Virus record (IMG/VR): IMGVR_UViG_3300025011_000038
Location: 1-64,000 of that record
Strand: one strand, 5' to 3'
From: a virus
Length of the DNA stretch: 64,000 nucleotides
The position numbers and the translations under genes were made by a program. Below the pieces are notes generated by a model. It was not told the origin of the DNA. It saw only the letters and a program-made list of their open reading frames with translations, and searched no databases. Positions within the stretch are counted from its first letter, which is position 1. Each line of letters begins with the position of its first letter. Positions 1 through 64,000 of this stretch are shown here, piece by piece.

Positions 1-96
1 TAAGGGGTTGGGGCGAGAAATTACTTCTCTCTAATTGCAAGTGCTTCCGGTTCAGTGAGTTGCTTTAGCGAAGTAATTTCTCGCCCCAACCCCTTA
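1..96. repeat. 27-bp perfect inverted repeat at window edge
   Basis: Bases 1-27 are the exact reverse complement of bases 70-96, with a 42-base spacer. One arm covers the last codon and stop of the Sak4-like gene; the other lies further inside that gene. On the minus strand this would be a very stable hairpin around the stop codon. No T-run can be seen because the window ends. It could be a terminator-like structure or a fold-back artefact of sequencing or assembly at a contig end. Confidence 0.85.
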
Positions 97-923
97 GAAA
101 TCCATCGCTTTAATTCCTCCTCAGTTCTGCCGAGTTCGTTTCGCATTGTGTGAATTGCCTTAATGCTGTTTGGGGTTATCTCTGTTGGCTTTTCATTAAC
201 TGTATTACTATCTCCTTGTGGAGGTGGTGAAGTTATTTCCGGTGCCTGTACTCCGCTGTTTGCCCATGCTGTGAGCATTTTGCCGTGTTCCTCAGTCAAT
301 ACATCATACTTATTTTCAAATATATGAGTATTGTCCTTCATGGCGGTAGCAATATGAGTTTCCTGGTCAATCATAAAGGTAACCGTAAACTCATATTCAT
401 AATTTGCCCTTTGCTCTGCACCCATACCTATTTTCTTTGGAACCTGCTTGCCGTTCTTCTCCTCTAGCACATATTGATCTTTTCCGCGCAAACAGTTAAT
501 GATATTGCATTTGCTATATAACTGCTTGTCTACAAAAGCATTGTGACGGGGGTTAATTTTGCCCCAATTGGTATATGAGTTGCCTGGCATTTTGTCGTGA
601 ATTTCAAGTAGTCCACCCCGACCACTCCATTCATGCGATCCGCTATCAATAATCAGATTGTTGTAACCATTTTGCTCGGCGTATTCGATTACCTCAATGT
701 ATTTCTCAGGTGTATAAGGCGGTTGTAGATCAACTATGTCATAATCAAATTCATCGGCATAGAAGTATCCCCTGTCACTCTCTGTATTAGCTAATAAGGT
801 TGTACCGCCGATACCTTTTGCTATTCTTAGTGCGGTATAAGACTTACCGGAACCGCTTGGACCTATTAATGCAACCCTAACCTTTACCTGTTTGCGTACT
901 GCTTTAGTTGCTTGTATTGCCAT
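21..923 (-). CDS. Sak4-like P-loop ATPase, phage recombination
   Basis: A 300-residue RecA-fold ATPase of the phage Sak4/AAA_24 type. These proteins help single-strand DNA annealing and recombination with the phage SSB. Walker A GPSGSGKS is at residues 21-28 and a Walker B-like NLIID at 89-93. The C-terminal third after about residue 225 is a proline-rich linker followed by a small helical segment. The start is MAIQATK, directly downstream of the HD-domain gene and 1 base from its stop, so the two are translated together. The last codons lie in the 27-bp inverted repeat at the window edge, so the exact C-terminus is slightly suspect. Confidence 0.8.
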   Translation of the reverse strand: MAIQATKAVRKQVKVRVALIGPSGSGKSYTALRIAKGIGGTTLLANTESDRGYFYADEFDYDIVDLQPPYTPEKYIEVIEYAEQNGYNNLIIDSGSHEWSGRGGLLEIHDKMPGNSYTNWGKINPRHNAFVDKQLYSKCNIINCLRGKDQYVLEEKNGKQVPKKIGMGAEQRANYEYEFTVTFMIDQETHIATAMKDNTHIFENKYDVLTEEHGKMLTAWANSGVQAPEITSPPPQGDSNTVNEKPTEITPNSIKAIHTMRNELGRTEEELKRWISKGLGREITSLKQLTEPEALAIREK

Positions 924-1523
924 TTAAAACATCACCTCGCTACTAATCGGCACAATGCCTTTATCCGTTACACGACTACACCACAAATCCGCAAAATGGA
1001 TAATCATGGTTAGTGGATGCTCTTTGCCGTTTACGTCCCTACCACTAGGGATATATAGCATATTATGGTAAACAATCGCCTGTCGCTCGTCCTCGGTCAT
1101 TGGCACGAACCTACTTAGTATATGCAAACTCATAACACTGTGGTCACATTCAACCATATCGTTGTGCTTATATGGTTTTGCTTCGCTGACTTTACCTGTT
1201 TTCTCGAAAACATTGCTAATGTAGTACGGTTTGCCATGAGTACCTATTTTGCCTACATCATGAAAAAGTGCAGCGAACATGATACTTTGTAAATTTAGAC
1301 CATGCGCTCCAAAAGATAATTGCAGATTAAGTGCCGTAACCATCACATTTAAGCTATGCTCTAATAGTCCGCTTGGCCAATTGCAATGATGCTGACCGCT
1401 ACACGGGGCGCAGAAGAAACCGTTTAACTCTAAATGTGCAGCTAACTTGTCCATTCCGGGACGCTCAATCATACTTACTGCATTTCTAAATCTTTCAATA
1501 TTGGCTTGAATTTTGTCGTTCAA
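924..1523 (-). CDS. HD-domain phosphohydrolase-like protein
   Basis: A 199-residue protein with an HD-fold signature: His56 in LLEHSLNV, the HD pair at residues 88-89 in ALFHDVGK, and a distal His128 in ECDHS. HD enzymes hydrolyse phosphate esters of nucleotides or cyclic nucleotides, or act as nucleases. Its position directly before the Sak4-like ATPase suggests a role in phage DNA replication or recombination. The N-terminal part has CAPCSGQHHC, a possible metal-binding Cys/His cluster. Substrate unknown. Confidence 0.7.
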   Translation of the reverse strand: MNDKIQANIERFRNAVSMIERPGMDKLAAHLELNGFFCAPCSGQHHCNWPSGLLEHSLNVMVTALNLQLSFGAHGLNLQSIMFAALFHDVGKIGTHGKPYYISNVFEKTGKVSEAKPYKHNDMVECDHSVMSLHILSRFVPMTEDERQAIVYHNMLYIPSGRDVNGKEHPLTMIIHFADLWCSRVTDKGIVPISSEVMF

Positions 1524-1535
1524 GGCTAATCCTCC

Positions 1536-1709
1536 TTAAAATGGTATCATATCCGTTTCACTCTCAACCCTCTCAAAACACCCAGGATTAGGACAAATCA
1601 TCACACTATCTTGCGTTTCCCTCTCCCAAAGAATCCCACCAACCACTTCCATGTTGGTGCCGGGCAAATCATACTCGACTTTTCTTTCTCCGCATCTTTT
1701 ACAGTACAT
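1536..1709 (-). CDS. small Cys-rich (zinc-ribbon-like) protein
   Basis: A 57-residue protein beginning MYCKRCGERK. Two CxxC-type pairs (CKRC near the start and CPNPGC near residue 40) suggest one zinc site. The ATG at 1709 is preferred over an in-frame GTG at 1721 because GGAGGAGTGGGAG lies at a workable distance upstream. It overlaps the preceding gene (1601-1864) by about 110 bases in another frame, a large overlap; both ends look real. Function unknown. Confidence 0.6.
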   Translation of the reverse strand: MYCKRCGERKVEYDLPGTNMEVVGGILWERETQDSVMICPNPGCFERVESETDMIPF

Positions 1710-1864
1710 TTTCTCTCCCACTCCTCCGGCACACTCGCCAACTCCATACAGCGAACCGATACCCTTTCCAATGTTTCGGCAACAATCTCAGCATTACCCA
1801 AGCGGATTGAGTTTGCCCATGATGCCGTGTATTTAGCTAGTTCGGTGTAGTCTTTCTTGTTCAT
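1601..1864 (-). CDS. small helical protein of unknown function
   Basis: An 87-residue protein beginning MNKKDYTELAKY. Its ATG overlaps the stop of the preceding gene as ATGA, typical of translational coupling, and AAAAGGAAACAGC provides a ribosome site. The first 50 residues are amphipathic and helical. The last third overlaps the next gene in another frame and ends KWLVGFFGRGKRKIV. No family recognised. Confidence 0.55.
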   Translation of the reverse strand: MNKKDYTELAKYTASWANSIRLGNAEIVAETLERVSVRCMELASVPEEWERKCTVKDAEKEKSSMICPAPTWKWLVGFFGRGKRKIV

Positions 1865-2094
1865 GCTGTTTCCTTTTTGTTGGTGATAAGAGATATTGTT
1901 GTTAAAGATCCAGGTATTACATAAAAACCATGACCATTTTTGCATATACCATTGCAACCGTGACGACTAATACACTCATCGAGTCTTAGCATGAGCATGC
2001 CAAATTTATTTTTACCGAGTACGGTTGCTTTTTTATTTACAATACTCCTGTACTCTGTGTTCACAATAACCCTATCCCACTCCTTAAACTCCAT
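1861..2094 (-). CDS. small protein of unknown function, beta-rich
   Basis: A 77-residue protein starting MEFKEWDRVIV, with an excellent AAGGAGG about 9 bases before the ATG. The open frame continues upstream to about 2310, but that part lacks a ribosome site and is biased like non-coding DNA, so I exclude it. Residues 5-35 (DRVIVN...KKATVLGKN) resemble the start of a KOW/SH3-like barrel seen in many small phage proteins. Four Cys near the middle could bind metal. Confidence 0.55.
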   Translation of the reverse strand: MEFKEWDRVIVNTEYRSIVNKKATVLGKNKFGMLMLRLDECISRHGCNGICKNGHGFYVIPGSLTTISLITNKKETA

Positions 2095-2383
2095 CCTACT
2101 CGTCCTCCTTGTCCCTAACAAAATAACTTCTTCCCGTGTTACATATTCCTTCACATAGGAAACATGGAAAATTTTTAACTCTAGTGAATTTAAAAATACA
2201 TTTAACGCAATCAGGAATATAGTTATGGTTAAACTCCTGCATCCTGCTTGTCCTCCTTGTTGTTGAATTTGGTTTACAACGCCCCTATCTCTCCCCGGCA
2301 ATTTGGGCATATTTGAAATCCCCTGTACGGTCTTAAGTCATTCTGCTATCCGCACATATAGCAGTCTGGACGATATGCCTTGA

Positions 2384-2530
2384 CTAATAGCAATTAACTT
2401 GCAACCATAAGCGATTAGCAGTATCCTTTTCCAGGACAGCCTGACCATTATCTGTTGTATTTTCCTCGGTGCTTACGGTCAAATCGCTTAACTTTGGTTC
2501 CTTATCGTGTAAATCTTTGTTTTCACTCAT
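2384..2530 (-). CDS. small acidic protein, 48 residues
   Basis: Begins MSENKDLHDKEPKLSDL, with AAGGAGAT 9 bases before the ATG. The preceding micro-gene ends 15 bases upstream and its stop overlaps this ribosome site, so the two are operonic. The protein is charged and probably disordered in its first 35 residues. No family recognised. Confidence 0.5.
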   Translation of the reverse strand: MSENKDLHDKEPKLSDLTVSTEENTTDNGQAVLEKDTANRLWLQVNCY

Positions 2531-2545
2531 TTTACGGTAATCTCC

Positions 2546-2665
2546 TTATCTCTCATTGCGGAATTGCACTATCGTTACCCCCGTGAATAGCTTAATATTT
2601 CTATTGTCAGACTTCTTGGTGACAATAATTCTCATGTTATTGTTAGGCAAAAACTCCATTCTCAT
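2546..2665 (-). CDS. micro-protein, 39 residues
   Basis: Begins MRMEFLPNNNMRIIV, with GGGAGGT upstream of the ATG. It has an alternating pattern (MRIIVTKK...KLFTGVTIVQF) suggesting a small beta-hairpin. It lies in a tight leftward micro-gene operon behind the Xre gene. Function unknown. Confidence 0.5.
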   Translation of the reverse strand: MRMEFLPNNNMRIIVTKKSDNRNIKLFTGVTIVQFRNER

Positions 2666-2744
2666 TTCTACCGTTACCTCCCATACTAACTAATTTCCTA
2701 GCTTCTTTAATTTCCTTAACCTTTGCCTTAATGCGATCTACCAC
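2643..2744 (-). CDS. possible micro-protein with GTG start
   Basis: A 33-codon frame whose translation starts MVDRIKAKVKEIKEARK, a strongly helical, gene-like pattern. It overlaps the start of the next micro-gene by 23 bases. I see no clear ribosome site before the GTG, so this is tentative. Confidence 0.3.
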   Translation of the reverse strand: MVDRIKAKVKEIKEARKLVSMGGNGRNENGVFA

Positions 2745-2748
2745 AAAA

Positions 2749-2785
2749 GTTAGGTAAAAGTTAGGTAAAGGTTAGATTATTTTTA
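2749..2785. repeat. tandem GTTAGGTAAA direct repeats
   Basis: The motif GTTAGGTAAA(A) occurs twice in a row, followed by a degenerate GGTTAG copy and a TTTAGG tract, in the leader between the Xre gene and the following micro-genes. The GGTA half matches half of the TACC-N6-GGTA operators nearby, so these may be weak repressor half-sites. Confidence 0.4.
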
Positions 2786-2853
2786 GGTTGTTATGCTATA
2801 CTACATTTAGTTGATTACTTGGACTTTTATTTAGTGAAAAACACCCCTTGATA

Positions 2854-3096
2854 TTATAAGTTTATTAAATCTGAATCGGATTGAGGACGTGACTCCCCAG
2901 TAAGATCGGATACCTTGCAATTAAGAGCAATGGCAATTTTAGCCAGAGTGCTTAAAAAAATGTCAGTCGTATTACCGTTTTCGATATTGGATATATTACT
3001 TTGAGTAAGTCCTGTAAGTTCGGAAAGCGTTTGTTGATATATACCCTGCTGTTTTCTTAGTCGGCAAACATTTTCACCGACCAATTTTAAATTCAA
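2854..3096 (-). CDS. Xre-family repressor (Cro/CI type)
   Basis: An 80-residue single-domain helix-turn-helix protein. Residues 4-65 form the HTH_3 fold; the recognition-helix region is LSELTGLTQSNISNIENG at about 25-42. It has no C-terminal protease or dimerisation domain, so it is Cro-like. It lies leftward of two perfect palindromes (3123-3138 and 3181-3198) and diverges from the second Xre gene at 3281, which is the classic genetic-switch arrangement. GAAAGGAGGT gives a strong ribosome site. Confidence 0.85.
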   Translation of the reverse strand: MNLKLVGENVCRLRKQQGIYQQTLSELTGLTQSNISNIENGNTTDIFLSTLAKIAIALNCKVSDLTGESRPQSDSDLINL

Positions 3097-3122
3097 AGGT
3101 TAAACCTCCTTTCGGTTAAGTC

Positions 3123-3138
3123 CTACCTAAAAAGGTAG
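3123..3138. promoter_or_regulatory. palindromic operator, leader of Xre gene
   Basis: CTACCTAAAAAGGTAG is a perfect 6+6 inverted repeat around AAAA. It lies between the leftward start of the Xre gene and the second palindrome, with centres 59 bases apart. It fits the TACC-N6-GGTA dyad found at other promoters in this window. Confidence 0.7.
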
Positions 3139-3180
3139 TTGCTAGATAAAAAAATATTGCTCGTCCCACTAAAGATAGCA

Positions 3181-3200
3181 TATACCTTTAAAGGTATAAT
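3181..3200. promoter_or_regulatory. palindromic operator overlapping rightward -10 TATAAT
   Basis: TATACCTTTAAAGGTATA (3181-3198) is a perfect 18-bp palindrome. Read rightward it runs directly into TATAAT (3195-3200), so a repressor bound here would cover the -10 of the promoter for the Xre gene at 3281. Its symmetry would also affect the leftward promoter. I see no good -35 hexamer. Confidence 0.7.
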
Positions 3201-3280
3201 GTCAACCGCTTTAGGTAAATTTTGTCCCTAATTGTAGATAATAAAGATAAACTATTTTAATAAAAATGGAGGAATTTAAA

Positions 3281-3661
3281 ATGGAACTAAAGGATAAGTT
3301 GCAAAGTTTGAGAATGAGGCGTGGGTACTCTATGGAAAAATTAGCTGAAATAGCTAAAGTGGCCCTAAATACCGTCGGCCAAATTGAAAGAGGTGAGCGT
3401 AAAAATCCAGGCATTGAAACCATTGAAAAATTAGCTAAGGCATTAAATATAAGTCCTTTGTATTTTCACAAGGAATCGATTCGGACATATTTTGATGTAA
3501 AAGAGGTTAACGATGCCATGACCGAAGAATTGAAGCAAATGCTACTCGATAAAGCGTCTTTACCTTGGATGATGTTAGCTAAGAAAGCATACGAGGAGCG
3601 CATACCACCTGAGATTGTGGAAGAATTGCTCAATACTATTACAAAAGCAAGAAATTCGTAA
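3281..3661 (+). CDS. Xre-family regulator with C-terminal extension
   Basis: A 126-residue protein with an N-terminal helix-turn-helix (about residues 5-60; SMEKLAEIAKVALNTVGQIERG is the core) and a helical C-terminal half ending in a PPEIVEELLNTI segment that may mediate oligomerisation. The ATG at 3281 is preferred over 3266 because GGAGGA sits 8 bases before it. It is transcribed away from the leftward Xre gene across the shared operators, so the pair probably sets the lysis/maintenance decision. Confidence 0.8.
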   Translation: MELKDKLQSLRMRRGYSMEKLAEIAKVALNTVGQIERGERKNPGIETIEKLAKALNISPLYFHKESIRTYFDVKEVNDAMTEELKQMLLDKASLPWMMLAKKAYEERIPPEIVEELLNTITKARNS

Positions 3662-3771
3662 TATTATTTTGTCGGAAATTGATGGAAGATATTACTTGAA
3701 ATTTGTTGCTATTAGGTGTATCATATTAGATCATAAAACAAGTGTTCGTATAATAAAAGGGGGGTAAGTAT

Positions 3772-3993
3772 TTGGAATTTGACATTAAAAATTTTGGTAA
3801 TTACATTGAACTCGTGGTGGACAATGGCGTTTGCACGATTAATAGAAACATATCCGAAGAAGGCATCAAAATACTTAACGAAACCGCCCTAGAATCTATG
3901 GCAAATAGGGTTAATGAGGGTAAGCATGTACTGGCAGATAATACGAAGTGTTATGGTGCTTTTCGTGGTTCTGGCTGTTGTTCTTTTGGATAA
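3772..3993 (+). CDS. small protein of unknown function
   Basis: A 73-residue protein read from a TTG codon (MEFDIKNFGNY) placed 6 bases after GGGGGG. A TATAAT at 3749-3754 suggests its own promoter. The sequence ends AFRGSGCCSFG with two adjacent Cys. It is followed immediately by a strong terminator, so it is the last gene of the rightward repressor-side unit. No family recognised. Confidence 0.55.
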   Translation: MEFDIKNFGNYIELVVDNGVCTINRNISEEGIKILNETALESMANRVNEGKHVLADNTKCYGAFRGSGCCSFG

Positions 3994-3996
3994 AAA

Positions 3997-4026
3997 CAAA
4001 ACCCCTTCCGATGTGGAGGGGTTTTA
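3997..4026. terminator. bidirectional intrinsic terminator
   Basis: An AAAACCCCTTCC / GGAGGGGTTTT hairpin with A-rich and T-rich flanks, directly after the gene at 3772-3993. Confidence 0.8.
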
Positions 4027-4084
4027 ATAATTTCCGTTGTAATGTCGAAAAAGTAATGTTAAAATAATTGCTAATTAAATGCCG

Positions 4085-4120
4085 AAGGGAACCCCCACCG
4101 ACCAAAGTTTGGGTTCCCTT
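4085..4120 (+). terminator. hairpin, probable terminator
   Basis: A perfect 10-bp stem AAGGGAACCC / GGGTTCCCTT around a 16-base loop, followed by TCTATT. The T-run is weak, so it could instead be a regulatory hairpin. Confidence 0.5.
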
Positions 4121-4127
4121 TCTATTA

Positions 4128-4206
4128 AAGCGGAGGCTTTGCCCCTGCCTGCTTTGCTGTTTATTATTCTAAGCAATGTCAGGGTAAATGTCAAGACTCT
4201 CCGCTT
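4128..4206 (+). ncRNA. candidate structured RNA leader
   Basis: Three nested stems enclose 79 bases: AAGCGGAG (4128-4135) with CTCCGCTT (4199-4206), an inner CCCTG / CAGGG, and an innermost TGCTT / AAGCA. It lies between two terminator-like hairpins and the gene at 4246. This could be an antitermination or riboregulatory leader. No known RNA class was recognised. Confidence 0.4.
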
Positions 4207-4245
4207 GGTTTTTTGTTGGAAAATTTATTAGCGGAGGGGTTATTG

Positions 4246-4959
4246 ATGGGACAGGCACTTAGAAAAATCAGCGAAAAGGAATTTACCACTAGAAAATACT
4301 TAGAAAATACCATTAGAAAAAAGCAAATTTCCATTATAAATAATTATAATAATAACAATGATGATTATATAAATATTATTAAGAGAAAGAGTAATGCTTT
4401 GAAAGAATATCTAAGTAAAAAAGAAAAGGTGGAAAAGCCAATGGAAAATTCGGATAGAAAAAAATATATCGGCATTGAAGAAGCTGCGAACTATACCGGT
4501 AAGACAACCAAGACTATTAGAAACTGGATAGGTCGCGGTATGCCCAATGAATTTGTCAATGGAAAATACTTTGTTGACATAGAAACTTTGGATAACTGGA
4601 AAGAAAAAAAGCCTAGAAAAATTAAATTTACACAGGAAAGTACCGATGGAAAAAATAATGAACCTGTGGATAACTCCAATACTGAAAATATCGAACCGGA
4701 AAAATATTCACCAGGGCCACCAAATAATTTTGTCACACGGGAAGAATTAAACTCCTACACACTAACGATAAAAGATTTTACCGAAGCATTAAACGGACTC
4801 CGACAGGATAATCAGGAATTGAGGGATAGACTTGAACAAATGGAATTGCGGCAGAAGGAAATTGACATAGAAAACAGAACGTCCCGCATCGAGAAATATA
4901 TCTCAGAAATGCGGGACCGTCAGAAGTTGTCTTGGTGGAGGAAGTTGTTTAGTCGGTAA
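4246..4959 (+). CDS. MerR-type HTH protein with coiled coil
   Basis: A 237-residue protein. Residues 70-115 ([20 protein letters not shown]...[14 protein letters not shown]) are an excisionase/MerR-like winged HTH. Residues about 165-225 form a long charged coiled coil, and the tail SWWRKLFSR is typical of plasmid-borne MerR/DUF3967-like proteins of Firmicutes. The N-terminal 60 residues are Asn-rich. The ATG at 4246 has GGAGGGG upstream; the open frame from 4213 has none. It may act in plasmid partition or transcription control. It is convergent with the leftward operon from 8570. Confidence 0.6.
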
Positions 4960-5305
4960 CTTCTACAAAACTAACATCTTCCGAATAATAACCGTTTGAC
5001 TCTCCATACCAACGAATGGTTACATAACCTTTAATCGTTGCCAGTTTATAAAATGTCCATGTAAAACTTTCGTCCCATTCTCTTTTAGGGCGATCTTGAT
5101 TAGTTGTTTCTTCTGCCATAGTAATAGGACTTCCAATTAAATCGTCTATGTTACCGATTACATCTTCTATGCTGACATTTTCGCAACAATCTTGAAAATG
5201 AAGCATCTTATATTTTGTTCCATCGTTGCAGGTAAATAATATTTCTTCCTTATCATCGTTTATTTTTATTTCGGTTAATGTCTTTCCGATAAGTGCGCTA
5301 ATCAT
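4949..5305 (-). CDS. DUF7448-like phage protein
   Basis: A 118-residue protein with the pattern of a widespread phage family: a beta-rich N-terminus, [15 protein letters not shown] near residues 38-52, and a late [16 protein letters not shown] motif. The molecular function of that family is not known. It is the last gene of the leftward operon and its end overlaps the end of the convergent MerR-type gene. Confidence 0.55.
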
Positions 5306-5478
5306 AATCTAACCTCCCCTATTATCTGACTCAATCTTTGCTTGGCGATATTCTGGTTAATTAGCCATGAGCCAATTTCCCTACCCTCATAGCCACTACA
5401 ATATTTTTTTCCGCAGCAACCTATTCGCTTAGTACAGGAGTTGCAGAATTTAAAGTATGGATTACCTATTATGTTCAC
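5302..5478 (-). CDS. small Cys-rich protein
   Basis: A 58-residue protein starting at a GTG ([12 protein letters not shown]). The start overlaps the upstream stop as GTGA and follows [24 protein letters not shown] in the first 30 residues provides five Cys, probably one zinc site. Function unknown. Confidence 0.5.
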
Positions 5479-5831
5479 TTTTCCACCCCCAAACACTTTT
5501 CCAGTAATCCCCTTAAACTCTTATAAGACTCAAAACCACTGCCGCATAGCCATTCAAGAAACACCAGATCATCGCCGGAAATCTTGATATTATGTTCCTG
5601 CAGCAAACCCATAAGGCTCTCTATGCGCTCATCCCTGCTTAGGTATTTGACTGGGTGCTTGATTGGGTCATGGTCGGCATTTATCTCAAAGATACGTTCT
5701 TCCGTTCTAAGGTGAGGAATAGCGCAATCTAGGCAAACTATATTATTATCCAGCGGCACAAAATACACTATGTCACCATGAGCGAAGGGTTTGCCGCATG
5801 ACTGGCAGTTACGGATTGGTGTTGTTTTCAT
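5475..5831 (-). CDS. zinc-ribbon phage protein
   Basis: A 118-residue protein. The N-terminus has CQSCGKPF...CLDC, a two-pair zinc ribbon at about residues 9-40. The remainder is helical. Its start overlaps the upstream stop as ATGA. No specific family recognised. Confidence 0.5.
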   Translation of the reverse strand: MKTTPIRNCQSCGKPFAHGDIVYFVPLDNNIVCLDCAIPHLRTEERIFEINADHDPIKHPVKYLSRDERIESLMGLLQEHNIKISGDDLVFLEWLCGSGFESYKSLRGLLEKCLGVEK

Positions 5832-5965
5832 GGTTGGCCCTCCTTTTTAGAAAGTCTGGGCAAAAAATATTCACAATGCCTAAGTTCAAATTTATCCTTG
5901 GTTTTACATGATTCTATGCTACTTCTATTAATACACCTAATACATTGATGTCGTTTAACCTTCAT
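5828..5965 (-). CDS. Cys-rich micro-protein, 45 residues
   Basis: Starts MKVKRHQCIRCINR, immediately after the upstream stop, and ends with ATGA overlapping the next gene. It has four Cys (CIRC, later C and HC), consistent with a small zinc finger. Confidence 0.5.
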   Translation of the reverse strand: MKVKRHQCIRCINRSSIESCKTKDKFELRHCEYFLPRLSKKEGQP

Positions 5966-6307
5966 TCACCCCACCCCCTCAATAATCTCCACTATTCTCT
6001 CTAGTTGTTCTTTGCTGAGAGAATGTAGATTAAATTCCCTTAACCTATTTATTGCTTTATGTCGGTCTATTTCATCTAAAACATTCTGAGTGATTGGACG
6101 TATTGTAAATGAGCAACCCCAAGCATTAGAAGATTTATGGTAACCTTCCTTATCTGTCGATAAGCCACTCTCTAAGCGCACAATGCCGGTAGGAGTCATT
6201 TTTTTAACTTTATCAATAGTGTATACTGTGTCCCTACGTCTAATATAACAAACCTTATCGCCCGGTTTAAGAGACTTTAGCCAATCGACGTATTCTATAT
6301 GACTCAC
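5966..6307 (-). CDS. small phage protein of unknown function
   Basis: A 113-residue protein. The N-terminal half (GDKVCYIRRRDTVYTIDKVKK) is beta-rich and resembles KOW-like accessory proteins; the C-terminal 30 residues are helical (LSKEQLERIVEIIEGVG). That C-terminal helix resembles the tail of the next upstream gene, suggesting paralogy. Confidence 0.5.
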   Translation of the reverse strand: MSHIEYVDWLKSLKPGDKVCYIRRRDTVYTIDKVKKMTPTGIVRLESGLSTDKEGYHKSSNAWGCSFTIRPITQNVLDEIDRHKAINRLREFNLHSLSKEQLERIVEIIEGVG

Positions 6308-6319
6308 CCCTCAATAATC

Positions 6320-6850
6320 TTATGTCGCTTCTTCTTCGGATATAGAAGAACACATATATTCCACGGAAGGATATACTTCCATTTCTTTTTTGCACTTAGG
6401 ACATTCTATTATTCTTTTGTCTAAATCATCGTTAATTGCCCTTCTCCCGTTGAATTCATGGCCACAGTAGGGACAAATACAAGTGTCAACACTGATGGTT
6501 TCATCGGTCGGATATGTGACCTCATCTTTTGGTTGTTCCTCAATAATAGCCTTAATCTGCCGGAGTTGTTGGAGAGTAATTTTATTGTAATGTGGACTGG
6601 AAATAATTTTTTCTATATTTATAGCAGTAGAACTATATTCCTGCTCGTCATAATAATTTTGTGCGGATAGATAAATTTTAAATGAAGTAGCATCTAAACA
6701 TGCGAGATTATTGATCTTAACCTTATACTGCCTAGAATTAGGCGACATGCTTATATAGAAATAAGTCCTACCTACTTTTACTATTTCATATTCTCGCAGT
6801 TCCCTACCTCCATAATAATCCTTAACATAAACCTTCTGCCCAACTTCCAT
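6320..6850 (-). CDS. two-part phage protein with C-terminal zinc ribbon
   Basis: A 176-residue protein. Residues 1-60 are a beta-rich domain starting MEVGQKVYVKDYYGG, like the neighbour at 5966. A zinc ribbon follows (CPYCGHEF...CPKC) at about 130-160. The ATG at 6850 follows AGGAGGTGACTAGC and is preferred to the longer frame. Probable fusion of an accessory domain to a ribbon. Function unknown. Confidence 0.5.
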   Translation of the reverse strand: MEVGQKVYVKDYYGGRELREYEIVKVGRTYFYISMSPNSRQYKVKINNLACLDATSFKIYLSAQNYYDEQEYSSTAINIEKIISSPHYNKITLQQLRQIKAIIEEQPKDEVTYPTDETISVDTCICPYCGHEFNGRRAINDDLDKRIIECPKCKKEMEVYPSVEYMCSSISEEEAT

Positions 6851-6862
6851 GCTAGTCACCTC

Positions 6863-6961
6863 CTACAAATGAAATAAACAGTAAATAATTACAACTGCAC
6901 CAATAACACCAAACAGTGAACCGATGTATTGTATTATATCGTTGTCTTGCGTGTTAATCAC
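6863..6961 (-). CDS. single-span membrane micro-protein
   Basis: A 32-residue frame from GTG that overlaps the end of the upstream gene. It is mostly one transmembrane helix (GSLFGVIGAVVIIYCLF). The ribosome site is weak. Position and hydrophobicity suggest a real small membrane peptide. Confidence 0.4.
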   Translation of the reverse strand: MINTQDNDIIQYIGSLFGVIGAVVIIYCLFHL

Positions 6962-7163
6962 CTGCCACATCATGTAAATATAAAGTATCATTTTCTTTAC
7001 AATAACCACAAACGCAACCCCATGGTTTTGAAGTTAATTCTACTTCTACTGTTTTATATTTAGGGAATTTCGTTATATCATTGTTTAGTGATATAGATGG
7101 TAATATATAAACAGCAATATTCCAAAGTCCTTGTTTTACAATATGATATTTAACCCTACTCAC
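6954..7163 (-). CDS. small protein of unknown function
   Basis: About 69 residues from a GTG at 7163 (MSRVKYHIVKQG), or 78 from an ATG at 7190. Neither start has ideally spaced ribosome-site bases, although GGAGG lies just before the GTG. It ends with CVCGYCKEND, a single Cys pair. It overlaps the upstream gene's end if the longer start is used. Confidence 0.45.
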   Translation of the reverse strand: MSRVKYHIVKQGLWNIAVYILPSISLNNDITKFPKYKTVEVELTSKPWGCVCGYCKENDTLYLHDVAGD

Positions 7164-7176
7164 CTTCCTCCAACTT

Positions 7177-7584
7177 CTAACACCCATCAAACTCAGGCAG
7201 TGCTTTAAATTCTTCTTCTGTCATTGCAACCGCTTCCACAGTAAAGAAGTCGTTAAATAGATGTGTCTTATCCCCAATCTGTAAAGATTTTAATGCTGTT
7301 TCAGTTAACTCTTTGGCGACTGAATCAAGGCAAAATTCGTCTATTTCTTTTCTTTCTTTATCAGGCATTTCTTCTAAAGTAACCATAATATCTTCTACGG
7401 CATCCTCTGGTTTATCGTGCATAACCCAGGAACCATATTCTATATTTGAAACTTTATAGCATTTTATGAGATTAGGTTTACAGGAAAGACAACATACTTT
7501 TACTATCCCATCTTCCCCTATCTTTATTTGACATTCTGTATCTATTAATATTTCTTTATTACAAACTATGCAACAATTAGACAT
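7177..7584 (-). CDS. zinc-ribbon protein of unknown function
   Basis: A 135-residue protein with CCIVC and CCLSC pairs in the first 35 residues, then an acidic helical region and a C-terminal segment ending EEEFKALPEFDGC. Its start overlaps the end of the micro-gene upstream. No family recognised. Confidence 0.5.
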   Translation of the reverse strand: MSNCCIVCNKEILIDTECQIKIGEDGIVKVCCLSCKPNLIKCYKVSNIEYGSWVMHDKPEDAVEDIMVTLEEMPDKERKEIDEFCLDSVAKELTETALKSLQIGDKTHLFNDFFTVEAVAMTEEEFKALPEFDGC

Positions 7585-7669
7585 TCCCTAATTCCTCCTT
7601 TATATCTCTGATTTTGCGTATTTGCTCTAGTGTAAATGTCGGCAATAGGTAAACTTTTTGACTTGACAT
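7577..7669 (-). CDS. micro-protein, 30 residues
   Basis: Starts MSSQKVYLLPTFTLEQIRKI after AGGGAAG. Its final codons overlap the start of the next gene. The helical second half is charged. Tentative. Confidence 0.4.
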   Translation of the reverse strand: MSSQKVYLLPTFTLEQIRKIRDIKEELGNV

Positions 7670-7670
7670 T

Positions 7671-7763
7671 TTATTTTCTTCCCTTCCTACTACGCCGCAA
7701 ACCAATCGCAAACCCGGCAGCGAAAACAATGGTGATTATAGCGGTGAGTGTGAGCCACTTCAA
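7671..7763 (-). CDS. single-span membrane micro-protein
   Basis: A 30-residue frame from a TTG that overlaps the upstream YopX-like gene's stop as TTGA, with AGGTGA upstream. One transmembrane segment (LTAIITIVFAAGFAIGL) is followed by a basic tail RRSRKGRK, predicting an N-out, C-in peptide. Confidence 0.45.
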   Translation of the reverse strand: MKWLTLTAIITIVFAAGFAIGLRRSRKGRK

Positions 7764-8200
7764 TTGTTTTCACCTACCAATAACTCAGGATTTTCGTGAA
7801 TATTTCCGATTACCTTACAATCCTCAAGTCCGTCAAAAATAGGACTATGTGACGAGTAGTATATTTTCCCACCCAAGAATTTTCCATTGGGCTTAGCTAG
7901 GCAAAATGCACCCCAATGAATATTACAGCGTATTGCAAACATTTGATTGTGCTTGTCTTTAACTAAATCTCCCTCAAAAACCTCCTGCTCTTCGGGAAAC
8001 TCGGCAGTTCTCTTGCTGTCGCGTAGGCCGGTGAACTGACCAATAGTAGAAGGATCAACCTCAAAAGAATTCACATAAACCTGTGCCCAATTCGTAACGA
8101 TTATGTGCTTAACGGTTCCCATATGTTCGTAACGGATATAATACCCATAAACAAACTCGCCATTATCTACCCTTCTGCCTCTAAATATAATTTGCCGCAT
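7760..8200 (-). CDS. YopX-family phage protein
   Basis: A 146-residue protein that starts MRQIIFRGRRVDNGEFVYGYY and contains the family hallmarks VDPSTIGQFTGLRD, VFEGDLV and a terminal GNIHENPELL. YopX proteins are common in phages of Firmicutes; their biochemical role is unknown. Confidence 0.8.
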   Translation of the reverse strand: MRQIIFRGRRVDNGEFVYGYYIRYEHMGTVKHIIVTNWAQVYVNSFEVDPSTIGQFTGLRDSKRTAEFPEEQEVFEGDLVKDKHNQMFAIRCNIHWGAFCLAKPNGKFLGGKIYYSSHSPIFDGLEDCKVIGNIHENPELLVGENN

Positions 8201-8208
8201 TAGTTTTC

Positions 8209-8409
8209 CTACTTCAAACTACTTCCTGTGTTAAAAATACTTATACTCTCAATTTGCGATCTATTTACCATGATTTTCGGATTATCTCCGAATCCGCAAA
8301 AATCGCTTTGAAGTACGCTTTTAACGTCCTGCTCTGCCTTATACATATTGCTACCATGTAAACCGACTATAATTTTTCTTCCAGAAATCAAAACTATTTC
8401 TAATTCCAT
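8209..8409 (-). CDS. small protein of unknown function
   Basis: A 66-residue beta-rich protein (MELEIVLISGRKIIVGLHG). Its ATG overlaps the stop of the RHH gene upstream as TAATG, so the two are coupled. No family recognised. Confidence 0.5.
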   Translation of the reverse strand: MELEIVLISGRKIIVGLHGSNMYKAEQDVKSVLQSDFCGFGDNPKIMVNRSQIESISIFNTGSSLK

Positions 8410-8570
8410 TATTTTTCCTCCCTCTCAATTTTCTTTATTTCCTTAATAACCAATGCCCGAATCCATGCACTTTCCTTCACGCCGAGTTTACCGACAACCT
8501 CATTAACCTTTTGCTTAGTTTCGTGGTCAAAGTAAACTCTTATTGATGCTTCGTTTTTACCTGCCGCCAA
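8409..8570 (-). CDS. ribbon-helix-helix DNA-binding protein
   Basis: A 53-residue protein from a TTG codon 8 bases after AGGAGG. The pattern ASIRVYFDHETKQKV (the strand) followed by two helices (NEVVGKLGVKESAWIRALVIKEI) matches the MetJ/Arc RHH fold. As the first gene of the leftward operon ending at 4949, it may regulate that operon. Confidence 0.65.
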   Translation of the reverse strand: MAAGKNEASIRVYFDHETKQKVNEVVGKLGVKESAWIRALVIKEIKKIEREEK

Positions 8571-8701
8571 ATCAATTACCTCCTAATTAGTATATTAATA
8601 TTATATTCCCTTTTAATTAATAAATCAAGTCTAAAACATGCTTAAATGGTATAGATTTTTCGACATTTCTATGGTATAATATTCCTATGGAGGTGTTTCA
8701 A

Positions 8702-9565
8702 ATGGATAAAAATAAGACCGTAAAAGAACTGTTATTGTCTGAAAACTACATTCAATTAAATAAACTACTTATACATGCCATTGGTCTGCATGAATCAATA
8801 CTTTACTGTGAACTATGTTCAAGGAAGAAGTATTTTGAAGATAAGGATTTATTGTCGGAAGACGGATATTTTTTTAATACCGTTAATGATTTATATGCCG
8901 GGACAGGTATTACCGAAAAACAACAGAGGGCAGCAATTAAGAATTTGACAAAATTAAAACTACTAAATGTTGTAGTAAAGGGTTTACCAGCTAAAAGATA
9001 TTTCAAAATTTATGACCATGACGAACTGATAATTGCCCTAATAAATAAGGGAAAAGAGGTTTATAATGAGATAAAAGAGTCCTCAGCCCTTAAATATCAA
9101 CAGTTACGCCAAAATGGCAGAAGTACATCGGACAAAATAGCAGAACTACCTCCGCTATATGGGCAGAGTAATAAGAACAATACCAATAAGACTAATTCAG
9201 AAGAAAAATCTAATAATGTATATAATGTTGGTTTTGCTAAAAAACACAAAACCAAAGCATATTTTTTATTTAATGAATTAATCAATAAACCTATTAGTAA
9301 GGATACAGATACATTTGAAGAACAGTGTGTTAAATACTTCTTTTACCAATACCGCGACATGATGGGAGAAGATCACCCTTCCATGAAAGATGATCAAATA
9401 CAAAACGCACTTGATATTATGAGGATTAATTTCAGTAGCGGAAAAGTAGTCATGGAGATAATAAAAGACTATTTCAGTACGGAAATGGATTGCGACTATA
9501 ACCTTAATCATTTTGTTAGCGGAGAAATAATTGAGAATAGACTATATAACACGGGAAATCATTAA
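8702..9565 (+). CDS. plasmid/phage replication initiator-like protein
   Basis: A 287-residue protein. The N-terminal 110 residues form a winged-helix region (LYAGTGITEKQQRAAIKNLTKLKLLNVVVKG), as in DnaD-like or helix-turn-helix replication proteins. A linker follows (about 130-165, Asn/Lys-rich), then an acidic helical C-terminal domain. The ATG at 8702 follows GGAGGTGTTTCAA; a promoter -10 TATAAT lies at 8675-8680. It stands alone between two leftward operons and is followed by repeats that could be an origin. Confidence 0.55.
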   Translation: MDKNKTVKELLLSENYIQLNKLLIHAIGLHESILYCELCSRKKYFEDKDLLSEDGYFFNTVNDLYAGTGITEKQQRAAIKNLTKLKLLNVVVKGLPAKRYFKIYDHDELIIALINKGKEVYNEIKESSALKYQQLRQNGRSTSDKIAELPPLYGQSNKNNTNKTNSEEKSNNVYNVGFAKKHKTKAYFLFNELINKPISKDTDTFEEQCVKYFFYQYRDMMGEDHPSMKDDQIQNALDIMRINFSSGKVVMEIIKDYFSTEMDCDYNLNHFVSGEIIENRLYNTGNH

Positions 9566-9571
9566 CTGTAT

Positions 9572-9595
9572 AAAAAAATAACCCTTCACGGGTTA
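9572..9595. terminator. intrinsic terminator, stronger leftward
   Basis: TAACCC (9579-9584) pairs with GGGTTA (9590-9595). Read leftward the stem is followed by a TTATTTTTTTA tract. It separates the rightward replication gene from leftward transcripts. Confidence 0.65.
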
Positions 9596-9726
9596 AAAAT
9601 ACATTCGCTGCCCTGTTCGTTTTTTAGATCGCACCATTGATCGCACAACCGTCTTTAAAAGAACAATATCAGTCCGCAACGTCAATAAAATCAAGGTAAT
9701 GGACAAGCAATCAAATTTATATATAA

Positions 9727-9814
9727 GACGGACGTCACGACGGACGGATTATAGCGATGAAATTTTCAACAACTAATCGACCGACCACCTAACTAACTAA
9801 CTAACTAACTAACT
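9727..9814. repeat. short direct repeats and TAAC tetranucleotide tract
   Basis: GACGGACG occurs at 9727 and 9739 with a 12-base period, and a tract of about six TAAC units (9789-9814) follows. The stretch from 9596 to 9812 has no gene. Its position directly after a replication-protein gene makes an origin or iteron role possible, but there are only two clear iteron copies. Confidence 0.45.
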
Positions 9815-10094
9815 ATAAGTCTAACCCGAAAAAACGTGCAATCTTGGAAATAGCCGACCAAACAACTCCGATAACCATAGCAATAGCGGTAAATATTGTA
9901 ATAATTTTAACCATACCGGCCACTTGACCATAGCCCAGTGCGGAAGTAATGTATTGCATAATCCAGCTAAAAGTACATAAAACCATTAACTGCACTATCG
10001 GCATACCTATTCCCTTTAAGGTTTCTGCCGCCACTCCTGCATGACATAGAGAGGGGAATAAGAGTAACCCAATTATTGCCGCTAAATATTTCAT
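9813..10094 (-). CDS. small secreted/membrane protein, VirB2-like layout
   Basis: A 93-residue protein with a signal-peptide-like N-terminus (KYLAAIIGLLLFPSLCHAG) and two further hydrophobic segments, around residues 32-50 and 62-82. That layout resembles TrbC/VirB2 pilins and small channel proteins. It overlaps the replication-relaxation gene by 4 bases (ATGA) and forms a three-gene unit with it and the FtsK-type ATPase, which suggests a DNA-transfer or partition role. Function not proven. Confidence 0.5.
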   Translation of the reverse strand: MKYLAAIIGLLLFPSLCHAGVAAETLKGIGMPIVQLMVLCTFSWIMQYITSALGYGQVAGMVKIITIFTAIAMVIGVVWSAISKIARFFGLDL

Positions 10095-10762
10095 CCTAAC
10101 ACCTCCCGGCGAATATTGCCCACAAGATAACTTTCGAACTCTAACCCGTTTTTATTTTCCGTCCTAACTAACTCGTTAATCTTTTTAAGTTTGCGCTCGT
10201 TGTCGGTGATTAACAGAGTTTTTGGAAATCTCTTGGTCTGCTTCACCCACCACTGATCCGGCAGTTTGTCGAATAGCTTATTGTATTTTTTTACCTTATC
10301 AAACTCGTTGGCCGGATGGTGAATATCCATTTCGATAAACAGGAAACGAAATTGGCCTGTGATAGTGTTTTTGATAGCAATAAAGCAATCTGTAAGTAGT
10401 ATTTTCATGTCGTAATTATAATTAACGGAGTGAATTTCCTCCCATGATTTTAAGTTTCGTTCTATCCAAATTACTGCCCAATTCAATAATACAGTGTGTT
10501 GCATTTGCTCTAGTCGCTCCCGGTAATAGGCGTATGGTTGCTCTAGGTCGTACCGCCAGCGTTGTAGGCGTTTTTGGTCAGTTAACCGTTTGAGGCGTTG
10601 TTGGCATTTGCGCTTGCCGGATGCCGTGAGAGGGAATAGTAGTACCTGCACCTGTTCGGCATTGAGGCATCTGTGGGTGTGTATGCGCTCTAGTATTCTT
10701 TCATCGCGGCAATAACCTAACCGGCGGTTCGACATTTGACCAACTAGTGAAAGCATCGACAT
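10091..10762 (-). CDS. replication-relaxation family protein
   Basis: A 223-residue protein of the Replic_Relax type found on Firmicute and actinobacterial mobile elements. An N-terminal winged-helix part (RIHTHRCLNAEQVQVLLFP) is followed by an alpha/beta domain with FLFIEMDIHHP and a late TLLITDNERKLKKI. It overlaps the FtsK-type gene by about 60 bases. ATG codons at 10762 and 10756 are both possible; AAGGGG lies upstream. These proteins commonly travel with FtsK-type translocases. Confidence 0.65.
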   Translation of the reverse strand: MSMLSLVGQMSNRRLGYCRDERILERIHTHRCLNAEQVQVLLFPLTASGKRKCQQRLKRLTDQKRLQRWRYDLEQPYAYYRERLEQMQHTVLLNWAVIWIERNLKSWEEIHSVNYNYDMKILLTDCFIAIKNTITGQFRFLFIEMDIHHPANEFDKVKKYNKLFDKLPDQWWVKQTKRFPKTLLITDNERKLKKINELVRTENKNGLEFESYLVGNIRREVLG

Positions 10763-11831
10763 TAACCCCTTTCAATAACTTTTTGGCCTGATTTACTGGA
10801 AGGTGCATCGTTTGGACTTCCCGGGTATCCATGCCGAATCTGTAAATTGCCCGACCTTTTACTCCCGGGAGATATGCGGCAAGGGAACAAGTTTCACCTA
10901 AAACCATACGGCTATTAAGTTCATCGGCAACCTGGAAACATAGTCTGCTTTGAAACATTGCCCTGGTATCTCCCGGGAGAACCTTTGTTGATGGTCTTTG
11001 TGTCGCCGCAACCACTGAAATACCAACCGCCCGGGCAAGTCTGGTTATCCTGTCGATAAGTTTAATCGTTTTAGTGCAGGATATTTCCGCTAATTCATCT
11101 ATTACAACAACGATAAAAGGTAACGGTTCCTTCGCCCTCTTATTGTAGTCCTGAATTTTAACCACTTTTGCCCTCTCTAGCGTCTTAATACGCTGTTCCA
11201 TGCCCTTCTCAATGGCTTGCATCAGCAATAGTGCTTCTTCCTCCGTCCTTGCTAATGCCGCATAATCTTTCAAATAGGCAAATTCTAACCTTTTTAGGTC
11301 TATAATGCCGATTCGTGCTACTGGTAATAGGGAAGTAATAAGAACGTGCAGGAAGTTAGATTTTCCATACCCAGGAACACCTGCAATAAGTAGATGCGGA
11401 GATTCTTCAAGCGGTAGCACCTCCAGTCCCTGCTTACTAATTCCGACAGGTATTGGCAAGTCTATGTTACCGTCATAATTCCAGTTATAAGGTAGCTTAT
11501 TTGGTATCTCGTTTGTATTGATGTTAATGTGTAGAAATTTGCCGTGTTTCTCCATTTCTACATTTAGCCCGGTAGCATCTTCGAAGTATTCCTGCTGATT
11601 TTTTAGAGTGTTGAATGACGTACCCGGGCGAAGTGTGAATATCATGTGCCATCCTGTTTCGGTGCGCTTGATACCTTTGCGGATCGGTAGTGGTCGGGGT
11701 TTGTCGAGGGGATAGAGAGTTTCTAGGGTATCTAGGATGGCGGCAGGTATTTCGTATCCTCTGCGGTGTCTATAGGCATCTTTTAGGGCATTTATCGCCT
11801 CACCTAGCATGTTGATTTTTTGTTGCTTCAT
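10701..11831 (-). CDS. FtsK/SpoIIIE-type DNA translocase
   Basis: A 376-residue cytoplasmic motor without transmembrane segments. Walker A GVPGYGKS is at 151-158, GIIDLKRLEF at about 175-184, Walker B FIVVVIDE at 239-246 and a TQRPS motif after it. These match the FtsK_SpoIIIE domain used by mobile elements to pump double-stranded DNA. AGGAGG lies 6 bases before the ATG. It heads the leftward unit with the replication-relaxation and membrane proteins. Confidence 0.8.
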   Translation of the reverse strand: MKQQKINMLGEAINALKDAYRHRRGYEIPAAILDTLETLYPLDKPRPLPIRKGIKRTETGWHMIFTLRPGTSFNTLKNQQEYFEDATGLNVEMEKHGKFLHININTNEIPNKLPYNWNYDGNIDLPIPVGISKQGLEVLPLEESPHLLIAGVPGYGKSNFLHVLITSLLPVARIGIIDLKRLEFAYLKDYAALARTEEEALLLMQAIEKGMEQRIKTLERAKVVKIQDYNKRAKEPLPFIVVVIDELAEISCTKTIKLIDRITRLARAVGISVVAATQRPSTKVLPGDTRAMFQSRLCFQVADELNSRMVLGETCSLAAYLPGVKGRAIYRFGMDTREVQTMHLPVNQAKKLLKGVNVDAFTSWSNVEPPVRLLPR

Positions 11832-11872
11832 GCTGTACCTCCTGTTCGTTGTGTTGTTCGTTAAGTTTATGC

Positions 11873-11931
11873 GGAGGCGGTTTGTCTATATTCGTTTTTG
11901 GGCAAAAAAATAAACCGCCCGGAGGCGGCTA
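11873..11931 (-). terminator. leftward terminator with alternative pairing
   Basis: On the minus strand CCGCC (from 11928) pairs with GGCGG to form a hairpin followed by TTTATTTTTTT, a good terminator for the operon above. The same GGCGGTTT can also pair with AAACCGCC (11876-11883), which lies just downstream in the FtsK leader. The two structures exclude each other, so attenuation of the FtsK gene is possible. Confidence 0.55.
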
Positions 11932-11962
11932 GTTGTATTATGGTTAATATCTAGTTTAATAG

Positions 11963-12325
11963 TTAAATAATTTTTGAGATAATTTCTTTAACGGATTTTT
12001 GTATTTCGTAAAGTCTATCGCGTTCTGACTCAATGAGTTTAATGAGCGACAATTCATCATCTAGCGACATATTATATTTCTTAGCCATTGAACTAATGTT
12101 GCGCTTTAATTCCAGTAGGTTGTTGATTTGTTTTTGCTCTCCATAAGCAAACCATTCTTGATCTCCAATTTTATTGAACGCGTGAATTTCTCCATTGTCA
12201 TCAATGATTTGGAAAACCAAATTATCCTCAGAAATAATATCATAATGCCTGTCCTCGGTACAAAATCTTTCTCCGTTTGGTATGTTATAATAACCGTCCT
12301 TAATGCACAGTATTCGCTTATTCAT
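11963..12325 (-). CDS. protein of unknown function, beta domain plus helices
   Basis: A 120-residue protein from the ATG at 12325 (MNKRILCIKDGYYN), with AGGGAGGACG upstream. The longer open frame to 12439 lacks a ribosome site. Residues 1-65 are beta-rich; residues 70-120 form a charged coiled coil. It is the last gene before the terminator at 11904-11931. Confidence 0.5.
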   Translation of the reverse strand: MNKRILCIKDGYYNIPNGERFCTEDRHYDIISEDNLVFQIIDDNGEIHAFNKIGDQEWFAYGEQKQINNLLELKRNISSMAKKYNMSLDDELSLIKLIESERDRLYEIQKSVKEIISKII

Positions 12326-12392
12326 ACTATCGTCCTCCCTCTCTTTAATTCCCCTACTCCCACCCATATACGGCATGGGCAGGATAAGGAAA

Positions 12393-12599
12393 CTAGCGGA
12401 AACCTTTCTTTGTTTTTGGACTGAATTTCTTGCAAGCAAACTGATTAGAGCTAACCCTGTTTTTGCTTATGCGACAGTTCTTAACTGTCATAGGCGCATA
12501 GTGATTGCAGTCACGACACACCTCGTTCATCGGCATATTACCAATTGACTTATTTTTATAACCCCCGAACATACCCCAACTATCAGAACGAAAATACAT
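12393..12599 (-). CDS. small Cys-rich protein
   Basis: A 68-residue protein with CRDCNHY...CRISKNR...CKKF, likely one zinc site, and a basic C-terminus. Its ATG overlaps the stop of the upstream gene as TAATG. Similar CxxC...C...C proteins recur in phages of Firmicutes without known role. Confidence 0.5.
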   Translation of the reverse strand: MYFRSDSWGMFGGYKNKSIGNMPMNEVCRDCNHYAPMTVKNCRISKNRVSSNQFACKKFSPKTKKGFR

Positions 12600-12844
12600 T
12601 ATACTATCACCTCAATCCATTCTGTCATCTTCCACTGTGTCGCCGCAAGTGTCATGGCATCTAGGGGCGATGATGCCCATATGGTGTCCTTGCTGCAACC
12701 GGCAGGTATGGTCGTTTTGCCGATTGTTAGTTCAGGGAAATGGAGTTTTAAGCGGTATTTGTTTAACTCAGGTATAAAAGTACCTCTGGCTGTTTCTTGG
12801 CGTTGTATGGCCTTTAGGATGCGGTTTGCGGTTGATGTGGTCAT
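12599..12844 (-). CDS. small protein of unknown function
   Basis: An 81-residue protein from the ATG at 12844 (MTTSTANRILKAIQRQ), 9 bases after AGGAGGAC. The upstream part of the open frame is excluded. Mixed alpha/beta, with a terminal KMTEWIEVIV. Confidence 0.5.
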   Translation of the reverse strand: MTTSTANRILKAIQRQETARGTFIPELNKYRLKLHFPELTIGKTTIPAGCSKDTIWASSPLDAMTLAATQWKMTEWIEVIV

Positions 12845-12857
12845 TGTGGTTGTCCTC

Positions 12858-13109
12858 CTATGCAATTCTAATATCCTCGTTAAATACTGTCTTGTCGCCG
12901 CTATCAATGCGATCTCTAATCTCGCATACCTTGTCGGCAATCTTTTGAGCGTTTACTTTGGTTATATCACCCTCAAAAATAAGCCAATTTCTCCACCCTC
13001 TTATGGTTGCCGTAAATCTTCTGATTTTGTCATTGTCGATGTTGTAACTTTCGGTTATTGTAGTCCCAGCAATCCAAAAATGCCTAGCTATAATTTTCCA
13101 TTTTTTCAT
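12858..13109 (-). CDS. small protein of unknown function
   Basis: An 83-residue protein with a Trp-rich N-terminal sheet (MKKWKIIARHFWIAG, GWRNWLIFEGD) and a C-terminal helix (NAQKIADKVCEIRDRI). GAGGGAGG precedes the ATG. An intergenic hairpin lies directly upstream. Confidence 0.5.
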   Translation of the reverse strand: MKKWKIIARHFWIAGTTITESYNIDNDKIRRFTATIRGWRNWLIFEGDITKVNAQKIADKVCEIRDRIDSGDKTVFNEDIRIA

Positions 13110-13142
13110 GTGGTTGCCCTCCCTCTAATATAATCCTTCGGC

Positions 13143-13164
13143 ATCCCCTGACACGGCAGGAGAT
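13143..13164 (-). repeat. intergenic hairpin, family member 1
   Basis: On the minus strand ATCTCCTG pairs with CAGGGGAT (one U-G wobble) around a 6-base loop containing CCGT. It sits between two small genes, just before the ribosome site of 12858-13109. Confidence 0.6.
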
Positions 13165-13173
13165 AACGAAAAA

Positions 13174-13518
13174 CTATTTAAAATCCTCCATAACTGCATC
13201 GACATATAATTTAGTTTGTATTTCCTCCTTCTCCCAATCCTGCACCTTTAATGCCGTATTGGTTGCTGCTGTTTCGATGCACTCGTCGCGCCTTCCGTAT
13301 GGTATTGGACCGCTACAAAAACCTCCATAATGTTGCTCTCCTGTACGTTGTGCCTCGTTTGGTCGTTTGCATCCTAAGTAAATTGCCCTCTTGCGTGTAA
13401 TCTTTTCTGCGTTGGGACAATGCTTTTTGATAGCATCGGCAATTTGCTGATTCTCGGCAACAAAAACGGTGTACTCGTTACTAAAGTTTCTCGGATAAAC
13501 TACAAAATATTGGTTCAT
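13174..13518 (-). CDS. protein of unknown function
   Basis: A 114-residue protein starting MNQYFVVYPRNFSNE, resembling small phage proteins with an NQQIADAIKKHCPNAEKITR segment. The rest is polar. GAGGGAGGA precedes the ATG. No family recognised. Confidence 0.5.
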   Translation of the reverse strand: MNQYFVVYPRNFSNEYTVFVAENQQIADAIKKHCPNAEKITRKRAIYLGCKRPNEAQRTGEQHYGGFCSGPIPYGRRDECIETAATNTALKVQDWEKEEIQTKLYVDAVMEDFK

Positions 13519-13585
13519 TATTCCTCCCTCTGGCCTCGGTATTTCGTTTTGCGCCCCAACTTTGGAGACCGGCGCGTATTTTTAA

Positions 13586-13622
13586 TTTTACCAAAACGCC
13601 CTCTTGTGGTGCTTTGGTAAAA
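13586..13622 (-). repeat. intergenic hairpin, family member 2
   Basis: A perfect 10-bp stem TTTTACCAAA / TTTGGTAAAA around a 17-base loop, between the genes at 13637 and 13518. Confidence 0.65.
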
Positions 13623-13636
13623 CTGCGGTTTATGGA

Positions 13637-13873
13637 TTACCGCGAACCGTATAACTTTTCAATCGTTAAACCCTTACTAATAAGGTGCTTTGCTACATCA
13701 ATACAGAAATTGGGTGCGCAAACATCAGCGAATACGCGATCCAATTCGTTTTCGGTAAAATTCTTGATGCCGTGTTCTATCATTTTGGCTTTTACCGCTT
13801 CGGCGTGGTGAGCGTAATAGGTTTTTGGTGTTTCGTCAATGGTTAGTAGGTCTAATAATTCCCTTCTGTTCAT
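13637..13873 (-). CDS. small helical protein of unknown function
   Basis: A 78-residue, mostly helical protein (MNRRELLDLLTIDETPKTYY). It contains two Cys (VCAPNFC). The ribosome site is AAGGGGG. It is preceded by an intergenic hairpin of the block-specific family. Confidence 0.5.
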   Translation of the reverse strand: MNRRELLDLLTIDETPKTYYAHHAEAVKAKMIEHGIKNFTENELDRVFADVCAPNFCIDVAKHLISKGLTIEKLYGSR

Positions 13874-13890
13874 ACTATAACCCCCTTATT

Positions 13891-13932
13891 AGTCTTAACT
13901 CAGCCATCCTGCCAGATAACTCAGGTAAAACT
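13891..13932 (-). repeat. intergenic hairpin, family member 3
   Basis: On the minus strand AGTTTTA pairs with TAAGACT (one wobble) and an inner ATCT/GGAT stem surrounds GGCA. It is nearly identical to the member at 15085; the one base that differs in the inner stem keeps pairing through a G-U wobble. Confidence 0.65.
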
Positions 13933-13947
13933 GGGGTTTGGAACCTG

Positions 13948-14160
13948 CTACATATAAATTTCCGCTAAATAATCATTCTTGATAAAATTTCTTACCCACC
14001 TACCCGATCTCCGTATCCTGTTGTTTTCGCCATTATAAGTGTATGCAATATCGAAAATATCATCTTTTACGTTGGTTATCCTTTTACCGCTTAAATATAT
14101 CGCTTTGCCTTCTCTTAGTAATTTCATTGCTTTTCTGATATTCCTATCAATCTTTACCAT
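13948..14160 (-). CDS. small basic protein of unknown function
   Basis: A 70-residue protein (MVKIDRNIRKAMKLLREG) with a short helix followed by strands. GAGGGAGGATGATAAG precedes the ATG. No family recognised. Confidence 0.5.
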   Translation of the reverse strand: MVKIDRNIRKAMKLLREGKAIYLSGKRITNVKDDIFDIAYTYNGENNRIRRSGRWVRNFIKNDYLAEIYM

Positions 14161-14178
14161 CTTATCATCCTCCCTCTT

Positions 14179-14220
14179 AGTTTTACCTAAACCCTCCCCC
14201 GAAAGGACTTAGGTAAAACT
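14179..14220 (-). repeat. intergenic hairpin, family member 4
   Basis: A perfect 12-bp stem, AGTTTTACCTAA / TTAGGTAAAACT, around an 18-base loop; the strongest simple stem of the family. It ends just before the AGAGGGAGG ribosome site of the following gene. Confidence 0.7.
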
Positions 14221-14226
14221 GCGACT

Positions 14227-14418
14227 TTAGGTAGTCGCTAGTTTTTCTAGCCATTTGCGCTCGGCGTAGTTTTCCGATGCGTAATATTCAGGTTCTGTAT
14301 TCTCGCCCCATACTACAAAATAGGGACCACGAAAACCTAAGTAAATTTCGTTTTGTTTCTTTAAGACTTGTACCTCTTCTGGATTAAATTTAGATACATT
14401 GTATATACTTCCTAGCAT
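14227..14418 (-). CDS. small protein of unknown function
   Basis: A 63-residue protein (MLGSIYNVSKFNPEE), mainly beta (NEIYLGFRGPYFVVWGEN), with a short C-terminal helix. GAGGGAGGTCGATAAG precedes the ATG, nearly the same leader as its neighbours. Confidence 0.5.
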   Translation of the reverse strand: MLGSIYNVSKFNPEEVQVLKKQNEIYLGFRGPYFVVWGENTEPEYYASENYAERKWLEKLATT

Positions 14419-14445
14419 CTTATCGACCTCCCTCTAATGTCTCAA

Positions 14446-14471
14446 CAAAATACCCTCTCGAAGGTACTTTG
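14446..14471 (-). repeat. intergenic hairpin, family member 5
   Basis: On the minus strand CAAAGTACC pairs with GGTATTTTG, 9 bp with one G-U wobble, around the loop TTCGAGAG. The wobble suggests selection on RNA rather than DNA. Confidence 0.6.
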
Positions 14472-14487
14472 GCGAAACAGGGGTTAA

Positions 14488-14883
14488 TTAACCCCATACT
14501 GCCTTGTTGTACTCAGGCGTATTGGAAATAATTTCGGCGGCCAATCTATGCTCTAGTTTTACAAAATCCTGATATAGTTTAGATTTAACCACATCGCCCT
14601 CGCTGCATTGATATACAAAACATTGTACGGATTTATAAACCTGCATTAAATTTCTAGGTGATTCGTAGCTATGTCGGTATAACTCAACCGGGTTGTTTTC
14701 GTTGTAACGCTGATCTACTGCTTTATTATTCATGTTAAGCATCTTTTGACCTAGTTTGTTGCAGTCGCCAAGGAAATTGCGGTATATTTCTGGGTACTGT
14801 CCTTCTGTGCTGTAAAGCGGTTTACTGTCGATATAACTTACAATACGGTCAATAGTTTTCTTTTCTACAACGTAAGCGCTCAT
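14488..14883 (-). CDS. helical protein of unknown function
   Basis: A 131-residue, largely helical, polar protein beginning MSAYVVEKKTIDRIVSYIDS. No motif recognised. Only 14 bases separate it from the next upstream gene; this is the one gap in the block without a hairpin. Confidence 0.5.
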   Translation of the reverse strand: MSAYVVEKKTIDRIVSYIDSKPLYSTEGQYPEIYRNFLGDCNKLGQKMLNMNNKAVDQRYNENNPVELYRHSYESPRNLMQVYKSVQCFVYQCSEGDVVKSKLYQDFVKLEHRLAAEIISNTPEYNKAVWG

Positions 14884-14897
14884 TTATAAATTCCTCC

Positions 14898-15065
14898 CTA
14901 GTTATTTAAGAAATCTAATTGCTCTCTGGTTAAATATTTGGTACATTCCGACCTTACAATTCCATGCTCTTTCATTACTTCAGTAAATTCTTCTTCCGCA
15001 CAAACTGCCCATGACCAAAATCTCGGCGGTGTATTTGCGCTACCCTTGCAGATTATAATTTTCAT
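14898..15065 (-). CDS. small protein of unknown function
   Basis: A 55-residue protein from the ATG at 15065 (MKIIICKGSANTPPRFWSW), 8 bases after GAGGGGG. The open frame extends 12 codons further, but those codons lie in the intergenic hairpin. No family recognised. Confidence 0.5.
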   Translation of the reverse strand: MKIIICKGSANTPPRFWSWAVCAEEEFTEVMKEHGIVRSECTKYLTREQLDFLNN

Positions 15066-15084
15066 TAGAATAGCCCCCTCATTT

Positions 15085-15126
15085 AGTCTTAACTCAGCCA
15101 TCCTGCCGGATAACTCAGGTAAAACT
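15085..15126 (-). repeat. intergenic hairpin, family member 6
   Basis: Near-identical to the member at 13891: outer AGTTTTA / TAAGACT, inner ATCC / GGAT around GGCA. The surrounding 55 bases are also almost the same, so the two are recent duplicates. Confidence 0.7.
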
Positions 15127-15137
15127 GGGGTTTATGG

Positions 15138-15629
15138 TTAACCCCTAACCTTTATATAGTTATGACCCCAGGTTGATTTGTCCGTAACGTCAACAGTCTT
15201 ATGATAGTATTTACCTGTACTTCTGTCGTGCAAGTATTGTGAAGTGTAATATCCTGTTAGCATTTCAGACATGCAGAACATTTCGACATTATCTATGGTA
15301 GTCCATTTTATCGGCGGTAATATGGTTAGCATTTCTTCAAATCTTTCCGAGGTTATTTCTGTTAATGGTTGGTTAATATAGCAATCTCTTTCCATTTGCA
15401 GGTATTCGTTAAAAGTCATAATCTTATATTTTTTATTTTGTGCTTGGCTTAAATAAGTTTTGAATTGCTCGGTGTCAGGATAATTCTTACAATGATTTGC
15501 CCAGGTTTCAATATCTTTTTCGTTGCTTTCAATGGCTCTTACTAATACTTCTTCCGCTTGTTCCTGACTGTTGGCAAAATTAAATATACCAATTCCTACG
15601 GTGTCAACTATACATAATTCATTTTTCAT
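15138..15629 (-). CDS. protein of unknown function
   Basis: A 163-residue protein from the ATG at 15629 (MKNELCIVDTVGIGIFN), with GGAGGGCGATAAG upstream. The N-terminal 70 residues include a helical region with regular charge (QEQAEEVLVRAIESNEKD). No family recognised. Confidence 0.5.
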   Translation of the reverse strand: MKNELCIVDTVGIGIFNFANSQEQAEEVLVRAIESNEKDIETWANHCKNYPDTEQFKTYLSQAQNKKYKIMTFNEYLQMERDCYINQPLTEITSERFEEMLTILPPIKWTTIDNVEMFCMSEMLTGYYTSQYLHDRSTGKYYHKTVDVTDKSTWGHNYIKVRG

Positions 15630-15675
15630 CTTATCGCCCTCCATGTTATAATATTGGTGAATATATTTTTACCTG

Positions 15676-15712
15676 CTCCCCGGTTTTACTGCTCGCAGCA
15701 GCTACCGGGGAG
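15676..15712 (-). repeat. intergenic hairpin, family member 7
   Basis: CTCCCCGGT pairs perfectly with ACCGGGGAG, with an inner CTGCT / AGCAG stem: a strong two-tier hairpin. It carries the GTAAAACC and GGTAAAAA motifs shared with other members. Confidence 0.7.
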
Positions 15713-15721
15713 TTTTAATTT

Positions 15722-16285
15722 TTAGCAGGCATATTTTCCTAGTACAGTTTCAGTTATATTTTCCTTCCAGTTTTCATTGTTTGTTATTGACCAGTGTTTA
15801 TTGTATCCGTTGAAATGCCGCAACAAGTGAAGCATTTCCGGGTTATCTTGGTCAACCCACAAAGAGAGGTTAGGGTATTGTTTGCCTTCGCTTTTTTCTA
15901 ACTCGTAAAAATGCGCTTTAATTTCTTCTGCGCGTGCGGTGAGTTCTGCGTTAAACTTAAATTTATCTCCGAAGTTGTGACCGCCACCATCTTTGAAAAC
16001 TCTATAACCGGCCAGATCTGGAAGTATAACAACCTCGTCAAAACTGCATCCCAGTGAGTTTACAATATTAAGTATTTCGGCTTTGTTATACTCAAATGTT
16101 TGCCTCATGTCTTTTATGCTGTGTTTGTTACAATCGTCGTCGCCCTTAATATAATGGCAATGGTCAACGAATCCGGCATATGCAAACTGCTTAATGCTTT
16201 TCGAGCTGCTTTTCGTTATAATGCGGCAATTCTCAACCATTCCGCGCGGTACACTTCCGGCACCTTCAAAATATAAAGTTTTCAT
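15722..16285 (-). CDS. protein of unknown function
   Basis: A 187-residue protein from the ATG at 16285 (MKTLYFEGAGSVPRG), 7 bases after GGGAGGATA. It contains CDEVVILPDLAGYRVFKDGGG-like alternating beta/alpha elements and several His and Cys (FVDHCHYIKGDDDCNKH). A metal-dependent enzyme is possible but unproven. Confidence 0.5.
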   Translation of the reverse strand: MKTLYFEGAGSVPRGMVENCRIITKSSSKSIKQFAYAGFVDHCHYIKGDDDCNKHSIKDMRQTFEYNKAEILNIVNSLGCSFDEVVILPDLAGYRVFKDGGGHNFGDKFKFNAELTARAEEIKAHFYELEKSEGKQYPNLSLWVDQDNPEMLHLLRHFNGYNKHWSITNNENWKENITETVLGKYAC

Positions 16286-16318
16286 TGTTATATCCTCCCT
16301 TAATTTTAGTTTAGATTT

Positions 16319-16365
16319 TAACTCCACACCCGGCAGGATGCAGAGGTAAAACCTAACCGGAGTTA
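16319..16365 (-). repeat. intergenic hairpin, family member 8
   Basis: On the minus strand TAACTCC pairs with GGAGTTA, and inside it GCATCC pairs with GGGTGT (two wobbles) around TGCC. The first arm includes the stop codon of the upstream gene. Confidence 0.6.
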
Positions 16366-16761
16366 GGCAATATAGATTCTCTTGCCGTAAAAATTAAAAT
16401 AGATTCCTTGTTTGCTTTGGTATGTTTGTAATCCGTATAACCTGTCGAAGTTGAAATATATCTTATTTTCGTTTATCGTTCCTTCTGTTTCAACCTCTTT
16501 ATGACTGTTATCATCAAACAGGAGAAACGTAACTCTCTGTACTACTGTTAATTCCTGTGTTCCTCTGTATGCTCGTTCTTCTGTTTCGATGCTCAGTTTT
16601 AGCTTTTCGGCAACTTCGCCATATGTACCTTTATACTTGTAGGTATTCCCTGTTGCGCTATAACTAACATGTACGCCGCCAGATGCTTTCTTGATGCTGC
16701 CGTTAGGGTTTTTAGTTAGGAACGCCTTTTCTAGTTCGGCAAACTTGGTTATTTGTTTCAT
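16363..16761 (-). CDS. protein of unknown function, beta-rich
   Basis: A 132-residue protein (MKQITKFAELEKAFL) with a central region of beta strands (GVHVSYSATGNTYKYKGTYG) and a C-terminal GIYFNFYGKRIYIA. AGGAGGA precedes the ATG. No family recognised. Confidence 0.5.
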   Translation of the reverse strand: MKQITKFAELEKAFLTKNPNGSIKKASGGVHVSYSATGNTYKYKGTYGEVAEKLKLSIETEERAYRGTQELTVVQRVTFLLFDDNSHKEVETEGTINENKIYFNFDRLYGLQTYQSKQGIYFNFYGKRIYIA

Positions 16762-16776
16762 GCTATCTTCCTCCTA

Positions 16777-16821
16777 GTTTAAGTTTTACCTCAAAGTCGC
16801 GCTCTCAGGTAAAACCTAAAC
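16777..16821 (-). repeat. intergenic hairpin, family member 9
   Basis: A 15-bp stem, one arm GTTTAGGTTTTACCT, with a single G-U wobble and a 15-base loop; the longest stem of the family. Confidence 0.7.
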
Positions 16822-16842
16822 CTTAACCCCTTTTCTGCACCT

Positions 16843-16980
16843 CTAGTCGCGTTCGCTTCGGGTCCAGTGTTCGCTTGCCTTGGCTGGCCCTTTCGGATAT
16901 GCCAACTTCGCCGGTTCGCGCTGTGGGGTTTCTGTATTCTGTTGGTCGGTTGTTGCTGTCGGTGCGCTGGCTGTCATCAT
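16843..16980 (-). CDS. possible small protein, Thr/Pro-rich
   Basis: A 45-residue frame starting MMTASAPTATTDQQNTE, low-complexity and polar. The open frame extends upstream over the end of the next gene, and no clear ribosome site precedes either start. Tentative. Confidence 0.3.
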   Translation of the reverse strand: MMTASAPTATTDQQNTETPQREPAKLAYPKGPAKASEHWTRSERD

Positions 16981-17024
16981 CAGAGCAGGTAGCCAATCCT
17001 GCTGACCGCCGAAGCGGTTTCGAC

Positions 17025-17267
17025 TTATATTTTTTCTTTCATCGGTACTAAGACTGCGCCGTTTTCCAGGTCGGGGTGGTAATCGTGCCAACTTTCGGTT
17101 ACTTTGTAATATTTGCCGTCCATCGTGACCACGTTCTGACCTCTGTGTAGTACTGGGATGTTCATTTCGTCTGTTACGTTCTCAAAAGGACGTTTGCGGC
17201 CTTCTTGTGGGTTCCAGTTTACCCGAACATCGTTACCTGCTGCTCTTTCAAATCTATTTCTTGCCAT
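17025..17267 (-). CDS. small protein of unknown function
   Basis: An 80-residue protein from the ATG at 17267 (MARNRFERAAGNDVRVNW), with AGGGGGAC upstream. It contains GQNVVTMDGKYYKVTESW, a beta-hairpin pattern. A TTG-initiated longer reading to 17381 would cover the intergenic hairpin and is less likely. Confidence 0.5.
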   Translation of the reverse strand: MARNRFERAAGNDVRVNWNPQEGRKRPFENVTDEMNIPVLHRGQNVVTMDGKYYKVTESWHDYHPDLENGAVLVPMKEKI

Positions 17268-17304
17268 TTGCGCGTCCCCCTCGTATTTAGTTTTACTTAC
17301 CACC

Positions 17305-17320
17305 TCTCCCCGGAGGGAGA
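17305..17320 (-). repeat. intergenic hairpin, family member 10
   Basis: A TCTCCC / GGGAGA stem with a 4-base loop, followed by the GTAAAACTAAATACGA motif that also precedes the first gene of the block at 17676. Confidence 0.5.
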
Positions 17321-17361
17321 ACGCTTCGGGCTTAAGGTTGTTTATACTCACCCGAATGAGT

Positions 17362-17676
17362 TTAGTATCTTCCGCCCTCAATTATGAGTTCCAGGGTGTC
17401 CTGCTTCATGTTGCGCTTTAGTGTCGCCTTGCTTCTGTTGTCCTTTACCTCCTCCTTCCAGTCAATTCCCATTCTGCGGAAGTAAAGTGTTACCTCTCTT
17501 ATATCGCCTGCCAGCAAGTCCTTCCATGAGTAGTCGAAGAAAACAAGTAAGTCGGTGCAGTAACAGTCACACTGCTTTACTGCTTCGCGCATCAACGCTT
17601 CTTTAATTGGTTGCGTGTTTTGCTCTTCCCCGTGAGAATTGCAAACCTGACTTTCGATAATGTGTACTTTCGGCAT
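17362..17676 (-). CDS. protein of unknown function, first gene of block
   Basis: A 104-residue protein (MPKVHIIESQVCNSHGEE) with an alpha/beta pattern (CDCYCTDLLVFFDYSW) and a basic C-terminus. It is the first gene of the leftward block, downstream of two copies of the presumed RHH operator. AAGGAGCG precedes the ATG. Confidence 0.5.
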   Translation of the reverse strand: MPKVHIIESQVCNSHGEEQNTQPIKEALMREAVKQCDCYCTDLLVFFDYSWKDLLAGDIREVTLYFRRMGIDWKEEVKDNRSKATLKRNMKQDTLELIIEGGRY

Positions 17677-17737
17677 GTTATCCGCTCCTTCGTATTTAGT
17701 TTTTCGTGTTGCCGTTTTCCATGTGCTTATTATATTC

Positions 17738-17752
17738 TATGGGTATCCATAT
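17738..17752. promoter_or_regulatory. putative RHH operator copy 1
   Basis: TATGGGTATCCATAT, a partly symmetric 15-mer (ATGG...CCAT), in the leader of the leftward block. Confidence 0.5.
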
Positions 17753-17786
17753 CGTCTAGCCTGATTTAGTCTGATATTCAGCCATT

Positions 17787-17801
17787 TATGGGCATCCACA
17801 T
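17787..17801. promoter_or_regulatory. putative RHH operator copy 2
   Basis: TATGGGCATCCACAT, 49 bases from copy 1 and just after the RHH gene's stop. Confidence 0.5.
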
Positions 17802-17806
17802 TAGCT

Positions 17807-18010
17807 TTACTCTTGGATATTAGCTGTATCTGCCTTTTTCAGCGTTTTTTGAAATTCTGCAATTTCTTTTTCAATAGCTTTTCTGGCTATGTCTGATGCC
17901 GTTAAGCCAGTAGATACGGCAATTTCAGCTAGTTTTGCCTTTTCTCCTAGCGGTAATCTGAGATTGAAACTTTCCCAGTTATCGCGGTATTTTTCTTTTT
18001 TCTTTTTCAT
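17807..18010 (-). CDS. ribbon-helix-helix repressor (Arc/CopG type)
   Basis: A 67-residue protein with a basic N-terminus (MKKKKEKYRDNWESFNLRL), a single strand, then two helices (EKAKLAEIAVSTGLTASDIARKAIEKEI), the RHH fold. Three copies of TATGGGYATCCA surround it: two in the leader of the genes it precedes and one inside its own promoter. Autoregulation and repression of the leftward block are inferred. Confidence 0.7.
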   Translation of the reverse strand: MKKKKEKYRDNWESFNLRLPLGEKAKLAEIAVSTGLTASDIARKAIEKEIAEFQKTLKKADTANIQE

Positions 18011-18034
18011 TCGTTCGTCACCTCCGATAAGTAT

Positions 18035-18064
18035 AGTATATCATATGGGTATCCACTATGGCAA
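18035..18064 (-). promoter_or_regulatory. promoter of RHH gene with operator copy 3 in spacer
   Basis: On the minus strand TTGCCA (18064-18059), an 18-base spacer, and TATACT (18040-18035). The spacer holds TATGGGTATCCACTAT (18044-18059), the third copy of the presumed RHH site, positioned to block polymerase. Confidence 0.6.
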
Positions 18065-18198
18065 CCCAGAGGGAAGGGTAATGTTTTCCGCATATATGTT
18101 TGCAAAATGTTTCCGTTGACAGTCTATATTTATTGTGATTTCGCTAGAAACGATATATAATTTATATAGATTTCGCTGAGAATATTGGAGGCGTAAAA

Positions 18199-18645
18199 AT
18201 GACTGATTACATAGAGCAAGCGGAGAGAGTACTGGAGTTTTACCAGGATATGAAACTTGCCGTTGAAAATATGGACAGGCAGATCCGGAGATTGTCTTTG
18301 TCAACTTGTCCTCGGAATATGAGAGCGTCTGTGATAGATGAAACCGGAGTAAGAGGCAGTCGGAACGATAATACCGGCTTTTTGTTTAACAACTTGCTAG
18401 AAATGCAAGAGAACCGGGAATTGACGGTACAGCAACTGAGAGAGATTGACGAGACTCTTGAGGCAATATCACGGCCGGAGAAATGCGAATATTACGGCCG
18501 TATTTTAAGGTTATGGTATATTGAAGGGAAAACGAAAGAACGAATTGCGGAATTGATGAATTATAGCGAAAAGAGCGTTTACAATAAGAGGAAACTTGCT
18601 ATTGAAAAGTTTTCCGTGCAGATGTTTGGAAGTGCTGCGCTATGA
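18199..18645 (+). CDS. ArpU-like late transcription regulator
   Basis: A 148-residue protein with a helical N-terminus and a C-terminal sigma-like HTH: YYGRILRLWYIEGKTKERIAELMNYSEKSVYNKRKLAIEKF. This matches ArpU/RinA-type phage regulators that switch on late genes. It stands at the start of a rightward unit upstream of the terminase and structural genes. TTGGAGGCG precedes the ATG. Confidence 0.65.
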   Translation: MTDYIEQAERVLEFYQDMKLAVENMDRQIRRLSLSTCPRNMRASVIDETGVRGSRNDNTGFLFNNLLEMQENRELTVQQLREIDETLEAISRPEKCEYYGRILRLWYIEGKTKERIAELMNYSEKSVYNKRKLAIEKFSVQMFGSAAL

Positions 18646-18731
18646 TATTACAGAGAATAGAAAAGTGTTTATGGCGCATATCGTATATTTGTTTATCTTT
18701 GGCCGCTGTTATGGATTTGTTGGATGGATAA
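18642..18731 (+). CDS. possible micro-protein coupled to ArpU-like gene
   Basis: A 29-residue frame (MILQRIEKCLWRISYI) whose ATG overlaps the upstream stop as ATGA. It is amphipathic and could associate with membranes. There is no strong ribosome site, so expression would rely on coupling. Confidence 0.35.
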   Translation: MILQRIEKCLWRISYICLSLAAVMDLLDG

Positions 18732-18759
18732 ATTGCAAAAACTTTACCTGTTGTTTTCC

Positions 18760-18773
18760 TACCGTATGCGGTA
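18760..18773. promoter_or_regulatory. TACC-N6-GGTA operator before RepL-like gene
   Basis: TACCGTATGCGGTA, followed at once by TAATAT as a possible -10. The same arrangement occurs on the minus strand before ThyA at 59517-59530. Confidence 0.6.
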
Positions 18774-18814
18774 ATATGTTACTATAGGAAAGTTGTAATT
18801 TGAGGTGAATTGGC

Positions 18815-19324
18815 GTGTCTGACAAGGATATTGTGTTAAAAGAATTCGCTAAAACAGCATCCAGACTGCAAAATAGGGGCGTTGATTTAACAAATACTTA
18901 TTTCGGCTGTCGGGAAGATATATCGAAGGAGCAAGATCGCATACTCTGGAAGCCGGACAAGAAGTTCGTAAAGGTATTTCCGGATGAATTGGCAAACGTG
19001 GTTCTCGCTTTAGATGAAGAAGGTAAGCGCTTAAGCGGTGCAGAGTTAGCTATTACAATGCTGTTGATTGGACATATCAGTTATGACAGCGGAATGTTGA
19101 CCAAAGGTGGAGGAAATCAGTTAACGCATGCAGACATTGAAAGAATAACCGGATTTAATAAAATGACGGTTGTTAAATCAATGGACAAGTTAGTTAAAAA
19201 GAAGGTATTTTCTCGGAATAAGGTTGGCAACAGGTATCAATACTTCGCAAATCCTTATATTTTCTTTCGTGGTCGGTTCGTAAATGCTACTCTTGTAGAT
19301 ATGTTCAAAAGTTATATTAGTTAG
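18815..19324 (+). CDS. RepL-like winged-helix protein
   Basis: A 169-residue protein from a GTG preceded by GAGGTGAATTGGC. The C-terminal half has a winged-helix HTH (LTHADIERITGFNKMTVVKSMDKLVKKKVFSRNKVG...YFANPYIF), matching the Firmicute plasmid replication protein RepL family. A role in plasmid-like or phage replication, or as a regulator, is possible. It has a TACC-N6-GGTA operator upstream. Confidence 0.6.
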   Translation: MSDKDIVLKEFAKTASRLQNRGVDLTNTYFGCREDISKEQDRILWKPDKKFVKVFPDELANVVLALDEEGKRLSGAELAITMLLIGHISYDSGMLTKGGGNQLTHADIERITGFNKMTVVKSMDKLVKKKVFSRNKVGNRYQYFANPYIFFRGRFVNATLVDMFKSYIS

Positions 19325-19416
19325 TTTTTACGTATCTTAGAGTTATAAGAGGAGTCTAAGTCCTTAAAAATGTCGCTCATGCCTTGTAGTTATTAGTGTG
19401 AGACAACATATTGATA

Positions 19417-19472
19417 GTATTACTGTAGGCATACTAGATCGCCAATCTTGTATTACTGTAGGCATACTAGAT
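19417..19472. repeat. two exact 23-base repeats, each a small hairpin
   Basis: Bases 19417-19439 and 19450-19472 are identical. Each unit contains GTAT...ATAC that can pair. An outer TTGATA (19411) / TATCAA (19495) stem encloses both, and a terminator follows, so this looks like the structured 3' end of the RepL transcript or a small RNA. Confidence 0.6.
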
Positions 19473-19498
19473 TAAATGCCTTTTAGGTCAGTAGTATC

Positions 19499-19520
19499 AA
19501 CGCCTGAGAGGTGTTTTTTT
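19499..19520 (+). terminator. intrinsic terminator
   Basis: AACGCCT / AGGTGTT hairpin followed by TTTTT, after the paired repeats. Confidence 0.75.
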
Positions 19521-19606
19521 GTTAATAGATGCCTCTTATTACTCTAAAGTGTTTTGGTGCTTTGTTTAAGGTTATGAAATCAAGTTAATTTTAGGAGTGT
19601 GCTTAA

Positions 19607-19732
19607 ATGTATGGAAGCGAAGGTTTAGACGGTATTTGGACGTTGGCAAAGATAGGATTGTTTTTTATTGGACTTTCTGTTATTGGTGTTGTTGGATTTA
19701 GCGGTTATTTGCTGTTTAAGTTGTTTAATTAA
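19607..19732 (+). CDS. single-span membrane protein, 41 residues
   Basis: Starts MYGSEGLDGIWTL after TTAGGAG. It is dominated by a transmembrane helix (IGLFFIGLSVIGVVGFSGYL). Small regulatory membrane protein of unknown role. Confidence 0.5.
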   Translation: MYGSEGLDGIWTLAKIGLFFIGLSVIGVVGFSGYLLFKLFN

Positions 19733-19804
19733 CCTGCAGCTACAAAACCACCTGCAATGTGATTATCTCCGCTGTATGAGACTGTGAGAGGTGTTAAATA
19801 AAAG

Positions 19805-19827
19805 AAAAAACCGCTGTGTTAGCGGTT
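19805..19827 (-). terminator. leftward terminator
   Basis: AACCGCT / AGCGGTT stem; read leftward it ends in a run of T. It overlaps the stop codon of the gene at 19826-19999. Confidence 0.7.
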
Positions 19828-19999
19828 AGATGTAGTCATTAATATTTAATCCGTGACTTGCTAGAAAGTTTCTATATTGTTCTGTCATTTCTAAGGACAA
19901 ACTTATTAAATTATGATTATCTCTGCCACATTTGCACCAAGACTCATATTCGCGTATCCATCCCTTTTCGATATCGGATAGGTTGTTGTATGTTTTCAT
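19826..19999 (-). CDS. small protein of unknown function
   Basis: A 57-residue protein (MKTYNNLSDIEKGWIREY) with WCKC near the middle and a helical C-terminus. Its ATG overlaps the stop of the RHH gene upstream as TAATG. AAGGAG precedes it. Confidence 0.5.
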   Translation of the reverse strand: MKTYNNLSDIEKGWIREYESWCKCGRDNHNLISLSLEMTEQYRNFLASHGLNINDYI

Positions 20000-20163
20000 T
20001 ATTTTTCAGTCTCCTTTTTAATTATATTTCGGATATACTCACTGACTGTTACCTCTTGCTCTGAGGACAGTTGTTGGAGTTGTTGCCATTCTTGGTTGCT
20101 GAACTTAATTGAGTGATTTTTTCTAAGTGTTTCCGTTAGTTTGGGGCGACCTACTTTCGACAT
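19999..20163 (-). CDS. ribbon-helix-helix DNA-binding protein
   Basis: A 54-residue protein: MSKVGRPKLTETLRKNHSIK, then FSNQEWQQLQQLSSEQEVTVSEYIRNIIKKE. The KVGRPK tail plus strand-helix-helix is typical of RHH plasmid and phage regulators. GGAGGTAAAC precedes the ATG. Confidence 0.65.
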   Translation of the reverse strand: MSKVGRPKLTETLRKNHSIKFSNQEWQQLQQLSSEQEVTVSEYIRNIIKKETEK

Positions 20164-20176
20164 GTTTACCTCCTAT

Positions 20177-20395
20177 TTAACTGATTTTGTAAATGTAGTA
20201 GATTAAACCTTCGGTGCTTTCATACTCAAATATTTGCGGTACGTTCTCTAATTTACTGATGTGGTGCTGAATGTAATCGTCCTCGGCATCGTCTGAGATT
20301 AGAAAACTATTGCCAGTTACGTTGTTGCGTATGTGGTTAGCGATTTCGTTTTGGATACTGTTGTGGTTTATGGATGCGGTGAAGGTAAATTTCAT
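20177..20395 (-). CDS. small protein of unknown function
   Basis: A 72-residue protein (MKFTFTASINHNSIQNE), alpha/beta, acidic in the middle (ISDDAEDDY). It is the first gene of a three-gene leftward operon driven by the near-consensus promoter at 20440-20468. Confidence 0.5.
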   Translation of the reverse strand: MKFTFTASINHNSIQNEIANHIRNNVTGNSFLISDDAEDDYIQHHISKLENVPQIFEYESTEGLIYYIYKIS

Positions 20396-20439
20396 GTGTT
20401 TACTCCTCCTTAATTTTCGTGTGGATGTTTATTAATTAG

Positions 20440-20468
20440 AGTATACAGGATGATTGAATTATTGTCAA
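20440..20468 (-). promoter_or_regulatory. near-consensus sigma-70-type promoter
   Basis: On the minus strand TTGACA (20468-20463), a 17-base spacer and TATACT (20445-20440). It would fire without phage factors, so the operon 20395-19826 is probably expressed in the prophage state. Confidence 0.85.
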
Positions 20469-20553
20469 CACGTTTTTTATTGTTTTTTTTTGAGAATTGA
20501 GTTTTGCTTGCATTTGTGGGCAGAACTGAGTTTTTAGGAAGGAAGTGAGTTTT

Positions 20554-20733
20554 GTGAGGTTTAGCTGTAATGATTGTAGGCATAACGAGGTTTGTAAATA
20601 TCGGGATGATTATAAAAAGGCTGTTGAATCGGTTAAGAAAATAGAGATTGCGGATAACTTTAGCGTAGAGGTTAATTGCAAGTATTATCGGAGTGAACAG
20701 AATAGCTTTTTAAGAAATCAATATATGGTGTAA
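20554..20733 (+). CDS. small Cys-rich protein
   Basis: A 59-residue protein from the GTG at 20554 (MRFSCNDCRHNEVCKYR), with AAGGAAGTGA upstream. An in-frame GTG at 20545 is less well placed. CNDC...C...C suggests a metal site. This protein type is commonly encoded just before terminase genes in Firmicute phages. Confidence 0.55.
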   Translation: MRFSCNDCRHNEVCKYRDDYKKAVESVKKIEIADNFSVEVNCKYYRSEQNSFLRNQYMV

Positions 20734-20773
20734 ATGTAGTTTATTTATAGAAGTATTGAAATGAGGTGAGAAG

Positions 20774-21202
20774 ATGAAAATTCCGAAGGTTGGTAGACCG
20801 CTGAAATTTCAGAGCGTTGAGGAAATGGAAAAGTTAATCAATACTTATTTTGATAGCTGTTTTAAGATAAATGAGGAAACGGGAGAAGCGGAGCAGATTG
20901 AACCGTTTACCGTAACGGGATTGGCTTTAGCTGTTGGAACGGATAGGAAGGGATTGTGTGAGTACGCTGAAAGGCCAGAATTTAGCAACACGATTAAAAA
21001 AGCTAAGGCTTACATAGAGCAATATGCGGAGAAATCAGCTTATACTGCCCGAAATCCAGCAGGGCCATTATTTATACTGAAAAACTTCGGTTGGAGCGAT
21101 ACTCAAAAGATAGAAATGACCGGAAAAGACGGTGGCCCTGTAGAAATGGAGCTTACTTCCGCAGAGTTAGCCCGGAAAGCCAAAGAAGTACTTGGACAGT
21201 AG
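20774..21202 (+). CDS. terS: terminase small subunit
   Basis: A 142-residue protein. The N-terminal GRPLKFQSVEEMEKLINTYF and PFTVTGLALAVGTDRKGLCEY form the HTH expected of small terminases that recognise the packaging site. The central ARNPAGPLFILKNFGWSD is typical of this family. GAGGTGAG precedes the ATG. TerL lies 2.6 kb downstream. Confidence 0.8.
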   Translation: MKIPKVGRPLKFQSVEEMEKLINTYFDSCFKINEETGEAEQIEPFTVTGLALAVGTDRKGLCEYAERPEFSNTIKKAKAYIEQYAEKSAYTARNPAGPLFILKNFGWSDTQKIEMTGKDGGPVEMELTSAELARKAKEVLGQ

Positions 21203-21255
21203 TATGGCTATGTACGCGCTGTATATAGTTTGGTTCCTATAATAAGTGTTATGTC

Positions 21256-21298
21256 AACCAGTGAAACGGATAAAAGCCCGTAAACACTGGTTTTTTCT
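21256..21298 (+). terminator. intrinsic terminator after terS
   Basis: AACCAGTG / CACTGGTT stem followed by TTTTC, with an inner ACGG / CCCGT pairing. Confidence 0.75.
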
Positions 21299-21299
21299 A

Positions 21300-21611
21300 T
21301 TTGACCACAAATATCCATAGTAAAAACGGAACCAAAAGCCCAAAAGTCCACCCCAAAAAGACAATCTACCATTTATTGTAGTAGTCGCAATGCTAGGGTT
21401 GTGACACTATATTGTGCTGTTGTACTGGTGTGTGCGCTAGGCTGTAGGTGTGGGTATGTGATCACCCCCCCCTATGAGACAATCGATACCGGGGGTGGGT
21501 TCGCATTATAGTATATAGTACCGTCACATATAGAAGTCAATTAAGCAATTTTAATATCGTACCTTCATAGACATAATACACATCTATCTAATTAAGAAAG
21601 GAGAACCTAAG
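21300..21611. other. gene-free region after terS, possible packaging site
   Basis: I see no gene here. It contains a C-run and a matching G-run (CACCCCCC at 21463 and GGGGGTG at 21491) that form an inverted repeat around an AT-richer loop, plus GT-rich sequence. Such GC-rich dyads beside terS are compatible with a cos or pac site, but no cut site can be identified from sequence alone. Confidence 0.3.
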
Positions 21612-21809
21612 ATGCCCAAAATCAAGACTATCAAAATCAGTCAATACGAACTAACACTATCTCCAGATGAAATGACTGAACTATGGTGCATTATGTCCGA
21701 TTTACATAATGGGATAAAACCAAAACAATTAGTCACAAGAAAATGGTATGACATTCTTGAAGATGTTAGACCTGGTGGCGGTTTTGAACAAAGAGAATAC
21801 ATTGACTAA
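21612..21809 (+). CDS. small protein of unknown function
   Basis: A 65-residue protein (MPKIKTIKISQYELTLS), strands then helix. The ribosome site is AAAGGAGAACC. It is the first of a run of small late genes that share a GAGAAC-type leader. Confidence 0.5.
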   Translation: MPKIKTIKISQYELTLSPDEMTELWCIMSDLHNGIKPKQLVTRKWYDILEDVRPGGGFEQREYID

Positions 21810-21831
21810 CCGAGAACGGGGGTACTAACCA

Positions 21832-22077
21832 TTGAAAGAAGATGAAAAGCAATTCTTCCTACAGGTCGTTAATGGATGCACAAAACCATACAAAGATGGT
21901 TCACGCATTAGACCGAGAGACATTATCAACTCCGAAGGATTTACTATGCACTATAAGCGGTCATGGTACTTGCTGGGCAAATGGAGTGACAAAGGTTGGT
22001 ATGATTATGGAGTAACTCTTGACTTAGGTTGGATAACTCTAAAAGGTTATGAGGTTGCTGAATCTTTATTAAATTAA
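21832..22077 (+). CDS. small protein of unknown function
   Basis: An 81-residue protein from a TTG (MKEDEKQFFLQVVNG). Trp-rich C-terminal half (SWYLLGKWSDKGWYDYG). GGGGG lies upstream. No family recognised. Confidence 0.45.
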   Translation: MKEDEKQFFLQVVNGCTKPYKDGSRIRPRDIINSEGFTMHYKRSWYLLGKWSDKGWYDYGVTLDLGWITLKGYEVAESLLN

Positions 22078-22185
22078 CTACCCCCCTATCCCATTTCAGA
22101 TTAGAAAAAACATTTTTCCGGCAACCTAAAATTTTTAAAAATTTCGCTATAAATTCCGAGACTGAGAACAGGAGGTAATACATAA

Positions 22186-22404
22186 ATGTGTGATCAATAC
22201 AAACCAATAGAATCAAATCCCGATGCTAAGTCAAACGTCGATCCTTCTAAAACATTTACTGTTGGCAGGAAAGATATAGACTGCTATATTTCAGAAAAAT
22301 TTCCTAGTTTCTTAAAAGAGACTCCCGAAAATATTAAACCTACCGTTATACTTTGTCGTCCTGAGTTTCTTAAAGACGCTAAAAAGTTAGCCGGTATAAA
22401 TTGA
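22186..22404 (+). CDS. small protein of unknown function
   Basis: A 72-residue protein (MCDQYKPIESNPDAK) with an excellent AGGAGG leader. No motif recognised. Confidence 0.5.
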   Translation: MCDQYKPIESNPDAKSNVDPSKTFTVGRKDIDCYISEKFPSFLKETPENIKPTVILCRPEFLKDAKKLAGIN

Positions 22405-22420
22405 AACAGGCGGTGACAAT

Positions 22421-22687
22421 ATGCCTAAAACTCCTGCTTGGTCCAGAAAAGAAGGTAAGAATAAATCTGGAGGCCTAAACGAGAAAGGTCGTAAATCCTA
22501 CGAAAAGGAAAATCCCGGTAGTAATCTTAAACCTCCCGTATCTAAGGAACAAGCTAAAAAATCCCCTAAATCAGCGGCAAGAAGAAAGTCCTTCTGCGCC
22601 CGTATGGGTGGTATGCCGGGACCGATGAAGGATGAAAAGGGCATACCAACGAGGAAAAAATTGGCCCTTGATAAATGGGACTGTTAA
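22421..22687 (+). CDS. DUF6321-like conserved phage protein
   Basis: An 88-residue basic protein matching a pattern I recognise from many tailed phages: PAWSRKEGKNKSGGLNEKGRKSY, then LKPPVS, then RRKSFCARMGGMPGPMKDEKG, ending LALDKWDC. It is probably virion-associated, from its position among head genes. Function unknown. Confidence 0.7.
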   Translation: MPKTPAWSRKEGKNKSGGLNEKGRKSYEKENPGSNLKPPVSKEQAKKSPKSAARRKSFCARMGGMPGPMKDEKGIPTRKKLALDKWDC

Positions 22688-22709
22688 ATTAACCGAGGAC
22701 GGTGCGGAA

Positions 22710-22940
22710 ATGGTTAAAAACATCAAGGCATTAAGAGACAAGAAGAATGGCAGGGTAACTATCGAAACGCTTGCCAATGGTATACATGAAGATGTTTTAA
22801 ATGGAGAAGTAACTTCTCTAATTATTATACAAGTTGATAAAAATGACAGAGTCTATGCCGGTTGGTCAACTAACTCTCTGGAAGCGATAGGATTAATGCA
22901 GACAGGTATTGATCAAGTATTGCGGGCAATGAAAACTTAA
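22710..22940 (+). CDS. small protein of unknown function
   Basis: A 76-residue protein from the ATG at 22710 (MVKNIKALRDKKNGRVT), after GAGGACGG. Alpha/beta with DKNDRVYAGWSTNSLEAIGLM. The frame upstream overlaps the previous gene and is excluded. Confidence 0.5.
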   Translation: MVKNIKALRDKKNGRVTIETLANGIHEDVLNGEVTSLIIIQVDKNDRVYAGWSTNSLEAIGLMQTGIDQVLRAMKT

Positions 22941-22960
22941 CATTCTAAGGAGGAATATCA

Positions 22961-23788
22961 ATGGCAAAAGAATATTCACATATCGGTAAACCTGTAGGCA
23001 CAGAAGGTATTTTTGTAGGTACGGAAGGTTCTGAAATACAATTAGCATCCGCAACAGGTGGTCTATATCAATCCGGTACGGCAGTAACCGCTAGTGCAGC
23101 AGAACTAAATATTATGGATGGAGTTACTGCGTCAGCGGCAGAGATAAACCTTATTGACGGTTCCGTTGCAGGTACGGCAGTAGCATCTAAGGCGTTAGTA
23201 TTGGGTGCAAATAAAAACGTAGACGTTCTTGCTGTTGCCGACTTAAAACTTGGTGCGGCGGCAGGTACGTCAGTTACTTCTACCGCAGCAGAGTTGAATT
23301 TGCTGGATGGTTCTGTCACAGGTACTGCGGTAGCTAGTAAAGCATTGGTGCTGGGAACTAATAAGAATGTAGACGTTCTTGCTGTTGCTGACCTTAAATT
23401 AGGTGCAGGTGCAGGCACTTCTGTAACCTCTACTGCTGCTGAGTTAAACATACTTGATGGTGTAACTATGACAGCAACACAGATTAACCTACTTACCCAA
23501 GGCGTAGAGGCAGGTTATAAAATTGCTCGCGGTACTGCTGCTGTAGATGCAGCAAGTAAAGATATTGTAACTGGTCTAGCAACAGTTGTGGGTGTTGTTG
23601 CTTCTATGGTAGGCGATCCATCATTGACCCATATGTATTCAAGTGCAACAGTTGGAGATCAGGCAGGCGCACCGGCAGCAGGCAGTATTAGAATAAAGTC
23701 TTGGAAACCGACAGCGACAGGTGATGTAACCCCTACCGCCGCATCTAGTCCGTTCGGTAATGTTGCGTGGATTGCTATCGGTACTTAA
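22961..23788 (+). CDS. head fibre / decoration protein with tandem repeats
   Basis: A 275-residue Ala/Gly/Thr-rich protein. A 50-residue unit beginning around DGSVAGTAVASKALVLG is repeated back-to-back (150-base DNA period, for example at 23219 and 23369), with many silent differences. Related shorter TASAAELNIMDG units precede it. Such repeats occur in phage head-fibre and capsid-surface proteins. AAGGAGG precedes the ATG. Confidence 0.65.
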   Translation: MAKEYSHIGKPVGTEGIFVGTEGSEIQLASATGGLYQSGTAVTASAAELNIMDGVTASAAEINLIDGSVAGTAVASKALVLGANKNVDVLAVADLKLGAAAGTSVTSTAAELNLLDGSVTGTAVASKALVLGTNKNVDVLAVADLKLGAGAGTSVTSTAAELNILDGVTMTATQINLLTQGVEAGYKIARGTAAVDAASKDIVTGLATVVGVVASMVGDPSLTHMYSSATVGDQAGAPAAGSIRIKSWKPTATGDVTPTAASSPFGNVAWIAIGT

Positions 23789-23819
23789 ATAAAAGAGGTA
23801 AATAATAGCTGGTGAGAAC

Positions 23820-26543
23820 ATGGCAAAACTAACTGCAAAAGAAAAAGAAGCGTTACGATTTATTAATGAATTAGAACGGCGGCAGAAGGAAGAACATATT
23901 CGCTTTATTAGACCTTACGACAAGCAGGAAAAGTTTCTATTATCCAATAAAAGGAATAGCTGGATACTTGGTGGGAATCGCACAGGAAAAACGGAATCTG
24001 GCGCAATTAGGGCGGTATTCCTTGCTTTAGGTGAGAGAATACGCCCTTATCTTATAGATTGGCCGGATGATTTAAGGGAGAAATATGAACCTCTAATAAC
24101 CCGTTTTGGCGGTAAACCTACTCGCGGTTGGATATGTTCCGTATCCTTTGAGGTACAAAGGGACGTTACTCAGAAGAAAATATTAGGTGACGTTGAAACC
24201 GGAATACCTGGATTGTTACCGTTAAGAGAGATTAAGAAAATAACCTACCGCAGTACAGGTATTATAGATACCATACGACTTGTCGGTGGTGGTATTATTG
24301 GATTTAAGTCCTATGACCAAGGCAGAGAGAAGTTTCAGGGTTCATCTCAACATTGGTGTATTGCAGAAGATCAACGTGTATTTATGGCTGACGGAACATA
24401 TAAACCCATACAAGATGTATGTCCCGGAGATATGGTTGTAACTAAAAATGGTTGCGGTAAAATGGTAACCAGAAAAGTAGTTGCTAAGCATGACATGGGA
24501 GAAAAACCTGTATTTGATGTTGTTACTGGTAAATCTCCTTGGATACAACTTACAGAAGATCACGAAGTATATGTTTCTTCTAAGAAAAAGAAAAAAGTTG
24601 TTGATGCTGACAGAATATACTTGTCTGATATGAATTTTCAGCCTAGTACAACCGAGAATATGCCGGAAGGCTTTTATCCTTGGTTGGGACTTGTGCTTAG
24701 CGAAGGTACCACATCTGAAAAGAAAATAACTATTGGCAGTGAGGAAATAGTTGCTGCCGCCAAAGAGTATTTACCTAGCGGTGTATATTTGCGGAAAACT
24801 GAGTTTAAAGCCTGCAATCATGTTCCAGATTGGCATATCAATAATTGGCCTGAGTTCTGGAAGGTAGTACCTGCCGGACTTGCCTATGAGAAATATGTAC
24901 CAGATTGGGTTTTCCGTTCAGACAAAGAGCATATTGCTCTTTTTTTGCGTTATCTATTTGCCGGTGATGGTTGGGCAAGCGGTCATACAATTGGCTATGC
25001 TTCTACTTCTCGCAGACTGGCAGAAGATGTATGCTTATTATTAAGGCGCTTAGGTGTACGCTCAAGTTTTACTAAAAAGAAGAGTCAAAAGGTTGGGGTT
25101 TGGCGCGACCAATGGTGGGTTATGGTTTGCTCTGCCGACCATGTAGTTAGGTTTTCCGACAGTATTGGAATAGAGGGTAAGCAAGAAGCAGTTAATGCTG
25201 TTGTTTGCGAAGCTAAAAGACGTATAGAGAGTAAAATAAATAATACTGGTTTCTTAATTCCAAGATGTAAAAACGAAGAAGATAGTTTTAAATGGAAAAA
25301 ACAAAATAGCAGAGCAAAAGAAACATACGCACGAATTAAAAAACTTATTCCCTTGGGAAATAAGAGAACCTATGACCTATCTATAGAAAAGGATCATAGG
25401 TTTTTTGTTGGTACTTGCATGGTTTCAAATTGCTGGATGGATGAAGAAGGACCCAAAGATATCTACACAGAAATAATGATGCGTCTTATGGATACCGAGG
25501 GTGACTTATTTGGAACAATGACACCGCTTCAAGGTATGACGTGGGTGTATAATGATATTTACCTTAACGACTCAAAACCCATTGAGAAGCGTGACGATGA
25601 AATATTCCTGATAATGGTTGAATGGAACGATAACCCTTACTTATCAGCAAGTGAAAAGAAACGTCTTGAAGCGTCTATGGATGAAGCGGAGTTAGAAGCG
25701 CGGAAATATGGGCGTTTTATTATGCCCGGCAAATGTTCCTTTAATATCGGCAGAATAGCGGAGATGCAGAAGAAATGCTATCCCGGCGAGCGAGGCAACC
25801 TTATATGGACAAGTCCTGCAAAGGTACAAGTCTATTGGCAACCAGAAGAAAAGGGCGAATATGAGGTATGGTTCCATCCTGAGAAGGGCGCAGAGTATTT
25901 AGTACCTGCTGACGTTGCAGAAGGTTTAGAGCATGGCGACTTTGATGCTGTGGGAGTTATTAACCGGCACAGGTTAAGGTTAGATGCTGTATATCATGGA
26001 CACGTTGAACCGGACGTACTTGCCGATTATATGCGCCGATTAGGGTTTTACTACGGCATACCGATGTTAATACCTGAAGGCAATAACCACGGATTAACTA
26101 CGATAAGTCACTTGAAAAAGGATTATTATGATATATATAGAACTCAGGTTTACGATAAGCGCAGCGACCAAACAAGACAAAAGTTAGGTTGGTATACAAC
26201 TCCTAAGACTCGTCCGTTAATCGTTGATGCTATTAAAAAGGTTGTGCGTGAAGGAGTATTCGAGTGCTATTGGAAACGCTTTGTTGATGAAGCAATGAAT
26301 TTTGTCCGACACCCAAACGGAAAAGAGGCGGCAAGGGGTGGACAGCATGACGATGTTATTCTAATGTGCGCTATCGGGGTACATGTTCATATGACTACTG
26401 CCTTTAAGAATAACAATAGTATTCCCTTCCTCCCCGGTCAAGATAAGGGAAGAAGGTTAAACGCTCAGTCAATGGAACAATGGGCAGAGGACGAGGACGA
26501 TGATGAATATGAAGAAGGATTACCGGGATTTTACGGAATGTAG
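23820..26543 (+). CDS. terL: terminase large subunit interrupted by an intein
   Basis: A 907-residue precursor; removing the 358-residue intein leaves a 549-residue TerL. Walker A GGNRTGKT is at 51-58. Walker B, CWMDEE, resumes at residue 538 directly after the intein. The nuclease domain shows VPADVAEGLEHGDFDAVGVI and a late GQHDDVILM with acidic residues for metal binding. TerL cuts and pumps the genome into the head through the portal. The intein sits in the ATPase active site, so unspliced protein should be inactive. Confidence 0.9.
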   Translation: MAKLTAKEKEALRFINELERRQKEEHIRFIRPYDKQEKFLLSNKRNSWILGGNRTGKTESGAIRAVFLALGERIRPYLIDWPDDLREKYEPLITRFGGKPTRGWICSVSFEVQRDVTQKKILGDVETGIPGLLPLREIKKITYRSTGIIDTIRLVGGGIIGFKSYDQGREKFQGSSQHWCIAEDQRVFMADGTYKPIQDVCPGDMVVTKNGCGKMVTRKVVAKHDMGEKPVFDVVTGKSPWIQLTEDHEVYVSSKKKKKVVDADRIYLSDMNFQPSTTENMPEGFYPWLGLVLSEGTTSEKKITIGSEEIVAAAKEYLPSGVYLRKTEFKACNHVPDWHINNWPEFWKVVPAGLAYEKYVPDWVFRSDKEHIALFLRYLFAGDGWASGHTIGYASTSRRLAEDVCLLLRRLGVRSSFTKKKSQKVGVWRDQWWVMVCSADHVVRFSDSIGIEGKQEAVNAVVCEAKRRIESKINNTGFLIPRCKNEEDSFKWKKQNSRAKETYARIKKLIPLGNKRTYDLSIEKDHRFFVGTCMVSNCWMDEEGPKDIYTEIMMRLMDTEGDLFGTMTPLQGMTWVYNDIYLNDSKPIEKRDDEIFLIMVEWNDNPYLSASEKKRLEASMDEAELEARKYGRFIMPGKCSFNIGRIAEMQKKCYPGERGNLIWTSPAKVQVYWQPEEKGEYEVWFHPEKGAEYLVPADVAEGLEHGDFDAVGVINRHRLRLDAVYHGHVEPDVLADYMRRLGFYYGIPMLIPEGNNHGLTTISHLKKDYYDIYRTQVYDKRSDQTRQKLGWYTTPKTRPLIVDAIKKVVREGVFECYWKRFVDEAMNFVRHPNGKEAARGGQHDDVILMCAIGVHVHMTTAFKNNNSIPFLPGQDKGRRLNAQSMEQWAEDEDDDEYEEGLPGFYGM
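24357..25430 (+). other. intein with LAGLIDADG homing endonuclease
   Basis: Starts at Cys180 (CIAEDQRVFMADGTYKPI, block A). Block B is LTEDHEVYV with His248. Two LAGLIDADG-type motifs follow: WLGLVLSEG (288-296) and FLRYLFAGDGW (about 376-386). Block F is YDLSIEKDHRFFVG, and the end is CMVSN followed by Cys538. The usual penultimate His is Ser here, which can slow C-terminal cleavage. The insertion point is the Walker B motif of TerL. Confidence 0.88.
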
Positions 26544-26563
26544 GAATAGAAGGGAGAACTCAA

Positions 26564-26851
26564 ATGGATCATGTATTTGAAAATGCGGAAAAAGTTTCTA
26601 AAGTAGCAATAACTGTAAGGGTGTACGATGCTGATGGAGAGATACCGTTAATCGCATACACAAAAGGAATGGACCTTTATGGTTGTAGTAGTGTGTGGGA
26701 GAAAGTAAAAAGACTACAGGACCTAGTGTGTGCCGCATATCGTACACTGCAATATTTGGTCGGTGTAAATATTAAGGAACCGCACAGTACGGTAAACTTT
26801 AATACTCCGAGAAGGGAGAACCTAGATGATAAAGACATTGCAAGAACTTAG
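26564..26851 (+). CDS. small protein of unknown function
   Basis: A 95-residue protein (MDHVFENAEKVSKVAIT) with a beta-rich N-terminus and a helical centre. AAGGGAGAA precedes the ATG. The end overlaps the next gene by 26 bases. Confidence 0.5.
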   Translation: MDHVFENAEKVSKVAITVRVYDADGEIPLIAYTKGMDLYGCSSVWEKVKRLQDLVCAAYRTLQYLVGVNIKEPHSTVNFNTPRRENLDDKDIART

Positions 26852-27347
26852 GAAATTTTTATTATCAATGCCACAATCGCATATACTTGATTCTGGACTT
26901 GGTTGCGAAGATGCTATAAAAATGATAACAGTATTATGGAAGCATGGAAGAAAATTTAAAACTGCAACCACAGATAAGTTAATTACTGTTTACCATATAG
27001 ACGACTTGGTACCTACTCACATAAAAATGGTTACAGATGAAATTGAGTATCAGAAATCGCTAGACAGAAGGGTACTTGTCAGACGCGTTACTTCCGGTAA
27101 TATTCCTTCTGATCTTATAAATTTCGGGTATGATTGGGTTTATTTGATTACTCGTATACAGTGTGGGTATAAAGGTTCAACTATAACACCAGAAGAATAT
27201 GAGGAGTTTATTGGTTCTAATAATAAACCTACTAGGCCGGAAGAAGTTATCTGGTTAAAAGATAAAGATATGTTTGAAAAATACTATGTGCCTAAATATG
27301 GAATTGATTTTCTAATTAAGGGGAGAACCTATAATGTCAGATACTAA
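26826..27347 (+). CDS. protein of unknown function
   Basis: A 173-residue protein (MIKTLQELRKFLLSMPQ), helical N-terminus, with GYDWVYLITRIQCGYKGS in the middle. AAGGGAGAACC precedes the ATG. It overlaps neighbours at both ends. No family recognised. Confidence 0.5.
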   Translation: MIKTLQELRKFLLSMPQSHILDSGLGCEDAIKMITVLWKHGRKFKTATTDKLITVYHIDDLVPTHIKMVTDEIEYQKSLDRRVLVRRVTSGNIPSDLINFGYDWVYLITRIQCGYKGSTITPEEYEEFIGSNNKPTRPEEVIWLKDKDMFEKYYVPKYGIDFLIKGRTYNVRY

Positions 27348-27708
27348 AAAACCGCTTGTTTTAGAATATCAAGAAACTCTAAACAAGCAGATTAAGAGTT
27401 TAAGCGACACTATATTTCATATGTCAACTACCGTTATTATTTGCAAAACAAATGAGCGTAAGGCAGGAGAGATTATTCCTTTAGATAGTATTAACTATTC
27501 ATTAATAAATGGCGGTAGCGACATTGATGCCGACACAATCAAAACTCTAGTCGATACAGAGTTAAAACTTATGCGGGCAGTCCTATCCCTAGAGGGCGTT
27601 GATATTCCCCTTGAGTATCCAGAAGGTACGCATGAGGATGATGTAAAGCAGGTAGAAACTGCCGAGGAACGCAACGCAAGAGAGGAAGAAAAGGGGTTTT
27701 ATAGTTGA
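27334..27708 (+). CDS. helical protein of unknown function
   Basis: A 124-residue protein (MSDTKKPLVLEYQETL), mainly helical with a strongly acidic C-terminus. AAGGGGAGAACC precedes the ATG. It lies among head genes, so a virion or assembly role is possible. Confidence 0.5.
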   Translation: MSDTKKPLVLEYQETLNKQIKSLSDTIFHMSTTVIICKTNERKAGEIIPLDSINYSLINGGSDIDADTIKTLVDTELKLMRAVLSLEGVDIPLEYPEGTHEDDVKQVETAEERNAREEEKGFYS

Positions 27709-28025
27709 GAAAGTGTAAGGTATGCGGAAAACCGGAAACAGATTTTGAGAGCGTAAGCAAGTTTCTCCTTCATTGCCGACTATGCAAGAAAGAAGCAGGC
27801 AAAGACAGTCACATAAGCGAAACTCCCAACGATGAAGAATTTATCGAAGTGCCTGACGTTACCGAAGAACCGGAAACAGAGGAACCGGACAACTCTATAT
27901 CAATACCGCTATCTATTTGCCCGAAGGAATTGGGATATTTAGCGGATGATAAGTTAATTAAGATAATGGTTATCGGCAGGAAACAGGGAGATAGGTTTGT
28001 GATTGAAGAAACTAAGTATAAATAG
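27705..28025 (+). CDS. zinc-ribbon protein
   Basis: A 106-residue protein from a TTG that overlaps the previous stop as TTGA (MRKCKVCGKPETDFES). CKVCGK and CRLCKK form a four-Cys ribbon in the first 30 residues, followed by an acidic linker. No specific family. Confidence 0.5.
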   Translation: MRKCKVCGKPETDFESVSKFLLHCRLCKKEAGKDSHISETPNDEEFIEVPDVTEEPETEEPDNSISIPLSICPKELGYLADDKLIKIMVIGRKQGDRFVIEETKYK

Positions 28026-28037
28026 GGAGAACCTTAA

Positions 28038-28325
28038 ATGAGCGAATCAACAATCAGGCAGGTATTAAGAGAACATGATTTAATGCTTACCATTAATAAT
28101 ATGCGGTGGATGTCTACGTGTCATAAAGAATTAAAAATAAAAATTATATTTTTATTGGGTGAATCTAAAATATACTACACTGGAGAACATAGGGAAATTG
28201 ACGGTTGCTATATTATTAATGACGCTGTTGTTTTGACAACTAACGAACTTATGTTTAGTGATACCGTAAGAGTACCTATTAATCATGTGATGTTTATTTG
28301 TGACATGCCTAAATACAATAGTTAA
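28038..28325 (+). CDS. small protein of unknown function
   Basis: A 95-residue protein (MSESTIRQVLREHDLML), largely beta in the second half. TAGGGAGAACC precedes the ATG. No family recognised. Confidence 0.5.
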   Translation: MSESTIRQVLREHDLMLTINNMRWMSTCHKELKIKIIFLLGESKIYYTGEHREIDGCYIINDAVVLTTNELMFSDTVRVPINHVMFICDMPKYNS

Positions 28326-28348
28326 AACGGATAACCGGAGGATTGAAA

Positions 28349-28483
28349 ATGCAACTAACTGATGCAGAAAAGAAAGTCATTTCAGAACTACACAACCTTG
28401 GAGGTTGGGGTACGCTCACCGTCAAAGTAAAGGGCGGCAGAGTAGTTATGATTAGTCCTACTAAGGACATTAAATTAGATTAG
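28349..28483 (+). CDS. DUF2292-like small protein
   Basis: A 44-residue protein (MQLTDAEKKVISELHNLGGW, then GTLTVKVKGGRVVMI). The helix followed by a GxxTVxVxxGxVV hairpin matches the DUF2292/YezD-like pattern found in bacteria and phages. CCGGAGG precedes the ATG. Function unknown. Confidence 0.5.
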   Translation: MQLTDAEKKVISELHNLGGWGTLTVKVKGGRVVMISPTKDIKLD

Positions 28484-28495
28484 GAGGTGATAACG

Positions 28496-28609
28496 ATGGC
28501 AGGCTGTAAGGGCGGTAAAGGAATGAAGGGCATGGGCAAAGGAATGTCTATGTCTAAGTCAGACAAGAAAGAAATGGGCATGGGCAAGGGTTACGGTAAG
28601 AAGAAATAG
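28496..28609 (+). CDS. Gly/Lys/Met-rich basic micro-protein
   Basis: A 37-residue peptide (MAGCKGGKGMKGMGKGMSM) built from GKGM repeats and ending GKKK. AGGAGGTGATAACG is a near-ideal ribosome site, so strong expression is expected. It could bind DNA within the head or act in assembly. No family recognised. Confidence 0.5.
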   Translation: MAGCKGGKGMKGMGKGMSMSKSDKKEMGMGKGYGKKK

Positions 28610-28654
28610 TTTTTATTAGTTTAACTAAATAACCAATATCTCGAATCGAGAACG

Positions 28655-28717
28655 ATAGGGATAGGGCGTAACAGAGTACCATTATTGGTATTGTGCTATG
28701 TCCTATCCCTATTTTTT
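28655..28717 (+). terminator. strong intrinsic terminator before portal gene
   Basis: An 11-bp perfect stem ATAGGGATAGG / CCTATCCCTAT with an inner ACC/GGT pairing, followed by TTTTTT. It would cut transcription between the terminase unit and the portal unit. Confidence 0.8.
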
Positions 28718-28738
28718 ATGCCCAAAAGGTGGTGAATT

Positions 28739-30754
28739 ATGGAAAGCGTAAGAGGAAATTCAAAAGCAGAAAGCGATGCCGTTAGAACCTGTATGGATTG
28801 GTATGACGATGATAAGGCGGCAAGGCAATTCTATGTTGATGAAATGCGTGAAATGTATAAACTCTATACCTCTAGGCACTGGGATTTGCTTGGCCCGAAT
28901 GGTAATCCGCTAAGAACCGAGGCACAGCAACAGAACCGTCCTAACAGCGTTGAAAATATTACCTTTTCTCTAATAGAAGGTACGGTTTCCGAGTTTGCCA
29001 ATGAGATAGAACTTATCGACCAAGGCGTTGAACCGGGTGACGAAGAAAAGTCCAATATTATGACCGATCTTAAAAAATTCATATTCTATAAAAACAAGCT
29101 AACATCCGAGAGAATTAAGTTTCTTCGGTGGTTTTTTCTTTATGGTACAGGTATTTGGCATATCTATTGGGACTCTAATTGGCGAGGCGGTAAAGGTCCG
29201 AACCGTTGGGAAGGTGATGTGCGCTGGAAAGCATTGCATCCTTTATGTTTAGTACCTGATGCACGTTGTCGTGAGGATATTAACGAAGGTAATCGTTGCC
29301 ATAAACCTGTATGGCGCACAATGGAGTACATTGCCGACAACTTCCCTGATAGGGCAAAGTTGGTACAGGAACAAGGACTACACGATGATGATTTATTAGA
29401 TACTGACCAACTTGATACCGAGGGATTTAGTCGCTCATACAATCAAGAACAAGTACCAGTTATTGAAACATGGTACATCGGTAGGCCTTTGATTTTAGCA
29501 GAAGGTGAGCAGGATCAAGGGATAGGTTTACACGTTATCTTGTGGGCAGGGGAACATCAAGGGGTTTATCTTAAGCATAACAACTATATGTATTTTGATC
29601 CCGGTGAAACTCCGATATTTCCGTTTATTGTGCGGCAAAGATACCCAAGGGAAAACAGTGTTTGGGGATTTGGTGATGCCTTTTATCTTAAAAATCCGCA
29701 AATTGTTAGGAATAAAACTGCTGAGATTATACTTGAAGGCCATATTCATGGGGCGATTGGCCAAACATGGTATGACGAGAGGGCACTAACAAGTAGGCAA
29801 AAACGACTTATTGAGGAGCGTGGTACTGCCCCTGGTATGTGGTTTCCTGTTGCCGATATTAATGGGGTTAAGCGAGAGCATGGGCAACCTATCCCTGGCA
29901 GTTTAATAGCTGAAATGGGAAGGTTACAGGCATCTATGGAGGGTATGATTGGTCGCTTTGATGTAAGTCAAGGCAGAACCCCCGGCAGCGTAACCGCATT
30001 TAAGGCAATTGCCGAGTTGGTATCGCAGGCTAAAATACGGCTAAGAACAGCAGAGCAGGCTATTAATTCATCCTATGAGGATGCGGGACAATTTACTAAC
30101 CGCTTAATCGGCAAGTATTACACCGAGCAAAGAACCTACCGCATAAACGGCAAGGGAAGTGGCGGCAACGAAAAGGAAGGTTATCAATACAACACATTTA
30201 ATGCCGATGAAATGAAAAAAGTTTACGACAGGGAGAGCGGTGTAACTGTTCCCTTGAGTGAGATAGGAAGGTTCAATGACGGGGAAATGGTAATGCCTGA
30301 TGGTAGGGAGATTGATTCCGATACCTATTCTAAAGAATTCGAAGAATACTTCCCCGACTTTGACTGCTACTGTAAAGTATCATCCGTGATACCGTCTGAC
30401 CGCATGTATCATATGGAAATTGCTAAAGAGTTGTTGGTAGCTAGTGTTATCGATCCTGAGACATTCTTCTACGTTATGGAATATGGCAAGTTTCCTCCTA
30501 TCCCAGAAGTTATGGCGAGGATGAATAAGCAGAAGGAAGAACAGCAACGGATGACAATGGAACAGGAAATGATGAAAAATAATCCTATGATAAATCAACA
30601 ACCTCCTATACAGGAAGAAGTACCGCAACAAGGTAATGAGTTAGAACAAATGCTATCTCAGTTACCACCAGAAATTAGAGAATATCTAATTTCACTGCCA
30701 CCTGAACAAATGATGGCAGAACTGCAAGCAATAATTCAGCAACAAGGTATGTAA
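28739..30754 (+). CDS. portal protein
   Basis: A 671-residue protein, the size of podovirus-type portals. The N-terminal region (FYVDEMREMYKLYTSRHWD...RPNSVENITFSLIEGTVSEF) is typical of the P22-like portal fold. The core has WRTMEYIADNFPD and QGRTPGSVTAFKAIAELV, and the C-terminal 80 residues are Gln/Met/Pro-rich, as in portal barrel tails. It forms the dodecameric DNA channel to which TerL and the tail attach. Confidence 0.75.
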   Translation: MESVRGNSKAESDAVRTCMDWYDDDKAARQFYVDEMREMYKLYTSRHWDLLGPNGNPLRTEAQQQNRPNSVENITFSLIEGTVSEFANEIELIDQGVEPGDEEKSNIMTDLKKFIFYKNKLTSERIKFLRWFFLYGTGIWHIYWDSNWRGGKGPNRWEGDVRWKALHPLCLVPDARCREDINEGNRCHKPVWRTMEYIADNFPDRAKLVQEQGLHDDDLLDTDQLDTEGFSRSYNQEQVPVIETWYIGRPLILAEGEQDQGIGLHVILWAGEHQGVYLKHNNYMYFDPGETPIFPFIVRQRYPRENSVWGFGDAFYLKNPQIVRNKTAEIILEGHIHGAIGQTWYDERALTSRQKRLIEERGTAPGMWFPVADINGVKREHGQPIPGSLIAEMGRLQASMEGMIGRFDVSQGRTPGSVTAFKAIAELVSQAKIRLRTAEQAINSSYEDAGQFTNRLIGKYYTEQRTYRINGKGSGGNEKEGYQYNTFNADEMKKVYDRESGVTVPLSEIGRFNDGEMVMPDGREIDSDTYSKEFEEYFPDFDCYCKVSSVIPSDRMYHMEIAKELLVASVIDPETFFYVMEYGKFPPIPEVMARMNKQKEEQQRMTMEQEMMKNNPMINQQPPIQEEVPQQGNELEQMLSQLPPEIREYLISLPPEQMMAELQAIIQQQGM

Positions 30755-30872
30755 TATAAATGTCTGAAACGTGCTGTAGACTAAAACCGCATGGCATAGT
30801 CCAAAACATGCTTATGACTCTAAACTGTGCAAGGATATTATAACCGACGGGTTTAAAACGGGAGGCAATAAT

Positions 30873-31853
30873 ATGTTAGATTTATTAGGACTTAAGGCAA
30901 CGGAAGATAAATTCTTAGGCAGATTTAATCGTGCTTTAATGATAAGAAATGATGGCTTTTCCGGTGGTGGTTTTGTAGATGATACCGAAGTTGACGATCC
31001 TAATATTGCCGATAAAGACGATGATAAGGACGTTGAACTTGTTGACCTAATTACTGACGATGAAGGCTTAGAGGACGATAATTCTGGCGAAGAAAATGAC
31101 TCAGAGGAAGAAGAAGTCAAGAAAGAACCAGAAGTCAAAAAAGAACCTACTCCTAAAGAAAAAACCTACACTAAGGCAGAAATGCAGGCTGAAATTGACC
31201 GAGTTTTAGCCGATAGACTTGCCCGCGAGAGAGCAAAACTTGAAGCTGATAAGCAGGCAGAAAAACGTCAGGCACAGGTAGAGGCAGAAGCAAAAAATTA
31301 TTGGTCAGAGCAGCAGGCAGAGAAAGAGGAATACTTTACTGCCCTTGGTTTTGATGAAACTAAGGCAAAGAAACTTGCTTCGGAAGAAATCAAAAAGGAA
31401 CAGAGAATTGCCAGACTAGAACAAGAACTCATTAACGCTAAACAGCAGATTGAGTTTACTGGCAAGTCAACTGACTATGAGAGACAAAAGCAGGCGGTTC
31501 TAAATAGTAATCCTCAAATTAGGCCATATGCAACCATGTACGCCGCCGAGATTGATGCGGTAAGTCAAAATGGTGCATCTGTTGATTTTGAAACTGCTAT
31601 GAAGTTTGTCATTGGGGAAAAGTTTGCTTCTGGAGAATTGAGTAAAAAGGTAAAAACTGCCGCCGAACAAAAGACTCTTGCTAACATTAAAGGTCGTCAA
31701 AAACTTAAGGTTGAAGATGCTAACCTGCCGGGAAGTAAGTCCTCCGAGCAGGTTGATTTAACTCCATTACAAAAACTTTTCGCCGCAAGACTTGATATGT
31801 CTGAAAAAGATTTTGCCTCCGGTATAGTAAAAAAATCTAAGAAAAGAAGGTAG
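30873..31853 (+). CDS. scaffolding-like protein
   Basis: A 326-residue protein with an acidic stretch at residues 30-85, then a long charged coiled coil (AEMQAEIDRVLADRLARERAKLEADKQ...) and a basic C-terminus (KKSKKRR). Composition, and position between portal and capsid genes, match phage scaffolds, which guide capsid assembly and leave. CGGGAGGC precedes the ATG. The 118-base gap before it has no convincing gene. Confidence 0.65.
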   Translation: MLDLLGLKATEDKFLGRFNRALMIRNDGFSGGGFVDDTEVDDPNIADKDDDKDVELVDLITDDEGLEDDNSGEENDSEEEEVKKEPEVKKEPTPKEKTYTKAEMQAEIDRVLADRLARERAKLEADKQAEKRQAQVEAEAKNYWSEQQAEKEEYFTALGFDETKAKKLASEEIKKEQRIARLEQELINAKQQIEFTGKSTDYERQKQAVLNSNPQIRPYATMYAAEIDAVSQNGASVDFETAMKFVIGEKFASGELSKKVKTAAEQKTLANIKGRQKLKVEDANLPGSKSSEQVDLTPLQKLFAARLDMSEKDFASGIVKKSKKRR

Positions 31854-31862
31854 GTTGAGAAA

Positions 31863-32561
31863 ATGGCTTTAACTGCATCGAGAACTACTAATGGCTTTGA
31901 GCCGAAATATAACAAACTTGGCGGGATTGTTGATAATGCCGTTGAGTATGAATTGACTCCCGGTGCTGCCTTTAGTGCAGGGGATATGGTTGTATTGACT
32001 GCCAACAAGGTCGCTAAAGCAGCAGCAAACGCAACTAACGTACTTGGCGTAATGGCTGAGACTATTGCGGCAGCAGACAATCCGGCAACAACTAAAACTA
32101 TGGGCAGGGTCTACGATAACCCCTTTATCGTTTACCGTTGTTCGTTTGCTGACCATAGGGATGCTTCTGCAACAGGTGGTACAACTACTACTTTAGTTGA
32201 TACCGCACTAAGTACATCATCCGATGATGATTGGAACGGTGCATTGCTTTACATCTACGAAGGTCCAGCTGTAGGAAGTATTCGTACCGTCAAGGACTAC
32301 ACTGGTTCCTCTGATACACTGACCGTTGAGGAACCATTCCCGACTGCTCCGACTACCGCAAGTAAGTATATCCTACTTGGTGCTGGCGGCGCGGGTGACG
32401 TTATTAATAGGGGTAGTATCGGCGTTGATTTGAAGGATGAAAATACCATTGATGCTAACGCTACTATCGCTAATGAGGCAGGTCCGTTGGTTGTTATGGC
32501 CATTGATCCTGCTAATCTGATGATGGACGTTATGATTCGCAAGCACATCTACAACGCATAG
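31863..32561 (+). CDS. capsid decoration protein (DUF2190-like N-terminus)
   Basis: A 232-residue protein. Residues 20-75 (YELTPGAAFSAGDMVVLTANKVAKAAANATNVLGVMAE) resemble the DUF2190-type cement proteins that bind capsid surfaces. A second beta-rich part follows. It directly precedes the major capsid gene. Confidence 0.55.
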   Translation: MALTASRTTNGFEPKYNKLGGIVDNAVEYELTPGAAFSAGDMVVLTANKVAKAAANATNVLGVMAETIAAADNPATTKTMGRVYDNPFIVYRCSFADHRDASATGGTTTTLVDTALSTSSDDDWNGALLYIYEGPAVGSIRTVKDYTGSSDTLTVEEPFPTAPTTASKYILLGAGGAGDVINRGSIGVDLKDENTIDANATIANEAGPLVVMAIDPANLMMDVMIRKHIYNA

Positions 32562-32596
32562 CAGTAACCGCAAAATAAAAATAAAAATTAAATGAC

Positions 32597-32634
32597 AAAA
32601 GACTTAGGCAATTGCGCCTGGGTCTTTTTGTTTT
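32597..32634 (+). terminator. intrinsic terminator before capsid gene
   Basis: AAAAGAC..AGGC pairs with GCCT..GTCTTTT, followed by TGTTTT. Confidence 0.7.
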
Positions 32635-32648
32635 GAGGAGGAAAACAA

Positions 32649-33551
32649 ATGCCGTTAATTTCCGACAATTGGGCAGAACAACTTGAGCCAGGTTTAAGGA
32701 AGATTTTTGACTTGGCCGGGAAAAAAGAAAAAGACTATCTTGGTCTGATGTATAACGTGGAGAACTCCACAAAGGCACAGGAAACTAATCAGGGTATCGG
32801 TGACTTGGGGTTAATGGAAGAATGGGGCGCAACCGGGAATAAGGTTGCTTATGAGGACTTCAAGAAAGGTTTCACCCAAAACTACATTCACCGCAAATAT
32901 TCTAAGGGTACACAGATTGAGCGCGAGTTAGTTGACGATGAACAATACGGCGAGATTAAAAAACGTGTTCGTAACCTTCGGATGGTTGAGTACAGAACCA
33001 TTCAATACCATGCGGCAATCCCTTTTAATAACGCTTTTAATGCTTCTTATGCCGGTCCTGATGGGGTTGCTCTTTGTTCCGCATCCCACCCGAAAGCGCC
33101 GGGAAGTTCTGCTGTAACCTCTAACTTTGGCGCATATGAATTAAATGCCGCTAATGTGACTACCGTCAGAAACAATATGCGCCGGTGGGAGGACGATAAG
33201 GGTAATCCGTTCTTGGTCATGCCGGATACTCTGATTGTGCCGACTGAACTTTTTGAACCTGCGAGGGTTATTGCTGATACTGAGGAAAAACCTGGAACAA
33301 CCGATCACGGCGTAAACGTTTGGAAAGGCGTGTTTAATGTAGTTGAATGGCCTTGGTTAACTGATCCGAACGCTTGGTTTCTTGCTGATAGCGAAAGAAT
33401 GAAGCAATTTTTAAATTGGTATTGGAGGAGAAAGCCAGGATTTAAAGCAACTGAGGACTTCGATACTGAGATTGCTAAGTATGCGACAATTGCACGTTTC
33501 AGTTATGGTTGGGACGACTTTAGTTGGATTTATGGCTGCAATCCTAGCTAG
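32649..33551 (+). CDS. major capsid protein
   Basis: A 300-residue protein similar in layout to Mu gpT-like HK97-fold capsids: an N-terminal MPLISDNWAEQLEPGLRKIF, a central HPKAPGSSAVTSN loop, then PDTLIVPTELFEPARVI and a late LADSERMKQFLNWYWRRKPG. It lies between terminators with a strong GAGGAGG leader, consistent with very high expression. Confidence 0.75.
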   Translation: MPLISDNWAEQLEPGLRKIFDLAGKKEKDYLGLMYNVENSTKAQETNQGIGDLGLMEEWGATGNKVAYEDFKKGFTQNYIHRKYSKGTQIERELVDDEQYGEIKKRVRNLRMVEYRTIQYHAAIPFNNAFNASYAGPDGVALCSASHPKAPGSSAVTSNFGAYELNAANVTTVRNNMRRWEDDKGNPFLVMPDTLIVPTELFEPARVIADTEEKPGTTDHGVNVWKGVFNVVEWPWLTDPNAWFLADSERMKQFLNWYWRRKPGFKATEDFDTEIAKYATIARFSYGWDDFSWIYGCNPS

Positions 33552-33566
33552 GACTAATAACTATTA

Positions 33567-33597
33567 GGCAGGGCGATAAACCCTGCCTTTTCTGTTT
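33567..33597 (+). terminator. intrinsic terminator after capsid gene
   Basis: GGCAGGG / CCCTGCC stem followed by TTTTCTGTTT. Confidence 0.8.
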
Positions 33598-33615
33598 ATA
33601 TAGGAGGTGTTTCAA

Positions 33616-34797
33616 ATTTCTATCATAGAAGGTAAAAACCCGGTAGGTGAAAGTGCAGCAAAACAAAATCCAGTCAGTATCGGCGGTGTTGACGCAAGTA
33701 ATAATATTGTCGGCCTTGTCTTAGGTGCTGATGGTTCGTTGTTATTGCCTGCTGATGCGGCAACGGAAACAACTCTTGAAGCAGCGCGAGCATTATTGGC
33801 AAGTTTGGATGGTAAAGATTTTGCTACACAAACGACACTTGCTAGTATACTCGCTAAAATTATTACTGCCCCAGCAACTGAGGCGAAGCAGGACACGTTG
33901 ATCGCTAAGGATTTTGCTACTCAAGCTACTTTGGCTGAAATAAAAAATTTCGATGGTGGCATAGCTACCGGGGGCAGTAAGACAACCATAATTGACACCG
34001 GCAAGGACTGGGAAACTAACATGTTCGCCGGTCATACAGTTAAGGTTTCTGTTGGAGAAAAAGAATACTTGCGTACAGTTTCTAGTAATACGGCAGACAC
34101 ATTAACTATGGCAACTCTCCCTGGTGCGGCGGCATCGGCTATAATCGGTACTCCCGGAACAGCAGAGGTAACTGTAACGGTTGCTACTGAGGGAATAGGA
34201 GGCAACGAATACACAGCAGAGGTCGTCGAAGCTCCTGGTGATGATGATAATTTAAGCGCTTCATTAACTGGACTTGTTCTGACTGTCTACCTTGGAAAGA
34301 CTGGTGGCGTACTTGATAATGCTAAAAATACTGCTACATTGGTAGCGGCGGCAATTGATACGATACCTGAGTTTACTGCCGCAATGACTGGTTCCGGCGG
34401 CGTTGTGCCTGTAGCGGCAGCTGTTCCGTTTACTGGTGGTGTTGCTGTGGTAAATGTTTCAGCAGGATCAGAATACCAGATTATGCGGAAAACCCATGTC
34501 CAGCTAACTGGTAGTTTAATCGCCAAGGAAACCAACAAAGCGGTTACAGTAGATACGGACATTTTGACCGATTATACTGCGACGGCAAATAGTAATTCTG
34601 CCTTAATGGTTTCAACTAACACTGCAGGTATTTTGAAACTGGAAGTTGATGGAGTTCTGGGTAGTCTTAATTCCGGCACCGCTTTGGATGCCGGTAAATG
34701 GTATGCCTTTGATGTGCTCATGACTGATGGTTCGGTTTACAACCTGCAATTTTCGGTAAATGCCACTATGCAAATCAAATGGATTGGGGGTATTTAA
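33616..34797 (+). CDS. virion structural protein; apparent ATT start
   Basis: About 394 residues, Ala/Thr/Val-rich, with low-complexity beta repeats suggesting a virion surface or tail protein. The leader TAGGAGGTGTTTCAA is the same as that of the replication gene at 8702, where it is followed by ATG; here the codon at that place is ATT (MSIIEGKNP). The only standard in-frame alternative is a GTG at 33607 that overlaps the ribosome site itself. I therefore infer ATT initiation. Confidence 0.55.
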   Translation: MSIIEGKNPVGESAAKQNPVSIGGVDASNNIVGLVLGADGSLLLPADAATETTLEAARALLASLDGKDFATQTTLASILAKIITAPATEAKQDTLIAKDFATQATLAEIKNFDGGIATGGSKTTIIDTGKDWETNMFAGHTVKVSVGEKEYLRTVSSNTADTLTMATLPGAAASAIIGTPGTAEVTVTVATEGIGGNEYTAEVVEAPGDDDNLSASLTGLVLTVYLGKTGGVLDNAKNTATLVAAAIDTIPEFTAAMTGSGGVVPVAAAVPFTGGVAVVNVSAGSEYQIMRKTHVQLTGSLIAKETNKAVTVDTDILTDYTATANSNSALMVSTNTAGILKLEVDGVLGSLNSGTALDAGKWYAFDVLMTDGSVYNLQFSVNATMQIKWIGGI

Positions 34798-34798
34798 T

Positions 34799-35872
34799 AT
34801 GTTACGGATGCCCCCGCAAGGAACAAGTAACTTCACTGCAGCCGAACGTGAAAAGCTTGCAAAAATTGACGTTGGCGTAAAATCCAATCTTAACGCTACA
34901 TCTGCACCTACGGCAAATGACGATAGCGTTAATGGCTATTCTGTTGGTTCAACATGGATATATAACAATATAACATATTTGTGTACCAACGCCGCACAAG
35001 ATACAGCCGTTTGGGTTTCCACTGCCGATATATACTATTTTGATACGTGGTCGTTACTCGTAACCGCTATATCAGAGGCAGGAACAACATATGTAAATAA
35101 ACACGCTACCGTAGCAAATGCGAACGGCGGCCCGGCTGGTGGCACAACATACACCGCGCCGGATGCACTTATGAACATTGTTGTTGATGGCGGCTCTGCA
35201 ACGTATAAAATAAACACACAAGGCGCAAATTACTCAGTGACTTGTCAGGCAAGAACGGTTACAAATCCAGTTATTAAATCCGTTATGCTTACAGCAGCCG
35301 CAAAGCCAACAACGGCAGGATATTACATATTTACGGTTACTCCAACGGATGGATTGCCTAGCGGGGTATCTTTAAACGATATTTCCTATTATGACGGTTC
35401 GGCTTGGTCGTGCTGGCAGAAATACACGCAAGCTGTAACGGCTCTTGTTGCTAATGATGAAACAGGGCTTATACAGGTAACATGGCGTAAATTTAATGGA
35501 ACATGGATGAGTACTGCCGATGAGTTTATACCTGATGGAAACGAGTATCAGACAGGCAAATTGTATAACGGTAAAGCTGTTTACAGAAGATGTACTGCCG
35601 GGACAACTGGTACGATAACGTCAGCTGCTATCAATACAGGCATGACAATACCTATGACTGGTACAGTATTAAGAATAGAGGGAACAATCAAAAGAAGTAC
35701 TGGCACTATATGGCTGATCTCATCACAGGGTGTAGCTCCCGACACATTCAATTTTGCCGTTCTTTCAGATGGAGAAGTTGTGTATGGGTTAAACCAAAGT
35801 AGCGGTGGAGGCTATACTACATCATACAATAACACCGATTATACCGTATGGGTTGAATACACCAAATCATAA
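34799..35872 (+). CDS. tail fibre-like / virion protein
   Basis: A 357-residue protein (MLRMPPQGTSNFTAAEREKL) with an NGYSVGSTWIYNNITYLCTN segment, common in fibre and baseplate-attached proteins, and a beta-rich C-terminus. The ATG at 34799 overlaps the end of the previous gene. Two tandem terminators follow. Confidence 0.55.
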   Translation: MLRMPPQGTSNFTAAEREKLAKIDVGVKSNLNATSAPTANDDSVNGYSVGSTWIYNNITYLCTNAAQDTAVWVSTADIYYFDTWSLLVTAISEAGTTYVNKHATVANANGGPAGGTTYTAPDALMNIVVDGGSATYKINTQGANYSVTCQARTVTNPVIKSVMLTAAAKPTTAGYYIFTVTPTDGLPSGVSLNDISYYDGSAWSCWQKYTQAVTALVANDETGLIQVTWRKFNGTWMSTADEFIPDGNEYQTGKLYNGKAVYRRCTAGTTGTITSAAINTGMTIPMTGTVLRIEGTIKRSTGTIWLISSQGVAPDTFNFAVLSDGEVVYGLNQSSGGGYTTSYNNTDYTVWVEYTKS

Positions 35873-35936
35873 CCGCATAGGCGGTTTTTTTATACGTTAG
35901 TTCCGAAATAATTAACCGTCCTAGTGGCGGTTTTTC
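35871..35936 (+). terminator. two tandem intrinsic terminators
   Basis: AACCGC / GCGGTT followed by TTTTT (35871-35891), then AACCG / CGGTT followed by TTTC (35914-35936). Confidence 0.75.
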
Positions 35937-35955
35937 TTATAGGAGGGGTTTGCAA

Positions 35956-36261
35956 ATGTCTTTTATAAATATTGATAATCAAGGAAGAAAAACAAATTCA
36001 GATGTTGTTGCCTGGGCTCCGAAGAAAGTAGTTGCTACTGGTGCAGGCGATATAAAAATAAAAAGCGGTTCTGGAATTGTCGGAAACTTATATGTTGCTA
36101 CAGAAGGAGTTAGTGTTTCTATTAAAGATGGTACGGAGGAAGTTAGACCGGCACTTACTGGAGTAGGTGAGGATGATTATAGTCAATTGCCTATTGTGGT
36201 AGGTGATTCTATTACACTTAATTTTAGCGGTGCCGGTACGGCATACATTATATATAGGTAG
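35956..36261 (+). CDS. small virion protein candidate
   Basis: A 101-residue beta-rich protein from the ATG at 35956 (MSFINIDNQGRKTNSDV), after AGGAGGGG. SGSGIVGNLYVATEGVSVSIKDG suggests a beta-sandwich, perhaps a fibre-attached or decoration domain. Confidence 0.5.
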   Translation: MSFINIDNQGRKTNSDVVAWAPKKVVATGAGDIKIKSGSGIVGNLYVATEGVSVSIKDGTEEVRPALTGVGEDDYSQLPIVVGDSITLNFSGAGTAYIIYR

Positions 36262-36270
36262 GTGATTTAA

Positions 36271-36585
36271 TTGATTAGAACTGAATTAGGGAAGAATGTT
36301 AATGCGCAACTAACTGGTAGTATAGCTATTGGACACGAAACCCTTACATTGTCAGAAGCAGGAGGTTTCGCAAGTATCCCAAGCGGAGCAACAAAAGCAG
36401 AAATTTCAATAGATGATACAGGTAGTGATATTAGGTATTGGATAGATGGCACTGATCCAACTACCATGCAAGGTCACTATCGGTATGCTGGAGATCAGTT
36501 TATGTTATTACCTCCTAATCCTTTGGCAAATTTTAAGGCAATCCCTGTAAGTGGTTCTGCTACTTTGCAGATTACTTATTATTAA
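36271..36585 (+). CDS. small virion protein candidate
   Basis: A 104-residue beta-rich protein from a TTG (MIRTELGKNVNAQLTGS), with AGGTAGGTGA upstream. It has IRYWIDGTDPTTMQGHYRYAGDQF, a pattern seen in small phage head-tail or fibre-cap proteins. Specific role unknown. Confidence 0.5.
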   Translation: MIRTELGKNVNAQLTGSIAIGHETLTLSEAGGFASIPSGATKAEISIDDTGSDIRYWIDGTDPTTMQGHYRYAGDQFMLLPPNPLANFKAIPVSGSATLQITYY

Positions 36586-36598
36586 GGTGGTGGTATAG

Positions 36599-37978
36599 AT
36601 GGATGCAGCAGCTTTTAATCGGGCGAAAAGAAAGATAAACGAAATAAACGACAATAATATACTTGGTAAAAAAATTAATTGGGAGTTAGGCAGTATTAAC
36701 TTAGTTACAAATATAAACTCAAGTAGCAATGCACGAATTAGAGCCATAAACCAAGTATATTTTTTAGCTGGTGAAAGCATAAATACAAAAAATAGCGAAT
36801 ACTTAGTTGGCGGTATTTTGCTTGACGGTGCCGGAAATTTTATCTCAAATTTTAATTTTACAGACGAATATGTGTTTACGCAAGATGCCTATGCAAGATT
36901 TACAATAAAGAATGGTACTGCTGACGAGGATTTTACCACTAAGGTTGATGCTATATCATATTTTTTAAATTATACACCACCGGAGAATAAGGGTAAGATT
37001 TTTAACTGGGAATTAGGTAGCATTACCTTAACTACGAATGTAAACTCAGTTAGCTCTTTAAGAATCAGAACAACAAGTCCTGTTTATTTTGTAGCGGGTG
37101 AAAGTGTAAATACGAAAGATAGTGACTATTTAGTAGCCGGTATTTTGCTTGACAGTGCCGGAAATTTTGTAGCTAATTTTGGTTATGCTGATAACTACAC
37201 TTTTACCCAAAACGCCTATGCTAGATTTGTAATAAAAAATGGGACAATTGATGAAGATTTTACTTCGCTAGTTAACACGGTATCAAAGAATTTTAAAGTT
37301 GTGCAAAAAACAGTGTTTACTCAAAAAGAAAATAAGTGGCGTGGTAAATCATGGTATGCTTTTGGGACAAGTATGACAGATACAAATACAAAGGGTAAAT
37401 ATCCACAGGTAGTTGATAGGTTAAGTGGTTTAATAAGAACAAACATGGCTATAGGTGGTGGTGGTATTTGTCCGACTGCTTCACATGGTGGAAATGTCAA
37501 AGCTAATGTACTTGCTTGTCCGTATGATGTAGATTTAACAACATTAGAAGCAGGATTAAATGACTGGGGCAGTGTAGATTTAGGTACTATTGGTGATACA
37601 AGTGACAATACATTTATAGGCAATTTTACACAATGCCTAGAATATTTAACAACGAATACGCGTTCTAGAGTTGTTGTAATACTAATGATTGCCACGACAT
37701 ATGAGTTAGATGGAATCACTAGGCGTAGTCCTTTTTATACAAATACTTTTAGTCATTTGTATTCTGATTACATTGATGCTATGAAAAAAGTTGCCGCAAT
37801 GTATGGTGTACCTACAATTGATATATTCGGAGAATGTATGGGTGGAGGACGTAAAAACCATGATACTATTCTCGATACAATTCATCTTACTGACCTGGGT
37901 GGTAAAATTGTAGGCGAATTTGTATGGGATAAACTTAAAAATATAAATCCTATGCCACACATGCCAAGTGGAATTTAA
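36599..37978 (+). CDS. tail fibre with SGNH hydrolase domain
   Basis: A 459-residue protein. Two tandem 100-residue beta units (about 24-120 and 133-230; NWELGSI...FTQDAYARF and NWELGSI...FTQNAYARF) are followed by an SGNH/GDSL esterase-type domain: FGTSMT with Ser258, GLNDWG at 319-324 and DTIHL with Asp426 and His429. The domain likely removes acyl groups from host surface polysaccharide during adsorption. Confidence 0.75.
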   Translation: MDAAAFNRAKRKINEINDNNILGKKINWELGSINLVTNINSSSNARIRAINQVYFLAGESINTKNSEYLVGGILLDGAGNFISNFNFTDEYVFTQDAYARFTIKNGTADEDFTTKVDAISYFLNYTPPENKGKIFNWELGSITLTTNVNSVSSLRIRTTSPVYFVAGESVNTKDSDYLVAGILLDSAGNFVANFGYADNYTFTQNAYARFVIKNGTIDEDFTSLVNTVSKNFKVVQKTVFTQKENKWRGKSWYAFGTSMTDTNTKGKYPQVVDRLSGLIRTNMAIGGGGICPTASHGGNVKANVLACPYDVDLTTLEAGLNDWGSVDLGTIGDTSDNTFIGNFTQCLEYLTTNTRSRVVVILMIATTYELDGITRRSPFYTNTFSHLYSDYIDAMKKVAAMYGVPTIDIFGECMGGGRKNHDTILDTIHLTDLGGKIVGEFVWDKLKNINPMPHMPSGI

Positions 37979-38045
37979 CTCACTAATAGTATATGTATCG
38001 TTATATAATGCACTTAACTATAAAGTATATTACATTGTTTTTATG

Positions 38046-38249
38046 CTACTTTAAATGATTTAAGGTAGCTTTCATAATATTTAACTTTGCATATTCTGTA
38101 TGTAAATACATTGCATGATGCAAAACATCTAGTATTTCAAAATTTTCAGTTGAATTTCTAATACTTTCAAGTAATTGTTTTTCAAGATTACGTATAGATT
38201 TTTCTGTTAGGTCTACTTTAGAATTTATCCAATTTGCAGTATTATTCAT
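38046..38249 (-). CDS. lone leftward gene in tail module (moron-like)
   Basis: A 67-residue helical protein (MNNTANWINSKVDLTEK) on the strand opposite to all neighbours, with TAGGAGG before its ATG. It sits between the SGNH fibre and a double hairpin. Single inserted genes of this kind are often expressed from the prophage and alter the host or exclude other phages. Function unknown. Confidence 0.55.
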   Translation of the reverse strand: MNNTANWINSKVDLTEKSIRNLEKQLLESIRNSTENFEILDVLHHAMYLHTEYAKLNIMKATLNHLK

Positions 38250-38337
38250 ATAAATACCTCCTAATAATATAAGCTATGCTCTTTCTTATTTGATACAACA
38301 AAAGTTTGAAAAATCCTTCTAGGTAAACAGGAAAATT

Positions 38338-38397
38338 TTACTCAACTAACAAAGTTGCGTTAGTTGAGTAACCAGGGGAGGGCAAAACCTCCCATTT
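38338..38397 (+). terminator. 13-bp perfect hairpin plus second hairpin
   Basis: TTACTCAACTAAC (38338-38350) pairs perfectly with GTTAGTTGAGTAA (38359-38371). GGGAGG / CCTCCC (38376-38393) follows, then ATTTTAC. The stems probably separate the fibre unit from the connector unit and block readthrough into or from the leftward gene. Confidence 0.6.
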
Positions 38398-38420
38398 TAC
38401 ATATAAAGTAGGTGATAAAA

Positions 38421-39026
38421 ATATCTCTAACCCTAAGAAAAATTGTAGACATGGCAGATAAGCGAGTGCCAAATACCGAAACAGATGCGGAAAAAGTTGA
38501 GTTTCTAGATCAACTACAAAAACAACTCTACCGCAAAATAGAAATACCTGAGAAGATCGAGAAAATTTCAACTACAGCAGAAATTTCACTTTATACCCTA
38601 CCTAGCTATATTGTGCCAAACCGCATAAAAAGTATTTCATTGACTAAGTTGGATGGAACCGAGTCAACTAACTATGAATTTCGTGAGGATGGTCAAGAGG
38701 TAGTCTATAACTGCTATTACATTATTAATGGCATCAACTCCAATACGCTAGGAATTTACCCGACTCCAACAGAAGCAGGTTATATGTTAATAAACTTTAT
38801 GGATAGTCCTAATACCTTGGACAGTGGAGATATGAACACTGTACCAAGGTTTTTTGATGATTACCAGATGGTTTTCGTATATAAACTTGCTTCCGAGTTG
38901 GCGAAGTTGCAAAGAGACATTGACTTAGCCAACAACTATGAAGCAGAGTATAGCGCATTACTCAAAGATGCAATTAAGGAAATAAATTACGAACCTTCAT
39001 CAATGCAAGTAAAAACAATATGGTAG
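38421..39026 (+). CDS. head-tail adaptor-like protein; apparent ATA start
   Basis: About 201 residues, beginning MSLTLRKIVDMADKRVPN if ATA at 38421 is the start. This N-terminus (LTLRKIVDMADKRVPNTETDAEKVEFLDQLQ) has the layout usual for podovirus head-tail adaptor proteins. The ATA lies 6 bases after AGGTG. A GTG at 38412 overlaps the ribosome site, and the ATG at 38451 lacks one and would remove conserved residues. Confidence 0.55.
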   Translation: MSLTLRKIVDMADKRVPNTETDAEKVEFLDQLQKQLYRKIEIPEKIEKISTTAEISLYTLPSYIVPNRIKSISLTKLDGTESTNYEFREDGQEVVYNCYYIINGINSNTLGIYPTPTEAGYMLINFMDSPNTLDSGDMNTVPRFFDDYQMVFVYKLASELAKLQRDIDLANNYEAEYSALLKDAIKEINYEPSSMQVKTIW

Positions 39027-39036
39027 GTGTTTGAAT

Positions 39037-40230
39037 ATGAATGTTTCAGAGTTAATAGCTCAGGAATTGATATTACTAGAAGCGGCAGCAGATATAGCAA
39101 AAACAGCAGCAAAAACCATAATCGCTCCTGTTTATAATATAGGAGGTTATGGAGTTGATGGCGATGGTGAAACAAATGATTCCCCATTGATTCAAGAAAT
39201 AATTGATTCTATGCCGGATGGATCAATTATCTATTTCCCTAATCCTGTTGTTTCCTATAAACTAGATACAAATATTTCATTTAACAATAAGTCTATTATG
39301 GTAATGATGGACCCTGGCGTAGTATTTAGTGGAAGCGGAAATATGCCAGCAAATATGACAAACTCTGGGCATCCAGTCAGACAAAATTACTATCTTTACA
39401 AACCAACAGGAGGTATTGCTGATAAGGGCTATGTGACTCTTACCTCAGAAGTAGCTCCAGATGAAACTTTTGTCGGAAATGCAGTTGCCGGTTATTTTGG
39501 TGCTTTATCTCCTACCTCTGGAAATGGATTTATATGGGGATTAAACCCTATTGTTGTATTGCAAGCTGGGTTTGGTGGTAACGGGATAGGTGTGGAAGTA
39601 GACTTAGATAATTACGATGCTGATTACAAAGGTCAGGGCGTTTTAATTACGGGGGTTGGCGATCATAAACCGGAAGTTGGTTGCAAAATAACTAGGGCTG
39701 ATGCTACTTCCGATTGGAAACAAGGCATTGTTATAAACAGGTCTGAAATAGGTATACTTATAGATTTATCCGATGCAATAACTGCGGCATACGGAATTAG
39801 CATTAAAGGAATTTCCAATAATCACATAAAACTTCAACCATCAGACGATCTAAATCCAGAAAACGCATTAATCTATGGTGTAAATACAGCTGACGATCAA
39901 GTTGTTTTCAAAGTAACAAAGCGTGGAGGTATCGTTCTTGGTGGAGGAACGGAAGTAATAAAACATATTTCTCTAAACTCACCTGTTTTAAACTTTGGAA
40001 GCATTTCTGCTCAATCAACTTCCGAACTTACTGTAACTGTAACTGGTGCGGAGATTGGTGATTCTGCTTACGCTACACCCTCTGGAGCCCTTACGTCTGG
40101 ATGCATATATAGCGCATATGTAAGTGCAACTAATACCGTTACGGTAAGGGTTGCAAATATTACAAGCGGTTCACTTGACCCTGATGGAGGTGGAGGTTTA
40201 GTTTGGCGTATTGATATTTGGAAGCACTAG
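39037..40230 (+). CDS. tailspike-like protein with beta-helix
   Basis: A 397-residue protein (MNVSELIAQELILLEAA). After a helical N-terminus comes IGGYGVDGDGETNDSPLIQEIIDSMPDGSIIYFP, the start typical of pectate-lyase-3 type right-handed beta-helix tailspikes. It likely binds or degrades host polysaccharide. Confidence 0.65.
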   Translation: MNVSELIAQELILLEAAADIAKTAAKTIIAPVYNIGGYGVDGDGETNDSPLIQEIIDSMPDGSIIYFPNPVVSYKLDTNISFNNKSIMVMMDPGVVFSGSGNMPANMTNSGHPVRQNYYLYKPTGGIADKGYVTLTSEVAPDETFVGNAVAGYFGALSPTSGNGFIWGLNPIVVLQAGFGGNGIGVEVDLDNYDADYKGQGVLITGVGDHKPEVGCKITRADATSDWKQGIVINRSEIGILIDLSDAITAAYGISIKGISNNHIKLQPSDDLNPENALIYGVNTADDQVVFKVTKRGGIVLGGGTEVIKHISLNSPVLNFGSISAQSTSELTVTVTGAEIGDSAYATPSGALTSGCIYSAYVSATNTVTVRVANITSGSLDPDGGGGLVWRIDIWKH

Positions 40231-40241
40231 GTGGTGTATAA

Positions 40242-41654
40242 ATGTCTTATTGGAAACCAATACGAGGAGTACGTGAACCTATCTCAATAAGAGAATTTAA
40301 GGGTGTCAACAAGCTTGACGCTTTTTCTATTTCAGACGGTCAATTTACTTCTACAAAAAACATGACCGCATCTAAATATCCAACAGTTACAACTAGACCC
40401 GGTACTTTAAAAGTTGGGGCAGACCTTACTGCTGCTATCTTGGGTTTAGGTGTCTGGAAGGATGAGGAACTGCACGTTATTGACGATAACGGTCTTTGGG
40501 TTAAACTTTTATCTAACGGCAATTGGGGCACAACTTTAGAGTCTGGTCTTAGTGCCGGTGATATGTGGAGTTTTTGCAACTTCAAGGGTAATCTAAGCGA
40601 AATAAATTTAATCGGCGCTAACGGTAGTGATCCTATCAAAAGATATGACGGTACCAATGTTAGCGATCTATCTAATGCTCCGACAGGTGGAAACTTCATC
40701 GAGCAACACGACAACCGCCTGTACTGTGCAGTAAATAATACGGTCCATTTTTCCGCATTGAGTAAGGCAGATGATTGGTCAACCGTTGACGATTCTGGGC
40801 AAATTGTTGCTGAGACTCAGGACGGAGAAGAAATCAACGGCCTTAAGGCAGGACCTGGACATTTAATCGTATTTAAACCTCATGCAATTTTTGAACTTTA
40901 TGGGACAGGTCCAATAAACTACGATCTGACTCCGGTAAGTGAAAAAATAGGTTGTGTCTCAAACGCTTCTGCCGTTATGGTCGGAGGCGTTTTGTATTTT
41001 CTAAGTCATAGAGGGATTGAGAGATATAGCGGTGGTTTATCGCCCGATAATGGATTTTGCCTGCCTATTCAGTGGTATCTTAATAATATCAATGCCACTA
41101 ACCGACATAAATCTTGTGCCGGTACTGACGGTAAAAATCTTTATATGGCAATACCACTTTTGACCGCCACTGAACCTTCTCACGTTCTCGAATACGACAC
41201 GACATTTAATGTGTGGTACGTTTGGGAGATGGGCAACTACCCAAGAATATTTACTAACTTCAAAGAGGATTTTTATTACGGCGATTCTGCCGGACAGGTA
41301 CATAAGTTTGGTGGCACGCTAGACGGTGAATCGGCTGTATCATGGTATGCTATTTCTAAGCCGTTTGGCGCAGGTAGTTTAGCGCAACGCAGGCAGTGGT
41401 ATAGTATGTGGCTTATTGTTGACCTGCCGGTTGGTAGCACATTGAATGCTTATCTTTCTGCTGATGCCGAGGGTGACGGTAGCTGGACGCTGGTAAAATC
41501 GTTGACCGCACAAAGCAGTATACAGGACACAAGAATTATCATTCCGGTCAATACTGTAGCTAATGCAAATTGGATACGGTATAAATTAAGCGGTACCGGA
41601 CCGTGTACCGTACATGAAGTAATAAGGCAGGAAAGAATCCTGCCTTGGAGGTGA
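40242..41654 (+). CDS. tail stabilisation / beta-propeller protein
   Basis: A 470-residue protein (MSYWKPIRGVREPISIREF). Repeated beta segments such as EQHDNRLYCAVNNTVHFSALSKADDW and YFLSHRGIERYSGG are typical of the P22 gp10-like packaged-DNA stabilisation proteins, which plug the portal and connect to the tail needle. Position next to the adaptor fits. Confidence 0.6.
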   Translation: MSYWKPIRGVREPISIREFKGVNKLDAFSISDGQFTSTKNMTASKYPTVTTRPGTLKVGADLTAAILGLGVWKDEELHVIDDNGLWVKLLSNGNWGTTLESGLSAGDMWSFCNFKGNLSEINLIGANGSDPIKRYDGTNVSDLSNAPTGGNFIEQHDNRLYCAVNNTVHFSALSKADDWSTVDDSGQIVAETQDGEEINGLKAGPGHLIVFKPHAIFELYGTGPINYDLTPVSEKIGCVSNASAVMVGGVLYFLSHRGIERYSGGLSPDNGFCLPIQWYLNNINATNRHKSCAGTDGKNLYMAIPLLTATEPSHVLEYDTTFNVWYVWEMGNYPRIFTNFKEDFYYGDSAGQVHKFGGTLDGESAVSWYAISKPFGAGSLAQRRQWYSMWLIVDLPVGSTLNAYLSADAEGDGSWTLVKSLTAQSSIQDTRIIIPVNTVANANWIRYKLSGTGPCTVHEVIRQERILPWR

Positions 41655-41658
41655 TAAT

Positions 41659-42393
41659 ATGCCCTTTCCGACACTATCTAATTTTTCCGGTATGCAAGAT
41701 AAAACGCCGGATGAATTAGCTAGATTAAGGAAGGAATTGCAATGGCTTTTACAATCTCTTGACCATTTTAATGTTAAAGAACTATATACTGAGTATTGTT
41801 CTATTAAGTCTAAAGACGGAGAAACTATCATTGATGGTCCAAAGTTACTAATGTCAGACAAACAAGCAACTCCTGTTCTTAGATTAAGACAAGGATATGA
41901 CGATGTTACCGGAGATTTTCTATTTGAGTTATATGACGCTTTGGGCAATAAGACAGTAGGTATTGATAGCAATGGTCAAGCAACATTTACTGGGACTATT
42001 ACTGGTGGAGTGATTCAAACGGCTGTAGGGGGAAACGACAGGATTGTTATTACGAATAATTCTCTTGCAACATACAAGCATGATTTGATTACCGAAACTG
42101 ACTACAAGAACGGTATAGCATGGGGTTTCGATGAAGGCAGCAATTACGGTGACGTTGTTTTTTATGATGCAGGGGTTCCGGTTATGCAGTTTTATAATAA
42201 TCTAGCCGGTGATGGATATTCCATTAAACCATTAAATGCTGCTACTGTATTTGCGGAAGGAAGTTGGGATTTTTTTTATGCCGATATAACTGGATTAGTG
42301 ACTGATACCGTTGGCGATCATAGGCACTCTTACGGAGAAAGTAGTTACACAGGTTATTCTGGTGGTCATAGTCACTCAGTAAATGGAGGTTAA
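41659..42393 (+). CDS. tail fibre/tip protein with His-rich end
   Basis: A 244-residue protein. It has a helical N-terminus (DELARLRKELQWLLQSL), a central fibre-like region (GNKTVGIDSNGQATFTGTITGG) and a C-terminus rich in HxH motifs (GDHRHSYGES...GGHSHSVNGG), as in receptor-binding fibre tips that hold metal ions. Adjacent start GGAGGTG. Confidence 0.55.
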   Translation: MPFPTLSNFSGMQDKTPDELARLRKELQWLLQSLDHFNVKELYTEYCSIKSKDGETIIDGPKLLMSDKQATPVLRLRQGYDDVTGDFLFELYDALGNKTVGIDSNGQATFTGTITGGVIQTAVGGNDRIVITNNSLATYKHDLITETDYKNGIAWGFDEGSNYGDVVFYDAGVPVMQFYNNLAGDGYSIKPLNAATVFAEGSWDFFYADITGLVTDTVGDHRHSYGESSYTGYSGGHSHSVNGG

Positions 42394-42396
42394 TGT

Positions 42397-42594
42397 ATGG
42401 ATATTGAGATTCAAATAAAAGAGGAATTAAAGCAAAGAAGGTTAACTCAGTTAAAACAAAGATACTTTTCTTTAGAGTTAGATTTAGTTGCTTTAGAGGC
42501 TGTAGGTAATATTAAGGGTAAGGAAATGACCATAGAACGTATGGCTAACGTACAAAAGGCTTACGAGGCTGTGGAGGCCATTATTATTGAATAG
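42397..42594 (+). CDS. small coiled-coil protein
   Basis: A 65-residue protein (MDIEIQIKEELKQRRLT), almost entirely helical with heptad spacing. It is 3 bases after the previous stop with GGAGG. Possibly a chaperone for the fibre or an ejection protein partner. Confidence 0.5.
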   Translation: MDIEIQIKEELKQRRLTQLKQRYFSLELDLVALEAVGNIKGKEMTIERMANVQKAYEAVEAIIIE

Positions 42595-42605
42595 GAGGTG
42601 TTAAT

Positions 42606-44117
42606 ATGGCCTACAATAGATACGGCGAATTAATTGGCTTACAAAGTCAACCTGCCGCTACCTCATGGCAAGATAAGTTAAAGTCTTATTCTACCGACAG
42701 GGGTTCCGCTATTCAAGAATTAATGAGAGCAAAGAATGTCTACGGTCAAGAACAGGCGTTGGGCGCAGGGCAGGATAGACTAAATCAAATATCCAGATGG
42801 GCAAGTCAGGTAAGGCAGGCAGGCGGTCTTAGCGACAGCCAATATGGTTCAGGTGTGTCCGGTCAGCAGGCAGAAAGAAATTACGGCAACTATCAGAATC
42901 AGCAACAACAAAAGAACTATCAAACGCAAACCCAAAACATGCTTAGTCAATTGCAGAAGAAAGTCAATACTCCGTTTAGCTATGACCCTGAGAATGATCC
43001 GAGATACAAGGCAGCGCAACAATTGGCCGAATCACAGGCAAGAACGGCAGGAAATCAGGCTATGGAGGCATTAAACGATAGGGGTATTCTGAACTCTACT
43101 ATTACCTCTGATAGACTTGGACAGATAGGTAAGCAGTATTCCGATAGCGTACTCCAGATGGTTCCGCAGTTATATCAAAATGCCTATCAGGAATATCAAG
43201 GTGGCATAAACAATATGTCTGCAATGCTGAACGCTCTAGCTAATCAAGAAAATACTCTCTATGGCAGGGTTGCACAGCAGGATCAATCAGATGCTGCAGC
43301 TAGTCAGTGGGGCCAGGAATACGATCTCAAGAAGGCATTACAAGATGCTCAGATACAGAACTATGCCGATGATATGCAATATAAATATGCGGCGTTGGAT
43401 GCTGAAAACAGGAATAGCCTCAATGACCTTGCTTATCGGTACTCGGCATTAAATAGTAAGTCTGATGGTTATGATGATAAAAATGCCCAAGAAGAAGGCT
43501 TGCAACTAATGTTAGCGCAATCAGAATTCTACAGCACAGGAAACGACTATTTAGCTGATGTTAGGAGAAATAAGTCAGAACTGCTAAAGATGCTTGGGAC
43601 AGATGGATACACCAAACTTGAAAAATACGCATTAAGTATGTCCGATGATACGGAAGGATGGAGCGGAACTAAGTTTAAAAAAGGTAGTTCTAGTCCAATA
43701 GGGCAAAGGTTAAAAGAAATAATGGTAAACCCTAATGCCCCCACCTCGAGCAAAACAGGCATATCTAGCGACATTGTGAGTGTCGTGAATAATGTCGCCT
43801 CTAGGTACGATGTTGACCCTGCACTAATTCTAGCAATCGGTCAACATGAGACGGGGTGGGGTAAATTAGGTGATGGCAGAAAAGGCATGTATACCGGATA
43901 TGGATCATACGATAGCGGTTCTGATTACGGTTATGCCGGACTTGAAAAGCAGGTTGAAGGTACGGCAAAGAAAATGAGGGCATGGGGCATGAGTAGGGGT
44001 AACGTCAGTCTTGAGAGGTTAAAGACAGGTAATAGCGGTAAACTACCAACAGGAATATACGCTACCGACAAGAATTGGCCCAATGCAATATGGAAATATT
44101 ATCAGAAGTATAGGTAG
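42606..44117 (+). CDS. ejection protein with lytic domain
   Basis: A 503-residue protein. The N-terminal two thirds is helical and Gln-rich, like internal virion proteins. The C-terminal 130 residues (DIVSVVNNVASRYDVDPALILAIGQHETGWGKL) have a lysozyme-like fold with a Glu in HETGWG as the presumed catalytic acid. It probably opens peptidoglycan during DNA ejection. Confidence 0.65.
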   Translation: MAYNRYGELIGLQSQPAATSWQDKLKSYSTDRGSAIQELMRAKNVYGQEQALGAGQDRLNQISRWASQVRQAGGLSDSQYGSGVSGQQAERNYGNYQNQQQQKNYQTQTQNMLSQLQKKVNTPFSYDPENDPRYKAAQQLAESQARTAGNQAMEALNDRGILNSTITSDRLGQIGKQYSDSVLQMVPQLYQNAYQEYQGGINNMSAMLNALANQENTLYGRVAQQDQSDAAASQWGQEYDLKKALQDAQIQNYADDMQYKYAALDAENRNSLNDLAYRYSALNSKSDGYDDKNAQEEGLQLMLAQSEFYSTGNDYLADVRRNKSELLKMLGTDGYTKLEKYALSMSDDTEGWSGTKFKKGSSSPIGQRLKEIMVNPNAPTSSKTGISSDIVSVVNNVASRYDVDPALILAIGQHETGWGKLGDGRKGMYTGYGSYDSGSDYGYAGLEKQVEGTAKKMRAWGMSRGNVSLERLKTGNSGKLPTGIYATDKNWPNAIWKYYQKYR

Positions 44118-44130
44118 GAGGTGAGTACCG

Positions 44131-47100
44131 ATGGCTAAATATGATTTTTCAAAAGCATGGGAATCTACTCATGCCGCATATGAAATGCCTGACTATGTCG
44201 AAGAAGAACCTCAAGAACCAAAACAAATACCCATACCTCCGAAACAGTCACTATATAAAAGACTTGACAGTAGGATTGGCGGCATACTGCCTGCGGGTGC
44301 AGAAGGACCGTCATTTAAGGACGTTTCTTCTGATGCTATCTATTTACCAAGAAATATAATGGAAAAGGCGACTAATGCTGCATCTCTTGGATTATACGAC
44401 AAGTTTATGAATTGGTCTGATAGGAAAATTTCAGATTTAAACGATAGTCCAATTGAATCATCCCTCTACGAAGCAAAATCACCTCTTGGTAAAAGTGCTG
44501 GCGTTGTCGGAGAGATGTACGGCATGATGGCCCCGATTGGAGTTGCCTATAAGGGTGCCAACTTACTAGCTAGAGGAATTAATCCAACTACTACAGCAGG
44601 CAAATTGGGCAAAACAGCATTAACTGGAGGATTAGCAGGGGCAGGATACGAGGGCGCATTATCAGCACTAGAAGGCAACGACCCTTCCAAAATAGCTGAG
44701 GATGCAGGCAGGGGTGCATTATTCTTCGGTGCAGGTGGACTTGCCGGTGACGTTATTGGTGCAGGGGTAAATAGGTATCTACCTAATACCCCTAACCTAG
44801 CAAAAGATTTTATTCATGGCGCAACTGTTGGTGGTACAGGTTTAACGGCAACGATACCAACATTATCTGATGGAGAGAAACCTACTCTTGGAGATTTAGG
44901 TACTACAGCAGGTAGTTTAGGTGCTTTTAGTGCCATTATGTCCGCGCTAAGTAGAGGTAAGATAAAACCTGATATGCCAACAAAAGAAGTCATCTCTCCC
45001 GAAGTCAAGGCAGACATACCGACAGATATTAACGGCGCCAGGAATATTCTAAACAGCGCAACCAACTTCGGCAGGGCGACAAGGATATTAGATGCTTACC
45101 CTGAGTTGGGCGCAGAGTTTCCGCAATTCAGACTAAAGCAGGGAGATAAGGTTATCCTACCTAACGGCAAAGAAGCAACCGTCAAGAACGCTGACAGACT
45201 GATTATTCAGGCTGAGGTGGACGGTAAAACGGTTAGTGTTGGCCGGAAGGTTGTTAAGATACCGGAAACTAAGGTTGAAGTGCCGGAACAGGTATTACCG
45301 GAGGTTGAAACACCTGAGACTATCCAACAACCTGCCGTAAGAGAGACTAGAAGCGGTGCTGAGATTTTACCTGATGAAAATATAATGCAGGCAGACTCAC
45401 AGGCTAAGAGCATGGCCGAGGACATTGGACTTAAACCGGAGAAAGCTGAAACAGAGACGAAGGTAGATACAACCACACAAGAAACTGTTGACGGTCCAGA
45501 GAGGGCAGGTTATTACGATCCTGGTACTATTGGTGCGGCAAGACTTACTCCACCGGAAACAATAGATACTATCACATCTAAGACAAATAAGCCAGTATTA
45601 ACTGAAAGATTAGCACCCTCCAATGTTGGCAATATGATTAAAAAAGCCTACTACAGGACGGTTGACGGATATAACCGCCTTAATGACTTCGATAAAGCGG
45701 CAAACAGAGCAGGTAGAACAATTCCATTCAATAAACGTGCCTATATTCTGGCGCATAACACGACTAATGCCGAGGCCATGGCAAGAAGAACCCTTGAAGA
45801 AAACATGGTTAATGCAAAGGGTGAACCAGTATATGCGCCACTAAAAGATATAGTTAAGCAGGTTCCCAAGGGTGAATGGCGAAAGTTTGAGGATTACCTA
45901 AAACTTAAGCACTACAAGGCATGGGAAAATTCAGACATGACCGTATATGACAGAGAAATCAATATGTCGCCGGAAATGGCTGATTTAAAAATATCAAAGT
46001 ACGATAATAAGTATTCATGGATGAATCAGGCAGCAAAGGATTATACCGCATGGATTAATAAATTTGGCGAGGAATGGTTGGTTAAAACTGGACTACTCTC
46101 TGAGAATGTATGGAACGCAATGAGGTTAAAATACGGAGATTATATCCCCCTGCAACGGATGATGGAAGAAGTTGAGATCGGTAAAACGGGAGTAAATGGT
46201 TCATTTGCCGACCAACCTAATCCGGTTAAACGTGCCAGAGGTTCGGAACGCAAAACCATTGAGTCGCTTGAAACCATGCTTGAGAGAGTGCCTAACTACA
46301 TTAAAGCGGCCAAGCGCAACGAGGTCATGCAGAAGGTTATTGAGGGTATAAGGCAAGACCCCGAAGGTATGAGCATTTGGGGCGAGATAGTTGATTCGAA
46401 TACCGCCAATCTCACTATGCCGAACATTGTTGCTGGGAGAATAAATGGAGAACGTGTTCACGTTAGAGTTAATGACTTGCCACTACTGGAGGCAATATCC
46501 GGTCTAACTCCGCAAGCACAAAATGTAATTATTAATGCTGCAAGGTCATTAACAAGCAAGATGAAACTTTTAACGACCGGCATTAACCCCATATTCTCAC
46601 TCGGTAGAAACGTAGTTCGTGACCTGCCCATGTCCTATGTGGCATCTAAAAGCACTAACAACCCTATAGAGTGGTCTAGGGATATTGTAGGTGCTTTAGT
46701 AGATATACTAGGAAATAGGGCGGCATATAGGTCATATAAAGATATGGGCGGTGGCTATGCCTCTGCCGTATCAACAGACGTTAATATATTGGCTGACTCT
46801 AAGGCAAAATTAATGCCTGGATATTACGATCTAAGTAATATTAAAAATCCCGTTGAGTATACAAGAAGGCTAATGGGCATACCGTTTAAAGCACTTGAGA
46901 AAATAGCTGACGTTACCGAGGCAGTACCGAGACTTGGAGAGTATCGGCGCATTGTTCGCAAGGAAGGTAACAGTTACGCATCGAGAACTAAGGCATTATA
47001 TGAGAGCAAGGACGTTACAGTAAATTTCCAGAAGAAGAATACCGCTGATGTTACCAATTTCCTAGATACTTTTATTCCTTATTTTGGTGCTTCCGTGAAT

Positions 47101-48132
47101 GGACTGGATAAACTTGGAAGAATATACAGAGATAATCCGGTTGCCGCTATCAATAAGACTATTGGGGCAATAACTATTCCAACTTTAATGCTCTATGCTA
47201 TGAATTACGATAATGAGGAATATAGGAAGTTGAGTAGTTGGGTGAAAGATACAAACCACTTAATTCCCTTGCCTAATGGTACGTTTTTGAAAATGCCTAA
47301 ACCTCGTGAGGGTGGGGTGGTTTTCGGTGCCTTAGTTGAAAGAACGCTAGACAGTCTATTGAAAGAAAATCCAGACGCTTTTTATAAATTTATGGATACG
47401 GTAAAAGCCAGTTTCTTTCCTCCGATTAGAACTATTTATGCTCCGGTTAGTGATATAAGGGCAAATAAGGACTTTGTTAATCGTCCAATTGTTCCTAAAT
47501 ATATGGAAAGCATGTCAGCTGGGCAACAGTATGATGAAAAAACATCTTCATTTGCTAAGATGCTAGGAGAGGTAGACCCCAGCAAAATATCTCCTAAACA
47601 GGTTGATTACTTGGTAAAAAGTTATCTTGGGGTTATCGGGCAAATCGGTATCCCTGCACTATCTGAGGGAAGTACCGGGGATGCCATTAAGCGTATATTT
47701 ACCGCTGACCCTGCTTACTCCAACGACACTATTCAAAAGTTTTACGACAAAAAGAAAGAATACGACACAATCAAAGCTGACACTAAGCAGACCGGGGATA
47801 CTGTCGATGCCAATGACGAGAAGCTTAGGAAGTTATATAGCAAGGTGGCTGAAATGATTTCCGATAACGCCAATGAAGCGAGGGAGTTGCAGAAAAATAA
47901 AGACATACTCCAGAAACAAAAAGCTAATAAGTTAAGGGATATTCAGCTTAAAACTATCATTCTTGCTGACATAGTTAATAGACCTGTCGAAGAACAGTTA
48001 AAGATTTACAATGACTTGAAGCGCAAGAAGTTTATCGTTGAAACAAAACCTAAGTCCGAATCAAAAACCAAGGCAGAGCAGAAAAGACAGCAAAAAAGAA
48101 ATGATGCCATAGGGAAGATTATTTCCCAATAG
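44131..48132 (+). CDS. large internal virion protein with LPD38-like domain
   Basis: A 1,333-residue protein, the largest here. Residues 30-260 are Gly/Ala-rich with membrane-like segments. The middle (residues about 560-1,000; GEWRKFEDYLKLKHYKAWENSDMTVYDREIN and KMKLLTTGINPIFSLGRNVVRD) matches the large-polyvalent-protein LPD38 region found in podovirus ejection proteins. A charged coiled coil ends it. It is likely ejected with DNA to form the channel across the envelope. Confidence 0.7.
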   Translation: MAKYDFSKAWESTHAAYEMPDYVEEEPQEPKQIPIPPKQSLYKRLDSRIGGILPAGAEGPSFKDVSSDAIYLPRNIMEKATNAASLGLYDKFMNWSDRKISDLNDSPIESSLYEAKSPLGKSAGVVGEMYGMMAPIGVAYKGANLLARGINPTTTAGKLGKTALTGGLAGAGYEGALSALEGNDPSKIAEDAGRGALFFGAGGLAGDVIGAGVNRYLPNTPNLAKDFIHGATVGGTGLTATIPTLSDGEKPTLGDLGTTAGSLGAFSAIMSALSRGKIKPDMPTKEVISPEVKADIPTDINGARNILNSATNFGRATRILDAYPELGAEFPQFRLKQGDKVILPNGKEATVKNADRLIIQAEVDGKTVSVGRKVVKIPETKVEVPEQVLPEVETPETIQQPAVRETRSGAEILPDENIMQADSQAKSMAEDIGLKPEKAETETKVDTTTQETVDGPERAGYYDPGTIGAARLTPPETIDTITSKTNKPVLTERLAPSNVGNMIKKAYYRTVDGYNRLNDFDKAANRAGRTIPFNKRAYILAHNTTNAEAMARRTLEENMVNAKGEPVYAPLKDIVKQVPKGEWRKFEDYLKLKHYKAWENSDMTVYDREINMSPEMADLKISKYDNKYSWMNQAAKDYTAWINKFGEEWLVKTGLLSENVWNAMRLKYGDYIPLQRMMEEVEIGKTGVNGSFADQPNPVKRARGSERKTIESLETMLERVPNYIKAAKRNEVMQKVIEGIRQDPEGMSIWGEIVDSNTANLTMPNIVAGRINGERVHVRVNDLPLLEAISGLTPQAQNVIINAARSLTSKMKLLTTGINPIFSLGRNVVRDLPMSYVASKSTNNPIEWSRDIVGALVDILGNRAAYRSYKDMGGGYASAVSTDVNILADSKAKLMPGYYDLSNIKNPVEYTRRLMGIPFKALEKIADVTEAVPRLGEYRRIVRKEGNSYASRTKALYESKDVTVNFQKKNTADVTNFLDTFIPYFGASVNGLDKLGRIYRDNPVAAINKTIGAITIPTLMLYAMNYDNEEYRKLSSWVKDTNHLIPLPNGTFLKMPKPREGGVVFGALVERTLDSLLKENPDAFYKFMDTVKASFFPPIRTIYAPVSDIRANKDFVNRPIVPKYMESMSAGQQYDEKTSSFAKMLGEVDPSKISPKQVDYLVKSYLGVIGQIGIPALSEGSTGDAIKRIFTADPAYSNDTIQKFYDKKKEYDTIKADTKQTGDTVDANDEKLRKLYSKVAEMISDNANEARELQKNKDILQKQKANKLRDIQLKTIILADIVNRPVEEQLKIYNDLKRKKFIVETKPKSESKTKAEQKRQQKRNDAIGKIISQ

Positions 48133-48298
48133 CATCATTTTCCTTTTTTACTAACCATGCACCGAGAAAAATCATAATAGTAAGACCTGCCCCAATGGCT
48201 ATTTCTAAAATATTTTGCAATGATGATGGTAATAGCATGTATATTAAGCTAAAGATAATAAATAGATATAGCCATTTAGCTTGAGTTTGTTTATCCAT
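48119..48298 (-). CDS. lone leftward two-span membrane protein
   Basis: A 59-residue protein (MDKQTQAKWLYLFIIFSLIY) with two transmembrane helices, the second about residues 32-50, then a charged tail. GGAGGTGATC precedes the ATG. An extended -10 TGCTATACT (48330-48335 region) suggests its own promoter. Its end overlaps the end of the ejection-protein gene by 14 bases on the opposite strand. Candidate superinfection-exclusion or lysis-control protein. Confidence 0.55.
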   Translation of the reverse strand: MDKQTQAKWLYLFIIFSLIYMLLPSSLQNILEIAIGAGLTIMIFLGAWLVKKENDAIGK

Positions 48299-48409
48299 AA
48301 GATCACCTCCGGTAATATTATATTACTAGAGTATAGCATTATTCCTTGTTGAATGAAATATTTTTCTTTCGACAAACTAAATTATATATTCATTTATCAA
48401 AATAAAATC

Positions 48410-48468
48410 GTGAGACCCGCCAATCCAGGAGGATTATTAGCGGTGGGTGCTGTCACACCCTGTCTCAC
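48410..48468 (+). ncRNA. candidate three-way-junction RNA before lysis genes
   Basis: GTGAGAC (48410-48416) pairs with GTCTCAC (48462-48468). Inside are two arms: CCGC/GCGG with AATCC/GGATT around loop AGGA, and GGGTG/CACCC with one bulge. A ribosome-site-like AGGAGG lies in the first arm and a 12-codon GTG frame starts in the second, so this could be a translational switch or a small RNA. Confidence 0.5.
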
Positions 48469-48520
48469 ATTTTCATTATAACACCAGTTATTTAATTAAA
48501 CCACCAGGAGGTACTGTAAT

Positions 48521-48757
48521 GTGACGCAGGAACAAGACGTTACAAGACTACAGGAACAGGTAAAATCATTATTTAACGCACAGGAAAAGTTAGAGAATAA
48601 TTTAGAACAACATGAGCGGGACGATAAACAAACATTTGCGGAGGTATTGAAGCGCATGGATGAAATGCACAAATCCTTTCAAAATCGCCTGCCGCCGTGG
48701 GCTACCGCCGTTATTGGTATACTAATGGCTGCCTGCGGTTGGCTGGCAAAGGGCTAG
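48521..48757 (+). CDS. XhlA-like holin-associated protein
   Basis: A 78-residue protein from a GTG (MTQEQDVTRLQEQVKSL) after AGGAGG. A charged coiled coil at residues 5-55 is followed by one C-terminal transmembrane helix (WATAVIGILMAACGWLA). This is the layout of haemolysin XhlA-type proteins that work with holins and endolysins. Confidence 0.7.
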   Translation: MTQEQDVTRLQEQVKSLFNAQEKLENNLEQHERDDKQTFAEVLKRMDEMHKSFQNRLPPWATAVIGILMAACGWLAKG

Positions 48758-48759
48758 AT

Positions 48760-49041
48760 ATGCTAAATAAAAACCAATGTAAAGTATGCGCAACGTGTAT
48801 CGTGATGGGTTTAGTAGTTATATTATTTATGTGCATAAACTTTCAGAAGTTAGACATTAACGAGTTATCAGACAAACAACTAACCACTGAATTAATCAAT
48901 ATAAAGGGCATAGGCGAGGTTACAGCACAAAAGGTAGTTACATACCGCAAAGAACATAAACCCATCACCATAGCCGAATTAGACGGCATTAAGGGCATCG
49001 GAGAGAAAAGGTTATCTCTGATTAAAAAGAAATTTAAGTAG
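48760..49041 (+). CDS. membrane-anchored helix-hairpin-helix protein (ComEA-like)
   Basis: A 93-residue protein from the ATG at 48760. It has a transmembrane segment at residues 12-28, then a ComEA-type HhH domain: LINIKGIGEVTAQKVVTYRKE and IAELDGIKGIGEKRLSLIKK. The two GIG hairpins bind the DNA backbone non-specifically. It resembles a compact version of the competence DNA receptor ComEA, which is unusual inside a lysis cassette. Confidence 0.7.
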   Translation: MLNKNQCKVCATCIVMGLVVILFMCINFQKLDINELSDKQLTTELINIKGIGEVTAQKVVTYRKEHKPITIAELDGIKGIGEKRLSLIKKKFK

Positions 49042-49052
49042 GAGGAAAACCC

Positions 49053-49742
49053 ATGAATATCATACAAAAACCAAGTAAAAATTTCAGCAGTAGACAGGGC
49101 AGAAAAATACTCGCCATCGTTGACCATATAACGGCAGGTTCTTTCAACGGTGCGGTATCATGGCTATCTAACCAGACATCTAAAGCAAGCGCACATTACG
49201 TTATTAGTCGAGCTGGCGAGATTGTGCAGTTAGTCGCTGATGAAAACTCAGCATGGCACGCAGGCAGTATAAATAAACCTAATTGGCCCTTATATGACGG
49301 TGTAAATCCTAACCGCTATACTATTGGCATTGAACATGAGGGATATAAAGATAATGGCGGTGACGGTAATCTAACAGAAGATCAATATGATGCAACACTA
49401 TGGTTACATCGTAAATTAATAGCTAAACACGATATTAAAATTGACCGTGACCATATCATCGGACATTACCGCATCGACAGCGTTAACCGTCCCAATTGTC
49501 CAGGTCCGGCGTTTCCTTGGGATAGGTTGTTTGCTGATTTACAAGGACAACCTGTTAGTCAAGTTCCCGGACCCTTCCCTGACGTTCCCGGTGACAGATG
49601 GAGTGCCGGACATATCCAATGGTGTAAAGATAACGGTTGGATGAAGGGTTTTGACGATGGCACTTTTAGGCCAGAACAACCTATGACACGTGAACAAATG
49701 GCGGTTATTCTTGCTAGATTTAGAGATAAGGGGGTTATATGA
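49053..49742 (+). CDS. N-acetylmuramoyl-L-alanine amidase with SLH domain
   Basis: A 229-residue endolysin. Residues 15-165 are an Amidase_2 fold: VDHITAGSF, a SAHYVISRAGEIVQLV core, TIGIEHEG, and a distal GHYRIDSVNRPNCPG carrying zinc ligands. Residues 175-229 (FPDVPGDRWSAGHIQWCKDNGWMKGFDDGTFRPEQPMTREQMAVILARF) form one SLH domain, which would anchor it to secondary wall polymers. It cuts the amide between MurNAc and L-Ala. Confidence 0.88.
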   Translation: MNIIQKPSKNFSSRQGRKILAIVDHITAGSFNGAVSWLSNQTSKASAHYVISRAGEIVQLVADENSAWHAGSINKPNWPLYDGVNPNRYTIGIEHEGYKDNGGDGNLTEDQYDATLWLHRKLIAKHDIKIDRDHIIGHYRIDSVNRPNCPGPAFPWDRLFADLQGQPVSQVPGPFPDVPGDRWSAGHIQWCKDNGWMKGFDDGTFRPEQPMTREQMAVILARFRDKGVI

Positions 49743-49930
49743 TGACTAAAATGGATTGGCTTTTCGCTGGCTGTATGGTTCTCTGTTTGACGGTATACCT
49801 ATATGGCTGTCTGACGGGTAAACCATTAGACAATGTAAGAGAATTGATCTTTATTTTCGGCACTAGCATAGGTCTAGCCGCAGGAAGTAGATTTCTGGCG
49901 AATAAGGATGCGGATAAAAAGGTAGAATAG
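49739..49930 (+). CDS. holin-like two-span membrane protein
   Basis: A 63-residue protein (MMTKMDWLFAGCMVLCL) with two transmembrane segments (about 8-26 and 35-52) and a charged C-terminus. Its ATG overlaps the amidase stop. Its size and position match phage holins, which form membrane holes that let the amidase out. Confidence 0.6.
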   Translation: MMTKMDWLFAGCMVLCLTVYLYGCLTGKPLDNVRELIFIFGTSIGLAAGSRFLANKDADKKVE

Positions 49931-49974
49931 CGTAACGCGAATAACTTTCTTTATGTCCCGGTGAACTATCCGGA

Positions 49975-50008
49975 AATCCCGGACGGTTGCCGGGATTTTT
50001 CTATTTTT
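49975..50008 (+). terminator. rightward terminator of the late operon
   Basis: AATCCCGG / CCGGGATT stem followed by TTTCTATTTTT. Confidence 0.8.
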
Positions 50009-50010
50009 AC

Positions 50011-50047
50011 GCAAAAAAAAATAGACAGTCCTTTACCGTAGACTGTC
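50011..50047 (-). terminator. strong leftward terminator
   Basis: Read leftward, GACAGTC pairs with GACTGTC and is followed by TATTTTTTTTT. It is back-to-back with the late-operon terminator, and it ends leftward transcripts that carry no recognisable gene, which is itself evidence for noncoding RNA here. Confidence 0.85.
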
Positions 50048-50252
50048 GTTTCAATTATAATGATGATTTGACTTCGTAACTGATCCAAACTAAAGGCTAA
50101 AATTTTAAGTAGTGTAACACAGACATTGACTATTGCCGCCTACTACAACAGCAACAGCGCACTAACAACAACTATTCATAACAAGGAGGATTCACCTCCC
50201 ATTATAAATTACCGCTACATACCACGCGAAGATATGTTTTACGGCTAGAAAT
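50048..50252 (-). ncRNA. second leftward noncoding transcript
   Basis: Transcription from the promoter at 50253-50281 would yield about 200-240 bases ending at the terminator 50011-50047. It contains CCG...CGG and ACATA/TATGT pairings and a GGAGGTGAATCCTCC hairpin that hides a ribosome-site-like GGAGG. Only frames of 5-10 codons follow. It could also be the downstream part of the transcript that starts at 50716. Confidence 0.45.
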
Positions 50253-50281
50253 ATTATACCACTATGTCGTAGATATTGCAA
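50253..50281 (-). promoter_or_regulatory. leftward sigma-70-type promoter 2
   Basis: On the minus strand TTGCAA (50281-50276), a 17-base spacer, and TATAAT (50258-50253). It shares AGTGGTATAAT with promoter 1, so the two are related. Confidence 0.7.
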
Positions 50282-50316
50282 CTGTATGCGGTAAACAATT
50301 ATCGTTTGCGGTAAAG

Positions 50317-50716
50317 CAAAACTCCCCCAAGTGGAACTCAGGAGAGTTTTGACTGAATGATCTGAATAATACATTAGTCCGTTATTTTATCAGGGCCAAA
50401 GCCACGGCAAGATCATTCTTTCCGACACAAAACCATGGATTAAAGCCATGTTGCAGTAATGTCGGTTAAGCAGACTCCAAGAAGAAGGAACCCACACCTA
50501 TTTAGGGTGCTGCTATCTTTCAGATAACCTTCTTTAAACCTTGCGCTAGCCTGCTTAATATGCGCTTCTTGGATTATTTAATAAGCGGACAGGGATTTGC
50601 ACCCTGCATGATTATACCCAGCCAAGAGTATCTAAAAGACCTCTCGTGATAATCTTACCTCGTAAGCGTCTACATATTCCGCCACCGCTTATTGCATAGT
50701 TCAATTAGTTCCCGCT
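50317..50716 (-). ncRNA. large multi-domain structured noncoding RNA with tRNA-Leu-like 5' domain
   Basis: About 400 bases without a gene form five successive stem domains on the minus strand. D1 (50691-50582) closes with TAAGCGG/CCGCTTA and contains GTGGCGGAATATGTAGACGC, close to the D-arm of bacterial tRNA-Leu, and a T-arm-like CAGGG/CCCTG. It lacks a normal anticodon arm and has a 47-base arm closed by GATTAT/ATAATC. D2 (50572-50477) closes with CCAAGAAG/CTTCTTGG, D3 (50465-50422) with CCGACA/TGTCGG, D4 (50418-50355) with a 9-bp stem, and D5 (50351-50317) is terminator-like. A strong promoter stands just upstream. Size and location in a phage recall ornate RNAs such as ROOL or GOLLD. Confidence 0.6.
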
Positions 50717-50722
50717 TAGAAC

Positions 50723-50751
50723 ATTATACCACTTTCAACGCACAATATCAA
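50723..50751 (-). promoter_or_regulatory. leftward sigma-70-type promoter 1
   Basis: On the minus strand TTGATA (50751-50746), a 17-base spacer, and TATAAT (50728-50723), one mismatch from consensus overall. Transcription would start near 50716 and read the structured region. Confidence 0.85.
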
Positions 50752-50766
50752 TATACGGTATAAATT

Positions 50767-50780
50767 TACCGAATGGGGTA
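50767..50780. promoter_or_regulatory. TACC-N6-GGTA operator
   Basis: TACCGAATGGGGTA, followed by TAAAAG (TATAAA from 50779). It lies between the leftward RNA promoter and the rightward promoter at 50789, so it could control either. Confidence 0.5.
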
Positions 50781-50788
50781 TAAAAGTA

Positions 50789-50817
50789 TTTACTTAGCAA
50801 TATAACTATTGTATAAT
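50789..50817 (+). promoter_or_regulatory. rightward promoter of small-gene operon
   Basis: TTTACT, a 17-base spacer, and TATAAT (50812-50817), followed by the AGGAGGTG ribosome site of the RHH gene. Confidence 0.65.
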
Positions 50818-50834
50818 ATTATAGGAGGTGCAAA

Positions 50835-50972
50835 ATGAAAAAATCAGTAACATATACCATTGACGAGGAAGTTATCGAGAGATTAAAAAAACTCTCGGAT
50901 AAAACACTAATACCTCAGACTAGACTTGTTCAAAAGGCTATTGAGGAATTATTGAAAAGGGAGGAAAGTTAA
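50835..50972 (+). CDS. ribbon-helix-helix DNA-binding protein
   Basis: A 45-residue protein (MKKSVTYTIDEEVIERLKKL, then SDKTLIPQTRLVQKAIEELL), a clear CopG/Arc-type RHH. AGGAGGTG precedes the ATG. As first gene of the operon it may repress it through the nearby dyad. Confidence 0.65.
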   Translation: MKKSVTYTIDEEVIERLKKLSDKTLIPQTRLVQKAIEELLKREES

Positions 50973-51281
50973 TTGAGTAAATGCCAAACATGCGAATACT
51001 ATCGTTATTCTGCCGGAGTTTCGCGGTCAATATCAGAAAAACTAGGCAAACAGTTTCCAACAAGTCCAACAAACTACTGCGATTATGCAAACATTTCTTG
51101 GCCTAGAAATTCTGCTAAAGTTATAAAGCCAAGAGGCACTAAGTGTGACTATAAATTAAAATATATGCGCTGCGATGCTTGTGGAAAGGTCTTAAGAAAG
51201 GGTTCCGATGCGTGGATGATACTAACATCAAAGTCATATATCTGTAATGGTTGCGGAGGAAGGAAGGAGGAAACCAATTGA
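50973..51281 (+). CDS. Cys-rich protein with two metal sites
   Basis: A 102-residue protein from a TTG directly after the previous stop (MSKCQTCEYYRYSAG). CQTC...C...C in the first half and CDACGK...CNGCGG in the second suggest two zinc sites. GGGAGG precedes it. Function unknown. Confidence 0.5.
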   Translation: MSKCQTCEYYRYSAGVSRSISEKLGKQFPTSPTNYCDYANISWPRNSAKVIKPRGTKCDYKLKYMRCDACGKVLRKGSDAWMILTSKSYICNGCGGRKEETN

Positions 51282-51601
51282 GAGTACATGAACCCAAAAT
51301 ATGCGTTAAATGCGGAAATGAGTATGTGCCGACTAGCGGACCGCAAAAGTTTTGTCTTAACTGTAAACCTCCTAGTTGCGAGGGATGCGAGAGAATTGAA
51401 TTAGCTGTAGAAGTGGAACGCAGGGCAGTTAATGATCTAGTTACAAACACCCATAACTTTTTAAAATTAGTGCCTTGCATATCAAGAACCGTCTATCCTG
51501 ATCAATGTATTGAGTGTAAGAATGTTTGTGAGTGGTATATAGCTATGGTTGATGTTACTGAGATTCTAGGTAAGTATTCTCGAAATAAGAAGGATGGATA
51601 A
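51278..51601 (+). CDS. zinc-ribbon protein
   Basis: A 107-residue protein from a TTG overlapping the previous stop as TTGA (MRVHEPKICVKCGNEYVP). Cys pairs CVKC, CLNC, CEGC and a later CIECKNVC. AAGGAGGAAACC precedes the start. No family recognised. Confidence 0.5.
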   Translation: MRVHEPKICVKCGNEYVPTSGPQKFCLNCKPPSCEGCERIELAVEVERRAVNDLVTNTHNFLKLVPCISRTVYPDQCIECKNVCEWYIAMVDVTEILGKYSRNKKDG

Positions 51602-51603
51602 CT

Positions 51604-51810
51604 ATGGTGTATGGATGCAGTTTCAATCTCTTTTTCAAAGACAACAAAGAAATATCGAACCAAGAAAAAATTGATAAATTAAAGAGTTATTCTGTAGGTG
51701 ATATGTTAACTCTTTTAAGAAACATAGAAGAATCACCATATAAATATGAAAAAGAAATTATAAATGGTGTGTATTCGTGTTTATTCGATAAAGGTATAGT
51801 TTGTATATAA
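51604..51810 (+). CDS. small protein of unknown function
   Basis: A 68-residue protein (MVYGCSFNLFFKDNKEI), helical centre (KLKSYSVGDMLTLLRNI). The ribosome site is weak, with a 2-base gap to the preceding gene. No family recognised. Confidence 0.45.
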   Translation: MVYGCSFNLFFKDNKEISNQEKIDKLKSYSVGDMLTLLRNIEESPYKYEKEIINGVYSCLFDKGIVCI

Positions 51811-51831
51811 TTAAGAAGGAGGTAAACTAAC

Positions 51832-51999
51832 TTGTCACCATTTACAACAATTGCAGTAATATGGGTAGGTGTGAGTGCTTGCGTTGGTGCTGGACTATAT
51901 CTAACGCATAACGCTAACTGTCTATGGGCGTTTATAATACCTGCGCTTATTGGAGTTACTAGCGGAGGGAAGGACACAAAAGAGGAGGATAACCAATGA
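51832..51999 (+). CDS. two-span membrane protein, 55 residues
   Basis: From a TTG after AGGAGGTAAACTAAC (MSPFTTIAVIWVGVSACVG). Two hydrophobic segments and an acidic tail. Its stop overlaps the next ATG as ATGA. Confidence 0.5.
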   Translation: MSPFTTIAVIWVGVSACVGAGLYLTHNANCLWAFIIPALIGVTSGGKDTKEEDNQ

Positions 52000-52211
52000 A
52001 AATATACGAATACATGTTTGTTCATCATAACAATCTTGGTGTAGGAAGAATTATGGTACACAGAACTAAAGAAATTTCATCTCACGATGAATTGCCTGAT
52101 TTGGATAAATTTGTTTTAGATAATTTGAAAGATAAAAATATTAAACAGCTTGTCGTAACCGATTTTAAACTGCTCCGTATCTATAATGATGGCAAGGAGA
52201 TAAGCCAATGA
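51996..52211 (+). CDS. small protein of unknown function
   Basis: A 71-residue alpha/beta protein (MKIYEYMFVHHNNLGVG). It overlaps both neighbours as ATGA, so three genes are coupled. AGAGGAGG lies upstream. Confidence 0.5.
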   Translation: MKIYEYMFVHHNNLGVGRIMVHRTKEISSHDELPDLDKFVLDNLKDKNIKQLVVTDFKLLRIYNDGKEISQ

Positions 52212-52285
52212 AAGAACTTTTAGTGGAGTGTCTTATCTCCGGCATACTATCTATGCTTATCTATGCTTCGATACGTAATAAGTAA
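52208..52285 (+). CDS. single-span membrane micro-peptide
   Basis: A 25-residue peptide (MKELLVECLISGILSMLIYA) starting in an ATGA overlap, with AAGGAG upstream. One transmembrane helix and a basic tail. Confidence 0.45.
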   Translation: MKELLVECLISGILSMLIYASIRNK

Positions 52286-52310
52286 AAATATTGGCAAGGA
52301 GGATAATTAA

Positions 52311-52430
52311 ATGGGTAAATGTAAAGATTGTGGCGCGGAAACAAAATGCAATGTATGGACCGAGGAATACTTTCAATGTCGTGATTGTGCCGAGAAGGAA
52401 ATGTTGGAGATCGAGAAGGATTGCGAATAG
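52311..52430 (+). CDS. zinc-finger micro-protein
   Basis: A 39-residue protein (MGKCKDCGAETKCNVWTEEY) with CKDC and CRDC pairs, then an acidic helix. AAGGAGG precedes the ATG. One zinc site is predicted. Confidence 0.55.
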   Translation: MGKCKDCGAETKCNVWTEEYFQCRDCAEKEMLEIEKDCE

Positions 52431-52445
52431 GGGGTAAATAATACC

Positions 52446-52625
52446 TTGTATACGAAGCAAAAAGTAACACCATCCGATATACGCAAACTCAAAAGACTTC
52501 TTTTCTGCAATAAGATACTTAACTTTATATACTGGAAAATATTATCTAGTCCATATTATTATGTGACGCGAAAGATAGAAAGCAATAGAAAGTTATATTG
52601 GGATATTTTGGGTAAATATAAGTAG
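52446..52625 (+). CDS. basic small protein
   Basis: A 59-residue protein from a TTG (MYTKQKVTPSDIRKLKRLLF) after GGGGGT. Basic, helical and aromatic-rich; it could bind nucleic acid or a membrane surface. No family recognised. Confidence 0.4.
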   Translation: MYTKQKVTPSDIRKLKRLLFCNKILNFIYWKILSSPYYYVTRKIESNRKLYWDILGKYK

Positions 52626-52635
52626 GAGGTAAACC

Positions 52636-53031
52636 ATGAAACAAAGGCTTGAACCATCCGACCTTGCACAGCTAACCGATAAGCAGAAGGATAGACTGAG
52701 GGAGTTGTGGCAACCAGAGAAAAGGGATTTCGTTTTGTGCAATGATACCAGAGAGGTTATTGTGTCTCGTTGCGATAGCGATAAAATTTATTTATTTATT
52801 TACGGTGGGTATATTTTAGAAGTTAAGCATTGCTTACCACTTTTAAGTATAGGTCAGATGATTGAGATATTAAAAGAAAAAAGAATAATAATGTGGCAAG
52901 GCTGGGGAAATCATTTAAGTTTATGGAATGTTGAGAAATTAATACTTAATAGCGATAAAGCATTTGAATTGGTAGGTAAGGGTGGTGAACTCTGTGACGC
53001 ACTCTGGCAAGCAGTCAAGGAAATACTCTAA
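52636..53031 (+). CDS. protein of unknown function
   Basis: A 131-residue protein (MKQRLEPSDLAQLTDKQ). A basic N-terminus (KQKDRLRELWQPEKRD) precedes an alpha/beta body with LLSIGQMIEILKEK. AGGAGGT precedes the ATG. Similar proteins occur in Firmicute phages without known role. Confidence 0.5.
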   Translation: MKQRLEPSDLAQLTDKQKDRLRELWQPEKRDFVLCNDTREVIVSRCDSDKIYLFIYGGYILEVKHCLPLLSIGQMIEILKEKRIIMWQGWGNHLSLWNVEKLILNSDKAFELVGKGGELCDALWQAVKEIL

Positions 53032-53147
53032 TGCCCTTCGACTACGCTAAACATTGCGAACATGAATTATGCCTCGGTTGCGGTAGGAAGTTAACTGCTG
53101 CGGAGAGGTTAGAGGGATATTGTGATAAATGTAAAGGAGATTGTTGA
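53031..53147 (+). CDS. zinc-ribbon micro-protein
   Basis: A 38-residue protein (MPFDYAKHCEHELCLGCGRK) with CLGC and CDKC plus CEHELC. Its ATG overlaps the previous stop as TAATG. Confidence 0.5.
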   Translation: MPFDYAKHCEHELCLGCGRKLTAAERLEGYCDKCKGDC

Positions 53148-53149
53148 TT

Positions 53150-53650
53150 TTGAAATTTAAAGTAACTCGTACTGACGGTAAAGATAATGGTAATGAAAAA
53201 TATCTTATTGTAAACACAAAAGAACCATATGCAGGACTGGTTGCCGATTTAATTGAAAGCGAAGAAAGATGCAAGAATACATGGGAGCATGGCGAAGATA
53301 AATCCATGAGAAGTATTATGGGTATTTGTGGAATAAATAAAATGCCTAAACTATCAATACCTATGATGGTAAAAAAGGCATGGCATAACCATAGGATATT
53401 AAAAGGTTTTTTATTTGACAGGGCACATTTCCCTACAGACATTGCATTAATTCACAGTGAAGTCTCGAAAGCATTAGAAGCACATAGAAAGGAGGAAGGC
53501 AAGGAAAGAATTTCAGAAGAATTGGCCGATGTTATACTTCGTGTTGCCGTTGTATGCGGAGATATGGAAATCGACATTGAAGATGCCATACTAAGAAAAA
53601 TGGCTAAAAATTCAGAGCTTCCTTATAAGCATGGAGGAAAATTATACTAA
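53150..53650 (+). CDS. MazG-like NTP pyrophosphohydrolase domain protein
   Basis: A 166-residue protein from TTG at 53150, after AAGGAGA. The C-terminal half (ALIHSEVSKALEAHRKEEGKERISEELADVILRVAVVCGDMEID) has the all-alpha NTP-PPase pattern with the E..E / E..D metal-binding acids. Such enzymes clean nucleotide pools or hydrolyse alarmones. The N-terminal 70 residues are an extra domain. Last gene of the rightward operon. Confidence 0.7.
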   Translation: MKFKVTRTDGKDNGNEKYLIVNTKEPYAGLVADLIESEERCKNTWEHGEDKSMRSIMGICGINKMPKLSIPMMVKKAWHNHRILKGFLFDRAHFPTDIALIHSEVSKALEAHRKEEGKERISEELADVILRVAVVCGDMEIDIEDAILRKMAKNSELPYKHGGKLY

Positions 53651-53762
53651 CTAATCACGCTTCAACCTACCGTAAGCAGGAAAAACCCTACCGCACGTAG
53701 AATATAACAATATCACGGATTATCTTGCTGGCACAAAATAATCCTAGTATACTACTCCACTA

Positions 53763-53798
53763 AACGGCACAGTAAACCACGGTCTGTGCTGTTTTTTG
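53763..53798 (+). terminator. rightward terminator
   Basis: AACGGCACAG pairs with CTGTGCTGTT (one wobble) and is followed by TTTT. Confidence 0.75.
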
Positions 53799-53811
53799 TG
53801 TAATAAAATAA

Positions 53812-53830
53812 CCGGGGCGATTAACCCCGG
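53812..53830 (-). terminator. leftward terminator
   Basis: CCGGGG / CCCCGG stem; leftward it runs into TTATTTTATT. It ends the long metabolism operon. Confidence 0.75.
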
Positions 53831-53836
53831 CATGTT

Positions 53837-54025
53837 CTATCGTCTAGTAGCGTACTTCTTGCCGTTCTTCTTCGGAACCAAGCACGATGCCATTCTGAAC
53901 ATAGAAACGTCCTGCTTAAAGTAGATTGAATTTCCGTCAAGGCAGGTTATCTCTCTTGCCTTACCACCATCAACATGGCTGTTCATGCACCTTTCGCAGA
54001 TGCGCGGAGTTCCGATATAACTCAT
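53837..54025 (-). CDS. small Cys-containing protein
   Basis: A 62-residue protein (MSYIGTPRICERCMNSH) with CERC and two later Cys (C near 29 and 48), possibly one metal site, and a basic tail. Last gene of the leftward operon. Confidence 0.5.
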   Translation of the reverse strand: MSYIGTPRICERCMNSHVDGGKAREITCLDGNSIYFKQDVSMFRMASCLVPKKNGKKYATRR

Positions 54026-54029
54026 TTAA

Positions 54030-54200
54030 TCACCCTTTCTTCTTTACCTTTGCCTTAGTCTCAGTAAACTTCGGAGGGTCTTTTATCTCTCTCCACCATT
54101 CTGGCACTAGAACCCATTTACCATTTACTGTTTTATAGTCTAGTGGGTTGGTGTCGCTTATTTTAAGAGGATTTGGTCCTATTACATCTTCTCTAAGCAT
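54030..54200 (-). CDS. small protein of unknown function
   Basis: A 56-residue protein from ATG at 54200 (MLREDVIGPNPLKISDT), after GGGGAG. A GTG at 54224 is possible. It contains WVLVPEWWREIKDPPKF and a Lys-rich tail. It overlaps the previous gene's end. Confidence 0.45.
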   Translation of the reverse strand: MLREDVIGPNPLKISDTNPLDYKTVNGKWVLVPEWWREIKDPPKFTETKAKVKKKG

Positions 54201-54571
54201 TGTCTTTTTCTCTCCCCTGACCACAAATTTGCCCTTGTCGTATGCCTATCGCGCCTAAACTTTACGGCTGATTTATTTAGTTTGCGTGAGTTATCTTGAT
54301 ATTCAGTCTTTCTCCATAGCGGTAAGTTTTCTTCATAAGGGTATATGGACGGATCATATTCACGCAAATTATCTATGAGACTAAATATTTTGCATAATTC
54401 TTCTTGCTCACTCATATAATCAACAAACATTTTAAGATGTTCCTGTACTTCTGGAGGCAATTGAGATACAAGAATAGCACCATGCCTAATATATTCCGGC
54501 AGTTCCGCTATCTCTATATATTCCTTATGCCAATGGTCAGTAGGTTCTTCACTTCTTATTTCAATATACAA
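54182..54571 (-). CDS. protein of unknown function
   Basis: A 129-residue protein (MYIEIRSEEPTDHWHKE), helical with a basic C-terminus (KFRRDRHTTRANLWSGERKR). No family recognised. Confidence 0.45.
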   Translation of the reverse strand: MYIEIRSEEPTDHWHKEYIEIAELPEYIRHGAILVSQLPPEVQEHLKMFVDYMSEQEELCKIFSLIDNLREYDPSIYPYEENLPLWRKTEYQDNSRKLNKSAVKFRRDRHTTRANLWSGERKRQCLEKM

Positions 54572-54573
54572 GT

Positions 54574-54765
54574 TTAATCCCCCTTAATCAAATAAGGTCT
54601 AACTTTCCGCAAAATCAAATATTGCGGAATATGTCCCAATTCATCATAGATAAAATTCATCCTAGTAGAATTATCCTTCATACCTGCCAACTTGTCCCTA
54701 TTAACATTGCAGAAGATAGTAAACTCGTCGGTTAGTTGACGTTCCATACTCTTTGTTAACTTCAT
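54574..54765 (-). CDS. small helical protein
   Basis: A 63-residue protein (MKLTKSMERQLTDEFTI). Its ATG overlaps the RuvC-like gene's stop as TAATG, suggesting coupling. No family recognised. Confidence 0.5.
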   Translation of the reverse strand: MKLTKSMERQLTDEFTIFCNVNRDKLAGMKDNSTRMNFIYDELGHIPQYLILRKVRPYLIKGD

Positions 54766-55295
54766 TATTCAACCTTCTTCTTAATCTTCTTCTTGACCTC
54801 CGACTTGCCATGCAGAGCGTCAATGACTTCCTGCTGATATGCCGTTAAACCGTCTATATTTCCCATATAAGCTAGTCCGATATACACAAGTACCGCAGCG
54901 TCAGTTTCATCGTTTGTAGGACATTCTATGCCCCATTTCTTATATGCGGCGACTGCTATTTGCTCTTTACTTGCGCTGCCGTTTCCTGTTGCAAATTTTT
55001 TTAATTGTTTAGGTGCTACTTCCAAAAGATTTAGTTCGTATTCGGCAAACGTAACACGAAGGACACCGCCCAATTCACCCACTTGATGCGCTTGATTAGG
55101 TGAAGCATAGGAATATCCTTCAATTAAAACTAAGTCGGCACCGAATAAATCATTCATAACTTCCTGCCGTATTTCTATTAGTCGGTCAACTCCGAACTTC
55201 TTGCTTTTAATGCTCCTTGTGGTGCATCCTGCAGGTAAAATATTTTTAGCTATTCCGGTACTCGTCAAACTAGCGTCTATACCAACGATTTTTAT
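54765..55295 (-). CDS. RuvC-like Holliday-junction resolvase; ATA start
   Basis: A 176-residue RNase H-fold nuclease. The first catalytic Asp is in MKIVGIDASLTSTGIA, the Glu in LVLIEGYSY, and a pair of acids in NDETDAAVL. To include the first Asp, translation must begin at ATA (55295-55293), which overlaps the upstream stop as ATAA, mirroring ATGA couplings elsewhere; GGTGAG lies just upstream. The TTG at 55268 would delete the catalytic strand. It resolves branched phage DNA. The Lys-rich C-terminus may bind DNA. Confidence 0.75.
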   Translation of the reverse strand: MKIVGIDASLTSTGIAKNILPAGCTTRSIKSKKFGVDRLIEIRQEVMNDLFGADLVLIEGYSYASPNQAHQVGELGGVLRVTFAEYELNLLEVAPKQLKKFATGNGSASKEQIAVAAYKKWGIECPTNDETDAAVLVYIGLAYMGNIDGLTAYQQEVIDALHGKSEVKKKIKKKVE

Positions 55296-55480
55296 TTTTG
55301 CTCACCGCCCAACCATTGCTCGATATGTCTAACACAGTCACTGATACATTCATTAGTTGAAGCATAAACGCAAAAACTTCTTTCCCTTAACTTCTCGGCA
55401 ATCCTCCGGCGTTCTTCCTTCGCCCCATCCTGCTTAATTCTCTCAACAAGTGCGGATAGTTCTTCTTTATAGTCGCTCAC
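55292..55480 (-). CDS. small helical protein
   Basis: A 62-residue protein from a GTG (MSDYKEELSALVERIKQ) after GGGGGAATATT. Coiled-coil N-terminus; three Cys and His at the end. Its TAA overlaps the ATA start of the RuvC-like gene. Confidence 0.5.
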   Translation of the reverse strand: MSDYKEELSALVERIKQDGAKEERRRIAEKLRERSFCVYASTNECISDCVRHIEQWLGGEQK

Positions 55481-55491
55481 AATATTCCCCC

Positions 55492-55611
55492 TCAACACCC
55501 ACTAATATCCACAAATCCACACCTCGCCCACTTCGGATGATCCATATTCGGTTCAAAATGTCGGCAAGGCTTAAATAAACCGTTCTTACACAGACAATTC
55601 TTCTCCTTCAC
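55492..55611 (-). CDS. Cys-rich micro-protein
   Basis: A 39-residue protein from a GTG (MKEKNCLCKNGLFKPCRHF) with GGGGTGG upstream. CLC...C...C...C suggests a zinc site. A GGATGGT/ACCATCC hairpin lies between it and the previous gene (about 55635-55660). Confidence 0.5.
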   Translation of the reverse strand: MKEKNCLCKNGLFKPCRHFEPNMDHPKWARCGFVDISGC

Positions 55612-55690
55612 TCTGCCCACCCCAACTTGCCGGGATGGTACTCAGACAAGCACCATCCGACATGAGGAGTTTTTCTTTTCTTCCGCTTTC

Positions 55691-56023
55691 TCACCGGCAA
55701 GCACCGCATTTTTTAAGGTACTGCCATACCCTATCAGCGTTCATTCCGTAGTCCTCAGCAATTGCTCTATGAGATTTTCCCTTATCGTGCAAGGTAAGAA
55801 TCAACCGCTTTCGGTAGTCAGATAACTTAAAATGCTCGGTTAGACTACCACCATTGCCGTATTCGCAGGCATAGTTATTTAGAAATTCGTTTATGTTAAC
55901 GGTTAACCCTGCCTGTTTTGCCTTGCGGTCATTGGTGAGCAGACAGCGCATGAAGTGTTCTGCTTTTACCTGTTGCTCTGCGGTGAGGACTTTTTTATAT
56001 GATGTGCTGTTTGTGTTTGCCAT
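55691..56023 (-). CDS. HTH-domain protein
   Basis: A 110-residue protein (MANTNSTSYKKVLTAEQ). The C-terminal part LILTLHDKGKSHRAIAEDYGMNADRVWQYLKKCG is a classic resolvase/sigma-type helix-turn-helix. Probable DNA-binding regulator in the metabolism operon. Confidence 0.6.
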   Translation of the reverse strand: MANTNSTSYKKVLTAEQQVKAEHFMRCLLTNDRKAKQAGLTVNINEFLNNYACEYGNGGSLTEHFKLSDYRKRLILTLHDKGKSHRAIAEDYGMNADRVWQYLKKCGACR

Positions 56024-56034
56024 AAAATCAACTC

Positions 56035-56286
56035 CTAGTCAATAATCGTTATCTGAATTTTATCGGCAGGGATTATTTCTTTGATTACACTTTGAATACT
56101 ATCAAGCAGTTCGTCTATAGAATCGTATTTATAAGTTGTTGCTCCGAGTCTTGTTGCTGAAACAAGTAAATATTTACTATCTAAGCGACATATAAAGTAT
56201 ATTTCATTTTCACTGAATACAATTAAATCCCCTACTCCTGGCTCATGCACCTTTGATGCAACTCTAATATCTATAACAACAGCCAT
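56035..56286 (-). CDS. protein of unknown function
   Basis: An 83-residue protein from ATG at 56286 (MAVVIDIRVASKVHEPG), after GGAGGTAGAG. Beta-rich, with a terminal AIDKIQITIID-like strand. No family recognised. Confidence 0.5.
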   Translation of the reverse strand: MAVVIDIRVASKVHEPGVGDLIVFSENEIYFICRLDSKYLLVSATRLGATTYKYDSIDELLDSIQSVIKEIIPADKIQITIID

Positions 56287-56291
56287 TTTCT

Positions 56292-56780
56292 CTACCTCCA
56301 CAACTCCGTAATATTTACATACTCATTGCCCCGTTTCTGCCAAACCTGCTGATTTGCGCTGCCCCGAAATTTAAGTCCAATATCCCGCTGCGCCAAGATA
56401 AACGGACCATCCACAACATACTCAACGTGTCTGAGCATCATTAGTATAGCTGGAGTCATAACATATCCCGTATACAGCATAATATTAATGTCAGGACGTT
56501 CTCTTACAATCAACTCGTTAACGGCGTTCACATCGTCTATCTGGTCCATTGGTTCTCCCCCAGACCATGTAATACCTGTGAGTAGTGGATCGTCCTCTAA
56601 ATGTCCTAATATGATGCTTGCCAACGCTTTCGGACTAATGCAATACCCGGCATTTCTGTCGTGAGTTTGCGGATTGTGGCAACCTTCGCATCCGTGACCG
56701 CAGCCTTGAACGTATATTGGTATTCTCAATCCGGGACCATTAACTATACTTGCCTCTGTCTGTATCGCGTTTATTTTCAA
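56292..56780 (-). CDS. nrdG: anaerobic ribonucleotide reductase activating enzyme
   Basis: A 162-residue radical-SAM enzyme. CGHGCEGC gives the CxxxCxxC motif (Cys27, 31, 34) for the 4Fe-4S cluster, followed by GITWSGGEPM. NrdG uses SAM to place a glycyl radical on NrdD. The TTG at 56780 (MKINAIQTEASIVNGPG) is preferred, 8 bases after GGAGG. NrdD is not in this window, so it must be elsewhere in the phage or in the host. Confidence 0.85.
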   Translation of the reverse strand: MKINAIQTEASIVNGPGLRIPIYVQGCGHGCEGCHNPQTHDRNAGYCISPKALASIILGHLEDDPLLTGITWSGGEPMDQIDDVNAVNELIVRERPDINIMLYTGYVMTPAILMMLRHVEYVVDGPFILAQRDIGLKFRGSANQQVWQKRGNEYVNITELWR

Positions 56781-56934
56781 AATCTCTCCCTCCAAACACT
56801 TCAATGATGGTAGTCTTAACCGTTAAAATATAGTCGGTGTAGCACCGGGAGCATTTTATTGTCGTTGCCCCCGGTGAGAACACATTGGCCTGATTTTTCT
56901 GACCGCATTTGCATGTCCATGTTTGGATCATCAA
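56740..56934 (-). CDS. zinc-ribbon protein
   Basis: A 64-residue protein (MMIQTWTCKCGQKNQAN) with CKCG and CSRC pairs. It overlaps the beginning of nrdG by 41 bases and the previous gene by 4 (ATGA). Its link to nrdG expression is probable by coupling. Confidence 0.5.
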   Translation of the reverse strand: MMIQTWTCKCGQKNQANVFSPGATTIKCSRCYTDYILTVKTTIIEVFGGRDFENKRDTDRGKYS

Positions 56935-57176
56935 TAGCGACCTCTTTCGGAGTTTTTCACCACCACTTCGGCAAATATATATTCCACATTGACACCGTCA
57001 CGCTCACGAATACGGAAATAAGTTTCGCAGGAGTGCATCAGATCCGCCATTTCTATGTCAAGCTCATGGTCAGTCTTAGTTCTGACTACCTCATTTGCCT
57101 CCGAAACTGCGTGCATTGCCTGTTGAAAGTTACTGTTAGTATCGGCAAAACATATTTTAGGAAAATTATAGTTCAT
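56931..57176 (-). CDS. MazG-like NTP pyrophosphohydrolase candidate
   Basis: An 81-residue protein from ATG at 57176 (MNYNFPKICFADTNSNF), after AGGAGG. The helical pattern FQQAMHAVSEANEVVRTKTDHELDIEMADLMHSCETYF resembles a minimal MazG/dUTPase-like all-alpha fold with E..E and E..D acids. A second such enzyme in the phage. Confidence 0.55.
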   Translation of the reverse strand: MNYNFPKICFADTNSNFQQAMHAVSEANEVVRTKTDHELDIEMADLMHSCETYFRIRERDGVNVEYIFAEVVVKNSERGRY

Positions 57177-57465
57177 CTTTTTCCTCCTGCATCTTAACCA
57201 AATCAGCACGGATAACCTGTAACTGACTAATAACAACGTCTATTGATGCCACGTTATCGAAAATCATCTCAATTTGAGTATTCATATCCTCTATATCTAA
57301 TCCAATATGATGCGGATTAGGCTGACCGATTGGATTACATTCCGTATCCTGAATTAAACAGAGTGTTGTGTTTATATCGCTATCAATTTTTCTGGCGGTA
57401 CCTACAGCAATATCACCCTTGCCAAAAACGCAAACCTTTGTATCACCATCGTTATATATCGGCAT
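57166..57465 (-). CDS. protein of unknown function
   Basis: A 99-residue protein from ATG at 57465 (MPIYNDGDTKVCVFGKG), after GGGAGG. Beta-rich first half (GDIAVGTARKI), C-terminal helices (SIDVVISQLQVIRADLVKMQ). No family recognised. Confidence 0.5.
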   Translation of the reverse strand: MPIYNDGDTKVCVFGKGDIAVGTARKIDSDINTTLCLIQDTECNPIGQPNPHHIGLDIEDMNTQIEMIFDNVASIDVVISQLQVIRADLVKMQEEKDEL

Positions 57466-57778
57466 CTTTATCCTCCCATAACCCATAATTACCCGCCCGA
57501 CACTGCCCAGCATAAAATATCGAATACTCGGAACATTCCCAAGCGTCTAGTATATTGACCTGCTTAAATTTACCGTACTTGCAGGTTGAGCATGATTTAA
57601 CTATTGCATTTTTCTTGTCACAGTCAATGCTACAATAGAATTTCTTTCCAGAATTAATAATAGTGTTTATAAGCTCGGCATGTTCCTCATTGGTACAAAC
57701 CCTACAAGAGTTTTGTTCTGCCGCTTCTCTACAAAACTTAGGCCAAGGTGCGCTTTCTAATTCTTCTAACCAATCCAT
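57452..57778 (-). CDS. Cys-rich protein
   Basis: A 108-residue protein (MDWLEELESAPWPKFC). Eleven Cys, including CRVC, CSID-C, CSTC and CSEYSIFYAGQC, suggest two or more metal sites. It overlaps both neighbours. No family recognised. Confidence 0.5.
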   Translation of the reverse strand: MDWLEELESAPWPKFCREAAEQNSCRVCTNEEHAELINTIINSGKKFYCSIDCDKKNAIVKSCSTCKYGKFKQVNILDAWECSEYSIFYAGQCRAGNYGLWEDKDADI

Positions 57779-58173
57779 TAATCAGTTACCTCCAACATAG
57801 GTTCCCATTTAGAACGTTTCTCACAATCAATACACGGTTTTTTTGTTATCGGCCAACATGCGTACTTACAATTGTTGCAATACTTTTCTATCTCACCGTC
57901 TTGCATCTTTGGTTTATTCTCCTTACTCAACTCCACCCCACAAAGGATATGCGAGTAGTCCGAAACCTTCTTTAAATCGTCAAGGTTGCGAGTATGCTTA
58001 AACCTCAGAGCGTACTTAACCATATTGGTAATAGCAAAGTCCTCAAATATGCCGTTTGCCATTGCTATTTCAATTGCATCAATACCGCCATTCTCTCTAA
58101 TTTTTACATAGTGTTGCGAACCTACTGTTTGGCAGAAATTTTTTCCTAGTTCTCTTATTTCGTGTATATTCAT
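57778..58173 (-). CDS. DUF3310 protein with zinc-binding tail
   Basis: A 131-residue protein. Residues 18-75 (SQHYVKIRENGGIDAIEIAMANGIFEDFAITNMVKYALRF...DDLKK) match the DUF3310 family, small phage proteins often near nucleotide genes. The C-terminus CNNCKYACWPITKKPCIDC adds a zinc site. ATG overlaps the upstream stop. Confidence 0.7.
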   Translation of the reverse strand: MNIHEIRELGKNFCQTVGSQHYVKIRENGGIDAIEIAMANGIFEDFAITNMVKYALRFKHTRNLDDLKKVSDYSHILCGVELSKENKPKMQDGEIEKYCNNCKYACWPITKKPCIDCEKRSKWEPMLEVTD

Positions 58174-58640
58174 TATTCCAACATCCCTTCGTCTGGATTT
58201 TCTATGATAACGGCATCCTGTTTGTACTGCTCGACTTTAACCCCACACTTACGGAGGTAGTCAACTCCGTCATTAAACTCATGTTCATCCCGGTAAACTA
58301 CCTTCTGTATTCCTGCCTCAACAATCAGAATAGAGCAGTCAAGGCATGGCTTATATGTGCAATACATCGTTGCCCAATCTGTCTGAAAACCGAATTGCGC
58401 TGCCTTCAAGATAACTGCTTTCTCGGCATGAATGACCGGACATTCACCATTCCATTGTCCAGGTTGCTTACCTTCTCTCAGACAGTTTTTGCAGAATCCT
58501 TCTTCTACTCCTTCCGGTAAGTGATTAAATCCCTGTACGTGTCTTGCAAATCCTCCCTTAACAATAACAGCACCAGTCTGTTTGCGGCTGCAGTCAGAGG
58601 ACTTTGCCACACGTTCAGCTAATTCCATATAATCAACCAT
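58173..58640 (-). CDS. dCMP deaminase
   Basis: A 155-residue zinc-dependent cytidine/deoxycytidylate deaminase. The active site is HAE (71-73) plus PCLDC (Cys99, Cys102). It makes dUMP from dCMP and so feeds the adjacent thymidylate synthase. The extra CKNC plus C around residues 50-67 suggests a second, structural zinc, as in T4-type dCMP deaminases. Confidence 0.85.
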   Translation of the reverse strand: MVDYMELAERVAKSSDCSRKQTGAVIVKGGFARHVQGFNHLPEGVEEGFCKNCLREGKQPGQWNGECPVIHAEKAVILKAAQFGFQTDWATMYCTYKPCLDCSILIVEAGIQKVVYRDEHEFNDGVDYLRKCGVKVEQYKQDAVIIENPDEGMLE

Positions 58641-58655
58641 TTAATTAGCCTCCAA

Positions 58656-59486
58656 TCATACCGCTACAGGTATGTTTTTTATTTGCGGACAACAAAAGTA
58701 ATCTTGTAGCATGAAGTCCTCAACTTTAAAGTCATAGAAATTTCTTACTTTAGGATTAACTCTCAATGTAGGTGCTAGGTAAGTTTCCCTCTTTATTAAA
58801 CCTTTAACTGTATCAATATGCCTGTCGTAGATATGAGCATCAGCAATGACATGAACAAACTCTCCAGGCTTTAAACCTACTGACTGAGCAAACATTAATA
58901 CGACAATTGCATGATGGCACACATCCCAATTATTAGCTACCAGTACATCCTGCGATCTCTGACTTAGTATGGCATTTAGTTTATCTCCAACAACATTAAA
59001 GGTCATGTTATAGCAACAAGGATATAAATTCATTTCGTGTAGATCATGGTGATTATACATATTAGTAATAATTCTTCTGCTGTATGGGTTATTTTTTAAG
59101 TCAAAGATAACCCTATCGACCTGATCCATTTCACCTTCGGCATATTTGTGTTTAACACCTAACTGATAGCCGTAAGTTTTTCCTATTGAACCGTTCTTAT
59201 CTGCCCAACTATCCCAAATGCGACTATTAAGTTCGTTGATATTGTTGGACTTTTTCTGCCACATCCATAAAACCTCGTCAATAACGGCTTTCAAGTTAGT
59301 CGGCCTGAGTGTCATAATCGGAAATTCCTCCGCAAGATTATAGCGGTTAACAACTCCGAAACGCTTAATTGTATGTGCCGGTGTCCCGTCCTCCCACTTT
59401 GCCCTTACTACTTGACCTTCTGAGGACTCGCCGTTTTCTAAAATATCCTGGCACATTGAAATGAAAATTTCATCTGCTTTACTAAT
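58656..59486 (-). CDS. thyA: thymidylate synthase; ATT start
   Basis: A 276-residue ThyA. Folate/dUMP site RRIITNMYN, catalytic Cys in LYPCCYNMTF, then SQRSQDV and DAHIYDRH. The standard ATG at 59456 drops the first 10 residues; the in-frame extension MSKADEIFISMCQDILENG fits the family N-terminus and begins at ATT (59486-59484), about 9 bases after AAGGGGA. No ATG, GTG or TTG is available there. It methylates dUMP to dTMP. The promoter carries a TACC-N6-GGTA dyad. Confidence 0.88.
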   Translation of the reverse strand: MSKADEIFISMCQDILENGESSEGQVVRAKWEDGTPAHTIKRFGVVNRYNLAEEFPIMTLRPTNLKAVIDEVLWMWQKKSNNINELNSRIWDSWADKNGSIGKTYGYQLGVKHKYAEGEMDQVDRVIFDLKNNPYSRRIITNMYNHHDLHEMNLYPCCYNMTFNVVGDKLNAILSQRSQDVLVANNWDVCHHAIVVLMFAQSVGLKPGEFVHVIADAHIYDRHIDTVKGLIKRETYLAPTLRVNPKVRNFYDFKVEDFMLQDYFCCPQIKNIPVAV

Positions 59487-59512
59487 TGTAATTCATCCCC
59501 TTCTCAACACAT

Positions 59513-59530
59513 ATTATACCGCATACGGTA
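59513..59530 (-). promoter_or_regulatory. thyA promoter -10 with TACC-N6-GGTA operator
   Basis: TACCGCATACGGTA (59517-59530) overlaps the minus-strand TATAAT (59518-59513). The layout is the same as at 3181-3200 and 18760. No clear -35, so an activator or repressor is likely. Confidence 0.65.
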
Positions 59531-59532
59531 GA

Positions 59533-59853
59533 TTACCGCCTTAAAAACAACCTAACTCTAGCGCAAAACCTTCTCCACAATCCACGCCTAACATGTTCCT
59601 GCTCTGCTCTCAACGCAGTAACCGAACATTCGATTTCATCCAATTTCTTATTCAGAAATGCAATGTCGCGTTGAAGTATTCTCCCGTTATCCGTTGCCGT
59701 TGATGTGTCGTTTATTAGCGTTTTGAATAGAACGGCATAACCATCAAGTCTATGAGAAATATTAGAACTGGAAACAATATGCTCGGAAATTATCTTAAGT
59801 AAGGTTTCGTTATCGCGCTCCAGTTTTCTAATCCTCGCCCCGGTTCTCCCCAC
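59533..59853 (-). CDS. coiled-coil protein with basic tail
   Basis: A 106-residue protein from a GTG (MGRTGARIRKLERDNET), after GGAGGTGTTAAGGG. Coiled coils over residues 8-90 and a very basic end (RRGLWRRFCARVRLFLRR) that may bind DNA or membrane. No family recognised. Confidence 0.5.
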   Translation of the reverse strand: MGRTGARIRKLERDNETLLKIISEHIVSSSNISHRLDGYAVLFKTLINDTSTATDNGRILQRDIAFLNKKLDEIECSVTALRAEQEHVRRGLWRRFCARVRLFLRR

Positions 59854-60013
59854 CCCTTAACACCTCCAAACTCTTAGCAATATGGCAACTCCAATTATTT
59901 CTGCCGAATCTAACATACACATTACTATCGGCATAAATCGACCTGACTTCGCCAACCTTGCCCTTGTTCCGACCACGCTTAGGAATAACATTATCATTAA
60001 CTTTTACGTCCAT
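59828..60013 (-). CDS. KOW-like small protein
   Basis: A 61-residue protein from ATG at 60013 (MDVKVNDNVIPKRGRNK) or 60025. GRNKGKVGEVRSIYADSNVYVRFG is the KOW/SH3-barrel pattern found in ribosome- and RNAP-associated proteins and in phage accessory proteins. Confidence 0.5.
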   Translation of the reverse strand: MDVKVNDNVIPKRGRNKGKVGEVRSIYADSNVYVRFGRNNWSCHIAKSLEVLRGGENRGED

Positions 60014-60408
60014 GCGCCCACACATGGCCTTTCAAATAATACCTGTCCACCGATAATATCAACCTTCAATAGCGGATTAGCGAAACATTCCTCCATCAAC
60101 TTTTCCTCCGATACCTTACTTTTGCGCTTTTTCACCACTACCGCCGATTCATCCACTACTTTAGGTTGCTTGGCTTTCTTGGTAGCGGAACTTTTTCCGG
60201 TAAACCTTGGTACCTCTACCTTCTGCCGACCTGGAGTAGTTTTGCACTTACTTAGAATTATTCCGGCATCTTTGGCGAATAATCTTATCTGCACACCGCT
60301 TAATCGCAACTCCTTAGCGATCTCAGTTATCGGAATTTTTCCGGAATTCTCGGTCATATATTTTATTTCGTCTGCCGTTAATATTCTCCTAATATTGTTA
60401 GCTGGCAT
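60004..60408 (-). CDS. HTH-like protein with basic linker
   Basis: A 134-residue protein (MPANNIRRILTADEIKY). Residues 8-50 (MTENSGKIPITEIAKELRLSGVQIRLFAKDAG) resemble a helix-turn-helix. A Lys-rich linker follows. TGGAGGT precedes the ATG. Confidence 0.5.
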   Translation of the reverse strand: MPANNIRRILTADEIKYMTENSGKIPITEIAKELRLSGVQIRLFAKDAGIILSKCKTTPGRQKVEVPRFTGKSSATKKAKQPKVVDESAVVVKKRKSKVSEEKLMEECFANPLLKVDIIGGQVLFERPCVGAWT

Positions 60409-60451
60409 ATCAAACCTCCATAATCAACCTTTAACCCTCTCAAACCGATAA

Positions 60452-60604
60452 TTATTTATCCTTACCAAATAATTTACCTAACTGCTTAAACATGCCCTCG
60501 CTACTAAATTCTAGCTTGCCACCACCTAAGCAGATAATTGTTACGATAATCCAAGGGAACGAAACTAATAAAGACGTAGCCCAAAATGCTAGTTTTTCAA
60601 ACAC
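60452..60604 (-). CDS. single-span membrane protein, 50 residues
   Basis: From a GTG (MFEKLAFWATSLLVSFPWII) after AGGAGGTAG. One transmembrane helix at about 6-28, then a polar tail ending KQLGKLFGKDK. Function unknown. Confidence 0.5.
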   Translation of the reverse strand: MFEKLAFWATSLLVSFPWIIVTIICLGGGKLEFSSEGMFKQLGKLFGKDK

Positions 60605-60623
60605 CTTTATCTACCTCCTAAAT

Positions 60624-60872
60624 TTAATCTACCCTCTCAAACCTATAATTACAGCACCCCGGCACACTAACAACCATATTGGCACGTTCCAGATAAATCC
60701 TATCCACGGTATCCATAAACATTTCAAGCGGTCTAACCCATACCTTGCCATCACGCAGATACACAACCATCTGTTTGCCTGTTTCTGTATGAGTTGCATT
60801 TGCGGTAAATACTGTATATTTATTGCCCTTAAAGTGTTGCCATACTTCGCCTACTTGCGGTTTATTTCTCAT
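60624..60872 (-). CDS. DUF1653 domain protein
   Basis: An 82-residue protein. GEVWQHFKGNKYTVFTANATHTETGKQMVVYLRDGKVWVRPLEMF matches the DUF1653 pattern (YRHFKGNxY ... RPLEMF), a small beta-barrel found in bacteria and phages, of unknown role. Confidence 0.75.
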   Translation of the reverse strand: MRNKPQVGEVWQHFKGNKYTVFTANATHTETGKQMVVYLRDGKVWVRPLEMFMDTVDRIYLERANMVVSVPGCCNYRFERVD

Positions 60873-60885
60873 TGTTTACACCCCT

Positions 60886-61143
60886 TTAAACAGCATTTAT
60901 TTTACCTGTCCCATTACACGAATTACAGGGGTAGTATGTGCCTTCATCCTCTGCGCAAGATCGTTTCTTAACCTCTCCCTTACCATTGCATGTGCCACAT
61001 ATAACGGTAAGTTCATTATATATTTTTTCTAAACTAGAAACCGTTACATTTATTTCATCTATACGATTCTGCCTTAATTTTACTTCTCCAGAAAGTATGT
61101 CTTTCTCTTTGTTAAGCAAATTAATAATTTCTTTTATCTCCAT
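60886..61143 (-). CDS. DnaJ-type zinc-finger protein
   Basis: An 85-residue protein from ATG at 61143 (MEIKEIINLLNKEKDIL). A coiled coil (1-45) is followed by CGTCNGKGEV and CNSCNGTGK, the CxxCxGxG repeats of DnaJ. It may bind unfolded protein or serve as a nucleic-acid adapter. Confidence 0.6.
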   Translation of the reverse strand: MEIKEIINLLNKEKDILSGEVKLRQNRIDEINVTVSSLEKIYNELTVICGTCNGKGEVKKRSCAEDEGTYYPCNSCNGTGKINAV

Positions 61144-61148
61144 AGCCC

Positions 61149-61352
61149 TCACCCTATTTCCTTATAGTTAATTACTTTACCTAGTCTTATTTGATCTTCC
61201 ATGTCCTGCAACGCTTTTGCATGACTATCGAATTTACACAGACAAATATGACCTTTAGTTAGATTCACAAATGAATATTTGCCCGTATTTTTGTGCAGCA
61301 TTATTGCAACTTCAACTGTATCTTTTGGTCTTGTCACTAAGTACCTTTTCAT
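61149..61352 (-). CDS. small protein of unknown function
   Basis: A 67-residue protein (MKRYLVTRPKDTVEVAI), beta-rich. GAGGTGATG precedes the ATG. No family recognised. Confidence 0.5.
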   Translation of the reverse strand: MKRYLVTRPKDTVEVAIMLHKNTGKYSFVNLTKGHICLCKFDSHAKALQDMEDQIRLGKVINYKEIG

Positions 61353-61367
61353 GTCTACATCACCTCT

Positions 61368-61454
61368 TCAACGCCCTTTCGCAACAGCAGGATAAATTAT
61401 ATGTCCTGCAATTTTAAGTCGCTGTACGGGCTTAATTTTGGCGTTTCCGTTTAT
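61368..61454 (-). CDS. possible micro-protein with non-standard start
   Basis: A gene-like basic frame (NGNAKIKPVQRLKIAGHIIY...) of about 28 codons ends just before the next gene. Its frame has no ATG, GTG or TTG; ATA at 61454 is the best candidate. The GGAGG of the previous gene's end lies about 20 bases upstream. Tentative, reported because other ATA starts occur here. Confidence 0.25.
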   Translation of the reverse strand: MNGNAKIKPVQRLKIAGHIIYPAVAKGR

Positions 61455-61467
61455 TTTAGCTAATCAG

Positions 61468-61788
61468 TCAATCCTCCATTTTTATAATCTCCGCAACAGT
61501 CGCCAGAAACTGACTTGTCATAGGTTTGGTTATGATGTTATTAGGAAATATATCGCAATACCTGACGGTCCCGTTTTCCTGCGTTTTGTGAATTGTGTGA
61601 CGGATTGACCTTTCAACACGTTTTCCGGTTGTGCTGTGCTGCTCTGCCACCTTTTCGTACAACTCACACCAACGTACGGAGTTCGGAATTTTGGTTAACT
61701 CCAAAATAGCTGTTCTTGCGTACTTGAATCCGTCCATTTGTGGGGGTACTCCTATGTCAAGTAGGAGTTTTGTTGTTCTGTTTTTCAT
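61468..61788 (-). CDS. stand-alone Spo0A C-terminal-like DNA-binding domain
   Basis: A 106-residue protein. LLLDIGVPPQMDGFKYARTAILEL, KVAEQHSTTGKRVERSIRHTI and the end ITKPMTSQFLATVAEIIKMED follow the Spo0A effector domain throughout, including the recognition-helix region VERSIRH. There is no receiver domain, so it would not need phosphorylation. It may rewire host sporulation genes or regulate the phage through 0A-like boxes. Confidence 0.75.
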   Translation of the reverse strand: MKNRTTKLLLDIGVPPQMDGFKYARTAILELTKIPNSVRWCELYEKVAEQHSTTGKRVERSIRHTIHKTQENGTVRYCDIFPNNIITKPMTSQFLATVAEIIKMED

Positions 61789-61789
61789 G

Positions 61790-63190
61790 TTAACTCTCCT
61801 TTCCTATGTTAACTATCTGGCTAAATATCCAATCGGCTATATTCATCACAAGTGAGTTGCCGATTGCCTTATATCTTGCCGTGTCGGATGCACCGGTTAT
61901 ATCAGTCCAACCGTCAGGCATACTCATCAGTCTTTCACACTCAATCGGCATTAGTCGGCGGACAGCATAACCCTGCTTTACAAGGGTTTTACTGCCGCCC
62001 CCACAGTCACCATAAAACGATCTCAGGGTTGCTGCTCCACCCTCAGAATAAACACCGTGACCGACAAGAGGAAAACTATTAACTATACACAAATCAGTCT
62101 TATTCCCCTGCCCTGCCGGTCTATTGGTCCCCGCTCCGCTTGCGCAAATAGTTCCTGCTACTTTGGGGTGCATTACACATTGTGTCGCTCGATCGGTATC
62201 AAGCGCACCTGTCACTTGACCATGAACGGGGTCTTGTCTGCCGTTAAAAGCTATTGGTTTTTGATGTAGGATATTAAACGCTGGGTAACCTCTCTCGCCA
62301 CCACCCCGTAAAGCAGGACTTATACCGCCAGGAGAAACAATCCGATTTCCTTGACCATCCCAGGGAGTTAGGCAACCGTCGCCGATAGGTAGTAAATATA
62401 ATCCTGTTTTTGCTCCACCACCCCCGCCACCAGATTTTAATGTGCAGCTTTTCCTTGCATTTATAGTTACTCTATCTGAGCATTGTTCAAGATTAACTGT
62501 TGTCTCAACGCTATCTCCAACACTTCCGGCAACTTCTTCCCTCGCTTCTCCGCTCTCCGCAAAATGCCTTGACACGCTTTCGCGCTCAAAAAGTATTTCT
62601 CCGGCACGTTGACCTCTAAAATCTGCGACAAGAAAGATTCTCTTACGACGCTGGGCGACTCCCCAGTATTGCGCATCACAGACTCGCCAAGCAACACTAT
62701 ACCCATCCCCTCTGACCATTCCGGCATTTGCCCACTTTCCAGACTTAGGCATTGGAATTTCGGACGCTGTGATTTCTTCAAGCACGGTTCTAAAATCCTG
62801 TCCTTTGTTACTGCTAAATGCCCCTGGTACATTCTCCCATATTGCATATCTTGGATATTCGCCATTCGTAACGAACCTCATTTCTCTTATTATCCGTATT
62901 GCCTGACTGAATAACCCTGAGCGTTCTCCTGCCATGCCCTCGCGCTTACCTGCTACTGACAGGTCTTGGCATGGGCTGCCGAATGTTATTATGTCAACAG
63001 GTTTAATCTCTGCCCCATTTATTAGGCATACATCACCCAAATGCTCCATATTAGGGAAATGATATTTACTTACCTCCATCGGGAACTTTTCTATCTCACT
63101 GGCCCAAACAGGAGTTATACCATTTAGTGTTGCAGCCAAAGGAAACATTGCCACACCGTCAAACAGCGAACCCATTGTAAATTGTTTCAA
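61790..63190 (-). CDS. DNA (cytosine-5) methyltransferase
   Basis: A 466-residue protein from the TTG at 63190 (MKQFTMGSLFDGVAMFP), 7 bases after GGAGG and overlapping the upstream stop as TTGA. Motif I FTMGSLFDG, motif IV GSPCQDLS with catalytic Cys74, ENV at 119-121, QRRKRIF, and a late YKAIGNSLV. Between about residues 230 and 410 there is a long target-recognition region rich in Gly. It methylates cytosine in a site that cannot be read from sequence, protecting against host restriction. Confidence 0.88.
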   Translation of the reverse strand: MKQFTMGSLFDGVAMFPLAATLNGITPVWASEIEKFPMEVSKYHFPNMEHLGDVCLINGAEIKPVDIITFGSPCQDLSVAGKREGMAGERSGLFSQAIRIIREMRFVTNGEYPRYAIWENVPGAFSSNKGQDFRTVLEEITASEIPMPKSGKWANAGMVRGDGYSVAWRVCDAQYWGVAQRRKRIFLVADFRGQRAGEILFERESVSRHFAESGEAREEVAGSVGDSVETTVNLEQCSDRVTINARKSCTLKSGGGGGGAKTGLYLLPIGDGCLTPWDGQGNRIVSPGGISPALRGGGERGYPAFNILHQKPIAFNGRQDPVHGQVTGALDTDRATQCVMHPKVAGTICASGAGTNRPAGQGNKTDLCIVNSFPLVGHGVYSEGGAATLRSFYGDCGGGSKTLVKQGYAVRRLMPIECERLMSMPDGWTDITGASDTARYKAIGNSLVMNIADWIFSQIVNIGKES

Positions 63191-63369
63191 TTCACTACCT
63201 CCACCGCTGCCCGACATAACCCCGGCGACATTCCCCAGTCACTTAGCCTAACGCCGTGAATATCGACCTGCTTATTGCCGTACTTGCGGTTAAATTCAAC
63301 CCGGTTATCATTATTCGGCAGAACTATGACAAATTTCGGCTGCTTCTGTTTGCGTTTTTGTTTCGGCAT
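63187..63369 (-). CDS. small basic protein
   Basis: A 60-residue protein (MPKQKRKQKQPKFVIVL). Basic N-terminus, then NNDNRVEFNRKYGNKQVDIHG. It overlaps the methyltransferase start and the gene before. No family recognised. Confidence 0.5.
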   Translation of the reverse strand: MPKQKRKQKQPKFVIVLPNNDNRVEFNRKYGNKQVDIHGVRLSDWGMSPGLCRAAVEVVN

Positions 63370-63610
63370 TGGTAGTAACCTCCTTTTTTCTTTCCCAAAT
63401 CAATCGACCTGCAGGACAATCAACGATAAACTTATCGACATACTTTCCTGCCTCGGCATCCATGTAAGACATTGTTGCGGCAAGCACTTCTTGTGTTCTG
63501 TTATTACTTTTGTCTGTGGAGAATTTTCCTGTCTTGTCCGTCTTGCCGATGTATATTTGATTAGTTAACGGACTGCTGAGAATTCTTATCTTATCCCAAT
63601 TAATTCCCAT
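63311..63610 (-). CDS. DUF7446-like phage protein
   Basis: A 99-residue protein from ATG at 63610 (MGINWDKIRILSSPLTNQIY). KIRILSSPLTNQIYIGKTDKTG and a late GRLIWERKKE match a small phage family of unknown function. The ATG at 63613 is equally possible. A TACC-N6-GGTA dyad lies just upstream. Confidence 0.6.
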   Translation of the reverse strand: MGINWDKIRILSSPLTNQIYIGKTDKTGKFSTDKSNNRTQEVLAATMSYMDAEAGKYVDKFIVDCPAGRLIWERKKEVTTNAETKTQTEAAEICHSSAE

Positions 63611-63635
63611 CATTCTACCTCCTAAAGTTATTCTC

Positions 63636-63649
63636 TACCTCATGCGGTA
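63636..63649. promoter_or_regulatory. TACC-N6-GGTA operator
   Basis: TACCTCATGCGGTA, directly upstream of the ribosome site of the gene at 63311-63610, with GAGAAT as a possible -10 on the minus strand. Confidence 0.5.
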
Positions 63650-63656
63650 GGTGAAA

Positions 63657-64000
63657 TCATAGATAATAGTTTTCGATGATGTATTGAACGGCATCTTCCA
63701 TTAACAGGAAATGTCTAGTCGTATATTCCAGCACCCAAAATGCGTTTTTATAGGCAACGCGACTGCCCCAAGTTATTACTGGCTTACCAAATATCCCTGC
63801 TGCGGTAATCTCGCTTACGGAACTCAAAGACGGTTCTGGATGGTCTAATTCGGCAAGCATTACATGAGAGTTTTTAAGTTGAAACATATTGCTATGCTGA
63901 ATTTCTCTCGGATTGGGATCTAGTATTGTATTTACCGGACTTAACACGCGAAAACCTGAGAAAGTCAACATATCGGTTGCTTCTCTGCGCCATTTGCTCA
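63657..64000 (-). CDS. nucleoside deoxyribosyltransferase-like protein, 5' truncated by window
   Basis: The open frame runs through the right edge of the window: in-frame codons before the ATG at 63971 read SKWRREATD, and FRVLSPVNTILDPNPREIQ follows. AELDHPEPSLSSVSEITAAGIFGKPVITWG matches the nucleoside 2-deoxyribosyltransferase / DUF4406 layout, with its acidic active-site region. It may salvage or modify deoxynucleosides. At least 113 residues are visible. Confidence 0.6.
   Translation of the reverse strand, partial: SKWRREATDMLTFSGFRVLSPVNTILDPNPREIQHSNMFQLKNSHVMLAELDHPEPSLSSVSEITAAGIFGKPVITWGSRVAYKNAFWVLEYTTRHFLLMEDAVQYIIENYYL

What the first reader, a model, noticed from the sequence alone, without database searches (positions are those of the whole stretch)
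50317..50716. Ornate noncoding RNA with its own promoter and a leucine-tRNA-like first domain
A gene-free 400-base stretch has a near-consensus leftward promoter (TTGATA-17-TATAAT), five consecutive closed stem domains (8 to 11 bp closing stems in three of them) and a first domain whose D-arm sequence is nearly that of tRNA-Leu but which lacks a normal anticodon arm and carries a 47-base extra arm. Long structured RNAs of unknown role (ROOL, GOLLD) are known from phages and often lie near tRNA genes. The sequence does not show which class this is, if any; it may be new.
Basis: partly seen in the sequence, partly recalled or inferred. Interest (0 to 1): 0.92.

Follow-up and report, generated by a model that had tools for sequence, protein, structure and literature searches.

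The report
Phage tRNA-like RNA with swappable core
The start of this noncoding stretch belongs to a large family of phage RNAs, absent from Rfam 15, that keep the top half of a transfer RNA but replace its decoding half with a different, exchangeable RNA piece in almost every phage; what those pieces do is not yet known.

Summary
Minus strand 50691-50582 is a tRNA-Leu-like top half: acceptor stem, D-arm and T-arm. The T-loop is UGCAAAU, the T-stem has 6 bp, no CCA is encoded, and a 58-nt core replaces the anticodon arm. This is not a degenerate tRNA. A scan for the D-arm and T-loop strings stopped at its 120-hit limit. In unselected geometry, 85 of 115 hits form the acceptor stem (14 of 115 when shuffled), and 12 of 16 scaffold pairs show two-sided covariation. 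The family lies unannotated in SPP1, phi3T, Listeria LP-101, Herelleviridae and Lactobacillus phages, sometimes inside tRNA arrays. It is not in Rfam 15, and I found no paper on it. Its core is hypervariable: 183 unique elements give 144 core groups. Cores are swapped while arms and flanks stay near-identical, and related cores occur in unrelated phages of one host. In SPbeta-like phages the element alternates with skipping-rope RNA at one site. Domain 2 (50555-50464) is Rfam DUF3800-VII. Domains 3 and 4 do not beat shuffles, so one five-domain RNA is unproven. Best mechanism (inferred): a tRNA scaffold, matured by host tRNA enzymes, displaying a payload against a variable host target, probably anti-phage defence.

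The parts
50723..50751 (-). Promoter TTGATA-17-TATAAT; expected start near 50716, about 25 nt upstream of the tRNA-like domain
   Evidence: 11/12 match with TG before the -10; read directly from sequence
50582..50691 (-). tRNA-like scaffold element, whole (pairing extends 2 bp further, 50580-50693)
   Evidence: R1 covariance model 83.3 bits, the element being one of 53 training rows; family covariation
50685..50691 (-). Acceptor stem 5' strand TAAGCGG, pairing with 50588-50582 CCGCTTA
   Evidence: geometry scan; covariation across the family
50666..50682 (-). D-arm GCG-GAATATGTAGA-CGC, tRNA-Leu-like
50608..50665 (-). Variable core (payload) in place of the anticodon and variable arms: mini-hairpin TTACGAGGTAA-G, then an arm closed by ATTAT/ATAAT, then CAT
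   Evidence: TTAN(3-6)TAAG framework found in 30 of 183 elements
50589..50607 (-). T-arm, 6-bp stem GCAGGG/CCCTGT with loop TGCAAAT (G at position 55)
50464..50555 (-). DUF3800-VII RNA (Rfam RF02967)
   Evidence: 68.7 bits, E 4e-12 in the window
50317..50351 (-). Strong 3' hairpin; possible terminator but with a weak T tract
   Evidence: z -4.3, 0 of 200 shuffles fold as well

Best explanation
Domain 1 is a member of a widespread family of phage RNAs built on the top half of a tRNA (acceptor stem, D-arm, T-arm). The anticodon half is replaced by an exchangeable structured RNA core. SHOWN by sequence: the conserved, covarying scaffold; the loss of decoding features (no anticodon loop, no encoded CCA, mixed base 73, a 13-bp acceptor/T stack, G55); the hypervariable core; core exchange inside constant arms and flanks; sharing of cores between unrelated phages of one host; and placement in tRNA arrays in some phages. 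INFERRED: the RNA is transcribed from its own promoter or within phage operons, then trimmed and stabilised by host tRNA-maturation enzymes such as RNase P and RNase Z, which recognise the acceptor/T/elbow part. The G55 and 13-bp features keep it out of translation. The core acts as a phage-specific RNA ligand, decoy or inhibitor of a rapidly changing host target, most likely a defence protein or RNase.
For: In unselected geometry 85/115 have at least 6 of 7 acceptor pairs against 14/115 shuffled, and 102/115 have a 6-bp T-stem. 98.7% of cells are paired against 75% shuffled, and 12 of 16 pairs change on both sides. Not a translating tRNA: CCA in 1/183, mixed N73, no ARAGORN call for these elements. 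tRNA processing setting: three elements in tandem before tRNA-Met, one directly before tRNA-Cys, others in phage tRNA clusters. Exchangeable core: 144 core groups among 183 elements; L135 vs L316 flanks 0.96/0.95, arms 1.00, core 0.28. SPP1 and Nitunavirus phages, unrelated but both on B. subtilis, share a core at about 85% with different but compensated acceptor stems. A 110-nt element is identical in Lactobacillus phage Lenus and another phage. phi3T and SPbetaL4 carry this element where SPbeta and Goe14 carry skipping-rope RNA. A Lactiplantibacillus plantarum CRISPR array holds a spacer matching the element 31/33.
Against: No expression, processing or binding data. Nothing shows that the target is a defence system. 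Neighbouring genes are diverse, with no consistent defence or anti-defence partner. Only the window and one other element had a near-consensus (11/12) upstream promoter, and promoter matches were no commoner than in shuffles overall. Hypervariability could also arise from relaxed constraint on the core.
Confidence: 0.5

Rival explanations
1. The element is a processing or stability signal: the tRNA-like fold is cut by RNase P or caps and protects phage transcripts, and the core is unimportant filler.
For: About three quarters of elements point the same way as their neighbours (123 of 166 downstream genes); some lie within tRNA arrays; diverse neighbouring genes.
Against: Core families keep conserved and covarying nucleotides, including apparent pseudoknots. 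Specific cores are shared between unrelated phages of one host. Filler would not be conserved or shared.
Confidence: 0.2
2. The core binds a phage-specific or host partner for phage regulation or superinfection control, not for defence evasion.
For: Different cores in closely related phages; placed near replication, terminase and head genes in several phages.
Against: The same core occurs in unrelated phages with different regulators (SPP1 and Nitunavirus; Lenus and another L. plantarum-type phage), which fits a host target better.
Confidence: 0.2
3. Degenerate tRNA-Leu genes (pseudogenes).
For: Clear tRNA-Leu-like D-arm; position inside tRNA clusters in some phages.
Against: Shared derived features in most members (G55, 6-bp T-stem, CAT before the T-stem) and strong compensatory change in stems. 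Decaying genes would not converge on these.
Confidence: 0.03
4. The 400 bases form one multi-domain ornate RNA, in which the tRNA-like part is only the 5' domain.
For: One promoter, no clear terminator between domains 1 and 2, a strong 3' hairpin; a weak DUF3800-VII match next to a tRNA-like element in one other phage.
Against: 0 of 36 contigs chosen for a possible tandem pair hold DUF3800-VII, and 1 of 50 tRNA-like records has even a weak match. Domains 3 and 4 fold no better than shuffles.
Confidence: 0.3

Closest known systems
Bacterial tRNA-Leu and phage-encoded tRNAs
   Same: D-arm sequence, base U8-G9, T-loop/D-loop elbow, position within phage tRNA arrays
   Different: No anticodon loop, no CCA, mixed base 73, 6-bp T-stem, G55, core of 27-214 nt in its place
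tmRNA (Rfam RF00023)
   Same: tRNA-like ends closing an inserted RNA
   Different: Keeps a full D-stem; no G3-U70 alanine signal in nearly all (present in 4 of 183); no Rfam tmRNA match above cut-off; core length not in frame
tRNA-Sec
   Same: 13-bp acceptor plus T-stem stack
   Different: 7+6 instead of 8+5 (from general knowledge); tRNA-Leu-type D-arm; no anticodon
DUF3800-VII RNA (Rfam RF02967)
   Same: It is domain 2 of this locus, 68.7 bits
   Different: A separate family; not part of the tRNA-like element elsewhere
skipping-rope RNA (Rfam RF02924)
   Same: Occupies the same site after yonN in SPbeta-like phages; orphan phage RNA
   Different: No sequence or model similarity to the tRNA-like element
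ROOL and GOLLD RNAs
   Same: Phage RNAs of unknown function, often near tRNA islands (PMC12286853)
   Different: No Rfam match; the present element is about 110 nt
Engineered tRNA scaffolds for aptamer display
   Same: Payload RNA placed where the anticodon arm was (recalled from general knowledge)
   Different: Man-made; this would be a natural counterpart

Membership tests
tRNA-Leu | Anticodon arm with 7-nt loop | tested here: not met
   Mini-hairpin with a short loop instead; no ARAGORN call
tRNA-Leu | A73 and CCA end | tested here: not met
   Window base 73 is T with no CCA; CCA in 1 of 183 family members. CCA could still be added after transcription
tRNA-Leu | 5-bp T-stem with U55 | tested here: not met
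   6-bp stem in 102/115; loop TGCAAAT
tRNA-Leu | Leu-type D-arm | tested here: met
   GCG-GAATATGTAGA-CGC
tmRNA | Rfam tmRNA score and G3-U70 | tested here: not met
   Only fragments of 13 bits or so against a 47-bit cut-off; G3-U70 in 4 of 183
DUF3800-VII RNA (domain 2) | Score above Rfam gathering cut-off over the whole model | tested here: met
   68.7 vs 36.2 bits, positions 1-90 of 90
DUF3800-VII RNA (domain 2) | DUF3800 protein gene nearby | tested here: inconclusive
   None among 17 window ORFs scanned against Pfam; not all ORFs scanned
ROOL / GOLLD | Rfam model match | tested here: not met
   No match at gathering or E up to 5
skipping-rope | Rfam model match | tested here: not met
   No match in the window region at E up to 5 or in the tRNA-like elements
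New phage tRNA-like family (defined here) | Covarying 7-bp acceptor, 3-bp D-stem with 11-nt loop, 6-bp T-stem with TGCAAAT, CAT before the T-stem | tested here: met
   R1 83.3 bits, model includes this element; pairs counted
New phage tRNA-like family (defined here) | Processing by RNase P / RNase Z | not testable with these tools
   Needs RNA or in vitro cleavage

The most novel reading that the evidence does not exclude
Phages of Bacillota carry a natural tRNA-scaffold display system: one constant tRNA top half, recognised by host tRNA enzymes, onto which many unrelated small RNA folds are swapped, each acting on a different host target, chiefly anti-phage defence.
Probability: 0.35. Interest if true: 0.95.

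Novelty: categorically new. Interest (0 to 1): 0.87.

Why it matters
A strongly supported RNA family with members in classic model phages (SPP1, phi3T) appears to have gone unannotated because tRNA finders reject it and its middle cannot be aligned. If the core is a payload, phages would hold a large reservoir of exchangeable RNA effectors that can be tested at once in SPP1 and B. subtilis. It would also link several orphan phage RNAs (DUF3800-type, skipping-rope) that share its sites.

Tried and rejected
Rejected: ROOL/GOLLD (no Rfam match); tmRNA; tRNA pseudogene (covariation); packaging RNA (some elements lie near terminase small subunit genes, but others lie in tRNA arrays, head genes or lysis modules). 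A coding frame is not supported: core lengths are spread over all three frames. Led nowhere: BLAST of the 500-base region in phages (no match); DUF3800-VII in 495 Bacillota genomes (none, low sensitivity); DUF3800-VII next to tRNA-like elements in 36 further contigs (none); upstream promoters across the family (no excess); duplication of the acceptor strand upstream (seen in the window but in only 2 of 180 elements). Ten paper searches found no description of this family; preprints are thinly held and subscription papers mostly missing, so absence is not proof. The loose pattern gave hits that I did not use as evidence.

Full report
WHAT IS IN THE WINDOW. The minus strand from about 50716 to 50317 holds a near-consensus promoter (11/12) followed by a tRNA-like domain at 50691-50582, a DUF3800-VII RNA (Rfam RF02967, 68.7 bits) at 50555-50464, two weakly supported hairpin regions (z -0.6 and +0.2), and a strong 3' hairpin at 50351-50317 (z -4.3). 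The window lies in a 69,948-base IMG/VR virus record. Its terminase and portal proteins mark a tailed phage. The same sequence was recovered from another contig at 100% identity. ARAGORN finds no tRNA anywhere in the window.

THE TRNA-LIKE DOMAIN. Acceptor TAAGCGG/CCGCTTA, then TG, then D-arm GCG-GAATATGTAGA-CGC as in tRNA-Leu, then a 58-nt core ending CAT, then a 6-bp T-stem with loop TGCAAAT, then the acceptor 3' strand. Normal tRNAs have a 5-bp T-stem and U55. Here 7+6 pairs give a 13-bp stack and position 55 is G. The core starts with a mini-hairpin TTAC-GAG-GTAA followed by G, then an arm closed by ATTAT/ATAAT. There is no 7-nt anticodon loop and no CCA.

IT IS A FAMILY. Taking the acceptor strands at fixed offsets, without selecting for pairing, 85 of 115 hits have at least 6 of 7 pairs, against 14 of 115 when partners are shuffled, and 102 of 115 have a full 6-bp T-stem. 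In an alignment of 53 elements, 98.7% of cells pair against 75.0% in shuffles and at most 45% in slid controls; 12 of 16 pairs change on both sides. The elements of this alignment were picked with a pairing filter, so the unselected test is the independent one. A covariance model (R1) separates the elements (about 50-90 bits) from ordinary tRNA-Leu-type hits (about 38 bits or less); a few elements with very long cores or D-loop inserts fall in that lower range. A subclass has a further 40-190 nt insert in the D-loop, GAATAGACA...TGGTAAA...GTAGA.

WHERE IT OCCURS. In genomes, hits are nearly all Bacillota. Lower-bound frequencies with R1 are 17/151 Lactobacillaceae, 6/300 Bacilli, 1/291 Clostridia, 1/198 Bacteroidota and 0/200 in the phylum of a Campylobacter bin; the centre genomes of some samples were chosen because they carry it, and the first-look filter is severe. 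Hits in metagenome bins of other phyla may be misbinned. Named phages: SPP1 between genes 9 and 11, phi3T after yonN, Listeria LP-101, Lactobacillus Sha1, phiJL-1, Lenus, Satyr, Enterococcus phiSHEF16, Paenibacillus Pd_22F, and the Herelleviridae Grass, SBSphiJ5 and BSP10. In none is the element annotated as an RNA. Several lie inside tRNA clusters. In one phage three elements stand in tandem directly before tRNA-Met, and in another one stands directly before tRNA-Cys. Some phages carry up to five.

THE CORE. Core length runs from 27 to 214 nt. The 183 unique elements form 144 core groups, most of them single. Within groups there are conserved bases and compensatory changes. By inspection, SPP1 and Nitunavirus cores fit a pseudoknot: CCTC with GAGG crossing GTACGGG with CCCGTAC, and an inner CACG/CGTG hairpin. 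Five elements contain a T-arm-like string against 0.27 expected.

THE CORE IS EXCHANGED. L135 and L316 share flanks at 0.96 and 0.95 and arms at 1.00, but cores at only 0.28 (different lengths). phi3T and SPbetaL4 share the scaffold and both flanks but have unrelated cores, and SPbeta and Goe14 hold an unrelated RNA at that site, annotated skipping-rope in Goe14 (Rfam 31.3 bits, below its 36.7 cut-off). Conversely, SPP1 and the unrelated Nitunavirus phages, all on B. subtilis, share a core and an upstream hairpin at about 85%, with different but compensated acceptor stems. Lenus carries a 110-nt element identical to that of another phage. A CRISPR spacer in Lactiplantibacillus plantarum EGD-AQ4 matches the element 31/33, which shows only that DNA carrying it has been a CRISPR target.

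HOW IT MOST LIKELY WORKS. Shown: a constant tRNA top half and an exchangeable core. Inferred: host tRNA-maturation enzymes, which recognise the acceptor/T/elbow region (established knowledge), cut and stabilise it. The absent anticodon, G55, 13-bp stack and lack of an encoded CCA keep it out of translation. Host-correlated, rapidly exchanged cores suggest a changing host target, most plausibly defence. No result here identifies a target, so I give this mechanism 0.5 overall, the existence of the family above 0.95, and the defence step about 0.35.

THE REST OF THE LOCUS. Whether domains 1 to 5 are one RNA is open. The only other case of a DUF3800-VII-like RNA beside a tRNA-like element is a sub-threshold match (28.5 bits) in a probable Paenibacillus phage, in the opposite order. 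DUF3800-VIII RNAs lie 1.0-1.3 kb from the element in phi3T and SPbetaL4.

NOVELTY. No Rfam 15 family matches the elements in gathering or lax searches of the window and of about 40 related loci. Ten searches of the paper library found no description. The library lacks most subscription papers and many preprints, so prior description cannot be excluded. I rate the class as categorically new because the architecture (constant tRNA top half, exchangeable core) matches no family tested; its parts are clearly tRNA-derived.

Noticed in passing
window 17298-17361 (-) and 16965-17025 (-): A Pistol ribozyme (50.5 bits) and a type II hammerhead ribozyme (37.4 bits) lie about 270 bases apart on the same strand.
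   Followed up: no
L186 end and L245 (phages phiJL-1 and Sha1), just upstream of the element: A second tRNA-like element with a different D-arm (GGGCTAATTGGTAAGCT), a TTCGAAT-type T-loop and no anticodon arm; possibly a second scaffold type.
   Followed up: partly
L393 and L154, upstream of the element: A conserved stretch GGTTGTAAA...GGTTGACATC...TTAGTTTGACG recurs upstream of two elements; probably another RNA domain.
   Followed up: no
L267 near 6733: A CRISPR array in Lactiplantibacillus plantarum EGD-AQ4 carries a spacer against the T-arm of the element.
   Followed up: yes
window 50716-50685: The acceptor strand TAAGCGG occurs a second time in the leader, inside a GTTC...GAAC hairpin; it could compete for CCGCTTA. 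Rare elsewhere (2 of 180).
   Followed up: partly
window 50575-50565 and 50487-50474: CCAAGAAG in the linker is complementary to CTTCTTGG in DUF3800-VII, an alternative pairing that could be chance.
   Followed up: no
L243 4363-4428 and L480 2447-2512: DUF3800-VIII RNA lies about 1.0-1.3 kb from the tRNA-like element in phi3T and SPbetaL4.
   Followed up: no
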